DNA from: an uncultured Clostridia bacterium
GTDB taxonomy: Bacteria > Bacillota > Clostridia > Christensenellales > Borkfalkiaceae
DNA: 36,839 nt
Assembly (NCBI GenBank): GCA_947631925.1
Contig: CANRNE010000019.1
Coordinates: forward strand, 1 to 36,839
Reading direction: 5' to 3'
The notes under the pieces were generated by a model that had not been told where the DNA came from, made no database searches, and saw only the letters and a program-made list of their open reading frames with translations. Shown piece after piece: positions 1 to 36,839 of this stretch (position 1 is its first letter; every line of letters starts with the position of its first letter). Position numbers and translations under genes: made by a program.

Positions 1-63
1 TCCATAATCCACAAAACAAATCGGTGCGCGTTCAAAAAACGAAAAGGTGCGTTTTGGGGGAAA
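1..63. other. Non-coding left edge with short direct repeats
   Basis: This stretch lies downstream of the last minus-strand gene. It contains GGTGCG twice (near 23 and 46) flanking an A-rich segment, ending in a run of five G. On the minus strand the two units read ACGCACC and ACGCGCACC, each next to T-rich DNA. Transposase-binding repeats of roughly this spacing are known near the ends of Mu-like phages, and the late-gene end of such a phage would be expected close by. The actual end and the host junction are not visible, so this is only a candidate. Confidence 0.25.
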
Positions 64-486
64 TTAATTTTGTGAGTTGCATTTATCGCATTTGCAACAC
101 GTGAATCTATGGATGTCGTCCCATAGTTCGGAGTTTATATCACCGGTCAGATATGCGACCTCTTCACCGGCCATCTGTAACCTGCACGCCATTGCAATGT
201 CATCGACGAGGTGTCTGAGTTCGTGTTCGCAACTATTCAGGAATTGCGCGTGCGAAGAGTGCATTCCGATCACGATAACGCTTTTTCGTTGTCTCTTATT
301 CGAATATGTGAATCCGGTATCCATATCCGCTTTTTTGAGGTTCTTTCGTATTCGCACGACCAATTCGTCAGGGCATTGAATATCGATAAGGGACTTGATA
401 ATATGGTCAGTATAGTATCCCGTTACGGCAAAATAGATGCGTAACGACCAATTATACTTACCAATTTTCAAGTCCCTAATTATCAT
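64..486 (-). CDS. Small HExxH-containing phage protein with Cys-rich tail
   Basis: The predicted protein has about 140 residues. The ATG at 486 overlaps the stop of the upstream gene (ATGA-type overlap), so I prefer it to an upstream TTG. About two thirds in, the sequence CEHELRHLVDDI contains HELRH, which fits the HExxH zinc-peptidase signature. The C-terminus has closely spaced cysteines (CCKCDKC), a possible second metal site. It is the last gene of the late minus-strand operon. I do not recognise the family. A Zn-dependent peptidase or a structural zinc protein is possible, but HExxH also occurs by chance, so the function is open. Confidence 0.7.
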   Translation of the reverse strand: MIIRDLKIGKYNWSLRIYFAVTGYYTDHIIKSLIDIQCPDELVVRIRKNLKKADMDTGFTYSNKRQRKSVIVIGMHSSHAQFLNSCEHELRHLVDDIAMACRLQMAGEEVAYLTGDINSELWDDIHRFTCCKCDKCNSQN

Positions 487-896
487 AACATGTCTTCCCA
501 AATGATCGGTATACCCAATGCGATTGTTTTGGCATAGAATTCATCCATCGCCCGAGTGGGGCTACCGTCTACGTCGTCGAGATAACATTTGATGTGCATA
601 CAGAGGTACTGTTCGTTCGGGAGCGATTTACCGAGGAAATCGGCCTTGAACATGTTTGCGACATAGCAAGCGTTGTATGCGACATTGTTTTTGAGTTCAA
701 TGCCGTATTGCTTCAACAGTTGCTGCACCTCTTCATTCGAGTAGGGTGTTATGGGCACTTCTTTTCCGTTGGAGTCCATTTTTTTCATGCCTGCTACTGC
801 GAATTCGCAGAGCTTTTTGGAGAAATTCCACCCGTAGTTATTGAGGTATTCCCGAAACCCTATCGGAAATACGTCGTAAATATCCAGTCTGTCCAT
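483..896 (-). CDS. Hypothetical phage protein, 137 aa
   Basis: This soluble protein of 137 residues begins MDRLDIYDVFPIGFREYLNN. It shows no membrane segment, no signal peptide and no catalytic motif I recognise. It sits in the distal group of the late minus-strand operon, with virion-like genes of the kind seen beyond the lysis genes in other Bacteroidales phages. Its stop overlaps the start of the next gene by 4 nt, which suggests translational coupling. The function is unknown; a minor virion or accessory role is an inference from position only. Confidence 0.75.
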   Translation of the reverse strand: MDRLDIYDVFPIGFREYLNNYGWNFSKKLCEFAVAGMKKMDSNGKEVPITPYSNEEVQQLLKQYGIELKNNVAYNACYVANMFKADFLGKSLPNEQYLCMHIKCYLDDVDGSPTRAMDEFYAKTIALGIPIIWEDML

Positions 897-948
897 GGTT
901 GTATGTTTTAAAACGAGAGGGGGCTTTTCGGCCCCCTCTTCGATTCAC

Positions 949-1251
949 CTACCGGTAACGCGAGTAGCGCCCTGTGTACTTGACTCCACGGCGTTCGCCG
1001 TAGCCGTCGCTTCCGTACTCGCCGTCTCGCTCACCGTAGCCGCGCATGAAGGATTGCCCACGCTCACCGTAGCCACCGTATCCGCCACGTTCACCGTATC
1101 CGTCCATCCCTCCCTGCATCTCGCGCATGGCCTTACGATAGCCTTTCTCTTCGCCGTGCTCACAGCCTCGGCGATATGCGCGTTCCAGATCGTCCTGATC
1201 GTACTCCTCATTCATGAAGGCCCGACCTTGCTCCAATTCTTTCCAGCTCAT
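949..1251 (-). CDS. YGER-repeat small protein
   Basis: The predicted protein has 100 residues. The first 45 are charged and helical (EEYDQDDLERAYRRG, then EKGYRKAMREMQGG). The C-terminal half is low complexity, with recurring G-Y-G-E-R units ending in a basic Tyr/Arg tail. Gly/Tyr/Arg-rich tails like this often bind nucleic acid or self-associate, but nothing here is diagnostic. It begins 4 nt after the preceding gene ends, in the same orientation. A plus-strand frame of similar length over the same bases is judged a shadow because the minus frame has the coherent repeat pattern. Confidence 0.7.
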   Translation of the reverse strand: MSWKELEQGRAFMNEEYDQDDLERAYRRGCEHGEEKGYRKAMREMQGGMDGYGERGGYGGYGERGQSFMRGYGERDGEYGSDGYGERRGVKYTGRYSRYR

Positions 1252-1254
1252 AAT

Positions 1255-1776
1255 TTATTCTTTTCTTGTTTTTATCGTTGATGACTGAAGGAATTGCTGA
1301 ATCTGGCGCACGGAATCCGCCACGCCGGAGATCGCCGCCTCGATCTTGTCGATGCGTTGGTTCTGGGCTTTGGAATCGGCGTATGCCGGATTCAGCTCCT
1401 TCAGGATGTCCTCACACTTGGCCACGACCTCCTTATGGCGATCCACACTTGCAATGATGTCGGTACTCGTTTTGTGAATTGCGCGCACCTCGTTGAGTAT
1501 AGGTTCCACCGAACATGCCAGCGTCAGCGAGGCAATCGATGCCACGTTCGCATTCTCCTGTACGACGTAGGTATTCGTCTGTCCGTCGCATTCGACCGTA
1601 AGATCGATTACACGTTCGGAATACATCATCGGCGAAGGGATCTGTCCGGGCGGCATCGGCCTGGAATCCAATCGTGGTGCAGATACGCTAACCACATTCC
1701 CGATCTTGTATACAGGCGTCTTTTGGCTCTTGTCGAGCAGGCACACCTGGAAGCCGTTTTTCAAGTCTTTAAACAT
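1255..1776 (-). CDS. Hypothetical virion-associated protein with C-terminal coiled coil
   Basis: The predicted protein has 173 residues. The N-terminal half looks like a beta-rich domain (MFKDLKNGFQVCLLDKS through about residue 85). The C-terminal half is heptad-like (VEPILNEVRAIHKTSTDII to IDKIEAAISGVADSVRQI) and probably forms a trimeric or dimeric coiled coil. The position beside the Gly- and Gln-rich protein at 2155-3114 and the small protein at 1799-2137 matches a gene cluster I recall from other Bacteroidales phages. The function is unknown, and a role in the particle is inferred. Confidence 0.75.
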   Translation of the reverse strand: MFKDLKNGFQVCLLDKSQKTPVYKIGNVVSVSAPRLDSRPMPPGQIPSPMMYSERVIDLTVECDGQTNTYVVQENANVASIASLTLACSVEPILNEVRAIHKTSTDIIASVDRHKEVVAKCEDILKELNPAYADSKAQNQRIDKIEAAISGVADSVRQIQQFLQSSTIKTRKE

Positions 1777-1798
1777 CTTTTAATTTTTATTTTATCGG

Positions 1799-2137
1799 TT
1801 ACACACCCGTCACGACTTGCAGCACGTCCGTCTGCTTGTCGTAGTAGACCTCATAGACGCCCGTCCCGGAGATCTGCGCTGCGGTTACAGCAGCACCGCC
1901 TGGGGCCGTCAGCGGCTTCGTCTGCCCGTTCGTCTCGAAGAGTACAGGCAGCGTTCCAGTCGTTCCGGTCGGAATGGCCTGCGCCAGCTCGATGAGTACC
2001 AACCCGCGGTACCACGAGTTTGCGAAGGCATGATTAGGGAACGTGAAAACGACATTTTCCGTCGTCACGTTCACGCCCGTTGTCGTAATGACCGGAATAC
2101 CGCGGCGGTTAACGTATTGGAATGGGAATACTGTCAT
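1799..2137 (-). CDS. Small beta-rich, decoration-like protein with strong SD
   Basis: The protein has 112 residues and starts MTVFPFQYVNRRGIPVITTT. Its Thr/Val-rich content and lack of helices suggest a compact beta domain, as in capsid decoration or minor virion proteins. The start is set by a near-perfect Shine-Dalgarno sequence, AAGGAGGT, about 6 nt upstream of the ATG, unusual in Bacteroidales, where most genes lack one. This may indicate high-level translation. A frame extends upstream, but it overlaps the neighbouring gene and does not use the SD. The function is not established. Confidence 0.75.
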   Translation of the reverse strand: MTVFPFQYVNRRGIPVITTTGVNVTTENVVFTFPNHAFANSWYRGLVLIELAQAIPTGTTGTLPVLFETNGQTKPLTAPGGAAVTAAQISGTGVYEVYYDKQTDVLQVVTGV

Positions 2138-2142
2138 AGTAT

Positions 2143-2150
2143 ACCTCCTT
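2143..2150 (-). promoter_or_regulatory. Strong Shine-Dalgarno sequence
   Basis: On the minus strand AAGGAGGT precedes the ATG at 2137 by a normal distance. It fixes the start of that gene and stands out because other starts in this window have A-rich leaders or overlapping stop/start codons without an SD. Confidence 0.75.
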
Positions 2151-2154
2151 TCCG

Positions 2155-3114
2155 CTAACCCCAGAAACCGTTTCCTCCGAAACCGTAACCGGCGCCGAAG
2201 CCCAATCCGAATTGGGCGGCCACACATGCAGGCATAGCGTACACCTGCGGATTGGGAACTACGGTTGTAGGTGGCAAACCGCATTCGATCTTCGCCAGAC
2301 GGCTGCTCAAATCACCAATTGCCGCATTGACGGGAGCCACCGCCTGCGCCTGCGCCTGCATGATCGTCGCCGTCTGATGTTCCTGCGACAGCTGACCGGC
2401 CAGCGCCGCGCTCTTGGCGCGTTCCGCATCCAGCTTGTTCTGCATCTCGCGCATTTCCAGCTGGCAGAACTTGTCATTGATGATCTGCGTCTGCGCGTCG
2501 ATCTTCGAACCGAGGACGTTGAACTGCGTATTGGCCGCGTTGGTCAGCGTGTTGGTCTGGTTGAGCGTGGCCAGCTGACTTTCATACCCCTGGCGCTCGA
2601 TGGCAGTGCGGACGTCGCAGCAGCACTGTGCGAGCTGTGCCGTAAGCTGACAGTTCCCGGCCTGGATGGAGTTGATGATCTGTTGTGCGCTCATGCCCTG
2701 CTGTCCTGCCAGCGTGCTGATCTGCGTTGCCATGGCATTGATTCCGGCCGTCACCTGACCGATCGAGCAGTTGAGTGTGGACGCGAGCTGCGAGATGTCT
2801 ACGCCGTTACGCTGGATCGCGGACATAATCAACTCGCGACTCGAATCGTTGGAGAGCATGTTGAGCGGAAGACCGCCGTTATTGCCGCCACCGAAGCCGC
2901 CGCCCCAGCCGTTGTTGCCCCACGCACCCATGAGGATGAAGAGCAGCAGAATAGCGAAGAAGTCGTTGCCACCCCAGCCGCCGACGCCTCCGTTGCGGTT
3001 GCCCATCACGGCGAGGATGTTCGGGTCGACCCCGCGATTTTGCAGAGCCGAAGCCAGCAGCGCCGATACATCCGTACCGCCGTTGCCGGCCAGATAGATT
3101 TTCTGTGATTCCAT
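2155..3114 (-). CDS. Gly/Gln-rich virion-associated protein
   Basis: The predicted protein has 319 residues. It starts MESQKIYLAGNGGTD, followed by a glycine/asparagine/tryptophan-rich stretch that encloses one hydrophobic segment (FFAILLLFILMGAWG, around residues 50-65). It continues with a long Gln/Asn/Ala-rich helical region that includes a CCC triplet (AQCCCDVRT) and an acidic coiled segment, and ends with another Gly-rich tail. I recall similar proteins from many Bacteroidales phages, but their role is not known to me. An in-frame ATG at 3189 exists. I prefer 3114 because residues from there match the family style and the upstream part resembles leader sequence. Confidence 0.75.
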   Translation of the reverse strand: MESQKIYLAGNGGTDVSALLASALQNRGVDPNILAVMGNRNGGVGGWGGNDFFAILLLFILMGAWGNNGWGGGFGGGNNGGLPLNMLSNDSSRELIMSAIQRNGVDISQLASTLNCSIGQVTAGINAMATQISTLAGQQGMSAQQIINSIQAGNCQLTAQLAQCCCDVRTAIERQGYESQLATLNQTNTLTNAANTQFNVLGSKIDAQTQIINDKFCQLEMREMQNKLDAERAKSAALAGQLSQEHQTATIMQAQAQAVAPVNAAIGDLSSRLAKIECGLPPTTVVPNPQVYAMPACVAAQFGLGFGAGYGFGGNGFWG

Positions 3115-3137
3115 AAAAATGTGTCGATTTAAATTGC

Positions 3138-3158
3138 CGGCCCGTTTCAGGTGGGCCG
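3138..3158 (-). other. Leader hairpin
   Basis: CGGCCC and GGGCCG form a 6-bp stem with a 9-nt loop in the gap between the DnaA-like gene and the next gene. Read on the minus strand it is followed by AT-rich bases but no clear U tract, so it could be a weak attenuator or simply leader structure. Confidence 0.35.
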
Positions 3159-3192
3159 AATCCCTGTTCGAACACTCGGAATCCTTCATAAT

Positions 3193-3498
3193 CTATTCCC
3201 CCACAGGTCGCGATTCAGACAACAACCTGCGGATCTCCCGCAGGTTGTCTGCAATCATGGGACGTCGGCTGCGATGCTCGAATCCGTCGAGCGCTTCGTT
3301 GACCGACTGACGGGCCATGGCCAGACGCTCGGCGATCTCGCGGGGGTTGAACCCCCTCTCTCGAAGCAAATGAATGAGAATATGCCGTGCATCGGATACC
3401 TCCTCCCGTCGGCTGCGGGACAGAATCGTCGATTCAGCGACGCATGTAACCGTCGCTACGGCACGAATTGTGCATTGGAAAATGTCAGACTTACTCAT
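3193..3498 (-). CDS. DnaA domain IV-like DNA-binding protein
   Basis: The protein has 101 residues. The central segment (SRSRREEVSDARHILIHL then LRERGFNPREIAERLAMARQ and SVNEALDGFE) matches the helix-turn-helix of the DnaA C-terminal domain, including the ARHI and basic-loop features. There is no AAA+ ATPase domain, so it is a stand-alone DNA binder and not an initiator. Phage proteins of this kind are likely transcription regulators. The preceding intergenic DNA carries two CAGGTGCG-type palindromes that could be its sites, so autoregulation or control of the distal late genes is a reasonable inference. Confidence 0.75.
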   Translation of the reverse strand: MSKSDIFQCTIRAVATVTCVAESTILSRSRREEVSDARHILIHLLRERGFNPREIAERLAMARQSVNEALDGFEHRSRRPMIADNLREIRRLLSESRPVGE

Positions 3499-3516
3499 AC
3501 GTTCGATATTAAACCA

Positions 3517-3569
3517 CAGGTGCGACGCACCTGCGAAAGCATAAGCCCTCCCAAGGTGTGCCGCACCTG
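3517..3569. promoter_or_regulatory. Two operator-like palindromes
   Basis: CAGGTGCGACGCACCTG at 3517-3533 is a perfect 17-bp palindrome with one central base. An imperfect copy, AAGGTGTGCCGCACCTG, lies at 3553-3569. Their centres are 36 bp apart. They sit in the 122-bp gap between the DnaA-like gene and the gene that precedes it, which suggests operator sites for a dimeric regulator. No TAnnTTTG box is visible on the minus strand here. The remaining gap bases contain only a GAGGG/CCCTC imperfect hairpin near 3591-3615. Confidence 0.55.
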
Positions 3570-3620
3570 AATAGTCTGACCGAAGATTATGGAGAGGGCT
3601 TTTTCATACCCTCCCGCACG

Positions 3621-4112
3621 TTAGAATTTGATTGTTACCCCATAACCGGCATATACCGCAGGGCCGATTCCATGAGGTGTTAGGGCTGCACCTACGCCGA
3701 TCTGGAACCCGTGCTCTATTCTGCGCTTTCGTTCCACTTCATACGTCACCGTCTGGGGCCGGAACTCGATCCGCGGCAGGCTCTCGACATAGGCGCCGCG
3801 CGCGACAATGGTATACGTGCTGTCGTCGGAGAAGGTATAGTCTCTGACGGGCAGTTCCACGAACGCGCTGTCGGCCTGTGGAACCTGCTCGGCGACCGGT
3901 TCGACGGAGGTGGTGTCGCGCACGAACACCAGCCGTGCGAGTTGAAGATGCCGGCCTATCGGTTCGGACACCGAGACCGGAGTCGTCCGCTCGATGTATA
4001 CCTTTTGCCGGACGGTTCGAACGGTCGTCGTCGGTTCGACCGACGCTCGTCCGGCAACGAATCCCAAAAGCAGGCACAAGCCGCAGGCGACGATGATCCG
4101 TCCGGCGTTCAT
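3621..4112 (-). CDS. Membrane-anchored DUF6808-like protein, possible lysis accessory
   Basis: The protein has 163 residues. An N-terminal signal anchor (residues 4-22, RIIVACGLCLLLGFVAGRAS) is followed by a Thr/Val-rich periplasmic region. The C-terminal segment (HGFQIGVGAALTPHGIGP, then a strand ending YGVTIKF) resembles the closing strands of a small beta barrel. The ATG at 4112 overlaps the upstream lysozyme-like stop by 4 nt, placing it in the lysis cassette. A spanin-like role in outer-membrane disruption is possible. I do not see a lipobox, and the family assignment is from memory. Confidence 0.65.
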   Translation of the reverse strand: MNAGRIIVACGLCLLLGFVAGRASVEPTTTVRTVRQKVYIERTTPVSVSEPIGRHLQLARLVFVRDTTSVEPVAEQVPQADSAFVELPVRDYTFSDDSTYTIVARGAYVESLPRIEFRPQTVTYEVERKRRIEHGFQIGVGAALTPHGIGPAVYAGYGVTIKF

Positions 4113-4516
4113 GGCTGATGTTTCATGAATAAGCTCCACCCCTCCGTCACGTCGGACATGTTCGCTTCGGTGCCGTTCTCCATACGACTCATTGCCGCGA
4201 CGATAGGTATCATCGTAGCAGCATGGTGCGTATCGACCGGAGTGTCGGACTCTATTCCCGTGTGCGAGCACACAAAGTCCATATACGCCCGCGTATCATT
4301 CTCGACGGGCGGAGCATAGCGTAAGATCATATCCCGAAAGGTTCGGTAACCTTTGCGGCGATATGAATCCAGCAGCACGAACATGGCTCGATAGCCCCAT
4401 GCCGCCGTCTCGAATTGTTTGAACGCCGCATCCTGCGAAGGTCGAACCTCGCCCAGGTAGCGTGTGCCCGATTGCCGGATATTACCCGGATTGTTGTTTC
4501 TCAGTCCTCTACTCAT
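4109..4516 (-). CDS. Endolysin-like / structural lysozyme-like protein
   Basis: The protein has 135 residues and begins MSRGLRNNNPGNIRQSG. The NNNPGNIR signature is typical of a group of phage-encoded muramidase or transglycosylase-like proteins in Bacteroidales phages. A fold-consistent helical region follows (AWGYRAMFVLLDSYRRKGY). No signal peptide is seen, so export would depend on the neighbouring holin-like protein. The gene overlaps the upstream membrane protein and the downstream anchor protein, forming a lysis cassette. Peptidoglycan cleavage is inferred from the family; catalytic residues cannot be assigned here. Confidence 0.7.
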   Translation of the reverse strand: MSRGLRNNNPGNIRQSGTRYLGEVRPSQDAAFKQFETAAWGYRAMFVLLDSYRRKGYRTFRDMILRYAPPVENDTRAYMDFVCSHTGIESDTPVDTHHAATMIPIVAAMSRMENGTEANMSDVTEGWSLFMKHQP

Positions 4517-4883
4517 TGTTTTCTTCCTCCTTATTTTTTGTTCCGATTAGTCCCGTATTCCCCGATCCGAACGGCGGTTTTCGCAATGCACACCCCAGCA
4601 TTTCGCATTTGTATACGACCAGCACGGCCTTCTGCGTTTTGAGACTGTCGATTTGATCGCGCTGCCGCTCCTTGTCTTTATATAGGGAATCGATTTTCTT
4701 TCCCTGCGCTTCTACCTTCGCTTCGGATTTCTCGTAGAGATCTTTCCACTGCGACGAGGCCATTGTTTCATTTTGTAGCTGCTTGTTGCGTTTGTTCTCC
4801 TTGAAAAAGACCAATCCTGCCAAACCGCCGCCGGATAAAAGACCCGACAGAAGCGAAACGATAACGGTCGTCCAGTCCATCAT
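4509..4883 (-). CDS. Holin/spanin-like membrane protein with coiled coil
   Basis: The protein has 124 residues. One N-terminal transmembrane helix (about residues 6-27, Gly- and Leu-rich) is followed by a basic stretch (KENKRNKQ) and then a long charged coiled coil (about 45-90). The tail is short and contains Cys (KCEMLGCALRKPP). This arrangement of a single anchor plus coiled coil resembles inner-membrane spanins or small holins. It lies just before the endolysin-like gene, with overlapping ends. Spanin or holin cannot be decided from sequence alone. Confidence 0.65.
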   Translation of the reverse strand: MMDWTTVIVSLLSGLLSGGGLAGLVFFKENKRNKQLQNETMASSQWKDLYEKSEAKVEAQGKKIDSLYKDKERQRDQIDSLKTQKAVLVVYKCEMLGCALRKPPFGSGNTGLIGTKNKEEENNE

Positions 4884-5173
4884 CCGATTTTCGATTGAAT
4901 TCTCATCTCTTCTTTGCGTTCCACTTCGAGTTCGGCGAGGGTCAGTTCGTTTCGGTTGTACTCCTCTTCTATCTGCCGGCGTTCGTTATCTGTCAGCGAC
5001 AGAATTTCCGAATCGGGCGGAAACAGAATGCCGGAATCCGTGTAGCTCCATTTTTCCAATCCCCGTTCATCGGTAATCTTTCCCCCGTACAGGTTGCACA
5101 GGACGCTGCCGTCCTCCACGATTTGCATCGCTTCCGCCTCGCTATAAGGCGGGAAATCGATCTTCTTTCTCAT
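4880..5173 (-). CDS. Small acidic protein after the tail fibre
   Basis: The predicted protein has 97 residues and is acidic. A globular N-terminus (MRKKIDFPPYSEAEAMQI) leads to a highly charged helical C-terminus (about 60-97). Its start overlaps the fibre gene stop by 4 nt. Small proteins at this position often act as fibre chaperones or fibre-associated factors, but I see no diagnostic motif, so this is a positional guess. Confidence 0.7.
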   Translation of the reverse strand: MRKKIDFPPYSEAEAMQIVEDGSVLCNLYGGKITDERGLEKWSYTDSGILFPPDSEILSLTDNERRQIEEEYNRNELTLAELEVERKEEMRIQSKIG

Positions 5174-7605
5174 ACCCCTAAATATTTACATATTACTCTT
5201 ACTCGCATACCTCCGGACGTTGTATTTCCTGTCGCCATAACTTTAAGATATTGGACAGTAGGGTCTATCGTAATACCCGTCCCATTATATACGGATTTGT
5301 TACCGGCGGCGGAGACTGAATATACGGCTCGTGCGTTATAGACCGTCGCGCCGTATATGAACGCCCGTTCATCCGTCCAGTTTTGCACGATGACATTTGT
5401 CAATGCAGACGCATTGTAATTATAAACGGCCACGGCCAGAGCTACATATCCTCTCGGTACGTCGATCCGTTTATTGGCTGTTCCTTCGGCAATATCGGTA
5501 AAGAATATACCGCTGTCTATGACTATTTCGCCTTGATTCGGGACGCTTTGATACGACAGTTCGGCCGTGCCGCCCGTTGCAGTCGGAACATACGGAAGAT
5601 CGAGGCCCGCGCCCGACGTGTCGCGCCACTTGTCTGCCAACAAACCGGCAGCGATGTATTCGGCGACAAGTCCGGTGCGCATCTCACCCGACAGAGGCAG
5701 CATATACCGTTCGGGCTCGCCGCCGTTCCATAGATCGACGACCTCCGAGGCCGTGAGGGCATAGTTGAAAAGACGGCACCCTATAACTATGCCTTTGAAG
5801 GAAGACCCGATAGCCAGATATTGCAGATTCAGATCGTCCGAGAAGTTCGAGGCGGATGTTACACGCCCGCCGTTCAGATAGACGACGATCTCGTTTCCGT
5901 CGTAGGTTCCCGCGACGGAGTAATAGGTATCGGGTTCGATTCCCGTCACGACTCTCGGTGCGGCACCCCTGCAACGGAATACAAGGTTGCCGTTGACAAA
6001 TTCCAGAATCATCCCGTAAATATCGCCCGAAGTGGCAACGATCGTCTGTGTTCCCGATACGTCGTGGCCCGTTTTGAAATTAGCTGCTATCGTTCGGGCG
6101 CCGGAGAACAGCAACGCGGAGGCTGTGGAGCGAAAGTTCCCATCCGAGGTATTTACGCCCGTCTGACGCCCTTCGAGCGGAGCTATCTGCGACGATTTGA
6201 CGAAGCCCGTCGCGGGGTCGAGGTCGGCTTTGCCGGCAATCTTTCCGTCAATACCTTCTGCTGCGATATTTGCGGCATTCGCAGCATTAGTTGCTTCTGT
6301 TGCCGCCGTCGTTGCATTGCCCGCTGCGGCCGTCGCTTCTGCGGCGGCATTGTTCGCCGCCGTAGTTGCTGTCGTTGCTGCTTCCGTCGCTGCGTTCGCC
6401 GCTTTCGCGGCTGAGGCGGCATCCTCGGCGGCGGTTCCTACCGATTCGGCGGCGTGCGTAGCGTCCTCGGCTGCGGCATTCGCAGCCCCCGCTGCATCAT
6501 TTGCCGCCGTTGCGGCACCGGTTGCACTTGCGGCTGCGGCATTCGCTGCCGTCGCCGCATCATCGGCTTCTGTTGCTGCCGTCGTAGCATTGCCCGCTGC
6601 GGCCGTCGCTTCTGCGGCGGCTCTGTTCGCCGCCGTAGTTGCTGTCGTTGCTGCTTCCGTCGCTGCGTTCGCCGCTTTCGCGGCTGAGGCGGCATCCTCG
6701 GCGGCGGTTCCTACCGATTCGGCGGCGTGCGTAGCGTCCTCGGCTGCGGCATTCGCAGCCCCCGCTGCATCATTTGCCGCCGTTGCGGCACCGGTTGCAC
6801 TTGCGGCTGCGGCATTCGCTGCCGTCGCCGCATCATCGGCTTCTGTTGCTGCCGTCGTAGCATTGCCCGCTGCGGCCGTCGCTTCTGCGGCGGCTCTGTT
6901 CGCCGCCGTAGTTGCTGTCGTGGCTGCCCCCGTCGCGGTGTTCGCCATTGCCGCCGCCGCTACGGCACCTTCGGTCGCTGTCGTTGCAGACTCCGTCGCA
7001 TTTTTGGCCGCCTGTGCGGCCTTATTCGCTTCTATTGCAGCCTCCGTGGCCGGACGTTGCAACTCTTCGATCTGCTCCGGTGTAAGATCGTCATACGTCA
7101 CACCGAGTGCACGTTCTCCCGTATCTTCGTCGCCGATGAACCAATTACCGTTTTCGCCGATGTGGGGCGTGATACCGTCATCACCGCGTGTGGCCGCAAA
7201 GTCCATATAGACCCAGATACATGGTGTATGCAACGTAATGACGGGCTGCGCCGTGCGGCTCAGCACGGCGCCAGGTGTCGCCCCCTGGCGCAAGACTTCG
7301 ATCGAAGCATCGAAGCCCATGCGCACGAACGTATCATGCAACAGCCGCACACCGATCGTCGCCGTACCGGGTGTCAACGATCCCGTATCTTCGGCCGAGA
7401 GGGTACACAGAAGCATCCCGCGTGCCGCTTGCGAGATGTCGACCTCTCCTTTTGCGGACTGTTTTACGAGGTGCGTCCCCATTGCCGTCGTTGCGATGTC
7501 TATTTCCACATCATACCCCGACAGATCGAGAATCTGCCCCTCTTTGCGCGCCTCGAACCGCAGGACTACGGTCTCACCGGCGTAGATATAAGCTCTCTCT
7601 TTCAT
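5170..7605 (-). CDS. Tail fibre with Ala-rich repeats and LamG-like domain
   Basis: The predicted protein has 811 residues. Residues 1-170 resemble the N-terminal attachment domain of Gram-positive-like baseplate/fibre proteins (MKERAYIYAGETVVLRFEA). Residues about 180-440 are an Ala/Thr/Asn-rich low-complexity rod made of 91-residue repeats. Residues about 470-640 look like a LamG/concanavalin-like lectin domain (FSGARTIAANFKTG, then YYSVAGTYDGNEIVVYLNGG and IGCRLFNYALTASEV). The last 150 residues are a further beta-rich tip. This suggests the host-binding fibre. The ATG at 7605 is used; the longer frame would start at a TTG inside the upstream gene. Confidence 0.8.
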   Translation of the reverse strand: MKERAYIYAGETVVLRFEARKEGQILDLSGYDVEIDIATTAMGTHLVKQSAKGEVDISQAARGMLLCTLSAEDTGSLTPGTATIGVRLLHDTFVRMGFDASIEVLRQGATPGAVLSRTAQPVITLHTPCIWVYMDFAATRGDDGITPHIGENGNWFIGDEDTGERALGVTYDDLTPEQIEELQRPATEAAIEANKAAQAAKNATESATTATEGAVAAAAMANTATGAATTATTAANRAAAEATAAAGNATTAATEADDAATAANAAAASATGAATAANDAAGAANAAAEDATHAAESVGTAAEDAASAAKAANAATEAATTATTAANRAAAEATAAAGNATTAATEADDAATAANAAAASATGAATAANDAAGAANAAAEDATHAAESVGTAAEDAASAAKAANAATEAATTATTAANNAAAEATAAAGNATTAATEATNAANAANIAAEGIDGKIAGKADLDPATGFVKSSQIAPLEGRQTGVNTSDGNFRSTASALLFSGARTIAANFKTGHDVSGTQTIVATSGDIYGMILEFVNGNLVFRCRGAAPRVVTGIEPDTYYSVAGTYDGNEIVVYLNGGRVTSASNFSDDLNLQYLAIGSSFKGIVIGCRLFNYALTASEVVDLWNGGEPERYMLPLSGEMRTGLVAEYIAAGLLADKWRDTSGAGLDLPYVPTATGGTAELSYQSVPNQGEIVIDSGIFFTDIAEGTANKRIDVPRGYVALAVAVYNYNASALTNVIVQNWTDERAFIYGATVYNARAVYSVSAAGNKSVYNGTGITIDPTVQYLKVMATGNTTSGGMRVRVICKYLGV
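6301..6920 (-). repeat. Tandem 273-bp repeats inside the fibre gene
   Basis: Two near-identical 273-bp units (about 6301-6573 and 6574-6846) plus a partial third encode 91-residue Ala-rich blocks. The phase keeps the reading frame. Copy-number change by recombination would alter fibre length without a frameshift. Long open frames on the plus strand here are products of the biased codons and are not genes. Confidence 0.85.
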
Positions 7606-7610
7606 AATCG

Positions 7611-7916
7611 TTATTTTCCGAACGGACAACTCGTCGTATTGTATCGCCGAGCTTCGGATCCCTCCTCGGTCACATCTGCGACGACAAGCCCGGGCACTTG
7701 CTGTTCGACATACTCGATGAAGTCATTCAACCGATCCTCATAAGCGCTCTGATCCATCTGCGCCAATGTCGTGTCCGAGATCGCACCGTAGGACTTCTGG
7801 CCGATGGAGAAAGCCAGTTTCCCGTTGTAGACCGTGCGCGACGATTCGCTGCCGTTGACGTATTTTTTTACTACCAGCGTCAGCGAACGCTGGTATCCCG
7901 TGTTGACGTAAGCCAT
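7611..7916 (-). CDS. Hypothetical protein before the fibre, 101 aa
   Basis: The protein has 101 residues. It begins MAYVNTGYQRSLTLVVKKYV and appears to be a small mixed alpha/beta domain with no membrane segment. It overlaps the upstream baseplate-wedge-like gene and ends 5 nt before the fibre ATG. Position suggests a fibre-attachment or baseplate-fibre connector. I do not recognise the family. Confidence 0.7.
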   Translation of the reverse strand: MAYVNTGYQRSLTLVVKKYVNGSESSRTVYNGKLAFSIGQKSYGAISDTTLAQMDQSAYEDRLNDFIEYVEQQVPGLVVADVTEEGSEARRYNTTSCPFGK

Positions 7917-8629
7917 ATTATATCCGGTTCAAATTTATATTTGTATGTACTGTCTTCCGTAGGCGATATGGAGATGATACCGCCGCCGGGTTCTTCATAA
8001 ATGATCGTCGAGCGGGATGTAGATTCTCCTTCGTTGATCGTAAACGAGAGGGCACTTGCCGCCGTGATATGAATCGTCGAAGCTACGGGGGTACCGCCCG
8101 TGCTGGCATAGAGTTCTATGCTTCCGTCATTGTTATTCCGCCCGTAGAGTCTTATGGTGACGGTCTCCTTGTAATCATGCTTTTCGCAGACGTAGGCCGT
8201 ATATTCCACCGAGAATCGTTCGTCGGTCTTCTCGCAGGTGTAATCCTGATAGATGACAGTATAGGATACGTTTCCGTTTCCGATCAGATAGCGTTTGTCG
8301 GCAGCTTTGTACTTATCGATAAGCGCCCGCAGCCGCGCTTCGTCATAGGTCGTCTGTTCGGAGAGAATCCGCACGCGAAAGTCGTAACTTCCCGCATCGA
8401 AATTATCGATAACGACTTCCAACCCCATCTCATCGAAGATCATCCGTTCGATCATGATCGACGACGAGTCGTAGCGTGCACGCCGCAATGACTCCACGCG
8501 CCACGTCTGTGCACGGTCGTGCAGATCTGCGAGCGACGCCAGCAAGCTGCGCAACAGGTGAACGATGCGCGGCTGCCGCATTACCAGCGGAAGGTTGTAA
8601 ACGATATGTCTCTTCCAGTCAATCTGCAT
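7880..8629 (-). CDS. Baseplate wedge/tail protein I-like
   Basis: The predicted protein has 249 residues. The ATG at 8629 overlaps the preceding gpJ-like gene by 11 nt and is preferred to a longer frame that would start well inside it. The N-terminal helical part (RQPRIVHLLRSLLASLADLH) fits the position and style of gpI/gp48-type wedge proteins that follow J in contractile-tail operons. The C-terminal half is beta-rich (SFTINEGESTSRSTIIYEEP), suggesting a fibre-contact domain. The assignment is by synteny. Confidence 0.6.
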   Translation of the reverse strand: MQIDWKRHIVYNLPLVMRQPRIVHLLRSLLASLADLHDRAQTWRVESLRRARYDSSSIMIERMIFDEMGLEVVIDNFDAGSYDFRVRILSEQTTYDEARLRALIDKYKAADKRYLIGNGNVSYTVIYQDYTCEKTDERFSVEYTAYVCEKHDYKETVTIRLYGRNNNDGSIELYASTGGTPVASTIHITAASALSFTINEGESTSRSTIIYEEPGGGIISISPTEDSTYKYKFEPDIIWLTSTRDTSVR

Positions 8630-9473
8630 CTTGCGAGAGATATGAGATATTGAGGTTGTCGATGATGAAGCTGCCGCTGGTCGAAGCGTAGGAGGTGCCG
8701 TCCAGCACGGTATATGAACCGCCGTCGCTCGATGTCGAAACGCTTTGCAGCACGACATCCACGACACCTTCTGCGGCTTGTATGGCGTCGACGAGCTTCG
8801 TCTTATTGAATACACCGCCGTAGAGAATGCCGTCGATATACTCCTGCACGGCGATGTCTACGGGCTTCACACCATCGGTGATTCGTTCTCCGGAGGAGTT
8901 CAGCAACAACGGGTCATAGTTTACTTGTGCGGTGATGCGCAGCTGGTCGCTCTGCTTGCTCACGAAAGTCATCCGCGTACCCGCCGGTGCAATACGCTGC
9001 ATGTAGGTACTGAACCGCGACAGTTCCTCGGCGCTCAGCGGCGCCTTCTCCTTCTTGGAGACGAGGATACGGATGCGGCGTATGTCGTTCGTGTCGAGAT
9101 AGGAGCGTGCAGCGGCAAACTCCACGATACGCGCCGCCTCGTCCTGCTCGGCATACTCGAAGGTATAGGTCGCGGGGTTGTAGATGAGCGAATAGCCATC
9201 CTGATATTCGATCGCCCGCTGCTGGAACCATGGCTCCGAGGCGATGTAACGGCTGTCGATAGCCGTCGTCACCTCGTCGGACGTCGTGAGGAAAAGTCGC
9301 TCGCAGAGGTAACTGGCCATCGCCACAATATAAATAAGCACGGTTTCGAAGCTCACGCGCGAGAACTGTTCGTCGAAGGTCTTCGAGGCATCGAGTCCGT
9401 ACATCTGTGCTATCGTCTCATCGTTGACGAACGACTCTTTGATCGTATCCGTTATTTCATTCAATGTTCTCAT
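8619..9473 (-). CDS. Baseplate J-like protein
   Basis: The protein has 284 residues and starts MRTLNEITDTIKESFVNDET at the ATG whose last bases overlap the upstream stop. The segment YGLDASKTFDEQFSRVSFET followed by a helical LIYIVAMASYLCERLF stretch, then YNPATYTFEYAEQDEAARI, and a later repeated RITAQVNYDPLLL beta region fit gpJ/gp47-type baseplate components, which form the baseplate wedge ring. It sits between the X-like/gp46-like genes and the gpI-like gene, as in Mu and P2. Confidence 0.65.
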   Translation of the reverse strand: MRTLNEITDTIKESFVNDETIAQMYGLDASKTFDEQFSRVSFETVLIYIVAMASYLCERLFLTTSDEVTTAIDSRYIASEPWFQQRAIEYQDGYSLIYNPATYTFEYAEQDEAARIVEFAAARSYLDTNDIRRIRILVSKKEKAPLSAEELSRFSTYMQRIAPAGTRMTFVSKQSDQLRITAQVNYDPLLLNSSGERITDGVKPVDIAVQEYIDGILYGGVFNKTKLVDAIQAAEGVVDVVLQSVSTSSDGGSYTVLDGTSYASTSGSFIIDNLNISYLSQDAD

Positions 9474-9715
9474 AATAGCCCGTTTATTTCCGTATCGTCG
9501 GCCTTCGTTGCGGGAGTTACCTGCTGCTGTACGAAATACGCCGCCACGGCGGCATTCTGCACGTCGGGGATCTCCACCTCTGCGGGCGGCGTATCGGTCA
9601 CGCTGCATCCGGCGGCATAGGCGATGTCGTAGGCAGCCTCCGCGCTGCCGGCATAGCTTACGGCCAGATCGAAGAAGGTCTGTTTGATTTCCGTCCTAAC
9701 TTTCATACGACGCAT
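9470..9715 (-). CDS. Tail protein X / LysM-like small protein
   Basis: The protein has 81 residues; a second in-frame start at 9706 would give 78. The segment TFFDLAVSYAGSAEAAYDIA, then YAAGCSVTD, resembles the LysM-like fold of small tail proteins (gpX-like). Such proteins help assemble the tail completion or hub region. It overlaps the upstream and downstream genes by a few bases in the baseplate operon. Confidence 0.6.
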   Translation of the reverse strand: MRRMKVRTEIKQTFFDLAVSYAGSAEAAYDIAYAAGCSVTDTPPAEVEIPDVQNAAVAAYFVQQQVTPATKADDTEINGLL

Positions 9716-10010
9716 CGATTTTCAGTTCGTCGTTTTTATATTCTACCGTCACGACGGCCATACCGTCGCCGCGCAGCTGCGAGCAGACGGCGGCGATAAA
9801 AGCGTCGGTATCGTCGTCGCGCAAGAACCGCATCGCACCGGCCCCCACTGTCGGCGTGGCCTTGAACTCGCCGGGTGCCGCGACGACCAACAGCGATTCG
9901 TTCTGCGCGAGAATGTCGCCCATGGCCATGCCGCACGTTATGAGGCCCTGCTCGTCGCGCTGGATGTGTGCGACGAGATCGGGTGCACAGATGATTCCGA
10001 AGTCTTTCAT
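9696..10010 (-). CDS. Baseplate gp46/W-like small protein
   Basis: The protein has 104 residues, begins MKDFGIICAPDLVAHIQRDE and contains VGAGAMRFLRDDDTDAFIAA. Length, context (directly after the spike-like gene and before the X/J-like genes) and acidic content fit the gp25/gp46-type baseplate wedge subunits of Mu-like phages, although sequence matches in this family are usually weak. It starts 1 nt after the spike gene ends. Confidence 0.55.
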   Translation of the reverse strand: MKDFGIICAPDLVAHIQRDEQGLITCGMAMGDILAQNESLLVVAAPGEFKATPTVGAGAMRFLRDDDTDAFIAAVCSQLRGDGMAVVTVEYKNDELKIDASYES

Positions 10011-10011
10011 A

Positions 10012-10542
10012 TCAGTGTGTTATCTTGTCGTCGACCAATGCGTCGCGGTCTGTGGGCCGAAGTTTCACGGCGCTCCATCCCGCTATGGCGGTTTTGAGTG
10101 CTCCGCCGCCGTCGTTGGGCACGACCTTCCAGGATTGAAACTTCGATTTCAGCATGTTTAAATCGTCTTTAATGGCTTTCAGCTCGCTGATGAGCGTCTC
10201 GACATTGACTATGCCGCCGAGTGTCCCGCCGTTGATCGTCAGCATATCGGCCTTTACGACGATCTTCTGCACTGCGGATACGCTGACGACGATATTCAGG
10301 TACTCGTTGTTCTCGATCGATGCCACGACGGCCCATGCTCCGACGGCGGGAACGACGAGCAACTCCGCATCTTCGACGGGTGTGAGACGCACGTCGTCGA
10401 GGTCGTAGCCGTCGTCGATGTGTACCGTGCAGGTCTGTGCCGTCTCGTCGACAGCCGTGACGGTGCCCATACGCAGCAGCATCGGCACCGCACCTCCGGC
10501 CAGGCGCCGGATACCGTTTCGTATTTCGTCCTGTCGGCTCAT
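10012..10542 (-). CDS. Baseplate spike protein, gpV/gp45-like
   Basis: The protein has 176 residues. The N-terminal region has an OB-fold-like pattern (VPMLLRMGTVTAVDETAQTC then TVHIDDGYDLDDVRL), followed by a beta-helix-like segment (VVKADMLTINGGTLGGIVNV), as in phage-type spike proteins that puncture the outer membrane. The end is helical. It overlaps the hub-like gene by 4 nt. Assignment rests on pattern and gene order; a terminal metal-binding motif is not seen. Confidence 0.65.
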   Translation of the reverse strand: MSRQDEIRNGIRRLAGGAVPMLLRMGTVTAVDETAQTCTVHIDDGYDLDDVRLTPVEDAELLVVPAVGAWAVVASIENNEYLNIVVSVSAVQKIVVKADMLTINGGTLGGIVNVETLISELKAIKDDLNMLKSKFQSWKVVPNDGGGALKTAIAGWSAVKLRPTDRDALVDDKITH

Positions 10543-11504
10543 TGTGCGTTCTGTTTTTTCAATGCTCGGCCTATTTCCACCTCGCGGCGGAAGCCGCCCG
10601 TGCCGGAGGTCGTCGTCACGGCATCGATCATGTAACGGCCGAAGCGGTTCCCGCTGAAACGCCGGTCGCGGATCTCGGCCGCCATGCCCGGCTCGGCGTA
10701 TGGTACACCGAAAGTGAGAAGCGTGCCGGAGAATCCTCCGTACTTCATTGTTTTGAGCCGGTCTTCGGCCAGCCTTTTCAACTCTGCGACGGTCGTGACG
10801 TTGTAGAAGTGCAGCGTGGTGATCGCCGAAGCGTCCGAATCGCCCACGTCGGCCGTCAGCTTCTTGTTGTTGCGCAGGATCGACACGGCCCGTACATGGA
10901 TACGCACGTCACCCTCGCGGCGGAATGTCAGATCGGGGCGGATGACGTTGCGTTCGAGATCGTAACGAACCGTACCGTCGTTCATATCGTAGTAGGGCAC
11001 CGTGACGTGCAGCGTCTTATCCTTGAAGAACGCCTGCAAACCGTAGGTCTTGACCAGCTTTTCCAGCACGTCGAAGACGCTGCCGCCGGGTTTGATCTGG
11101 AACGGCGAGAGCGTCACGTCGGGGAGGTCGTGCGTCTTCGCATCCGGCAGCACGTAGGCGATAATCTCCTTTAATTTGACGCTCGACCAGCTGCGCGCCT
11201 TGGGCGACATGCGTTTGAGGCGATAGGTCTCGTCCTCGCACTGGATGACTACGGGTCGCCGTTGTGCGACATCGACGACATAGCCGCGGAATTCCTCGGT
11301 TTTCCGGTCATCATATCCCAGTGCGATGACGACTTCGTCGCCGCCTTTGATCTCGTTGCACAGGTACTTGCCGTCATACTCTGCCGGCAGGGTAATTTCG
11401 GCCGTCGCCGCGATCTCCTTGCGTGAACGTCGTATCGTCACGCTCGACAACGTGCGGAAGATGTAACGGCCGATCGTGGCCTCTTTTATCGGAATGAAGC
11501 TCAT
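10539..11504 (-). CDS. Baseplate hub, gpD/gpP-like (late control D type)
   Basis: The predicted protein has 321 residues. It opens with a beta-rich domain (VTIRRSRKEIAATAEITLPA, then GGDEVVIALGYDD), followed by a segment QIKPGGSVFDVLEKLVKTYG resembling the middle domain of gpD-type hub proteins, and ends in a beta-rich module (PYAEPGMAAEIRDRRFSGNR). The hub connects the tail tube to the spike. The gene lies directly before the spike gene with a 4-nt overlap. Confidence 0.7.
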   Translation of the reverse strand: MSFIPIKEATIGRYIFRTLSSVTIRRSRKEIAATAEITLPAEYDGKYLCNEIKGGDEVVIALGYDDRKTEEFRGYVVDVAQRRPVVIQCEDETYRLKRMSPKARSWSSVKLKEIIAYVLPDAKTHDLPDVTLSPFQIKPGGSVFDVLEKLVKTYGLQAFFKDKTLHVTVPYYDMNDGTVRYDLERNVIRPDLTFRREGDVRIHVRAVSILRNNKKLTADVGDSDASAITTLHFYNVTTVAELKRLAEDRLKTMKYGGFSGTLLTFGVPYAEPGMAAEIRDRRFSGNRFGRYMIDAVTTTSGTGGFRREVEIGRALKKQNAQ

Positions 11505-12163
11505 GACCAGCCCTCCCGTATTTCAAGTTGCACGTCTCGATCCGACACGGCCGAGATGGTGAACGCCTGCATGGACTGCATACCTTCTTCGCCCGGCAGC
11601 GAAGCGTTGCGGATGACGATGCGCTCGATACCGTAGCAGCGATTCAGGATGTTGTTCTGCACGACCAGCCCGCCGCGCTTGTTGATGAGGTTGTTGAGCT
11701 GCGCGACCTGATCGTAGGGGTAGTCGTCGTTGTCCTCGTTGATGAGCACCCCTCTGATCGACACGTCGAAGCCATTGTGTGCGACCTCTTCGATAACGGG
11801 TATGCGTCCGTCGCCGAGTTGCGTCTGCACGACGGTCTTCGAGACGGACACGCCGATAAGCGGATCCACGGGAAACGTCCATTCGTCGACAGTCAGCGGC
11901 GAGATGAAGAGATCACCGCGCTGCGCTGCGGCGTAGCCCAACGTGGAACTGCGTGTCGCCGTACCCGTGAGATTGCCGTCCCACACGCGTGGCGCAGAAT
12001 CCAGCGTTTCGACCGGCACTTCGGGATAGGAATCGGGACGCAATGTTTCACGATCGTAGTTCACGCGCCGCACGTGTGACGTGAGATACGTGTACAGGTC
12101 GACGGCTGAGATTACGCCCGACGTGTCGAAGATCAGGTCTTTGAGGGATGTGGGCAGTTTCAT
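11501..12163 (-). CDS. Baseplate/tail protein (DUF6046-like)
   Basis: The protein has 220 residues. The motif GDLFISPLTVDEWTFPVDPL followed by VIEEVAHNGFDVSIRGVLIN and a loop (DDYPYDQVAQLNNLINKRGG) fits a family of Bacteroidales phage tail proteins that resemble LysM- or DNA circularization-like baseplate connectors. It begins at the tape-measure stop and overlaps the hub gene, so it belongs in the tail-baseplate joint. The family name is from memory. Confidence 0.6.
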   Translation of the reverse strand: MKLPTSLKDLIFDTSGVISAVDLYTYLTSHVRRVNYDRETLRPDSYPEVPVETLDSAPRVWDGNLTGTATRSSTLGYAAAQRGDLFISPLTVDEWTFPVDPLIGVSVSKTVVQTQLGDGRIPVIEEVAHNGFDVSIRGVLINEDNDDYPYDQVAQLNNLINKRGGLVVQNNILNRCYGIERIVIRNASLPGEEGMQSMQAFTISAVSDRDVQLEIREGWS

Positions 12164-13935
12164 TACTGTATTGCGAGTTGTTCGGCGCCGTTGATCGCGC
12201 GCAACAATGCCTCCTCGACTACCGAGGTGATGTCGTCGCGCGATTCGCGCACCGAGGTGTTGAACGATTGGCTGCCCACCAGCGAGCCGATAGTGACGTT
12301 AACGACTTTCTGCTGCCGCCCGCCACCCGCGGCGGCGAGTGCCGCCTGCATTGCCGCGGCGTCGGTGGCCGTGCCGCCTGTCTTGCCGCCGCCCAGTAAA
12401 GGCGTCGCAGTGTCTGTCCCACCCAGAACCTCACGTTCGATAGCATCCAGAGCCGATAACGATCCTTCGGCCATCGCTCCTTTCGCGGCCCAAGTCGGCC
12501 GGAACAGGAAAGACCCCGGAATCATGTTCGTCCACCACTTATCGCCATTGCGTCCCATAAAGCTATCTCTGCGTCCTTCATGGTGGGATCGTAACTGCGC
12601 GATGTGCGCTCTGAGATTCTGCTTTGCACTCTCATCCATGTCTGCAAAATCCCCGTAATAGTCGGATAACATCTGATAGGTATTGTTATACCCCGTTCTG
12701 TATCCGCCTTTGTCGGGAGAGAGCAAAACGTTTGAGGTGTCCACAACTGCTAATGCAAGGCGGGTCAAGCCCAGTCGTAGGGGAAGGAGGGATTCACCGA
12801 GTTGTGTGACCGATACGTTCAGTCTATTGCGCAGTTCCTCCGAAAGCAGCACGGCGTCGTCTTTGGCAATCTCGCGTACACGCGCCAGTTCGAGTTCCGA
12901 ATCGGCGAAGTTGCGCAGCTGATCCTTGAATGTCGCGGTGCGGTCGGCGGCAGTGTTCAGCAGGGCGTTGATCCCCTCCGACCCCGCGAACTGGTTGCGA
13001 AGCTTGACCACGCCCGCGTCGCCCGATTTAGCATAAGCCTTTGCAAAACGGTCGCTCAGCTCTTCGAGCAGCGTCGACACCGGCCGTATATTGCCGTTCT
13101 TGTCGAACATCTTCACGCCGGCAGCCGTGAACCCCTTGATGACTCCGGCATTCGTCAGGTCGCGGAACAACGCCTGCGTCATCGTCGCGGCCTGATCGCG
13201 CGACGACGAACGCATGGTGAAGAGCGTAAACATTTTCAGCGCCTCTTCGTAACCCTGCCCCGAAGATGCCGCAGCACCCGCGAAGCGGGGGATAAGCTGC
13301 GCGATCTGGTCGAAGGTGATGTTGCCGGCTTTGAGCGTCGCGTAGGCTTTGGATTGGAAATCGTCGATCGCGCGGTTCGAGAATCCGAAGTTGGCCTGCG
13401 CGAGCGCCAATCCCTGCACCCATGCGTTAGGGTCGGCGCCCAGCAGTCGCGCGAACTCCATACCCTTCCGCACCATGGGCGCGGCCGCAGCCCCCGACAA
13501 CCCCGTAACGGACTGTACATCGAAAAATGCCGAGTTCGTTTTCGAGAGGTCGAAACCGCCGGCATAGGAGGTCGACATGACCAGTTCTTTGAGTTGCCGA
13601 AGTTCGGAGCGGGTCTTGCCCAGATTCAGGTTCGCAAGATTGCGGAACTCGTGGTTGAAGCGCGCCGCCTGATCCGTGGCACGTTTGAGCGCCACCGTCG
13701 TGCCGGCGATAGCTGTTCCGGCGATAACCGCAGGGTTGCGCAACATGGTCAACCCGCGTGAAAGGCCGGGAATCTCGGCCGCCGCCGTTTTGATATTGTC
13801 GTTGAAGGTCAACGTCTGGCGATTGAGTGACGACATCACCTTACGTGCAGACTCTCCCCGCACGCCGATTTTATCCAACGTCGGGGAGAGTCTGTCCCTC
13901 CCGATAATATCGAATATGACCTCTCGAACGTTCAT
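12163..13935 (-). CDS. Tape measure protein
   Basis: The protein has 590 residues. The N-terminal NVREVIFDIIGRDRLSPTLD and long alpha-helical content fit a phage tape measure. Hydrophobic helices occur around residues 65-85. A TP901-like core is suggested by FFDVQSVTGLSGAAAAPMVR and nearby segments. The tape measure sets the tail length and may assist DNA ejection. The gene overlaps the end of the -1 chaperone frame by 4 nt, in the standard chaperone-tape measure order. Confidence 0.8.
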   Translation of the reverse strand: MNVREVIFDIIGRDRLSPTLDKIGVRGESARKVMSSLNRQTLTFNDNIKTAAAEIPGLSRGLTMLRNPAVIAGTAIAGTTVALKRATDQAARFNHEFRNLANLNLGKTRSELRQLKELVMSTSYAGGFDLSKTNSAFFDVQSVTGLSGAAAAPMVRKGMEFARLLGADPNAWVQGLALAQANFGFSNRAIDDFQSKAYATLKAGNITFDQIAQLIPRFAGAAASSGQGYEEALKMFTLFTMRSSSRDQAATMTQALFRDLTNAGVIKGFTAAGVKMFDKNGNIRPVSTLLEELSDRFAKAYAKSGDAGVVKLRNQFAGSEGINALLNTAADRTATFKDQLRNFADSELELARVREIAKDDAVLLSEELRNRLNVSVTQLGESLLPLRLGLTRLALAVVDTSNVLLSPDKGGYRTGYNNTYQMLSDYYGDFADMDESAKQNLRAHIAQLRSHHEGRRDSFMGRNGDKWWTNMIPGSFLFRPTWAAKGAMAEGSLSALDAIEREVLGGTDTATPLLGGGKTGGTATDAAAMQAALAAAGGGRQQKVVNVTIGSLVGSQSFNTSVRESRDDITSVVEEALLRAINGAEQLAIQ

Positions 13936-14105
13936 CGGATTGTTTTCGCTTCAATTTCTCGTATCCACTGCAACTCCTCCCAGCGGGCCTGCCACTGCTC
14001 GTCGGTGAGCGTGTCGGGGTCGAGGTGGAAATAATATCGGAGCATGGCATTGACCATCCTCACGGGGTTGCTCGCCACACGGCCCCGCGAGGCTATAACT
14101 TTTTT
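13932..14105 (-). CDS. Tail chaperone -1 frameshift extension (GT-type)
   Basis: After slippage at AAAAAAG the -1 frame reads VIASRGRVASNPVRMVNAML and continues to a WEELQWIREIEAKTIR end, stopping at 13932, where the TGA overlaps the tape-measure ATG. The length (about 55 residues), composition and exact placement match the T extension of gpG/gpGT chaperone pairs known in lambda and many myophages. Independent initiation at an internal ATG is an alternative. Confidence 0.7.
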   Translation of the reverse strand, partial: KKVIASRGRVASNPVRMVNAMLRYYFHLDPDTLTDEQWQARWEELQWIREIEAKTIR

Positions 14106-14422
14106 AACTCCGCCTCCGCAACCTTGGTGATCTCGTTGACCTTGCGTGCGGCGCCGTAGAAGAGTTCCACGTCGTCGAGGATCTCCTTATTGCCCGCCAG
14201 CCAGCAGTTGGTCATGATCGTCTCTTCGAAGAGCGAAGGCCGTTTCATGGCCGAGGTCTGCGCCAGGTCGAAGATCTGCCGCGTGGGACGGTGCATGTAG
14301 ATTTTCTTGCCGTCCACCTCGATGAGATAGATGTCACCGTAGGTGCGCTTAGCCGCCGCAATCTCGGCGTCGGTCAATTCGATTTTATCGTTTTGTTCGA
14401 AAGGAACCTTTTTAAAATCCAT
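14093..14422 (-). CDS. Tail assembly chaperone, zero-frame product
   Basis: The protein has 109 residues and begins MDFKKVPFEQNDKIELTDAE, with a helical, acidic middle and ends AEAELKKL. Its place between the tube gene and the tape measure gene is that of the G-type tail chaperone. Just before the stop the codons are TTA AAA AAG TTA TAG, a slippery site for -1 frameshifting, and the -1 frame continues open for more than 50 codons. Confidence 0.8.
   Translation of the reverse strand: MDFKKVPFEQNDKIELTDAEIAAAKRTYGDIYLIEVDGKKIYMHRPTRQIFDLAQTSAMKRPSLFEETIMTNCWLAGNKEILDDVELFYGAARKVNEITKVAEAELKKL
14099..14105 (-). promoter_or_regulatory. Programmed -1 frameshift slippery site AAAAAAG
   Basis: On the minus strand the heptamer A AAA AAG is in the correct phase for a -1 shift, two codons before the zero-frame TAG. 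GC-rich DNA follows directly (GCCTCGCGGGGC), which could form a stimulatory hairpin. It is the same class of heptamer as in dnaX. Confidence 0.7.
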
Positions 14423-14434
14423 TGTAATCGTGTT

Positions 14435-14851
14435 TTATTGGTTCAACAGGGGAATGTCGGTAATCATTTCCAAGTCGATGGTCATGTTACCGTCGTCGGT
14501 GGTCATACCCTTGGCATACCGCGTCACCTGAGCGTAGGGTACGATGTCGGTGACCATCTGCCCGCCCAGCGGAGCGTAGGCCACGACGCAGTTGAAAGGC
14601 GCCAGATCCGTGACGTCGGTACCTGCGGGCATCGCGGCTTGTATGGCCTCGAACTCCGATTGCAGGATCGTCAGACGCGCGGGCTCCGCATCTTTTTTTC
14701 CGCGTCCTCGCTTGATGGGTACATTGCCCCGGCCGTGGATATTCGTATAGGCTTTGTTCGCGCCATAACTGAAACTCACGAAGCCGCGCAGGCTGCGACC
14801 GAGAAAGGAGATCTTCACGTCCTCGAAGGCGTATTCCGTTCCGTTAATCAT
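14435..14851 (-). CDS. Tail tube protein
   Basis: The protein has 138 residues and begins MINGTEYAFEDVKISFLGRS. It is beta-rich with a central basic loop (GNVPIKRGRGKKDAEPARL) and ends in DDGNMTIDLEMITDIPLLNQ. The position directly after the sheath and before the chaperone, the length and the beta pattern all fit the tail tube of Mu/P2-like myophages. The start overlaps the sheath stop by 8 nt. Confidence 0.75.
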   Translation of the reverse strand: MINGTEYAFEDVKISFLGRSLRGFVSFSYGANKAYTNIHGRGNVPIKRGRGKKDAEPARLTILQSEFEAIQAAMPAGTDVTDLAPFNCVVAYAPLGGQMVTDIVPYAQVTRYAKGMTTDDGNMTIDLEMITDIPLLNQ

Positions 14852-16028
14852 CGCTCAGAGAATTGGTATAGTAAACATTGATTTTCATGTGTGCGATCAC
14901 GCCGCGCGCGACGATCGCCAGATCCATTACCAGCGGCGTGTCGACATTCCACAGCGATTGCGCAGGGTCGATCGTACATGCCACGCCGGAGATCTCCTCG
15001 CTCATCTGCGTAAGCACGGCCGTCTCGATGTCGGCCTGGATGGAACGCACGACCTCGGGTGCGATCTCTCCCGTCGAGGCGTCGATCTCCACGTCGTCGC
15101 GCAGCCATTCCAAAGCTTTCAGACGCGCCAGATCGGCCGCTTTGTCTAATGTGCGGCCCATGCGGATCGTGTCGCAGTCGTCCGTAGACGGTGCTGCCGT
15201 ATAGTCTGCGTTCCAGAACCAGCCGGCCAAGCCGTCGAACGATCGCAGGAAGATGTATCCTGCGGAGTCTATTGCCGAGAGCTGGTCGTCATCGTAGTAG
15301 TCGGGATCGGTCGCCTTCTTGCCGTCGGAGAGTCCCGCCGTAGCGATATTCACAGCGCCCGTGCGTACCCGTCCGGCATCGCGCGACACGGGAATGGCCG
15401 CGAGTCGTCCCATGAAACGGGCCACGGCCGCATAGTTGGCGTAGGCCGTGTCTTCGGCGGCCACTGCGGCGTCGTGGCCGATGACCACGGATACGCGGTT
15501 TGCCGTGAGCTCTCGCAACTTTATATATGCATCGTGAGAGAACGCACGGCCTTCGAGCAGGATCTGCACGGCTTTGTTGCGTGCGGCAGCCCAATCGTAG
15601 AGCGCCTGCGCGGCCGAGACCTTGTCGCCCGACGAATCCCAGTCGTCGCTCATGGAGGTCACGGCGAGCAGTTTCACGGCACCTTTGGCGTAGCTCAGCA
15701 GCTTCCTGGCCGCACCGTCCGACACGTCGAGCGAATCGACCATCTCCGTCTGCTTGGCAACCAAAACGACGTACAACGACGTGCCGCGCGGTGCCTCGGC
15801 GTAAAAATCCGAGATATGATGCCACAGCAGAACCTTGTTCGTCTTGTCGTATTGTTCCGTGATACCGAGCGATTCGGCTTCCGACAGCGACGTGACGACG
15901 AACGGCGTTTCAAGTGCAACCTTGTCGGGTAACGCTACGCCGTCGGCAACGAGTCCGGCAATGCCGTCCTGACGGACGGCCGTTTTGCCGAGACCCTGCT
16001 GTCTGACGATAGAAACATCGCTTAACAT
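14844..16028 (-). CDS. Contractile tail sheath (DUF2586-like)
   Basis: The predicted protein has 394 residues. It starts MLSDVSIVRQQGLGKTAVRQ and contains GVALPDKVALETPFVVTSLS, QILLEGRAFSHDAYIKLREL and late segments MGRTLDKAADLARLKALEWL plus ALWNVDTP-like sequence. These fit the DUF2586 group of sheath proteins found in Bacteroidales Mu-like phages. A sheath indicates a contractile (myovirus) tail. It follows the capsid gene by 9 nt and precedes the tube gene. Confidence 0.8.
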   Translation of the reverse strand: MLSDVSIVRQQGLGKTAVRQDGIAGLVADGVALPDKVALETPFVVTSLSEAESLGITEQYDKTNKVLLWHHISDFYAEAPRGTSLYVVLVAKQTEMVDSLDVSDGAARKLLSYAKGAVKLLAVTSMSDDWDSSGDKVSAAQALYDWAAARNKAVQILLEGRAFSHDAYIKLRELTANRVSVVIGHDAAVAAEDTAYANYAAVARFMGRLAAIPVSRDAGRVRTGAVNIATAGLSDGKKATDPDYYDDDQLSAIDSAGYIFLRSFDGLAGWFWNADYTAAPSTDDCDTIRMGRTLDKAADLARLKALEWLRDDVEIDASTGEIAPEVVRSIQADIETAVLTQMSEEISGVACTIDPAQSLWNVDTPLVMDLAIVARGVIAHMKINVYYTNSLSDD

Positions 16029-16037
16029 ACGCCGCTA

Positions 16038-17072
16038 CTATTGGGATACTGCACCGGAATAGATCGCCGCCATGGCGTTCGATCGCTTGGGTGCTGCGAA
16101 GAAATACTCTCGGACGTTGTACAGGTTGCGCTGGTAGAGCGGATCCGTCGATGCGTCCGAACGATATTGCCGGCGTTCTCCCGTAGCTTTGGCCATGCTT
16201 TGAACGTAAAAAGCTACGGAAGCCATCGTGTCGCCCGTGGACGCGGCCACGCCGAAGCCCTTCTTGTTGCCGGCCGACGTATACAGAGGCATCTTCACAT
16301 ACTCGTAGATGTCAAAGCCGAACATTTTCGAGATGACACCGGAGGAGTAGTTGTAGTACTGCTGCTGGAACGCCTGATCGACCATCAGAAGATCCGCGAC
16401 ATGATCGGAACACAGCACCAGACGACGCCCCTGAGTCGGCACCTCCATTTCGTCGAATTTCTTTTTCAAGGCGATGACATCGGCTTTGCTGAACCGCTTG
16501 CGTTTACCCGTTTCATCGGCCTCGCCTGTCGTGGCGAATACCGGAGTCTTCCCGTCGATATTTTTCGACGGCGCGAAATTGTAAATCGATTTGTCGAGGC
16601 GATATTCCGAAATCTTGACGCGGTGCGCCTCTATAACGGCGGGAATAAACTCGGCCTTCACGTCGATGAGCGTGTCGTCGGAAATAGGTGTCGCCTTGGT
16701 CTGCAACTTATCCAATATAAGAGCGATGTCGGCATTTTCCATATCCTGAATGGCAATAGGATAGTCGGTATTATTGACCAATACGTCAGGGTCACATCCG
16801 AAGTCGAGCAGATGAATGGTATTTCCTTGCCGCACGAATTGCGAATAGTCGGGAATGCCGTCGAGGAACGTTCCCTGGTCGATGTGGTTGAAGCGTTTGA
16901 CGAACTCCTTCGTCCACACCTCCGGAATGAGACCGGAACGCAACGATCCCGCAGGAGCGCCCGTAGGAATGAGCGACAGCGCGGCGAAGGCTATGCCGGC
17001 GCCGGCACCGAACGATGCCGTGCCGATGGCGAAGGCCACGACAAGACATACGATGAACTTGATGAATTTCAT
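16038..17072 (-). CDS. Major capsid protein with a hydrophobic N-terminus
   Basis: The protein has 344 residues. Residues about 3-33 form a strongly hydrophobic stretch resembling a signal peptide (KFIKFIVCLVVAFAIGTASF then GAGAGIAFAALSL). The rest resembles the HK97-type capsid of Mu-like Bacteroidales phages (LRSGLIPEVWTKEFVKRFNH, then APSKNIDGKTPVF and YYNYSSGVISKMFGFDIYEY). The gene lies between the protease/scaffold gene and the sheath gene, a standard head-to-tail arrangement. The hydrophobic head is odd for a cytoplasmic capsid and may be removed by the prohead protease. Confidence 0.8.
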   Translation of the reverse strand: MKFIKFIVCLVVAFAIGTASFGAGAGIAFAALSLIPTGAPAGSLRSGLIPEVWTKEFVKRFNHIDQGTFLDGIPDYSQFVRQGNTIHLLDFGCDPDVLVNNTDYPIAIQDMENADIALILDKLQTKATPISDDTLIDVKAEFIPAVIEAHRVKISEYRLDKSIYNFAPSKNIDGKTPVFATTGEADETGKRKRFSKADVIALKKKFDEMEVPTQGRRLVLCSDHVADLLMVDQAFQQQYYNYSSGVISKMFGFDIYEYVKMPLYTSAGNKKGFGVAASTGDTMASVAFYVQSMAKATGERRQYRSDASTDPLYQRNLYNVREYFFAAPKRSNAMAAIYSGAVSQ

Positions 17073-17097
17073 AGGCTTTAAATGGTATTTTTCGTGG

Positions 17098-17493
17098 TTA
17101 TTCGCGGTACTTGGCGTCCAGCAACTCCTTGAAGCGCGTCGGATCCTCCTGCTTCATCCGCAGCAACTCGTCGCGCGTGTAGTCGTCGAACTTCTTCGCG
17201 CTGCCTTTGCTGCCGTGCACAATTTGATCCCGCAGCGTCTGGCGCACCTGCATACCGTCCAGCAGCGAGTGCAAGGCGTCAGCGCCCATCTTCTCGCCGA
17301 AGGCTTGCAGGGAATCCTTCTGCTCGGCCGTGATCTTACCGGCATCCAGTGCGGCCGAGATCTGCGACTCGATGCTTTTGCGGCAGTACTCCTGCGCTTT
17401 CGCGGCCTCGGCTTTCAGTGCGGAAACCGCCGTCTTGATTTCCTCCTCGGAGGCTGTCGGTGCCAGGCCGAGGAGTTCGGAAATGTTCAGCAT
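17098..17493 (-). CDS. Candidate nested scaffold from internal ATG
   Basis: An in-frame ATG at 17493 (residue 199 of the protease protein) starts MLNISELLGLAPTASEEEIK and would give a 131-residue scaffold. The 30 bases before it on the coding strand are strikingly AT-rich (TTTTCAAACAATAAGATT before the ATG) inside a GC-rich gene, like the A-rich leaders used for translation in Bacteroidales. Nested scaffold genes are known in lambda (Nu3) and Mu (Z). Separate translation is inference. Confidence 0.5.
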   Translation of the reverse strand: MLNISELLGLAPTASEEEIKTAVSALKAEAAKAQEYCRKSIESQISAALDAGKITAEQKDSLQAFGEKMGADALHSLLDGMQVRQTLRDQIVHGSKGSAKKFDDYTRDELLRMKQEDPTRFKELLDAKYRE

Positions 17494-18087
17494 AATCTTA
17501 TTGTTTGAAAATATACATTCCAGGGATGCGGTGATGCGTTGCAACTCCTCCGGCAGCAACGGCTTCGAGAGCTGCGCCGCGACGACCGGAGCGACGACCT
17601 CATCGACAAGTCCCGCGGCAAGGGCCTCGTCGGCCGTGAACCAATGATCCTCGCCGTCGAACCAGCTGTCGACCGTTGCCGGTTCGATGCCGCGTGTGGT
17701 GAACGACGAACGCAACGCAGCGTCGGTTTTTTTGAGCAGTTCGGCCTGCGATTCCAACTCCTTCGCGTTTCCGCCGCCCCACGACGACGAACTATGCAGC
17801 ATAATCAGGGCGTTCGAGGCGACCTTGACTTTTGCCGCGGAAAGCATGAAGATGGCCCCCATCGAAGCCGCGACGCCTTCGACGACGACCGTCACGGGCC
17901 ACGTGCTCGACTTGACGGCGTTGACCATCAGCAGACCATCCATGACGGAGCCGCCCAACGTGTGAAGATGGACGACGGGACTCCCGTACCGTTCGGCACG
18001 CCGCAGCGCCGCGGCAAAATCTTCACCGCTATACGAATCACCGATGGTACCGTAGGCGTAGACGTGATTGTTCTGAACTTCGATCAT
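17098..18087 (-). CDS. ClpP-like prohead protease with C-terminal scaffold
   Basis: The predicted protein has 329 residues, starting at ATG 18087; the longer frame uses a TTG. Residues 1-195 are an S14/ClpP-like serine protease: LHTLGGSVMDG oxyanion-type loop, Ser75 in GVAASMGA, and His98 in LIMLHSSSSWG. The C-terminal 130 residues are helical and charged, typical of a scaffold (KTAVSALKAEAAKAQEYCRK, then KKFDDYTRDELLRMKQEDPT). It probably shapes and then processes the prohead, directly upstream of the capsid gene. An internal start for the scaffold alone is annotated separately. Confidence 0.8.
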   Translation of the reverse strand: MIEVQNNHVYAYGTIGDSYSGEDFAAALRRAERYGSPVVHLHTLGGSVMDGLLMVNAVKSSTWPVTVVVEGVAASMGAIFMLSAAKVKVASNALIMLHSSSSWGGGNAKELESQAELLKKTDAALRSSFTTRGIEPATVDSWFDGEDHWFTADEALAAGLVDEVVAPVVAAQLSKPLLPEELQRITASLECIFSNNKIMLNISELLGLAPTASEEEIKTAVSALKAEAAKAQEYCRKSIESQISAALDAGKITAEQKDSLQAFGEKMGADALHSLLDGMQVRQTLRDQIVHGSKGSAKKFDDYTRDELLRMKQEDPTRFKELLDAKYRE

Positions 18088-18228
18088 CGAAAAATTTTTC
18101 AACAAATTAAATGATCCCCAACCGTCATATCAAATTATTGTATATATAATATTCAATGATTGATATTATATATTCAAATAATAGATTAAATACTGCTGTA
18201 CATCTATATTTGTTCAAAAGTTTAATAG
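18088..18228. promoter_or_regulatory. Divergent AT-rich promoter region with large palindrome
   Basis: This is the gap between the minus-strand late operon and the plus-strand packaging operon. On the plus strand TATATTTG at 18205-18212 matches the Bacteroidales -7 box and lies 17 nt before the terminase ATG. A near-perfect palindrome spans 18143-18172 (arms TATATAATATTCAAT and ATTGATATTATATA around one base). On the minus strand ATAATTTG near 18132-18139 is a near match to a -7 box. The region probably carries late promoters for both directions. Confidence 0.6.
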
Positions 18229-18696
18229 ATGGACAGCACGATCGATCTTGCCGAATATTTATTCATGCGGCGATGCTCGCAAAAAGAGATCGCAGCGAGG
18301 GTCGGACGCTCGGAGTCGACCGTCTCCGAGTGGGTCAAGCGCTACGGCTGGAAGGAGAAGCGCGCCGGCGTGCGCATATCCCGACACGAAATGGTCGCGA
18401 AACTTCTTCAACGTATCGACGATCTGCTCAGCGAAGACTCGTCGAGTATCGATACCACGGAGTTGCTACGCATAACCAAATCGATCAAGACCTTGGACAA
18501 AGAGGTCGGACTGGTCGATTACATCGATTGTTTCATGGCTTTCGGACAGTGGATGACGCAGCACGCCGAACATGCTGAAGCGATCCGCGAGACGATGTCT
18601 TCACGGACGGATTTCTGGGAGAATTTCACCAAGGCGGTGAACATTATACAGGACAAATACATCACCTCTTTGACAAAGGATGGCGGGCAGCGGTAA
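18229..18696 (+). CDS. Terminase small subunit-like
   Basis: The protein has 155 residues. The N-terminus has a clear helix-turn-helix (FMRRCSQKEIAARVGRSEST then VSEWVKRYGWKEKRAG), typical of Mu gp27/DUF1804-like and other small terminases that recognise phage DNA. The remainder is helical. It starts 17 nt after the -7 box and overlaps the large terminase by 17 nt. A transcription regulator is the alternative, but position and length favour the small terminase. Confidence 0.75.
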   Translation: MDSTIDLAEYLFMRRCSQKEIAARVGRSESTVSEWVKRYGWKEKRAGVRISRHEMVAKLLQRIDDLLSEDSSSIDTTELLRITKSIKTLDKEVGLVDYIDCFMAFGQWMTQHAEHAEAIRETMSSRTDFWENFTKAVNIIQDKYITSLTKDGGQR

Positions 18697-20197
18697 CATA
18701 GCCAAGGCATTGCAGCGTTGGGACGGCTGGTGCCGCATCGCGCGGGCACAAGGTTCGGTCAACGAACAGGCCGCAGAGGAACGGCAGGAGCGCATCCGGA
18801 AAGCCTGCGCATCCTTCCGGTATTTCGTCACGGCCTATTTCCCGCATCTGGCCACAGCCGAGACCCCCGACTTCCACGTCGATCTGGCAAATAAGGTAAA
18901 ACGCAACCTTACGATCAAGGTGCTCGTGCGCTGGGGACGCGGCATGGCCAAGTCGATCGTCTGCGACGTGTTGATCCCGTTATGGCTCTGGATCAACGGC
19001 GAGGACATTTACCTCGTACTGGTAGGCAACACCGAAGACAAAGCTAAGAAACTGTTGGGGGACATAGCCGATGAATTCGCGGACAACGAGCGTCTGATCG
19101 CCGATTTCGGCGCACAGAAAACATCCCAATGGTCGGACAACTACTTCGTCTGCCGCGAGCGATTCATCGGCGCGGCACTCGGCATGGGCCAAGAGGTGCG
19201 CGGTCTGCGAAAAGGTGCGCGACGGCCTACCCTCTGCATCTGCGACGACCTCGAAGACAAGGACACGGTCAAGAATCCGAAGCGGCAGGAAGAGATGGCG
19301 AACTGGATTCTCACGGCTCTGATCCCGACGATGGACGGCCCCATGCGGCGTCTGCTGGTACCGAACAACAACTTCGCACCCAGGACGATTCAGGGAGAAC
19401 TCGAACGTCGGAATCCCAAATGGATAGTACACCGTGTCGATGCGACCGTCGGGCCGGAACGGAAGCCGCGCTGGGAAAGTAAATATCCCGACGACTATTT
19501 CGTACAGATAGAGCACGATTTGGGTACGATCGCCTTCGAAGCAGAATACAACAACCGGCCGTGGGTCGAAGGGAAGGTCTTCACGCAGGAGATGATCGAC
19601 AGGGTATGGGCGCCGCTGCCGCCGCTGTCGAAATTCCGGCACATCACAGGGCGGTGGGATCCGGCCTATTCGGGTAAAAACGATTTCAACGCCGTGCGCA
19701 TCTGGGGGCTGTACGATCATCGCATGTACCTGATAGCATCCTACGTGCGGCAGCGCACGATGAACAGCACGCTCGACTGGATCCAGGATTACGACAGCCG
19801 GCTGCCGCAAGGCGTCGTCGTGCATTGGCGCGTCGAATCGCAATTCTGGAACGAGCCGCTGCGACGCGCTATCGACGAGAGCAATGCCCGCGCAGGGCGT
19901 CAGCTCAATATCTCGGTCGTGCCGTCGCCCAAGACCAAGAAGATAGATCGCCTGCTGTCGGTCTACCCCTACTACGAAAACGGGCGCATACGCTACAACG
20001 AGCGTGAGCGGAACAACGCCGACTTCATCGAAGGGACACGTCAACTGCTGGGTATAGAACCCGGATACCGCACGCATGACGACTCCCCCGATGCCGACGA
20101 GCGGGCGATCTCCGATCTGGCGGCATTCGACCGTGCATTCGCATTCTCCCCGATGATCGGACAGATGAGCCGTGGCGATTCAAATTCAAGATACTGA
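18680..20197 (+). CDS. Terminase large subunit
   Basis: The protein has 505 residues. A Walker A-like sequence occurs at about residues 85-100 (KVLVRWGRGMAKSIVCDV), a Walker B-like sequence LCICDDLEDKD at about 185-195, and the C-terminal nuclease domain begins near FRHITGRWDPAYSGKNDFNA, where the Asp of WDPAYSG is the expected first metal ligand. The protein drives ATP-dependent DNA packaging. Mu-like phages use headful packaging past the host junction, so some host DNA would be expected in virions. Confidence 0.9.
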   Translation: MAGSGNIAKALQRWDGWCRIARAQGSVNEQAAEERQERIRKACASFRYFVTAYFPHLATAETPDFHVDLANKVKRNLTIKVLVRWGRGMAKSIVCDVLIPLWLWINGEDIYLVLVGNTEDKAKKLLGDIADEFADNERLIADFGAQKTSQWSDNYFVCRERFIGAALGMGQEVRGLRKGARRPTLCICDDLEDKDTVKNPKRQEEMANWILTALIPTMDGPMRRLLVPNNNFAPRTIQGELERRNPKWIVHRVDATVGPERKPRWESKYPDDYFVQIEHDLGTIAFEAEYNNRPWVEGKVFTQEMIDRVWAPLPPLSKFRHITGRWDPAYSGKNDFNAVRIWGLYDHRMYLIASYVRQRTMNSTLDWIQDYDSRLPQGVVVHWRVESQFWNEPLRRAIDESNARAGRQLNISVVPSPKTKKIDRLLSVYPYYENGRIRYNERERNNADFIEGTRQLLGIEPGYRTHDDSPDADERAISDLAAFDRAFAFSPMIGQMSRGDSNSRY

Positions 20198-20198
20198 C

Positions 20199-20435
20199 AT
20201 GACACTTTTCGAACTTATCCGCAACAAGTGGGCGCGCTGGCGCCTGATGCGCGCCATCGCCGAGGCCGAGGCGCTGCACGCACGAACGGGAAAACGCTGC
20301 TACGTGTTCAACGTCGGCGGCAGGTTGAAGGTCTGGACGACGCTCGACGTCAAATACCTGCGTCGCAAACATCTGCTGCGTGCAGGCGTCACGACCGACG
20401 ACTTGAAGAGAAAGGCATTGTATAAAACAGCATAG
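20199..20435 (+). CDS. Small basic protein between terminase and gp36
   Basis: The protein has 78 residues, counted from the ATG 1 nt after the terminase stop; a longer frame begins at 20172 inside the terminase. It begins MTLFELIRNKWARWRLMRAI and is basic, with a small domain RCYVFNVGGRLKVWTTLDVK. Similar small proteins are common at this position in Bacteroidales Mu-like phages, but the function is unknown. Confidence 0.75.
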   Translation: MTLFELIRNKWARWRLMRAIAEAEALHARTGKRCYVFNVGGRLKVWTTLDVKYLRRKHLLRAGVTTDDLKRKALYKTA

Positions 20436-20439
20436 CAAG

Positions 20440-20886
20440 ATGTATATCACCGAAGAAGACATACTGAACATCATCGCCAAAGACGACTTCGACGCCGCAC
20501 TGGCCGAAGGCTTCACGTCGATGGAGGCACTCACACGCACTGCCTGTTCGACGATGCGCAACTACCTCTACCAACGGTATCGCATCGGCTCCGAATTCAA
20601 CAAAGCGGGCGAAGCTCGCAATCCCTACCTGGTGATGATCGCCTGCGACATCACGCTCTACCTGCTCTTCTCGTCGCTGCCGGGACGTCTGACGGACGAC
20701 GACATCCGCTACGTCCGCTACAAGGCTGCAATACGCTGGCTCGAACAGGTCGCAGCGGGGAAAGTCGGCGCGGGAATACCGTCGCTGACAGACCCCGAGG
20801 AGGATGGAACGGATCCCGAAAAGAATCCCGAATACTATTCGAGCATACGCTTCGAAAGCGAAGAGAAACTGCAAAATGAATATTGA
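20440..20886 (+). CDS. Mu gp36-like head/connector protein (DUF1320)
   Basis: The protein has 148 residues. The segments MYITEEDILNIIAKDDFD, YLVMIACDITLYLLFSSLPG and DIRYVRYKAAIRWLEQVAAG follow the DUF1320 pattern of the Mu gp36-type head-completion/connector proteins: an N-terminal acidic helix, then a helical bundle. In Mu this gene lies after the capsid, but here it sits between the terminase and the portal. It overlaps the portal gene by 11 nt. Confidence 0.75.
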   Translation: MYITEEDILNIIAKDDFDAALAEGFTSMEALTRTACSTMRNYLYQRYRIGSEFNKAGEARNPYLVMIACDITLYLLFSSLPGRLTDDDIRYVRYKAAIRWLEQVAAGKVGAGIPSLTDPEEDGTDPEKNPEYYSSIRFESEEKLQNEY

Positions 20887-22144
20887 TATGGATTTGCTCA
20901 ATATTTTCCGGAGGCCGAAGCCGCAGACGCGTGTGGAGGCCGTGGCGCAAGAGATCCGCAAACATAGCCGCGCGCTGATCGAGATCGACGAGCAGTCACG
21001 TGCATTCTACCGCCAAGACATCGGACGCTGGCGGCGGGCGCATGAGGCGGCCGCCGACGTCGAGAATCCCCGGCGGGCGGATCTCTACAACGTCTACGCC
21101 GACGTCGTACTCAACACGCAGGTCGAAGGTTGTATGCGGCAGATCGAGACGGCCGTCATGCAGAGACGCTTCTACATTCGTTCGGAGAAAACGGCGAAGG
21201 AGCTGCCGGAGAAGACCTCGATCATCTCCTGCCCGTGGTTCCGCGACCTGATGCACCACGCCCTCGATGCCGAAGCGTGGGGGAATTCACTCGTGGAGCT
21301 GGGAAATGTCGTCGAAATGCGCGGACGCCGGACGATCGGCAGCGTACACCTTATTCCGCGCGAGCACGTCGTGCCGGAGTACGGGCTGGTGTTGAAAGAC
21401 ATCAACGACGACCTGTCGATGGGTATCGACTACCGCAACAACCCCCGCCTGAACCGGTTCCTCATCGACATAAATGCTGACGAACCGCTGGGATTCCTGC
21501 TCAAAGTGGCGCCCGAAGCCATATCCATCAAAAACATGTCGGGATTCTGGGACTCGTTCGGCGAACTGTTCGGTATTCCCGTGCGGTGGGCGACGACGAC
21601 CTCCACGGACGACAGCGACAAGGCCACGATCATGTCGGCGCTGCGGCAGATGGGCGCCGCGGCATTCGGCCTTTTCCCAGAAGGTACCGAGATCAAATTC
21701 CTCGAAACGCAGCGCGGAGATGCCTTTCAGGTCTTCGACCAGCGTATCGCACGGGCGCAAACCAACATCTCGAAGGCCATTCTCAACCAGACGATGACCA
21801 TCGACGACGGGTCGTCGCTCTCGCAGTCCGAAACGCACCTCGACATCTTCAACCGTGTCGTACGCTCCCGCATGGCGATGATCGCCTCGATGGTCAACTG
21901 GCAGCTGTTACCCAAGTTGCAGGAAATGGGACTGCCCTTCACCGACGACGACGTGTTCGTGTGGGACGAAGCCGTGAGCTACACGCCCGAACAACAGTTG
22001 CAGATCGAGCAGATGATACTGGCCAACTACGAGGTCGACCCTGCCTACTTTAAAGAAAAATACAACATCGAAATTACGGGCGTGAAACAGCAGGCTGCGG
22101 GGTTGTTCGCAACGGCTGAACTCAAAAAAAAAGCCCGGCCATAG
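20876..22144 (+). CDS. Portal protein, DUF935 (Mu gp29-like)
   Basis: The protein has 422 residues, starting at ATG 20876 (MNIDMDLLNIFRRPKPQTRV). It follows the DUF935 pattern: YADVVLNTQVEGCMRQIETA, SLVELGNVVEMRGRRTIGSV, MSGFWDSFGELFGIPVRWAT and AQTNISKAILNQTMTIDDGS. It forms the dodecameric vertex for DNA entry and recruits the MuF protein. It ends in GAA CTC followed by nine A and then GCC CGG CCA TAG. The A9 run could permit slippage into the next frame, discussed under findings. Confidence 0.88.
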   Translation: MNIDMDLLNIFRRPKPQTRVEAVAQEIRKHSRALIEIDEQSRAFYRQDIGRWRRAHEAAADVENPRRADLYNVYADVVLNTQVEGCMRQIETAVMQRRFYIRSEKTAKELPEKTSIISCPWFRDLMHHALDAEAWGNSLVELGNVVEMRGRRTIGSVHLIPREHVVPEYGLVLKDINDDLSMGIDYRNNPRLNRFLIDINADEPLGFLLKVAPEAISIKNMSGFWDSFGELFGIPVRWATTTSTDDSDKATIMSALRQMGAAAFGLFPEGTEIKFLETQRGDAFQVFDQRIARAQTNISKAILNQTMTIDDGSSLSQSETHLDIFNRVVRSRMAMIASMVNWQLLPKLQEMGLPFTDDDVFVWDEAVSYTPEQQLQIEQMILANYEVDPAYFKEKYNIEITGVKQQAAGLFATAELKKKARP

Positions 22145-22202
22145 CCGAACTGGATCGGATGTACGGGCAGAGGTAGACGAAGGGCATGTCGCTGCCGAAA
22201 CA

Positions 22203-23366
22203 TTGCGCCGCATCTTCGAGGGTGAGGAGATCGACTTCGACGAAACGTCGATGACCTTCACTGACGACGAGCTGCGCAAAGCGCTCCTCGACGGATACGG
22301 ACGTCGCGCCATAACACCCGAGTACGGCACGCCAGACTTCGGAATGGTCGAGAACCTCCGTCGCAATGTTTACCAGTTCTCCGTAGCCAAGAACCACCAC
22401 CAGCTGCGAACCCTCACCGATACGCTTATCGACGACGAGGGGCGCGTGCGCAGCTTCTCGGAGTTCCAAACCGAGGCACGCAAGATCGACAGCCGCTACA
22501 ATGTCGACTACCTCCGTACCGAATACGACACGGCCATCGGCGCGGCTGAGACGGCTTCCGAGTGGGCGTCGCTCGAAGCGCGCGGCGGGGATCCCATGTT
22601 ACGCTACGTGACTGTCGGCGACGACCGCGTGCGCGCCTCGCATGCTGCACTCAACGGCCTGCAACGCCCCATGAGCGACCCGATATGGAATACGATCTAC
22701 CCGCCGAACGGGTGGAACTGCCGATGTCTGGTGCGGGTCGTATCGGGTGCCGCGACACCGCAGAAGCTCATACGGATGCCCGACGACCTGCCGGATATGT
22801 TCAAGACCAATCTGGCGAAGGCCGGACTGCTGTTCCCCAGGAATCACCCCTATTTCAATGGCATAAGCAGTAAAACGTTCGCAAAGGCTCTCGAATACAT
22901 CCCGGTCGAGAACACCTATTTCGATGCGAAGACCCCCGGAGGGCATGTCGTAGAAGTAAGCTGCCTGCATCAAGACCACGAGCAGGCGCAGAACGTCGCC
23001 GCGACGGACATCCTGCTCGGGAAAGGAATCGTCCGAAAGGCGACCCTGCTGCCGGATATTCACAAGGACGATGTAGCGGTGAAACGACGCTTCTATCCTG
23101 CCGGCGAGTTGCCGCCCGATCCGCTCAAAAATGCCGACGCGGTATTCGACGGACACGTCTTCGAGATCAAGCAGACGACCCCAAACAACATGGTGCGCAA
23201 CATCAACAAGGCGGCGCAGCAGGCGCGCCGAGTGGTAGTGCGGTTGACAACGGGCGGCAAAAATCAAAACTACCGCATACGTGAACGCGCCACGGCCGCC
23301 AAGCGCGACAACCGACTCGATGAGCTCATCGTCATATTTCCCGATGGAGAGGTCGAAAGATTCTAA
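22203..23366 (+). CDS. MuF/gp30-like head protein with C-terminal nuclease-like domain
   Basis: The frame is open from 22086, but it has no ATG; the first plausible start is TTG 22203, giving 387 residues. Residues about 80-200 are the MuF domain (LRYVTVGDDRVRASHAALNG, WNTIYPPNGWNCRCLVRVVS), which links the portal to the head in Mu, SPP1 and others. Residues about 240-387 are a separate domain with ADAVFDGHVFEIKQTTPNNM near 312, resembling the D...ExK site of PD-(D/E)XK CdiA-CT-type nuclease toxins. MuF proteins with toxin-like tails are known. Toxicity here is inferred. A frame break or fusion to the portal is possible. Confidence 0.75.
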   Translation: MRRIFEGEEIDFDETSMTFTDDELRKALLDGYGRRAITPEYGTPDFGMVENLRRNVYQFSVAKNHHQLRTLTDTLIDDEGRVRSFSEFQTEARKIDSRYNVDYLRTEYDTAIGAAETASEWASLEARGGDPMLRYVTVGDDRVRASHAALNGLQRPMSDPIWNTIYPPNGWNCRCLVRVVSGAATPQKLIRMPDDLPDMFKTNLAKAGLLFPRNHPYFNGISSKTFAKALEYIPVENTYFDAKTPGGHVVEVSCLHQDHEQAQNVAATDILLGKGIVRKATLLPDIHKDDVAVKRRFYPAGELPPDPLKNADAVFDGHVFEIKQTTPNNMVRNINKAAQQARRVVVRLTTGGKNQNYRIRERATAAKRDNRLDELIVIFPDGEVERF

Positions 23367-23392
23367 AAAACACGAGCCTCCGAAGAGGCTCG
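23365..23392 (-). terminator. Intrinsic terminator with UUCG tetraloop
   Basis: On the minus strand CGAGCCTC-TTCG-GAGGCTCG (23392-23373) forms a perfect 8-bp stem capped by UUCG and is followed by TGTTTTTT. It fits a rho-independent terminator for minus-strand transcription. On the plus strand no U tract follows, so it would not act as well for the MuF operon. Confidence 0.8.
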
Positions 23393-23447
23393 CTTGGGTG
23401 GCCCTGTCCGCAGGCAGGACTTGCAGTCCAACGACTGCCATAAAGAT
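23366..23447 (-). ncRNA. Candidate small RNA with tRNA anticodon-like stem-loop
   Basis: A transcript of about 80 nt is bounded by the promoter at 23454-23484 and the UUCG terminator. It contains the GCAGTC/GACTGC and GGACT-GCA-AGTCC inverted repeats (around 23415-23436) as mutually exclusive hairpins. The latter places CTGCAAG in a 7-base loop with 3 pairs, like a tRNA-Cys anticodon loop, and TTTATGGCAG resembles a D-loop. No open frame of note is found on this strand. It lies between the toxin-like MuF gene and the adenine methyltransferase. The RNA is predicted from signals only. Confidence 0.6.
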
Positions 23448-23453
23448 GCAATG

Positions 23454-23484
23454 CAAATATAATCAACAAATTCTTAATTCCAAA
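23454..23484 (-). promoter_or_regulatory. Bacteroidales-type promoter for the small RNA
   Basis: On the minus strand TTTG (23484-23481), 19 bases, then TATATTTG (23461-23454) match the Bacteroidales -33/-7 consensus (TTTG, 19-21 nt, TAnnTTTG). Initiation would be expected near 23447. It lies just upstream of, and points away from, the plus-strand methyltransferase gene. Confidence 0.75.
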
Positions 23485-23489
23485 AAATT

Positions 23490-24536
23490 ATGACGGAAAT
23501 CCCCGAAAATGTCGTATACAACTGCGATTTTATGAAAAATCGGTTGCCCGATCATTGCGCCGACTTGATTATCGCCGACCCGCCCTATTTCCAGTACAAA
23601 GGCGATTTCGACTTCGTATGGCCGACGTTCGACGATTACCTGAACGATGTCCGCCGCTGGGGTGAAGAGTGCCGGCGCTTATTGAAAGACAACGGTACAC
23701 TGATATGGTGGGGCTCCGATAATCGAATCGCATATACGCAGGTGATCCTTGACACTATGTTTCTGTTTTTAAATAGCTGCACATGGAATAAGTCGAACGG
23801 TTGGGGTAAAGTGCAAAACGCAGAAATATCGCGTAAATTCATTCCTAATGCAGAACGATTCATACTTTATGAGTCGAAGCCTGAGATTCGGGAAGGTGAG
23901 GCTCGGAAAATTCTGCGTGTATTCGAATACGAACAGGGGATGTGCCGGACACGGTGCATGAAGCCTCTGGTAGATTACATGATCTCGGAAATGGAACGGG
24001 CAGGCTTCACACCGAAGCGTGTCAACGATGCCCTGCATACCTGCATGGCCGGACATTGGTTCACGCGCGGCTCACAATGGGAATTGCCGACCCGAGAGAA
24101 TTATGAACGTCTTCGCAACCTCTTCAACGGCGATCGGCCCAACAGCGAGTATCTGTGCAGGGACTACGAGGAGTTGCGGAGGGACTACGAGGAGTTGCGG
24201 AGGGACTACGAGGAGTTGCGGAGGGACTACGAGGAGTTGCGGAGGCCGTTCAATCTTCCCGAACGGTCGACCGACGTATTGCAGTTTCCGCAAGATTCCA
24301 GCGCATCGAAACGCTACGGGCACGACACAGTCAAAGGCGAGGCGATCACCAGTTATCTGATTCAGGTCACGACACGTCCCAATGCACTCGTGGTGGTACC
24401 CTTCGCCGGAAGCGGAACGGAGTGTGCAATGGCTGCCAAACTGGGACGCCGATTCGTGGGGTATGAGATCGATCCGAAACATGCACGAACAGCGGCTCGT
24501 CGCACTGAAAAATTCATCCAAACGACACTATTGTAA
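23490..24536 (+). CDS. DNA adenine N6-methyltransferase (type beta-like)
   Basis: The protein has 348 residues. The catalytic motif DPPYFQYKGDFDFVWPTFDD (DPPY) lies near residue 30, and the SAM-binding motif VPFAGSGTECAMAAKLGRRF (FAGSGT) lies at the C-terminus, which is the order of beta-class methyltransferases. DPPY favours N6-adenine. The target-recognition region between them contains four heptads R-D-Y-E-E-L-R. It is likely a solitary anti-restriction or DNA-marking enzyme, since no cognate endonuclease is seen. Location inside the head operon suggests late expression. It ends at the next gene's ATG. Confidence 0.85.
   Translation: MTEIPENVVYNCDFMKNRLPDHCADLIIADPPYFQYKGDFDFVWPTFDDYLNDVRRWGEECRRLLKDNGTLIWWGSDNRIAYTQVILDTMFLFLNSCTWNKSNGWGKVQNAEISRKFIPNAERFILYESKPEIREGEARKILRVFEYEQGMCRTRCMKPLVDYMISEMERAGFTPKRVNDALHTCMAGHWFTRGSQWELPTRENYERLRNLFNGDRPNSEYLCRDYEELRRDYEELRRDYEELRRDYEELRRPFNLPERSTDVLQFPQDSSASKRYGHDTVKGEAITSYLIQVTTRPNALVVVPFAGSGTECAMAAKLGRRFVGYEIDPKHARTAARRTEKFIQTTLL
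24159..24242 (+). repeat. Four exact 21-bp tandem repeats in the methyltransferase
   Basis: The unit AGGGACTACGAGGAGTTGCG plus one G occurs four times head to tail at 24159, 24180, 24201 and 24222, encoding RDYEELR heptads (residues 224-251). Units are multiples of 3, so copy changes would keep frame and change the length of a helical or coiled linker. Confidence 0.95.
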
Positions 24537-25105
24537 TGGCAAAGAAAATCATTGTCAACGGATACGCCTACTCCTGGCGCGACCTTCGGCATCGACTCGA
24601 CCGCGTGCGCATTCGACTCCCGCAGGCCATGGCCGATGCGGCCCGTAACTTTTTCGTCGACTCATTCAAGCGGCAGGGATGGTATGAAGGCCGCATATTA
24701 AAAAAATGGAAACCAAGGAAAAAGAATACGGGTCGCAAGCGCGCGATTCTTGTGAAGTCCGGACGTCTTCGTCGTTCGATCCGCATCCGTCGTGCGACAT
24801 TCCGCCGCATCACCATTGCCGCCGAAGCACCCTATGCCGCCGCGCATAACTTCGGCGTCGACGAGACCGTCACCGTGCGCGCCCACACGCGCCGCACCTA
24901 CGGACGTGTACGAGAAAAGTACACCACGAGCTCCGGAAAGGAGCGGACACGCACGAAGCGCGTAGAGACCGGAAGCCACACCGTGCGCAGCCACACACGC
25001 CACATGCAGCTGCCGCAGCGGCAGTTCATGGGCGACAGCCAGATGCTCGACCAAAAGCTCGATCGCATCGTCGAACGCGCCGTGGAAGAGATATTCGACA
25101 TTTGA
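24536..25105 (+). CDS. Mu gpG-like virion morphogenesis protein
   Basis: The protein has 189 residues and is highly basic. The segments ARNFFVDSFKRQGWYEGRIL, KSGRLRRSIRIRRATFRRIT and LPQRQFMGDSQMLDQKLDRI match the tail_S/gpG pattern, in which the K-S-G-x-L-R-x-S-I motif is characteristic. gpG functions in tail or head-tail joining. The ATG overlaps the methyltransferase stop by one base. A basic insertion (about 120-160, rich in Arg/Thr/His) makes it longer than Mu gpG. Confidence 0.8.
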   Translation: MAKKIIVNGYAYSWRDLRHRLDRVRIRLPQAMADAARNFFVDSFKRQGWYEGRILKKWKPRKKNTGRKRAILVKSGRLRRSIRIRRATFRRITIAAEAPYAAAHNFGVDETVTVRAHTRRTYGRVREKYTTSSGKERTRTKRVETGSHTVRSHTRHMQLPQRQFMGDSQMLDQKLDRIVERAVEEIFDI

Positions 25106-25130
25106 AACATCGATTAAATAGCATTGAATC

Positions 25131-25643
25131 ATGGATGAAAGACAATCCCAAGACGTTCGCGCGAAACTCTACACGGACATCGCACATGCACTGTTGGATT
25201 CGAAACTCGTCGCATACGTCGACCGTTACAACAACCAGTTCGCACACCTCGAAGAGGAGAAGGTGTTGCGCTATCCATGCGCGTTGATCGAATTCTCGGA
25301 TATACAGTGGCAGCAGGTAGGACGGCACGTACAGCGCGGAACGGTGCTCGTAAACATCTACGTCGCGACGAAGGTACGCGGACGGACGTCCGCCGTGGGA
25401 CGAACCGCCGATCCTGCCGTAGAGGATTTCGAACTGCTCGGCGCCCTGCGCATCGTGCTGCGCGATCTGAGGCTCGATTATGCCGGGACATTCACCCGAA
25501 TGCGATCCGTCACGGATCACGATCACGACAGCACCATCGTCAACCTCGAACAGTATGCCGTGACGGTTATCGACACATCGGCCGAACCGCAAACCCGACG
25601 CGTATCCGTCAGCGTCAAGATCGGAGACGTATCGATAAAATAG
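25131..25643 (+). CDS. Tail terminator/gp37-like protein
   Basis: The protein has 170 residues and begins MDERQSQDVRAKLYTDIAHA. The arrangement LRYPCALIEFSDIQWQQVGR then VQRGTVLVNIYVATKVRGRT fits small tail-terminator/head-tail joining proteins such as Mu gp37 or lambda gpU types. It is the last gene of the packaging operon, after gpG. No exact family is recognised. Confidence 0.6.
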   Translation: MDERQSQDVRAKLYTDIAHALLDSKLVAYVDRYNNQFAHLEEEKVLRYPCALIEFSDIQWQQVGRHVQRGTVLVNIYVATKVRGRTSAVGRTADPAVEDFELLGALRIVLRDLRLDYAGTFTRMRSVTDHDHDSTIVNLEQYAVTVIDTSAEPQTRRVSVSVKIGDVSIK

Positions 25644-25695
25644 CGAGATTCTCGCAAAATATCGACAAAACAGCAGATTTGTTTTTCGAAATTGC

Positions 25696-25703
25696 TATAT
25701 TTG
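25696..25703 (+). promoter_or_regulatory. -7 box for the membrane cargo gene
   Basis: TATATTTG at 25696-25703 matches the Bacteroidales -7 element and lies 22 nt upstream of the ATG at 25726. A TTTG at 25678 lies closer (14 nt) than the usual 19-21 spacing, so no proper -33 element is visible. Confidence 0.6.
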
Positions 25704-25725
25704 TGTAAATCAAAACTCAGATATT

Positions 25726-26163
25726 ATGTTCGCCAATTTACTTTATTCGGATCCTGCGGTACTGGATTTAATGTATGCACAAGCCGCATGGGATAGTGTT
25801 TCGCAGATCGTAACTATTATCGTGTGGGTTGCTGCGTCCATCGTTATCGGCGTAGCTGGTCAAGAACGGGAATGCGGGAGTACATCCGTGGCGCTGCTTT
25901 CATTGTTCTTATCTCCGATATGTGGAGTAATTGCACTCTTCGCATCGGAAAGAACAGATGAGATAAAGCATCGCCAGTTTGTCCGGAATAATCTGCGCCG
26001 TCAGAAACTGTATGCTGAGATTTCGGTGGCAACGCAAACCATCGCAACATTTCGGGAGTCTGCTCCCTCTGATCCGATAACCGAGGAACAGCGACAGCAA
26101 ATCGTTTCCGAAGCATGGTTGAAATTACAACAAGCACGTAAAGATTTAGCAAAATTAGGTTGA
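25726..26163 (+). CDS. Membrane protein cargo gene (moron)
   Basis: The protein has 145 residues. Two hydrophobic segments (about residues 24-44, QIVTIIVWVAASIVIGVAG, and 51-71, SVALLSLFLSPICGVIALF) are followed by a basic, helical cytoplasmic tail (about 75-145). It is lower in GC than its neighbours, with its own -7 box upstream and a strong terminator directly behind. This is the arrangement of a moron: an independently transcribed cargo gene often involved in superinfection exclusion or host change. No specific family is recognised. Confidence 0.75.
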   Translation: MFANLLYSDPAVLDLMYAQAAWDSVSQIVTIIVWVAASIVIGVAGQERECGSTSVALLSLFLSPICGVIALFASERTDEIKHRQFVRNNLRRQKLYAEISVATQTIATFRESAPSDPITEEQRQQIVSEAWLKLQQARKDLAKLG

Positions 26164-26166
26164 ATT

Positions 26167-26218
26167 CATATAAACGACAACGGAGAGATATTGAAGTCTC
26201 TCCGTTGTCGTTTATATG
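26167..26218. terminator. 22-bp perfect stem terminator after cargo gene
   Basis: The 22-bp arms (26167-26188 and 26197-26218) are perfectly complementary around an 8-nt loop. It begins 3 nt after the cargo gene stop and stands between convergent plus-strand cargo/packaging genes and the minus-strand early operon, so it may terminate both. T-rich bases flank the stem but there is no long U tract. The rest of the gap to 26311 shows nothing else. Confidence 0.75.
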
Positions 26219-26310
26219 TAGTTCTGCTATTTATGAGTTATTGCAATCATAAGAGCAGTTAAAAAATTCGTTTTGGCGGTCGCAGGCGATCGATCTTTTC
26301 CAGAATCTCG

Positions 26311-26934
26311 CTATTTCACCAATTCGAACTCGTAGACCACGACCCACGGATTGCGCGCCCACGTTCCGCGGCCAGATACCTTGTCGATCAGCGAAGCGAG
26401 GGCTTCGCGGGGAGTGTCAAACCCATCATCGCTATTTCCAAAAAGGCCGTAAACTTCGTATTTGTCGTACTCTACATCCCCTAAGATCCCCTCCTTCATG
26501 CAATCCTCATCCGAAATATCCTGCAACCGTTCGCACTTGATTCCGGTGATGCGGATTCGGTGCGGCATAAGGTCTGAACGGACAAACCCCTTGTTGCTCC
26601 ACCCTGCAAGCTTAACAACATCATCTGTATGTTCTATTCTATACGCTTTGCATAGCCTATCATCATACTCTTGGCCGACGACAATATTTCTGACATAGAA
26701 ATAGCTTTCCGCAATGGCAATGAGTTCGCCGATCTTGTAGCGGGTTTTTACATAATGAATATCTACATCTTGAGTGGCGAATACGAGGTATCCGTCGTCA
26801 TAATAATACGAATCGGAATCGGCGATTATTTTTTGAAGCTCGTCGTCGAATTCCAGCCGCCTCGTCATGGTCTTTCTCCCCTCGATGACCGCCTGCGTCA
26901 AGCCGTAGCGGTCGTTGAACATAATCTTTTTCAT
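26311..26934 (-). CDS. ASCH-domain-like phage protein
   Basis: The protein has 207 residues from ATG 26934 (MKKIMFNDRYGLTQAVIEGR); the longer frame starts inside the upstream methyltransferase. MFNDRYGLTQAVIEGRKTMT RR-type opening, KIGELIAIAESYFY and HRIRITGIKCERLQDISDED follow the ASCH (PUA-like) pattern found in phage proteins, where the basic T-x-R-R loop may bind RNA or a modified base. It ends the early operon. Its role is unknown. Confidence 0.7.
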   Translation of the reverse strand: MKKIMFNDRYGLTQAVIEGRKTMTRRLEFDDELQKIIADSDSYYYDDGYLVFATQDVDIHYVKTRYKIGELIAIAESYFYVRNIVVGQEYDDRLCKAYRIEHTDDVVKLAGWSNKGFVRSDLMPHRIRITGIKCERLQDISDEDCMKEGILGDVEYDKYEVYGLFGNSDDGFDTPREALASLIDKVSGRGTWARNPWVVVYEFELVK

Positions 26935-26960
26935 CCGATATCTGATTTCCTTTATCTTGG

Positions 26961-27433
26961 TTAATTTTTCATGAAGCACATCCATATCGTTTTCCCATGT
27001 TTGGATGTCGGGTGTCCGAACAACGGTTTATAGGGGATGATGTCCAATATTTGCCGAACTTTTATCTGATCTTCATTCCATTTGAATATCAGAATTCCTT
27101 CCGGCTTCAAGACCCGCATACATTCATCGAAAGCAGCACGTATATCCGTTTCCAAGAAGGAAGAAGCATTCCGTATTTCTGAGCCAACCATGACGTGCTG
27201 CCTAATTTTCTGAGGTGCGGCGGATCCAATACAACCAGCCGGAACGATTCATCGTCGAAAGGCATAGCCCGAAAATCTCCGACTATGTCGGGATCCACCT
27301 TGATACGACGCCCATCACAAGCGATGAATTCCTCGCGGCGAATATCCATAAACAAAGCTTCTGAACAACATTTGTCGAACCACATCATACGGGCGCCGCA
27401 ACATGCATCGAGTATCTTTTTGTCTGTCTTCAT
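26961..27433 (-). pseudogene. SAM methyltransferase with a frameshift
   Basis: The first part, from ATG 27433, reads MKTDKKILDACCGARMMWFD (motif I, DACCGA) to FRLVVLDPPHLRKLG, and is then in the wrong frame. The second part, open in another frame (from about 27191), continues FLETDIRAAFDECMRVLKPE to the stop at 26961. Together they give a normal class I methyltransferase (about 157 residues). One extra A in the AAA at 27149-27151 (minus strand) restores the frame. The DPPH motif suggests a nucleic-acid or base substrate. It is either a pseudogene or a sequencing error; a canonical slippery site is not present. Confidence 0.65.
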
Positions 27434-27480
27434 TGCTTTTCGTATTCATTTATCGTCTCGAAAATCTGCAACGCCACTGT

Positions 27481-28377
27481 TCATTCGCATAATCCGTAAT
27501 AACTCATGCAGCTCGTGGCCGTGTCGTCGTCGAACAAACTGCCCGTCGCGTTCTGCCACTTGACATGACGCACGACATCGCGGATCGTCGGATATTTCTC
27601 GCCGCTGGTGATCGCGTGGGCGGGGATTTTGTCCGACCCGAAAAACTCAGAACGCAACCGGTCGCCGCATTGTAATTCCTGCTCAATCTTGGCAATGTAA
27701 TCGATCCGTTCCGGCGATTGGCGGGATATATTGAGAATATCCCGTTGGTTAGCCATCACGCACGGCCAGCACCCGACACGCTTGTATCCCATCCGGTAGA
27801 GCGGGTTCGGCTCCAACCCTGCGGCAAGGATATAATCTATCACCTGCTGTGCCGACCAGTCGAACACAGGCCGTAACAGATCGTCAGCGAACTGCGCCCG
27901 AAATGCTCGTACCTCCTTGCCTCGGTAACTGTGCTTCTTTGGCTTACCGTTTTTGTCATAGCCATAAGGCTCGAAATAGTACTTGAAATACGTGCATTGC
28001 GCTGACATCTTGGCCCGCGCCGGGGATTCCGCGCCTCTGATGCCCTGAATCATCAGCATATTGTCCTGAACCTCGTCCAGCACGTAATCGATCGTCGGCT
28101 TGGTTTTGAGTTCTACCGTGCAGAATCGAGCCCGCGTCGAGGGCCAGCGCTTTTTCTGCCGCGCAAGATCGACCATCCCGTCGTATTTCTTCGACTTCAA
28201 TGTTACCAAGTCAAGATGCAGCTTGTCGGAGATGCGGTGGATGTACTCGTAGGTCAGCGGGTGTTCCCAACCCGTATCGCAGAACACCGTCGTGAAATTA
28301 TTGGTGATATGTTCGCGTGTCCAAAGCAACGCCGCAAGACTGTCTTTACCGCCTGAAAAGGATACGATGACTTTCAT
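27481..28377 (-). CDS. PP-loop PAPS reductase/DndC-like protein
   Basis: The protein has 298 residues. The ATP-pyrophosphatase P-loop SFSGGKDSL occurs at residues 6-14. A Cys pair GCWPC lies near residue 208 and is similar to the cysteine motif of DndC-type proteins, which together with the loop could coordinate a cluster. Additional cysteines occur (ARFCTVELK, AQCTYFKYY). PAPS reductase-family proteins are frequent in phages; DndC acts in DNA phosphorothioation with other Dnd proteins, none of which are visible here. A DNA- or tRNA-modifying role is a hypothesis. Confidence 0.75.
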   Translation of the reverse strand: MKVIVSFSGGKDSLAALLWTREHITNNFTTVFCDTGWEHPLTYEYIHRISDKLHLDLVTLKSKKYDGMVDLARQKKRWPSTRARFCTVELKTKPTIDYVLDEVQDNMLMIQGIRGAESPARAKMSAQCTYFKYYFEPYGYDKNGKPKKHSYRGKEVRAFRAQFADDLLRPVFDWSAQQVIDYILAAGLEPNPLYRMGYKRVGCWPCVMANQRDILNISRQSPERIDYIAKIEQELQCGDRLRSEFFGSDKIPAHAITSGEKYPTIRDVVRHVKWQNATGSLFDDDTATSCMSYYGLCE

Positions 28378-28409
28378 TTTTAATCAATTTAATAGAGAAC
28401 CGTGCGTCA

Positions 28410-29183
28410 TTAGTACTCCACCGCTTCCCTGCGATCGATGAAGAAATGAATACCCGGTGCGCATTCGTTCCACCTGTTATCATCGAAATCCGGAACTTCG
28501 ACTGTGGCACCGACGGTGTAGACGAAGTTTTTGTCATGGTCGGAACGAACGGTATTCTCAGTTGCCTTGGTGCCGTCCATGTTCTGAATCTCCATGACGT
28601 ATGCTTTATCGCAACGGCATTTGTGTCCCGTTGCCGAACTGCGCCGTGCATCTTCCGGAATTCGTAATTTTACGATATGCCCAGAGGCTTTTTTCCAACC
28701 GATGAAACTACCCTCGGTCGGGCATGATAGATAACATCCTTTGGCATCGCACAGGTTGGAGCCGCGCAGGTTGGAGCCGCGCAGGTCAGCATTGCGCAGG
28801 TCGGCACTGCGCAGGTCGGCACTGCGCAGGTCGGCGCCGTACAGGTTGGCACCGCGCAGGTTGGCACCGCGCAGGTCAGCACCGCACAGGTCGGCACCGC
28901 GCAGGTTGGCATCGCTCAGGTCGGCACCGCGCAGGTTGGCACCGCACAGGTCGGCACTGCGCAGGTCGGCATCGTACAGGTCGGCACCGCGCAGGTTGGC
29001 ATCGCTCAGGTCGGCACCGCGCAGGTTGGCATCGCTCAGGTCGGCACTGCGCAGGTCGGCACCGCGCCTAATAGCTTCCAAAACCGTTTCGGTGATTGTG
29101 TTTCCCTCTTTCGTGTATTCAAATACGACCGAGCCCGTCCAACGGTTGCGGATTTCGATTTTAATCTGTTTCGTTGATTCCAT
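28410..29183 (-). CDS. Pentapeptide-repeat protein
   Basis: The protein has 257 residues. Residues about 35-150 are nearly pure A(D/N)L-x-x pentapeptides (e.g. [20 protein letters not shown]), predicted to form a right-handed quadrilateral beta-helix. A C-terminal domain of about 100 residues ([20 protein letters not shown], then [19 protein letters not shown]) follows, as seen in phage proteins with a DUF5758-like tail. Negatively charged repeat helices (Qnr, MfpA) can mimic DNA. Whether this one does is unknown. It lies in the accessory segment of the early operon. Confidence 0.8.
28755..29070 (-). repeat. 15-bp periodic repeats in the pentapeptide gene
   Basis: Units close to GGTCGGCACCGCGCA recur every 15 bp, each encoding one pentapeptide. 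They are not a CRISPR array: there are no unique spacers, and the period equals five codons. The plus-strand open frames here are shadows. Confidence 0.9.
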
Positions 29184-29289
29184 TGTGGTAAATTTGTTTA
29201 TCCGGATTCATGTATTGATTTGCGGCAGCAATAGCATCTTCGAGCGTAAAGAGACGGCGATCTTTGTCGGGTATGAAGATTTTACTCAT
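29161..29289 (-). CDS. Small protein, 42 aa, coupled to neighbours
   Basis: [20 protein letters not shown] and the following 22 residues form a short soluble frame. Its ATG at 29289 overlaps the preceding gene stop by 8 nt, and its 3' end overlaps the pentapeptide gene start by 23 nt. This tight packing supports a real gene, but the function is unknown. Confidence 0.6.
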
Positions 29290-29500
29290 GGCTTTTCTCT
29301 TTTTTCAACGCCTCGATCCGTCCGAGAATCCGCGGTTCGGCGATGTATTTTCTGAATGTGTGAATCGATATGCGGAAGCGCGGTTCGATCGTCCTATGGA
29401 ATATCTTGGACAGCGGCGCTCCCGTTCTGGTCTGTTCTTCTTTGGTGATACGCTGCACCTCGGCAACGCGTTCCAAGTAGACTAAATTCGGCTTCGGCAT
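29282..29500 (-). CDS. Small hypothetical protein, 72 aa
   Basis: The protein has 72 residues from ATG 29500 ([20 protein letters not shown]). The longer frame in the same phase runs through the upstream gene and is not used. It is helical and basic ([20 protein letters not shown]). A DNA-binding role is possible given its place in the early operon next to GemA/Gam-like genes, but no helix-turn-helix is clear. Confidence 0.65.
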
Positions 29501-29502
29501 AG

Positions 29503-29931
29503 TTACGATGGTTTTAAGTTGGATAATATACGAGACCGTTCGGCGACCTTCACCCCCTTGCGCTGCAAGGCCCGAAGTTTGACGTAAAGCTCGCGCAGCT
29601 CGGCAATCGTCAGGAACCGGAACGGTTTCCCTGCGATGCGCGGCTGCGAGACGAAGGCGTCGACGCGAGCGAAGAACTCGCGCGACGTCTCCGAATAGGG
29701 TTTCTGGTAGAGTCCGAGATCTCTGAGCAGGCAGAGCACTTCGCTGCGGCTGGCCTTGATCGCCCTGTCGGCTTCGAGCCAAAGGTCGTTCCGCACGCGA
29801 AGGAGTTGGGCATCCGTCAGATCGCGCAGACGCGATTTCCCGAACGGTTCCAGAATGTCCTCCTTACGATCCGTGGCACCCAGCCGCGCAAGATAGCCGT
29901 AGATCTCCCTGTATATTGCCGACCGATCCAT
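29503..29931 (-). CDS. GemA/gp16-like early protein (weak)
   Basis: The protein has 142 residues. The C-terminal KPFRFLTIAELRELYVKLRA resembles the end of DUF1018 proteins (Mu gp16/GemA), and it sits directly after Gam, as GemA does in Mu. The N-terminal half (RSAIYREIYGYLARLGATDR) is less typical. GemA in Mu affects host gene expression. The assignment is mainly positional. Confidence 0.5.
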   Translation of the reverse strand: MDRSAIYREIYGYLARLGATDRKEDILEPFGKSRLRDLTDAQLLRVRNDLWLEADRAIKASRSEVLCLLRDLGLYQKPYSETSREFFARVDAFVSQPRIAGKPFRFLTIAELRELYVKLRALQRKGVKVAERSRILSNLKPS

Positions 29932-29933
29932 GA

Positions 29934-30452
29934 TTATGCCGTATCCTGCTCCTTCTTGGGTTCGACATAGAAGGTCTCATCCTGATCCACGTAGACGCCG
30001 CACTTGGTCAATTGTTCCGCCATACCCTCTTCGTCGCGGTCGGCCAGAATCAAGTCCTTCGCCAGTGCAAACTCCGTTCGCACATAAGCGGGCATGAATG
30101 TTTTCGCCAGTTCGAGTACGGATGCCCAAGTGAAGCCTTTGCGATTTTTCAGTTTGGGATTTCCCGTGCGGAATCCGATGATGCCGTGCGTCGTCTCCAT
30201 GCTGCGACGTTTGGAGAAGAGCTCCTCACGATGCTCCGTTGCGAAGACCTGCATCACCTCGAACGAATCGGTTTTGGTCTGCTGTAATTCGGCCAGCTCG
30301 TCGGCGTATTTCTCGCGGATCTTCGTGAAGTGGACATCCATGTCCGCTTGAATCTTCGCAATGCGTGCGTCGGCCACAGCGTACTCGCCGAACGCATCTT
30401 CCATCCGTTCACGGGTGACGCCCGCGATGATCTGTTTCTTTTGTCGTGCCAT
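29934..30452 (-). CDS. gam: Gam-like host nuclease inhibitor
   Basis: The protein has 172 residues. A long N-terminal coiled coil (EYAVADARIAKIQADMDVHF) is followed by a compact region with GIIGFRTGNPKLKNRKGFTW, which matches the conserved G-x-x-x-F-R-T-G-x-P-K-L segment of Mu Gam. In Mu, Gam binds linear DNA ends and protects them from RecBCD; it is related to Ku. It lies downstream of MuB and the ATPase in the early operon. Confidence 0.85.
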   Translation of the reverse strand: MARQKKQIIAGVTRERMEDAFGEYAVADARIAKIQADMDVHFTKIREKYADELAELQQTKTDSFEVMQVFATEHREELFSKRRSMETTHGIIGFRTGNPKLKNRKGFTWASVLELAKTFMPAYVRTEFALAKDLILADRDEEGMAEQLTKCGVYVDQDETFYVEPKKEQDTA

Positions 30453-30481
30453 ATCCGTAAGTTTTAAATGTGATTGAAAGA

Positions 30482-31102
30482 TTATTCGAGTTCCATTTCC
30501 GCGACCTTCTCCGGCCAGATCTCGAAGGGCTTTCCGCCGCCGTAGCGGCTGCCGGCATTGGCGACGTAGTCCTTGACGAAAACCTTGACGCCGGCGTCGT
30601 ACTTGATCGACGACGCTGTCGTGCCTCGTGGATCGCGCCCGTCGGCGTGGCTGGTGAAGATCAGCGTTTTCTTGGGGTGCGCGTTTCGGAAGGAACGATA
30701 GTCGTCGTAGTTGATTCCCGAATACTGGATCGAATCGATCACCACGACATCGGGTGCCGTGCGTTCGGCCATCACGGCATCGAGATCCTCGAAGCGCATT
30801 TCGGTCGGCGCAATCATCAGACGCCGTGCATCTTCGGCATGGGCGTTTTTCAGTGCTCGCAGGAACGACAGACTCGGCCCTTCCTCCAACGGCATGTAAA
30901 GCGTGCGTGCGTCACCCATTGCAAATGCCTTGGCCATTTGTACGGCATAGGAGGTTTTGCCTTGCCGTGATTCTCCCCAGATGAGAATCGTCGCGCCGAC
31001 CTCGACCTCGCCCAGATGATCCGTCCACTGCCGGCTGAGGTTGAATGTACGGAACGTTCGAGAGGTAAGCTCCTTGACGCTTATGTATTTTCGCTTTCTC
31101 AT
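30482..31102 (-). CDS. RecA-like AAA ATPase
   Basis: The protein has 206 residues from ATG 31102, which overlaps the MuB stop by 4 nt; longer upstream frames are shadows. A Walker A motif GESRQGKTS occurs at about residues 43-51, and Walker B-like VVVIDSIQYSG at about 116-126. The ending KVFVKDYVANAGSRYGGGKP fits a RecA/DnaB-type ATPase core (phage AAA domain). It may act in replication or recombination together with MuB. Such a gene next to MuB is frequent in Bacteroidales Mu-like phages. Confidence 0.8.
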   Translation of the reverse strand: MRKRKYISVKELTSRTFRTFNLSRQWTDHLGEVEVGATILIWGESRQGKTSYAVQMAKAFAMGDARTLYMPLEEGPSLSFLRALKNAHAEDARRLMIAPTEMRFEDLDAVMAERTAPDVVVIDSIQYSGINYDDYRSFRNAHPKKTLIFTSHADGRDPRGTTASSIKYDAGVKVFVKDYVANAGSRYGGGKPFEIWPEKVAEMELE

Positions 31103-31962
31103 TGCGCAAATTGCAGTTCGTTGTAGATCATACGGGGGTTCGCCTTGCAGCGACGGATGAGCTGTGCGGCGTTGACCGAAGTGTCGGCGTTGAGCTTGAC
31201 GATCGCCGCGCAGTCTTTCGAAAGGTACTGCATCGCCGAGGCGTCGTCCTCCGGCGTAGCGTGGTTGTACTGTCCGCCGAAGCGGCTGAACAGCTCCACG
31301 AAGCCTACGACCTCGTTGCTGATGGCCGTGTCGATGCGTTTCTTCAACCCGTCGGCACCCATGGCGTACCACGCGCAGCGGTACTGCGTGGCGTTCCACA
31401 ACGCCTTCACTTCCAGAATCGATTCGCGTTTGAGATCGCCCATCTCGTCGAGGATCACCAGCGGCCGTTCGAAGGCCGTGTTGAGCGCGTAGACCACGGC
31501 GTCGTAGAGCATGTCGTAGGTCTTGGCCGTATCGATGCCCAGCTGCCGGGCGATCGTGCGCAGAAGCTTGCGCCGTGTCTTGGCCTGCGAACAGTCGACA
31601 TAAACTACGTTGCGGTGCGAACGTTTGTAGATCGTCGCGGCGAAAGTCTTGCCCACGCCCGCGCGGTCGACCAGAATCGCGCACATGCTGCTGCGCTGGC
31701 ACTCTTCGAGCTGCTGCGTGACGTACTCGTAGACCTGCGTGCGGGCCGCGCGCCATGTGTTGTCGCGCTCCACGCCCAGCACATGCGCCAGATGTTCCCA
31801 TTTCTGGGCGCTCACGACGCCCTCCGTGTCGCCCTTCATCAGACGCGACAACTGTGCGGGATTGATGTCCAACGATACGGCGAACTGCGCGGCGCTGCCG
31901 CCGAAGTTCTGCCGCTGCTCGCGTAAGGCCGCAAGCACACGGTCTCTAAGATGCTGTTCCAT
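31099..31962 (-). CDS. MuB-like transposition ATPase
   Basis: The protein has 287 residues from ATG 31962, which overlaps the transposase stop by 17 nt. The N-terminal part has a lambda-repressor-type HTH (GSAAQFAVSLDINPAQLSRL MKG region). Walker A DRAGVGKTF occurs near residue 97 and Walker B VILDEMGDL near 163. MuB binds target DNA and activates MuA in transposition and target immunity. The combination of N-terminal HTH and AAA core and the adjacency to MuA make this assignment strong. Confidence 0.88.
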   Translation of the reverse strand: MEQHLRDRVLAALREQRQNFGGSAAQFAVSLDINPAQLSRLMKGDTEGVVSAQKWEHLAHVLGVERDNTWRAARTQVYEYVTQQLEECQRSSMCAILVDRAGVGKTFAATIYKRSHRNVVYVDCSQAKTRRKLLRTIARQLGIDTAKTYDMLYDAVVYALNTAFERPLVILDEMGDLKRESILEVKALWNATQYRCAWYAMGADGLKKRIDTAISNEVVGFVELFSRFGGQYNHATPEDDASAMQYLSKDCAAIVKLNADTSVNAAQLIRRCKANPRMIYNELQFAQ

Positions 31963-34014
31963 ATTTCTGTTGGGTTTTGGATAGATTCTTCTTGGCTTGA
32001 CGGCGTACAGCGTCGAAATCGATCTCCGTGTCGACGTCGAACGGTGCCAGGTCGTCCGCCGTGGTCGGGATGGCCACCTCCTCGACATCCTGCACCTCGT
32101 CGACGGCTCGAAGGTCGTCGTGTTTGAGGATGCCCACATGCGGCACATCCGCCAGATCGTTCTTGACCTGCGACTTGAACGCCTCGATGTAGCGGAACTG
32201 CTGCTCGCGGATTTCCAGATCGCGATCCGTCTGTTCGACCGTCGCCGTCTGATATGCCTCCAACGGCTCGCAACGGCACAGGAAGCGGCTGCCCTGGTAC
32301 AGGAATACTTCGTTGACCGTGCCGTCCTCTTCGGGCAGGCAGTAGGCGTCCACTTTATAATTGCCGGGTTCCAACCGTCCGAGTACCTCGGGCGACGGTA
32401 GCACGAACTCCCGGCAGGCGGCCATGACGAACTGGTTGGCGCGCACGCTCGTGCGGATCTTGTCGCCGATGCAGTAGGTCACAAGGGCGCGGTTCACGTT
32501 TTCGAGGTTCGGGTTGAACTGTTCGAGCAGCACCTGCCAGCGCGTCATGCCCCGATACTTTTTCTGATTGGGGTGCGGCGCCATGTTGTATTCGAGGATG
32601 TCCATACGATCCTCCTGTACGAGCTGCGAATAATCGTAGAGCTTCTCCACGTATTGATTGTCGACCTTCGCTGAACGCTGCGTGTACCATTCGCCGCGTG
32701 CCCACCAGCGCCCCACATTGGGGTGGTTGCGGTGTTCGACGGTCATCTTCTTCGAGCGGTTCATCGGCTCGGCGTACTTCTCGCGGGCGTTGCCCGGCCG
32801 GCACCAACGGACGAAGGGGAACATCGTCGACATCTCGTCGCGGAAATCCGACGCGAGGTGATGTTCCAACTCGATCTCCGCAGGCATGGGGAGACCTTTC
32901 CTGACAAGGGTGCGGAACATGTCGCGGAAACATTCGAGAAACAGCGCCTTGTCTTTCTTTCTGGAATAGGCCACACCCACGACGGCCGTCGAGGCGATGT
33001 CGTAGATGTAATAGGCCAAGGGGGCAACGCCGCTGCGATCCTTGCGCGGCAGGTCACGGTCGTCGGCCGACAGGCGCGACAGCGAGAACTGCGGCCGCTT
33101 GCGGTGAACGTAGGGCATGTGATGGTCGGAGTACCAGAGCGAGTCGTTGCGGCGCTTGTCGACGGCAGCGCGGGCGCGGGCCTGGTTGAGATAGTTGTGG
33201 ACGGTGGCTGCCGACAGTTCCATCGGCGCACCCTGACGGATGAAGGCGTCGCGGTCGAACAGCTCCCCGCTCTGCTTGTCGTAGACGGCGATGGCGCCGC
33301 ACATGAACATCTTGTAGTAGTCGTGCGTTTCCAGCCCGAAGGGTTTGTTCGGCATCGTGTAGAGCGCCCACAGCAGCCGCTCGATCTGCTGCGTCACCTT
33401 GCGCGAGTTGTTGTTGCCGAAGCCGAGATGCACGAGCGAGGCGTAGCCGTCGGCGATGAACTTCTCGTACTTGGCACGCAGCTTCGCCGGGAACGTCGGA
33501 AGCGTATGCTCCCACGCCTTGCGGAACTCGCCGTCGTCGATCGACGAGCTGATGGCCGACCACAACTCCTTCTTCGTGGTCTTCCGGCCTGAGAAACTCC
33601 GTGCGGCCAGCTTCGACGAGATGTACTCCCGCACGCCGTCCAACACCGAAGCGTTGAGCGTGTACTTCTGTACGTCGGAGGCCGTCAGCGTGTCGCCGGA
33701 AGGCAGAACCATCTCGGAGTAGAACGAACGCGCCTTATCGTCGTAGTGGATGAAATCGATGACTTTCGTCTTGATCGGCTGCTTCGTCGGGTCGCCGTGC
33801 AGCTCCTCCCAGGCGCGGCGGATGCGCAGCGGAAGACTCGCGTATTCATACAGTGCGGAGCAGCCCTTCGATGCTCGGCGCAACCGATTGACTTGACCGC
33901 GAGCAACGAGCTTCTTTAAATTGCTGACACTGAGAAATTCCCCCCCCCCGAATTTTCAGAGGGTGCTGTCAGCTCCGTACCGCTGATGCACAGTATGCCT
34001 TTATAGATTTCCAT
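31946..34014 (-). CDS. MuA-like DDE transposase, frame broken at a G10 tract
   Basis: The start at ATG 34014 reads MEIYKGILCISGTELTAPSE, reaches the 10-G tract, and stops 8 codons later. The downstream frame is open from the tract (EFLSVSNLKKLVARGQVNRL), has no ATG nearby (its first start-like codon is a TTG) and runs to 31946. Joined, it would give about 690 residues, similar to MuA (663). It carries an RNase H-like region with SADDRDL, ELEHHLASDF and AREKYAEP acidic residues as candidate DDE ligands, an N-terminal DNA-binding part and a C-terminal basic tail. With 11 or 8 G it would be in frame. Confidence 0.8.
33940..33949 (-). repeat. Ten-G homopolymer in the transposase gene
   Basis: On the coding strand ten consecutive G follow AAAATTC and precede AATTTCTC. 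Codons run TCG GGG GGG GGG AAT, so this length is out of frame with the rest of the gene by one base. Poly-G tracts of this length commonly vary by slipped-strand mispairing and are also a common site of sequencing error. Confidence 0.95.
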
Positions 34015-34026
34015 GATATGTCGTGT

Positions 34027-34089
34027 CCTGTGCGGGGAGTCGAACCCCGATCTCGCCTCGGCGGCGGCTCTGCCGTTGAGCCGCACAGG
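34027..34089 (-). ncRNA. tRNA-like element C, upstream of transposase
   Basis: On the minus strand a 7-bp end stem CCTGTGC/GCACAGG, a D-arm-like GGCTC-AACGGCA-GAGCC and a T-arm GGGG-TTCGACT-CCCC occur in tRNA order, including the GG of the D-loop and the TTCGA of the T-loop. The middle, CGCCGCCGAGGCG, is too short for a normal 5-bp/7-nt anticodon arm, and its loop lacks U33. It ends 13 nt before the transposase ATG. It may be a tRNA relic or a regulatory mimic in the leader. Confidence 0.6.
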
Positions 34090-34115
34090 TACGGGCCGTG
34101 CCCGCAAAAAATCGC

Positions 34116-34123
34116 TATCTTTG
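34116..34123 (+). promoter_or_regulatory. -7 box for the second cargo pair
   Basis: TATCTTTG at 34116-34123 matches the Bacteroidales -7 element and lies 26 nt before the ATG at 34150. No clear TTTG -33 element is seen, since the expected position lies in the GC-rich GGGCCGTGCCC. Confidence 0.65.
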
Positions 34124-34149
34124 TCCGTCAACTACAAAAATCTGCGATT

Positions 34150-34602
34150 ATGAAAGTTCCGTTTCTATCGCCGTTACAGGCATCTGCATCTAATCGAATA
34201 CCCAATCCGGAGCAGGCCCGTATTTTGCGAGAAATTCAGAGTAGTCGAGATACGCTGCATCAAGGATTTCTCCAACAATTGATAGTCGGCGGATGTGCGC
34301 TTCTCGGCATTGTTGCGTCGCTTGGCATACCTGACAGAACGATGAACATAGCTCGGATTCTGGCGTTATCGGCATCCATATCAATTGCACTCGGTATCGT
34401 CGCCATCGCAACCGCTTTATTCTGTCAAGTGCTGCGATTAAATCGTCTTCTGATGCGTTCACGTCGAGAAGTATGTAAACGAACCCAAGATACAGAACCA
34501 AAAGAGCTGATGACGCCTTTCGAAGCAGGCGCCGAAATCGCTGGATTCGGGTTCCTTTTTGTCGGGTTAGGATTGATCGTCGCATCGCGATTCTTTTTAT
34601 AA
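34150..34602 (+). CDS. Three-TM membrane cargo protein
   Basis: The protein has 150 residues from ATG 34150 (MKVPFLSPLQASASNRIPNP); the longer frame runs through the tRNA-like element and is not used. Hydrophobic segments lie at about residues 45-62 (LIVGGCALLGIVASLGIP), 68-95 (ARILALSASISIALGIVAIA) and 128-148 (AGFGFLFVGLGLIVASRFFL). It is oriented against the early operon and has its own -7 box, consistent with a moron. The function is unknown; superinfection exclusion or defence are typical options for such genes. Confidence 0.7.
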   Translation: MKVPFLSPLQASASNRIPNPEQARILREIQSSRDTLHQGFLQQLIVGGCALLGIVASLGIPDRTMNIARILALSASISIALGIVAIATALFCQVLRLNRLLMRSRREVCKRTQDTEPKELMTPFEAGAEIAGFGFLFVGLGLIVASRFFL

Positions 34603-34615
34603 AAATTCATTAGAT

Positions 34616-35032
34616 ATGGTTTCCGAATTCGATTTCCTGCTTTTGAAGACGCGTGTCGAAACGCTCGAACTCTTCACACGTGGTATGTTCAATGGCCAGG
34701 CGCAATCTATTCAGCAAAAGTGGGCTAATCTTCATCACTATCTGAAAATCTATCACTCAGAGTTGGCCACGCTATGTCGAAATCTATCGCTTTCTCCCGA
34801 CAGAGATCGCGCCGATCGATTACGAGCAGAAATTGATTTGGCGTGTTCTGTATCATTCGTAAGGGGACGCCTGCAAGAAGTTGGTGAAACGCAGTCGACA
34901 TACGGTATCGCGCATCGGATTGCGAAGATGATCCCGTACAACGAACCGTATCAGGAATCGCTCCTCGAAGCTGTGCGCGCTTATGCCGCCGCACATCCCG
35001 ACGACCCAGAGGTTCGGCAGTTGTTTCACTGA
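34616..35032 (+). CDS. Helical partner of the cargo membrane gene
   Basis: The protein has 138 residues and begins MVSEFDFLLLKTRVETLELF. It is helical and ends in a TPR-like phrase (ESLLEAVRAYAAAHPDDPEV). It follows the membrane gene by 13 nt and is likely co-transcribed. It overlaps, on the opposite strand, the 3' two thirds of the frame of the gene at 34725-35285, and I judge this plus frame to be the coding one because of its protein-like composition. The function is unknown. Confidence 0.65.
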   Translation: MVSEFDFLLLKTRVETLELFTRGMFNGQAQSIQQKWANLHHYLKIYHSELATLCRNLSLSPDRDRADRLRAEIDLACSVSFVRGRLQEVGETQSTYGIAHRIAKMIPYNEPYQESLLEAVRAYAAAHPDDPEVRQLFH

Positions 35033-35285
35033 TTCCCCATGTGCGGGAACTGTCCCGCAACACCTTGCAGATGTATGGCAGCGACACCTGATGCGGCAGC
35101 CTGCTCGAATCGAAAGTCGTGCCGTCCGGTAATACCGCACGGCCCTTCATGCGGACGCAATCGTCATATATGTCTTGGATAGTCGAAGCATAGGCGTCGC
35201 AGATTTCGACGTCGATGTGTTTGCGGATGGTGTGGTCGATTGCGAGGATCGCGCGATCGATCGGGTTCATTTTTTGGGAGTTCAT
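34725..35285 (-). CDS. Early small protein, probably truncated by the cargo insertion
   Basis: The first 83 or so residues (MNSQKMNPIDRAILAIDHTI to ICKVLRDSSRTWGIS, 35285-35036) look like a normal phage early protein. The frame then continues to 34725 across DNA that is antisense to the cargo gene and looks non-protein-like (ETTAEPLGRRDVRRHKRAQL). Real coding may end near 35030. A TGCGGGA-ACTG-TCCCGCA hairpin sits at the boundary (35041-35058). The arrangement suggests that the cargo pair was inserted at the 3' end of this gene. Confidence 0.5.
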   Translation of the reverse strand: MNSQKMNPIDRAILAIDHTIRKHIDVEICDAYASTIQDIYDDCVRMKGRAVLPDGTTFDSSRLPHQVSLPYICKVLRDSSRTWGISETTAEPLGRRDVRRHKRAQLRGAIPDTVRCTGSSSQSDARYRMSTAFHQLLAGVPLRMIQNTPNQFLLVIDRRDLCREKAIDFDIAWPTLSDRFSDSDED

Positions 35286-35313
35286 AATGTTTCGGTTTGC
35301 TGTTCGATTGTTC

Positions 35314-35544
35314 TCAATTTTCCTGCCATCTGTCGACTTTTTCGAAGGTTGCGTCCGGACAAAACGTTTCGATGTCCATTCTCACGATCTCCATCCAGTC
35401 GTCGGCCGTAGAGACCTCCGCGTGAAGATCATCCAGAATTCGGACGTGCGCCACGCTCGGATGGTAGCGGATGTCGATCATGTCGGCAATGTCATACGCC
35501 CTGCGGTCGGATGCGGCCGGAAGCGTCAGTTTCTCGATTTTCAT
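35314..35544 (-). CDS. Small acidic early protein, 76 aa
   Basis: The protein has 76 residues (MKIEKLTLPAASDRRAYDIA, then DIRYHPSVAHVRILDDLHAE) and is acidic and soluble. It is transcribed with the early operon and begins about 45 nt after tRNA-like element B. The function is unknown. Its phase and codon use are like those of its neighbours. Confidence 0.65.
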   Translation of the reverse strand: MKIEKLTLPAASDRRAYDIADMIDIRYHPSVAHVRILDDLHAEVSTADDWMEIVRMDIETFCPDATFEKVDRWQEN

Positions 35545-35588
35545 GTTCGGGTCGTTTTATCGTTCGTTAAATTGCGTTGAAACTTCGT

Positions 35589-35648
35589 GCCGGTGGAGGA
35601 TTCGAACCCCCGACGGAAAACTCTTTAAAAAACCGTCGCCCTGCCGGC
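35589..35648 (-). ncRNA. tRNA-like element B
   Basis: On the minus strand GCCGG/CCGGC closes a T-arm of GGGGG-TTCGAAT-CCTCC (35595-35611) and a hairpin CGACGG/CCGTCG with a long U/A-rich loop (35611-35638). The T-loop TTCGAAT is a perfect tRNA consensus, but there is no D-arm and the central loop is far too long. It is a tRNA fragment or mimic, not a translatable tRNA. The plus-strand frame over it has the GGFEPP phrase that typically betrays antisense tRNA sequence. Confidence 0.6.
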
Positions 35649-35730
35649 TCCGTCGCTCGCAGGGAGTACCCCTCGCGAACCGCAGTCTCTTCCTGCTGTC
35701 TGCTTCTCTTGGCTATGCCGATGAGTTTGC

Positions 35731-35828
35731 GGCGGGCGGGGGATTCGAACCCCCGTAACAACAAACCTAAACTCCGAAAAGAACTAAACCGATGAGAAAT
35801 GATGCGTGCGCCCACGCTGCTGCCCGCC
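35731..35828 (-). ncRNA. tRNA-like element A
   Basis: A perfect 7-bp acceptor-like stem GGCGGGC/GCCCGCC and a perfect T-arm GGGGG-TTCGAAT-CCCCC (35738-35754) sit on the minus strand. A GCGTG/CACGC hairpin is in the D-arm position. The roughly 45 nt between are AT-rich and do not form a normal anticodon arm, although a CTCAT at 35791 could be read as an anticodon-loop remnant. Total length is 98 nt. Together with B it fills the 306-bp gap 35545-35849, otherwise empty. Confidence 0.6.
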
Positions 35829-35849
35829 GTCCGCAGTCTCCCGACTGTG

Positions 35850-36038
35850 TTATCTCAGAATGTACGTCCGACAGACTACGCCGGGGGTCATCCGCTTGCG
35901 AATCCGTCGGCCCGCAAGATGCAGCCGGCGGGAGACGGCGCGCCGCGTGCGGTATTGAAATCGCCAGACGGCATACTTGATTCGAGTCCATGCGCCGAGA
36001 CGCACATCGCTCGCGCAAATCAGAAAATCGTTTTCCAT
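35850..36038 (-). CDS. Small basic early protein, 62 aa
   Basis: The protein has 62 residues (MENDFLICASDVRLGAWTRI, then a very basic RRAVSRRLHLAGRRIRKRMT). It may bind nucleic acid. It lies 17 nt downstream of the next early gene and ends 21 nt before tRNA-like element A. A longer frame on the same strand is judged spurious. Confidence 0.55.
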   Translation of the reverse strand: MENDFLICASDVRLGAWTRIKYAVWRFQYRTRRAVSRRLHLAGRRIRKRMTPGVVCRTYILR

Positions 36039-36055
36039 AGCTCACCTGTTATTGA

Positions 36056-36259
36056 TTATTTACCTTGAAGATCCCGAAGCATCTCGATGCGGTTACGGGC
36101 TCGTACATTGTCCGCCAGAAGATCGGCCATCATCGACTCGGCGGCGGGATTATCTTTTTCGACGGCCTGACGTGCGTACTGGAACAGACTTTGCCGGTTC
36201 CGCACGAGAATGCGTTTCTGGTCGGCGATTATCGCCTCGATTTTACTTTGATCTTTCAT
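36056..36259 (-). CDS. Small coiled-coil early protein, 67 aa
   Basis: The protein has 67 residues (MKDQSKIEAIIADQKRILVR, then ESMMADLLADNVRARNRIEM) and is almost entirely helical and amphipathic. It may be a small dimer. It is part of the early leader genes, 12 nt from its upstream neighbour; the role is unknown. Confidence 0.7.
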   Translation of the reverse strand: MKDQSKIEAIIADQKRILVRNRQSLFQYARQAVEKDNPAAESMMADLLADNVRARNRIEMLRDLQGK

Positions 36260-36271
36260 TGCTATCCTTTT

Positions 36272-36472
36272 TTAATCGGCATATTCACATCCCATCTCCG
36301 CCAGCTTGGTGGCATCGGCCGGACACACGACCCAGAACATCCCGTCGAAACCCAGCATCACACGATGCGGTTTCACTCCATGGGCGACGAAGTTGATGGC
36401 TGCGGCCCGGCTACCCGTGCGGATAGGCTCGTGACGAAGACCGTAATCTTTGCGAAGCTTTTTGATTTCCAT
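36272..36472 (-). CDS. Small early protein, 66 aa
   Basis: The protein has 66 residues (MEIKKLRKDYGLRHEPIRTG, then PHRVMLGFDGMFWVVCPADA). A basic N-terminus and a compact beta-like C-terminus can be seen, but no family. It is in the early operon, between two other small genes. Confidence 0.65.
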   Translation of the reverse strand: MEIKKLRKDYGLRHEPIRTGSRAAAINFVAHGVKPHRVMLGFDGMFWVVCPADATKLAEMGCEYAD

Positions 36473-36498
36473 ATTGCATTCTTATTTATTGGTTGTTT

Positions 36499-36699
36499 CT
36501 ACGCCGTATGTACTTCTATCATATCCAATATATTGCTTGTTATCATACTGTTTACGGACAGTATAGCGTGCGAAACTCCGTTCTCTTTCATCCATGCTTT
36601 TGCACGATTTACCGCCGATGATTTATTGCTGCCGTCAGGGATCAGCGCTCCCAAATCATTGTACTCTTCATCCAGCAGTTCGTAATAGTACCGTTTCAT
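36499..36699 (-). CDS. Small early protein, 66 aa
   Basis: The protein has 66 residues (MKRYYYELLDEEYNDLGALI, then ESHAILSVN-like end). It looks like a small mixed-fold protein and starts 5 nt after the HTH gene stop, so it is co-transcribed with it. The function is unknown. Confidence 0.65.
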   Translation of the reverse strand: MKRYYYELLDEEYNDLGALIPDGSNKSSAVNRAKAWMKENGVSHAILSVNSMITSNILDMIEVHTA

Positions 36700-36704
36700 C
36701 GTTT

Positions 36705-36839
36705 TTACTTTTTATCGGTGTTTTTTTCTACGCCGCCGCGAAGAACCGCTGTTGCGCGGATCTGCTTGGCAAGGTCGGATTGTGTTTTACCGTTCAGTGC
36801 ACGGAGAACCGTCAAGCGTGAGACGCCGAACAACTTCGC
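36705..36839 (-). CDS. HTH regulator, partial at window edge
   Basis: Only the last 44 residues are in the window. AKLFGVSRLTVLRALNGKTQ is the core of a helix-turn-helix of the kind found in Bacteroidales phage and transposon regulators, followed by SDLAKQIRATAVLRGGVEKN. It is the most upstream gene seen of the early operon. It could be a repressor or activator of that operon. The start and N-terminus are outside the window. Confidence 0.7.
   Translation of the reverse strand, partial: AKLFGVSRLTVLRALNGKTQSDLAKQIRATAVLRGGVEKNTDKK

Follow-up and report, generated by a model that had tools for sequence, protein, structure and literature searches.

Poly-G contingency loci are known in Campylobacter and Neisseria, and long homopolymers are classical slippage sites. 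RNAs shaped like tRNA are found outside the tRNA genes as well: tRNA mimics occur in bacterial mRNA leaders, and the mammalian mascRNA is a tRNA-like RNA with reduced arms. PMC11143913 lists phage M3 RNA, the C4 antisense RNA of P1/P7 and mRNAs as non-tRNA substrates of RNase P, and describes the 12-bp stem formed by the T and acceptor arms as the measuring device (ruler) of that enzyme. The stretch of DNA analyzed here (the window, 36,839 nucleotides) holds a phage transposase gene that invites comparison with both kinds of system, as it is split at a run of ten G and directly preceded by a tRNA-like sequence. Our main reading, to which we give a probability of roughly 0.5, is that the run is a private error or mutation rather than a shared switch, and that the tRNA-like leader is a conserved feature and a putative substrate of a tRNA-maturation enzyme.

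The split transposase gene and its phage

An earlier, sequence-only reading of this DNA had seen a Mu-like tailed phage, and profile searches bear it out. On the minus strand, the transposase is accompanied by a MuB-type transposition protein (31099..31962; phrog_296, E 1.3e-37) and a Mu Gam-like end-protection protein (29934..30452; PF07352, E 2.9e-31; phrog_491, E 3e-32), and PHROG profiles also identify terminase, portal, head, tail sheath, tape-measure and baseplate proteins among the 20 window proteins scanned, five of which had no match. The window also contains an array of a 15-nt repeat (28711-29127), given by the repeat scan as 18 overlapping copies in register, and three 273-nt repeats (6253-7071) within a frame that has a tail-fibre match.

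The transposase gene itself is read from the minus strand. From the ATG at 34014, 21 codons plus two bases lead into the G10 run (33949..33940), and an in-frame stop follows at 33916, seven codons beyond the tract, giving a short start-bearing frame of 32 codons (33916..34014). The long frame (31946..33955; phrog_310, E 1.6e-33) overlaps the short one at the run, stays open for 669 codons to its end at 31946, and has TTG at 33883 as its earliest start-type codon. The ten-G junction between a start-bearing frame and a long catalytic frame is thus just where it had been claimed to be, and the accompanying arithmetic, in which 8 or 11 G would give one protein of about 690 residues and 10 G a stop within 8 codons, is correct. 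The short frame opens with the 15 residues MEIYKGILCISGTEL, which resemble the N-terminus of unbroken relatives; counted by eye, 11 of 15 are identical with each of the two closest, L112 from a Rikenellaceae MAG and the viral contig L032 (52% and 54% identical, respectively, to the window transposase in alignment A2), and we therefore take both frames as parts of one gene.

The MuA assignment follows from profile phrog_310 together with the transposition neighbourhood of MuB and Gam. Pfam finds no match for the window transposase and is likewise silent for those of L112 and L032, and a search for solved-structure relatives of alignment A2 returned none at E up to 1. Judged by its sequence, the protein appears to be a divergent MuA-type transposase. 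With regard to a canonical DDE triad, eight residues are invariant in 17 sequences (D320, D321, D323, E384, E386, H388, E414 and E418 in L112 numbering); in L112 itself (L112:3929-5971) they form the pattern D320/D321/D323, E384-x-E386-x-H388, E414/E418 within residues 320-418. Hankyphage p00, Porphyromonas gingivalis phages and Winogradskyella phage Peternella, all phages of Bacteroidota, likewise have a PHROG transposase followed by MuB. The long frame aligns with their MuA proteins roughly from residues 2-21 to 193-251, whereas the rest of the window transposase diverges from them.

The G10 tract among related loci

Relatives of the transposase were drawn from phages, plasmids, viral contigs, genome contigs and whole genomes (in one case as the best 80 of 145 matches), with 12 of 37 phage records and 4 of 5 plasmid records taken into the locus set. 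The sequence-only reading, which proposed phase variation of the transposase, had named homologues with no tract and a fixed frame as what would refute it. Such homologues are found at 52-54% identity, since L112 and L032 carry the N-terminal piece and the remainder in a single frame, joined by a short linker that has no G tract. More widely, G runs within the first 180 nt reach a maximum of only 2 to 5 in each of the 173 related loci with a called start (141 of them distinct over those 180 nt), and the window alone has 10. A single frame of at least 600 aa is present in 171 of the 173, a count biased by the calling of starts within one open frame. Early stops occur in the transposase genes of L187 (L187:3949) and L208 (L208:730). 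Among 163 loci, 12 have no called start: five start at a contig end, four are continuous by eye, L107 is ambiguous as to continuity, L069 loses its frame within the N-terminal part (L069:2454), at a place without a long homopolymer, and in L183 the break falls mid-gene (L183:3338). A second copy of the same phage was not found in the viral or genome contigs, a collection in which the records nearest to its own genome may be absent. Going by these sequences, the transposase is a single-frame gene in nearly all relatives seen, and G10 is private to the window. What stands of the phase-variation proposal is the site of the break, a potentially mutable G tract within a single transposase gene, and the open MuB and Gam frames nearby; a conserved poly-G contingency switch is rejected, the tract being absent from all 173 related loci and the gene continuous in nearly all.

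The window takes up an entire contig, and the 1.9 Mb genome to which this contig is assigned has three matches to the Spo0A C-terminal domain and none to SusD, as in spore-forming Firmicutes and unlike Bacteroides. The phage relatives of the window are Bacteroidota phages, and because of this disagreement the contig is probably misbinned. Among 398 genomes of the family to which it is assigned, the window matches two, its own and one distant. A guess from L112 would make the host one of the Rikenellaceae or a near group. The other poly-G tracts of the MAG (six runs of at least 9, G10 included) were considered as support for a switch and set aside, since that genome is probably another organism. 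One of the runs in the bin's genome, a G9 lying between TTGAC and TATAAT (L026:2699-2707), resembles by eye a phase-variable promoter; a G15 (L025:710-724) and a G12 (L024:2675-2686) lie within frames that are open across both runs. Runs of G9 (108-116) and G8 (163-170) are also found near the left end of the P. gingivalis phage L006, within an annotated hypothetical gene.

The tract is only mildly beyond chance: a G or C run of at least 10 arose in 2 of 200 windows simulated under a third-order Markov model trained without the tract, which makes G10 by chance unusual, yet possible. The same picture is expected from an error in length, a mutation by slippage or a switch. The explanation we lean towards, at somewhat under even odds, is that the assembly has the length wrong or gives the consensus of a population with mixed lengths. 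Against an error, base quality elsewhere looks good, the frames for MuB, Gam, terminase, portal, head and sheath all being open. A fixed slip that inactivated the gene seems quite unlikely. We consider it unlikely, too, that G10 is a true contingency tract, in which slipped-strand replication would toggle the transposase and leave mixed lengths in lysogens and virions, with phase-variable transposition as the outcome. The tract is the sole G or C run of at least 7 in the 36.8 kb and coincides with the frame junction, early in a key gene, at a position where the linker varies in length among relatives (L003 has 32 residues there beyond those of L004); against this, none of the 173 related loci has a tract there, only one length is seen, and the frame as assembled would deprive the phage of a full transposase. 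A limited search of the open-access literature found no description of a phase-variable MuA. The overlap of the short and long frames at the run would also suit a real G10 read through by transcriptional (RNA polymerase) slippage or by -1 ribosomal slippage to yield the full protein, but the relatives are unbroken and lack such a run, so that no slippage signal is conserved, and we regard this as rather unlikely. The tract is of interest mainly as a warning: before lengths have been counted, a transposase that is broken in a single assembly gives no evidence of a switch.

A tRNA-like leader without a normal anticodon arm

Immediately upstream of the split gene lies the first of three tRNA-like sequences in the window, two of them weaker candidates, all on the minus strand. 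Element 1 (34023..34089, including a 4-nt tail ACAC) has the acceptor stem CCTGTGC/GCACAGG, a D arm, a short 3-bp hairpin and a T arm with loop TTCGACT, and its acceptor ends at 34027, 12 nt ahead of the MuA ATG. Its predicted fold is a cloverleaf whose third hairpin is short (z -2.5, with 2 of 200 shuffles as good). Candidate element 2 (35589..35648; GCCGG..GGGGG-TTCGAAT-CCTCC-A-CCGGC) is a weak match to our covariance model at 23.0 bits and stands 44 nt before an ATG at 35544, while candidate element 3 (35731..35828; GGCGGGC..GGGGG-TTCGAAT-CCCCC-GCCCGCC, tail GCAA) scores 22.4 bits. Folding of these two is not clearly beyond that of shuffles (133 of 200 and 30 of 200, respectively, fold as well). 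In the window, ARAGORN reports no tRNA and RF00005 does not reach its gathering threshold; the best Rfam match of element 1 is mascRNA (RF01684) at 16.6 bits and E 1, far under the gathering score of 42.5.

A motif, TTTGTWGTTGAMNNNACARATGNAGCGA, is common to L112:3812 and L032:3236, upstream of the element in each; L191 resembles it by eye only. By eye and with a one-base gap, the window stretch 34111..34138 (minus strand) is similar, and a promoter or operator role for it would be a guess. An ungapped scan allowing at most 7 mismatches missed this stretch and gave one window site, 34279, at 7 mismatches, offering no support for the motif as a repeated phage-end motif.

The anatomy of the leader was worked out on 17 cloverleaf-type elements, chosen by hand and with acceptor ends trimmed partly by pairing, a procedure biased towards the acceptor and T arms; the element scans made no use of the D arm. 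RNAalifold, given no structure, finds an acceptor of 7 bp, a D arm of 4 bp and a T arm of 5 bp with no anticodon arm, and compensatory changes in 11 of the 16 pairs. In these 17, pairing holds in 98.9% of cells, as opposed to 68.8% in shuffles (0 of 500 as high) and 37-54% when the partners are slid; covariation is 0.800 against 0.222 shuffled (again 0 of 500 as high), and further pair types number 31 against 24.6 (2 of 500). Pairs changed on both sides, at 11 against 9.5, are not beyond chance, as 81 of 500 shuffles reach that number. The D loop carries GG in all 17, and acceptor, D and T arms occur with the elbow residues of tRNA. A standard anticodon arm (5-bp stem, 7-nt loop) can be drawn in only 2 of the 17 when at least 4 of its 5 pairs are required. 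The region from D arm to T arm measures 17 to 38 nt. Shorter elements, such as those of L071 and L198, lack the D arm by eye. The combined T and acceptor helix is 11-13 bp long in 45 of 47 elements, the lower edge being due in part to a score cut-off of 29. The tail has C at position 2 and A at position 4 in 28 of 50 elements and is exactly NCCA in 5 of 50, counted in a fixed register in which some tails are displaced by one base, and the 50 probably include a few hits that arose by chance.

A strand bias is seen across related phages. Within 4 kb upstream of MuA and on its strand, 45 of 118 nonredundant loci hold 55 elements (a few low-scoring ones likely by chance), compared with 1 when those stretches are scanned on the opposite strand; at a score of at least 31 the figures are 38 and 0. 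The other 73 loci have no element within 4 kb upstream; in 65 of them the upstream sequence extends to 900 nt or more, and in the remaining 8 it is shorter. Over all loci at that score there are 55 distinct hits against none in one dinucleotide shuffle per locus, with related elements counted repeatedly, and plus-strand hits number 66 for the loop triplet CGA but 1-8 for five permuted triplets. Our covariance model gives 39 matches from 100 sources and 15 from 34, every one on the MuA strand (12 of the 39 and 4 of the 15 being training sequences or near copies); for the unoriented loci L192, L195, L198, L200 and L203, the MuA strand was worked out separately where matched. One of these also has a DUF2693-FD RNA match from Rfam at 48.6 bits, above the gathering score (L192:2549-2599, minus strand).

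Placement ties the elements to genes. A tRNA-like sequence lies directly 5' of the MuA ATG in the window, L112, L032, L038 and three P. gingivalis phages; in hankyphage (L208, L210) the element precedes an ArsR-annotated gene, two genes upstream of MuA. A scan of 140-nt upstream regions in the 118 nonredundant loci gives 19 at p of at most 0.05, with about 6 expected, and in 14 regions none of 100 shuffles was as good, 11 of those 14 having a CGA T-loop. Start codons (ATG, GTG or TTG opening a frame of at least 40 aa), which are common anyway, follow within 60 nt after 47 of the 55 elements; that of the window is outside the 47 because its MuA frame stops after 32 codons. Counting ATG alone for such frames, 39 of 50 elements have one within 70 nt, and 34 of these 39 at 15-34 nt. 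When loci are grouped by the gene downstream, all 23 members of five groups do better than at least 59 of 60 shuffles, and 3 of 14 members of a sixth group (KRYIHI) do better than all 60; the gene motifs were chosen after seeing the elements, which favours them, and the members, taken by gene alone, include many close relatives. A further tRNA-like element occurs downstream of a transposase (L069:4530-4599), 28 nt before a 291-aa gene that is MuB-like by resemblance only.

The covariation, strand bias and placement show the leader to be a tRNA-like RNA without a normal anticodon arm. Of the two features studied here, it is this leader, directly before the MuA start, that is conserved. A limited search of the open-access literature found no account of such leaders in phages of this kind.

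Possible action of the leader and known systems

A putative role for the leader, and a likely one, is recognition by RNase P or another tRNA-maturation enzyme. With an acceptor and T-arm helix of about 12 bp and an RCNA-like tail, the leader would be a fitting target for RNase P or RNase Z; the enzyme would trim the early mRNAs of these transposable phages, or divide them from one another, in the manner of tRNA punctuation in mitochondria; alternatively, recognition of the leader would shield or gate the 5' ends of those mRNAs. A fuller proposal for Bacteroidota transposable phages, in which host enzymes would cut or bind an anticodon-less, tRNA-shaped RNA heading the early genes and so tie transposition to tRNA processing, with the private poly-G of this phage as a second, genetic switch, is tentative and on balance doubtful.

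The main rival has the leaders acting as tRNA mimics that bind a host or phage protein, so that early genes would be autoregulated or tRNA-responsive with no cleavage involved, and this we hold possible, if less than probable. GG in the D loop and CGA in the T loop point to a retained L-shaped elbow, and tRNA mimics have precedent in bacterial leaders; against it, there is no known partner, and the span between D and T arms is variable. That the leaders are plain phage-borne tRNA genes or decayed copies of them is very unlikely. RF00005 does exceed its gathering score in 9 of the 20 loci given to it, and also in L006, and ARAGORN calls a tRNA in 15 of 50 loci (loci chosen for holding elements), but 9 of these 15 calls have an anticodon of 2 or 4 nt, the standard arm is rare among the cloverleaf-type elements, the stems are maintained by compensatory change, and most elements have an ATG within 70 nt. 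An ordinary tRNA gene is rejected for the window, where ARAGORN is silent, given the abnormal anticodons in most calls elsewhere. If leaders are processed or bound as tRNAs, they would constitute an RNA element, widespread among gut phages, by which early expression is controlled. RNA-seq is reported for hankyphage in PMC12135933.

Compared with known systems, the tract is like the contingency loci of Campylobacter and Neisseria in being a long G run at an early reading-frame junction, and unlike them in that one length is seen, the tract is absent from 173 related loci, and the gene is a phage transposase. The leader resembles mascRNA in its reduced arms, with no homology claimed. Mitochondrial tRNA punctuation and the leader both place tRNA-shaped units before genes; those of mitochondria are real tRNAs, whereas cleavage at the leader is putative. 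The leader helix of 11-13 bp comes near the 12-bp ruler that PMC11143913 gives for RNase P. Like the M3 and C4 RNAs, the leader is a tRNA-like or otherwise folded phage RNA; but those are single RNAs, while the leader, a putative substrate, recurs upstream of transposase genes across a phage group and has no normal anticodon arm.
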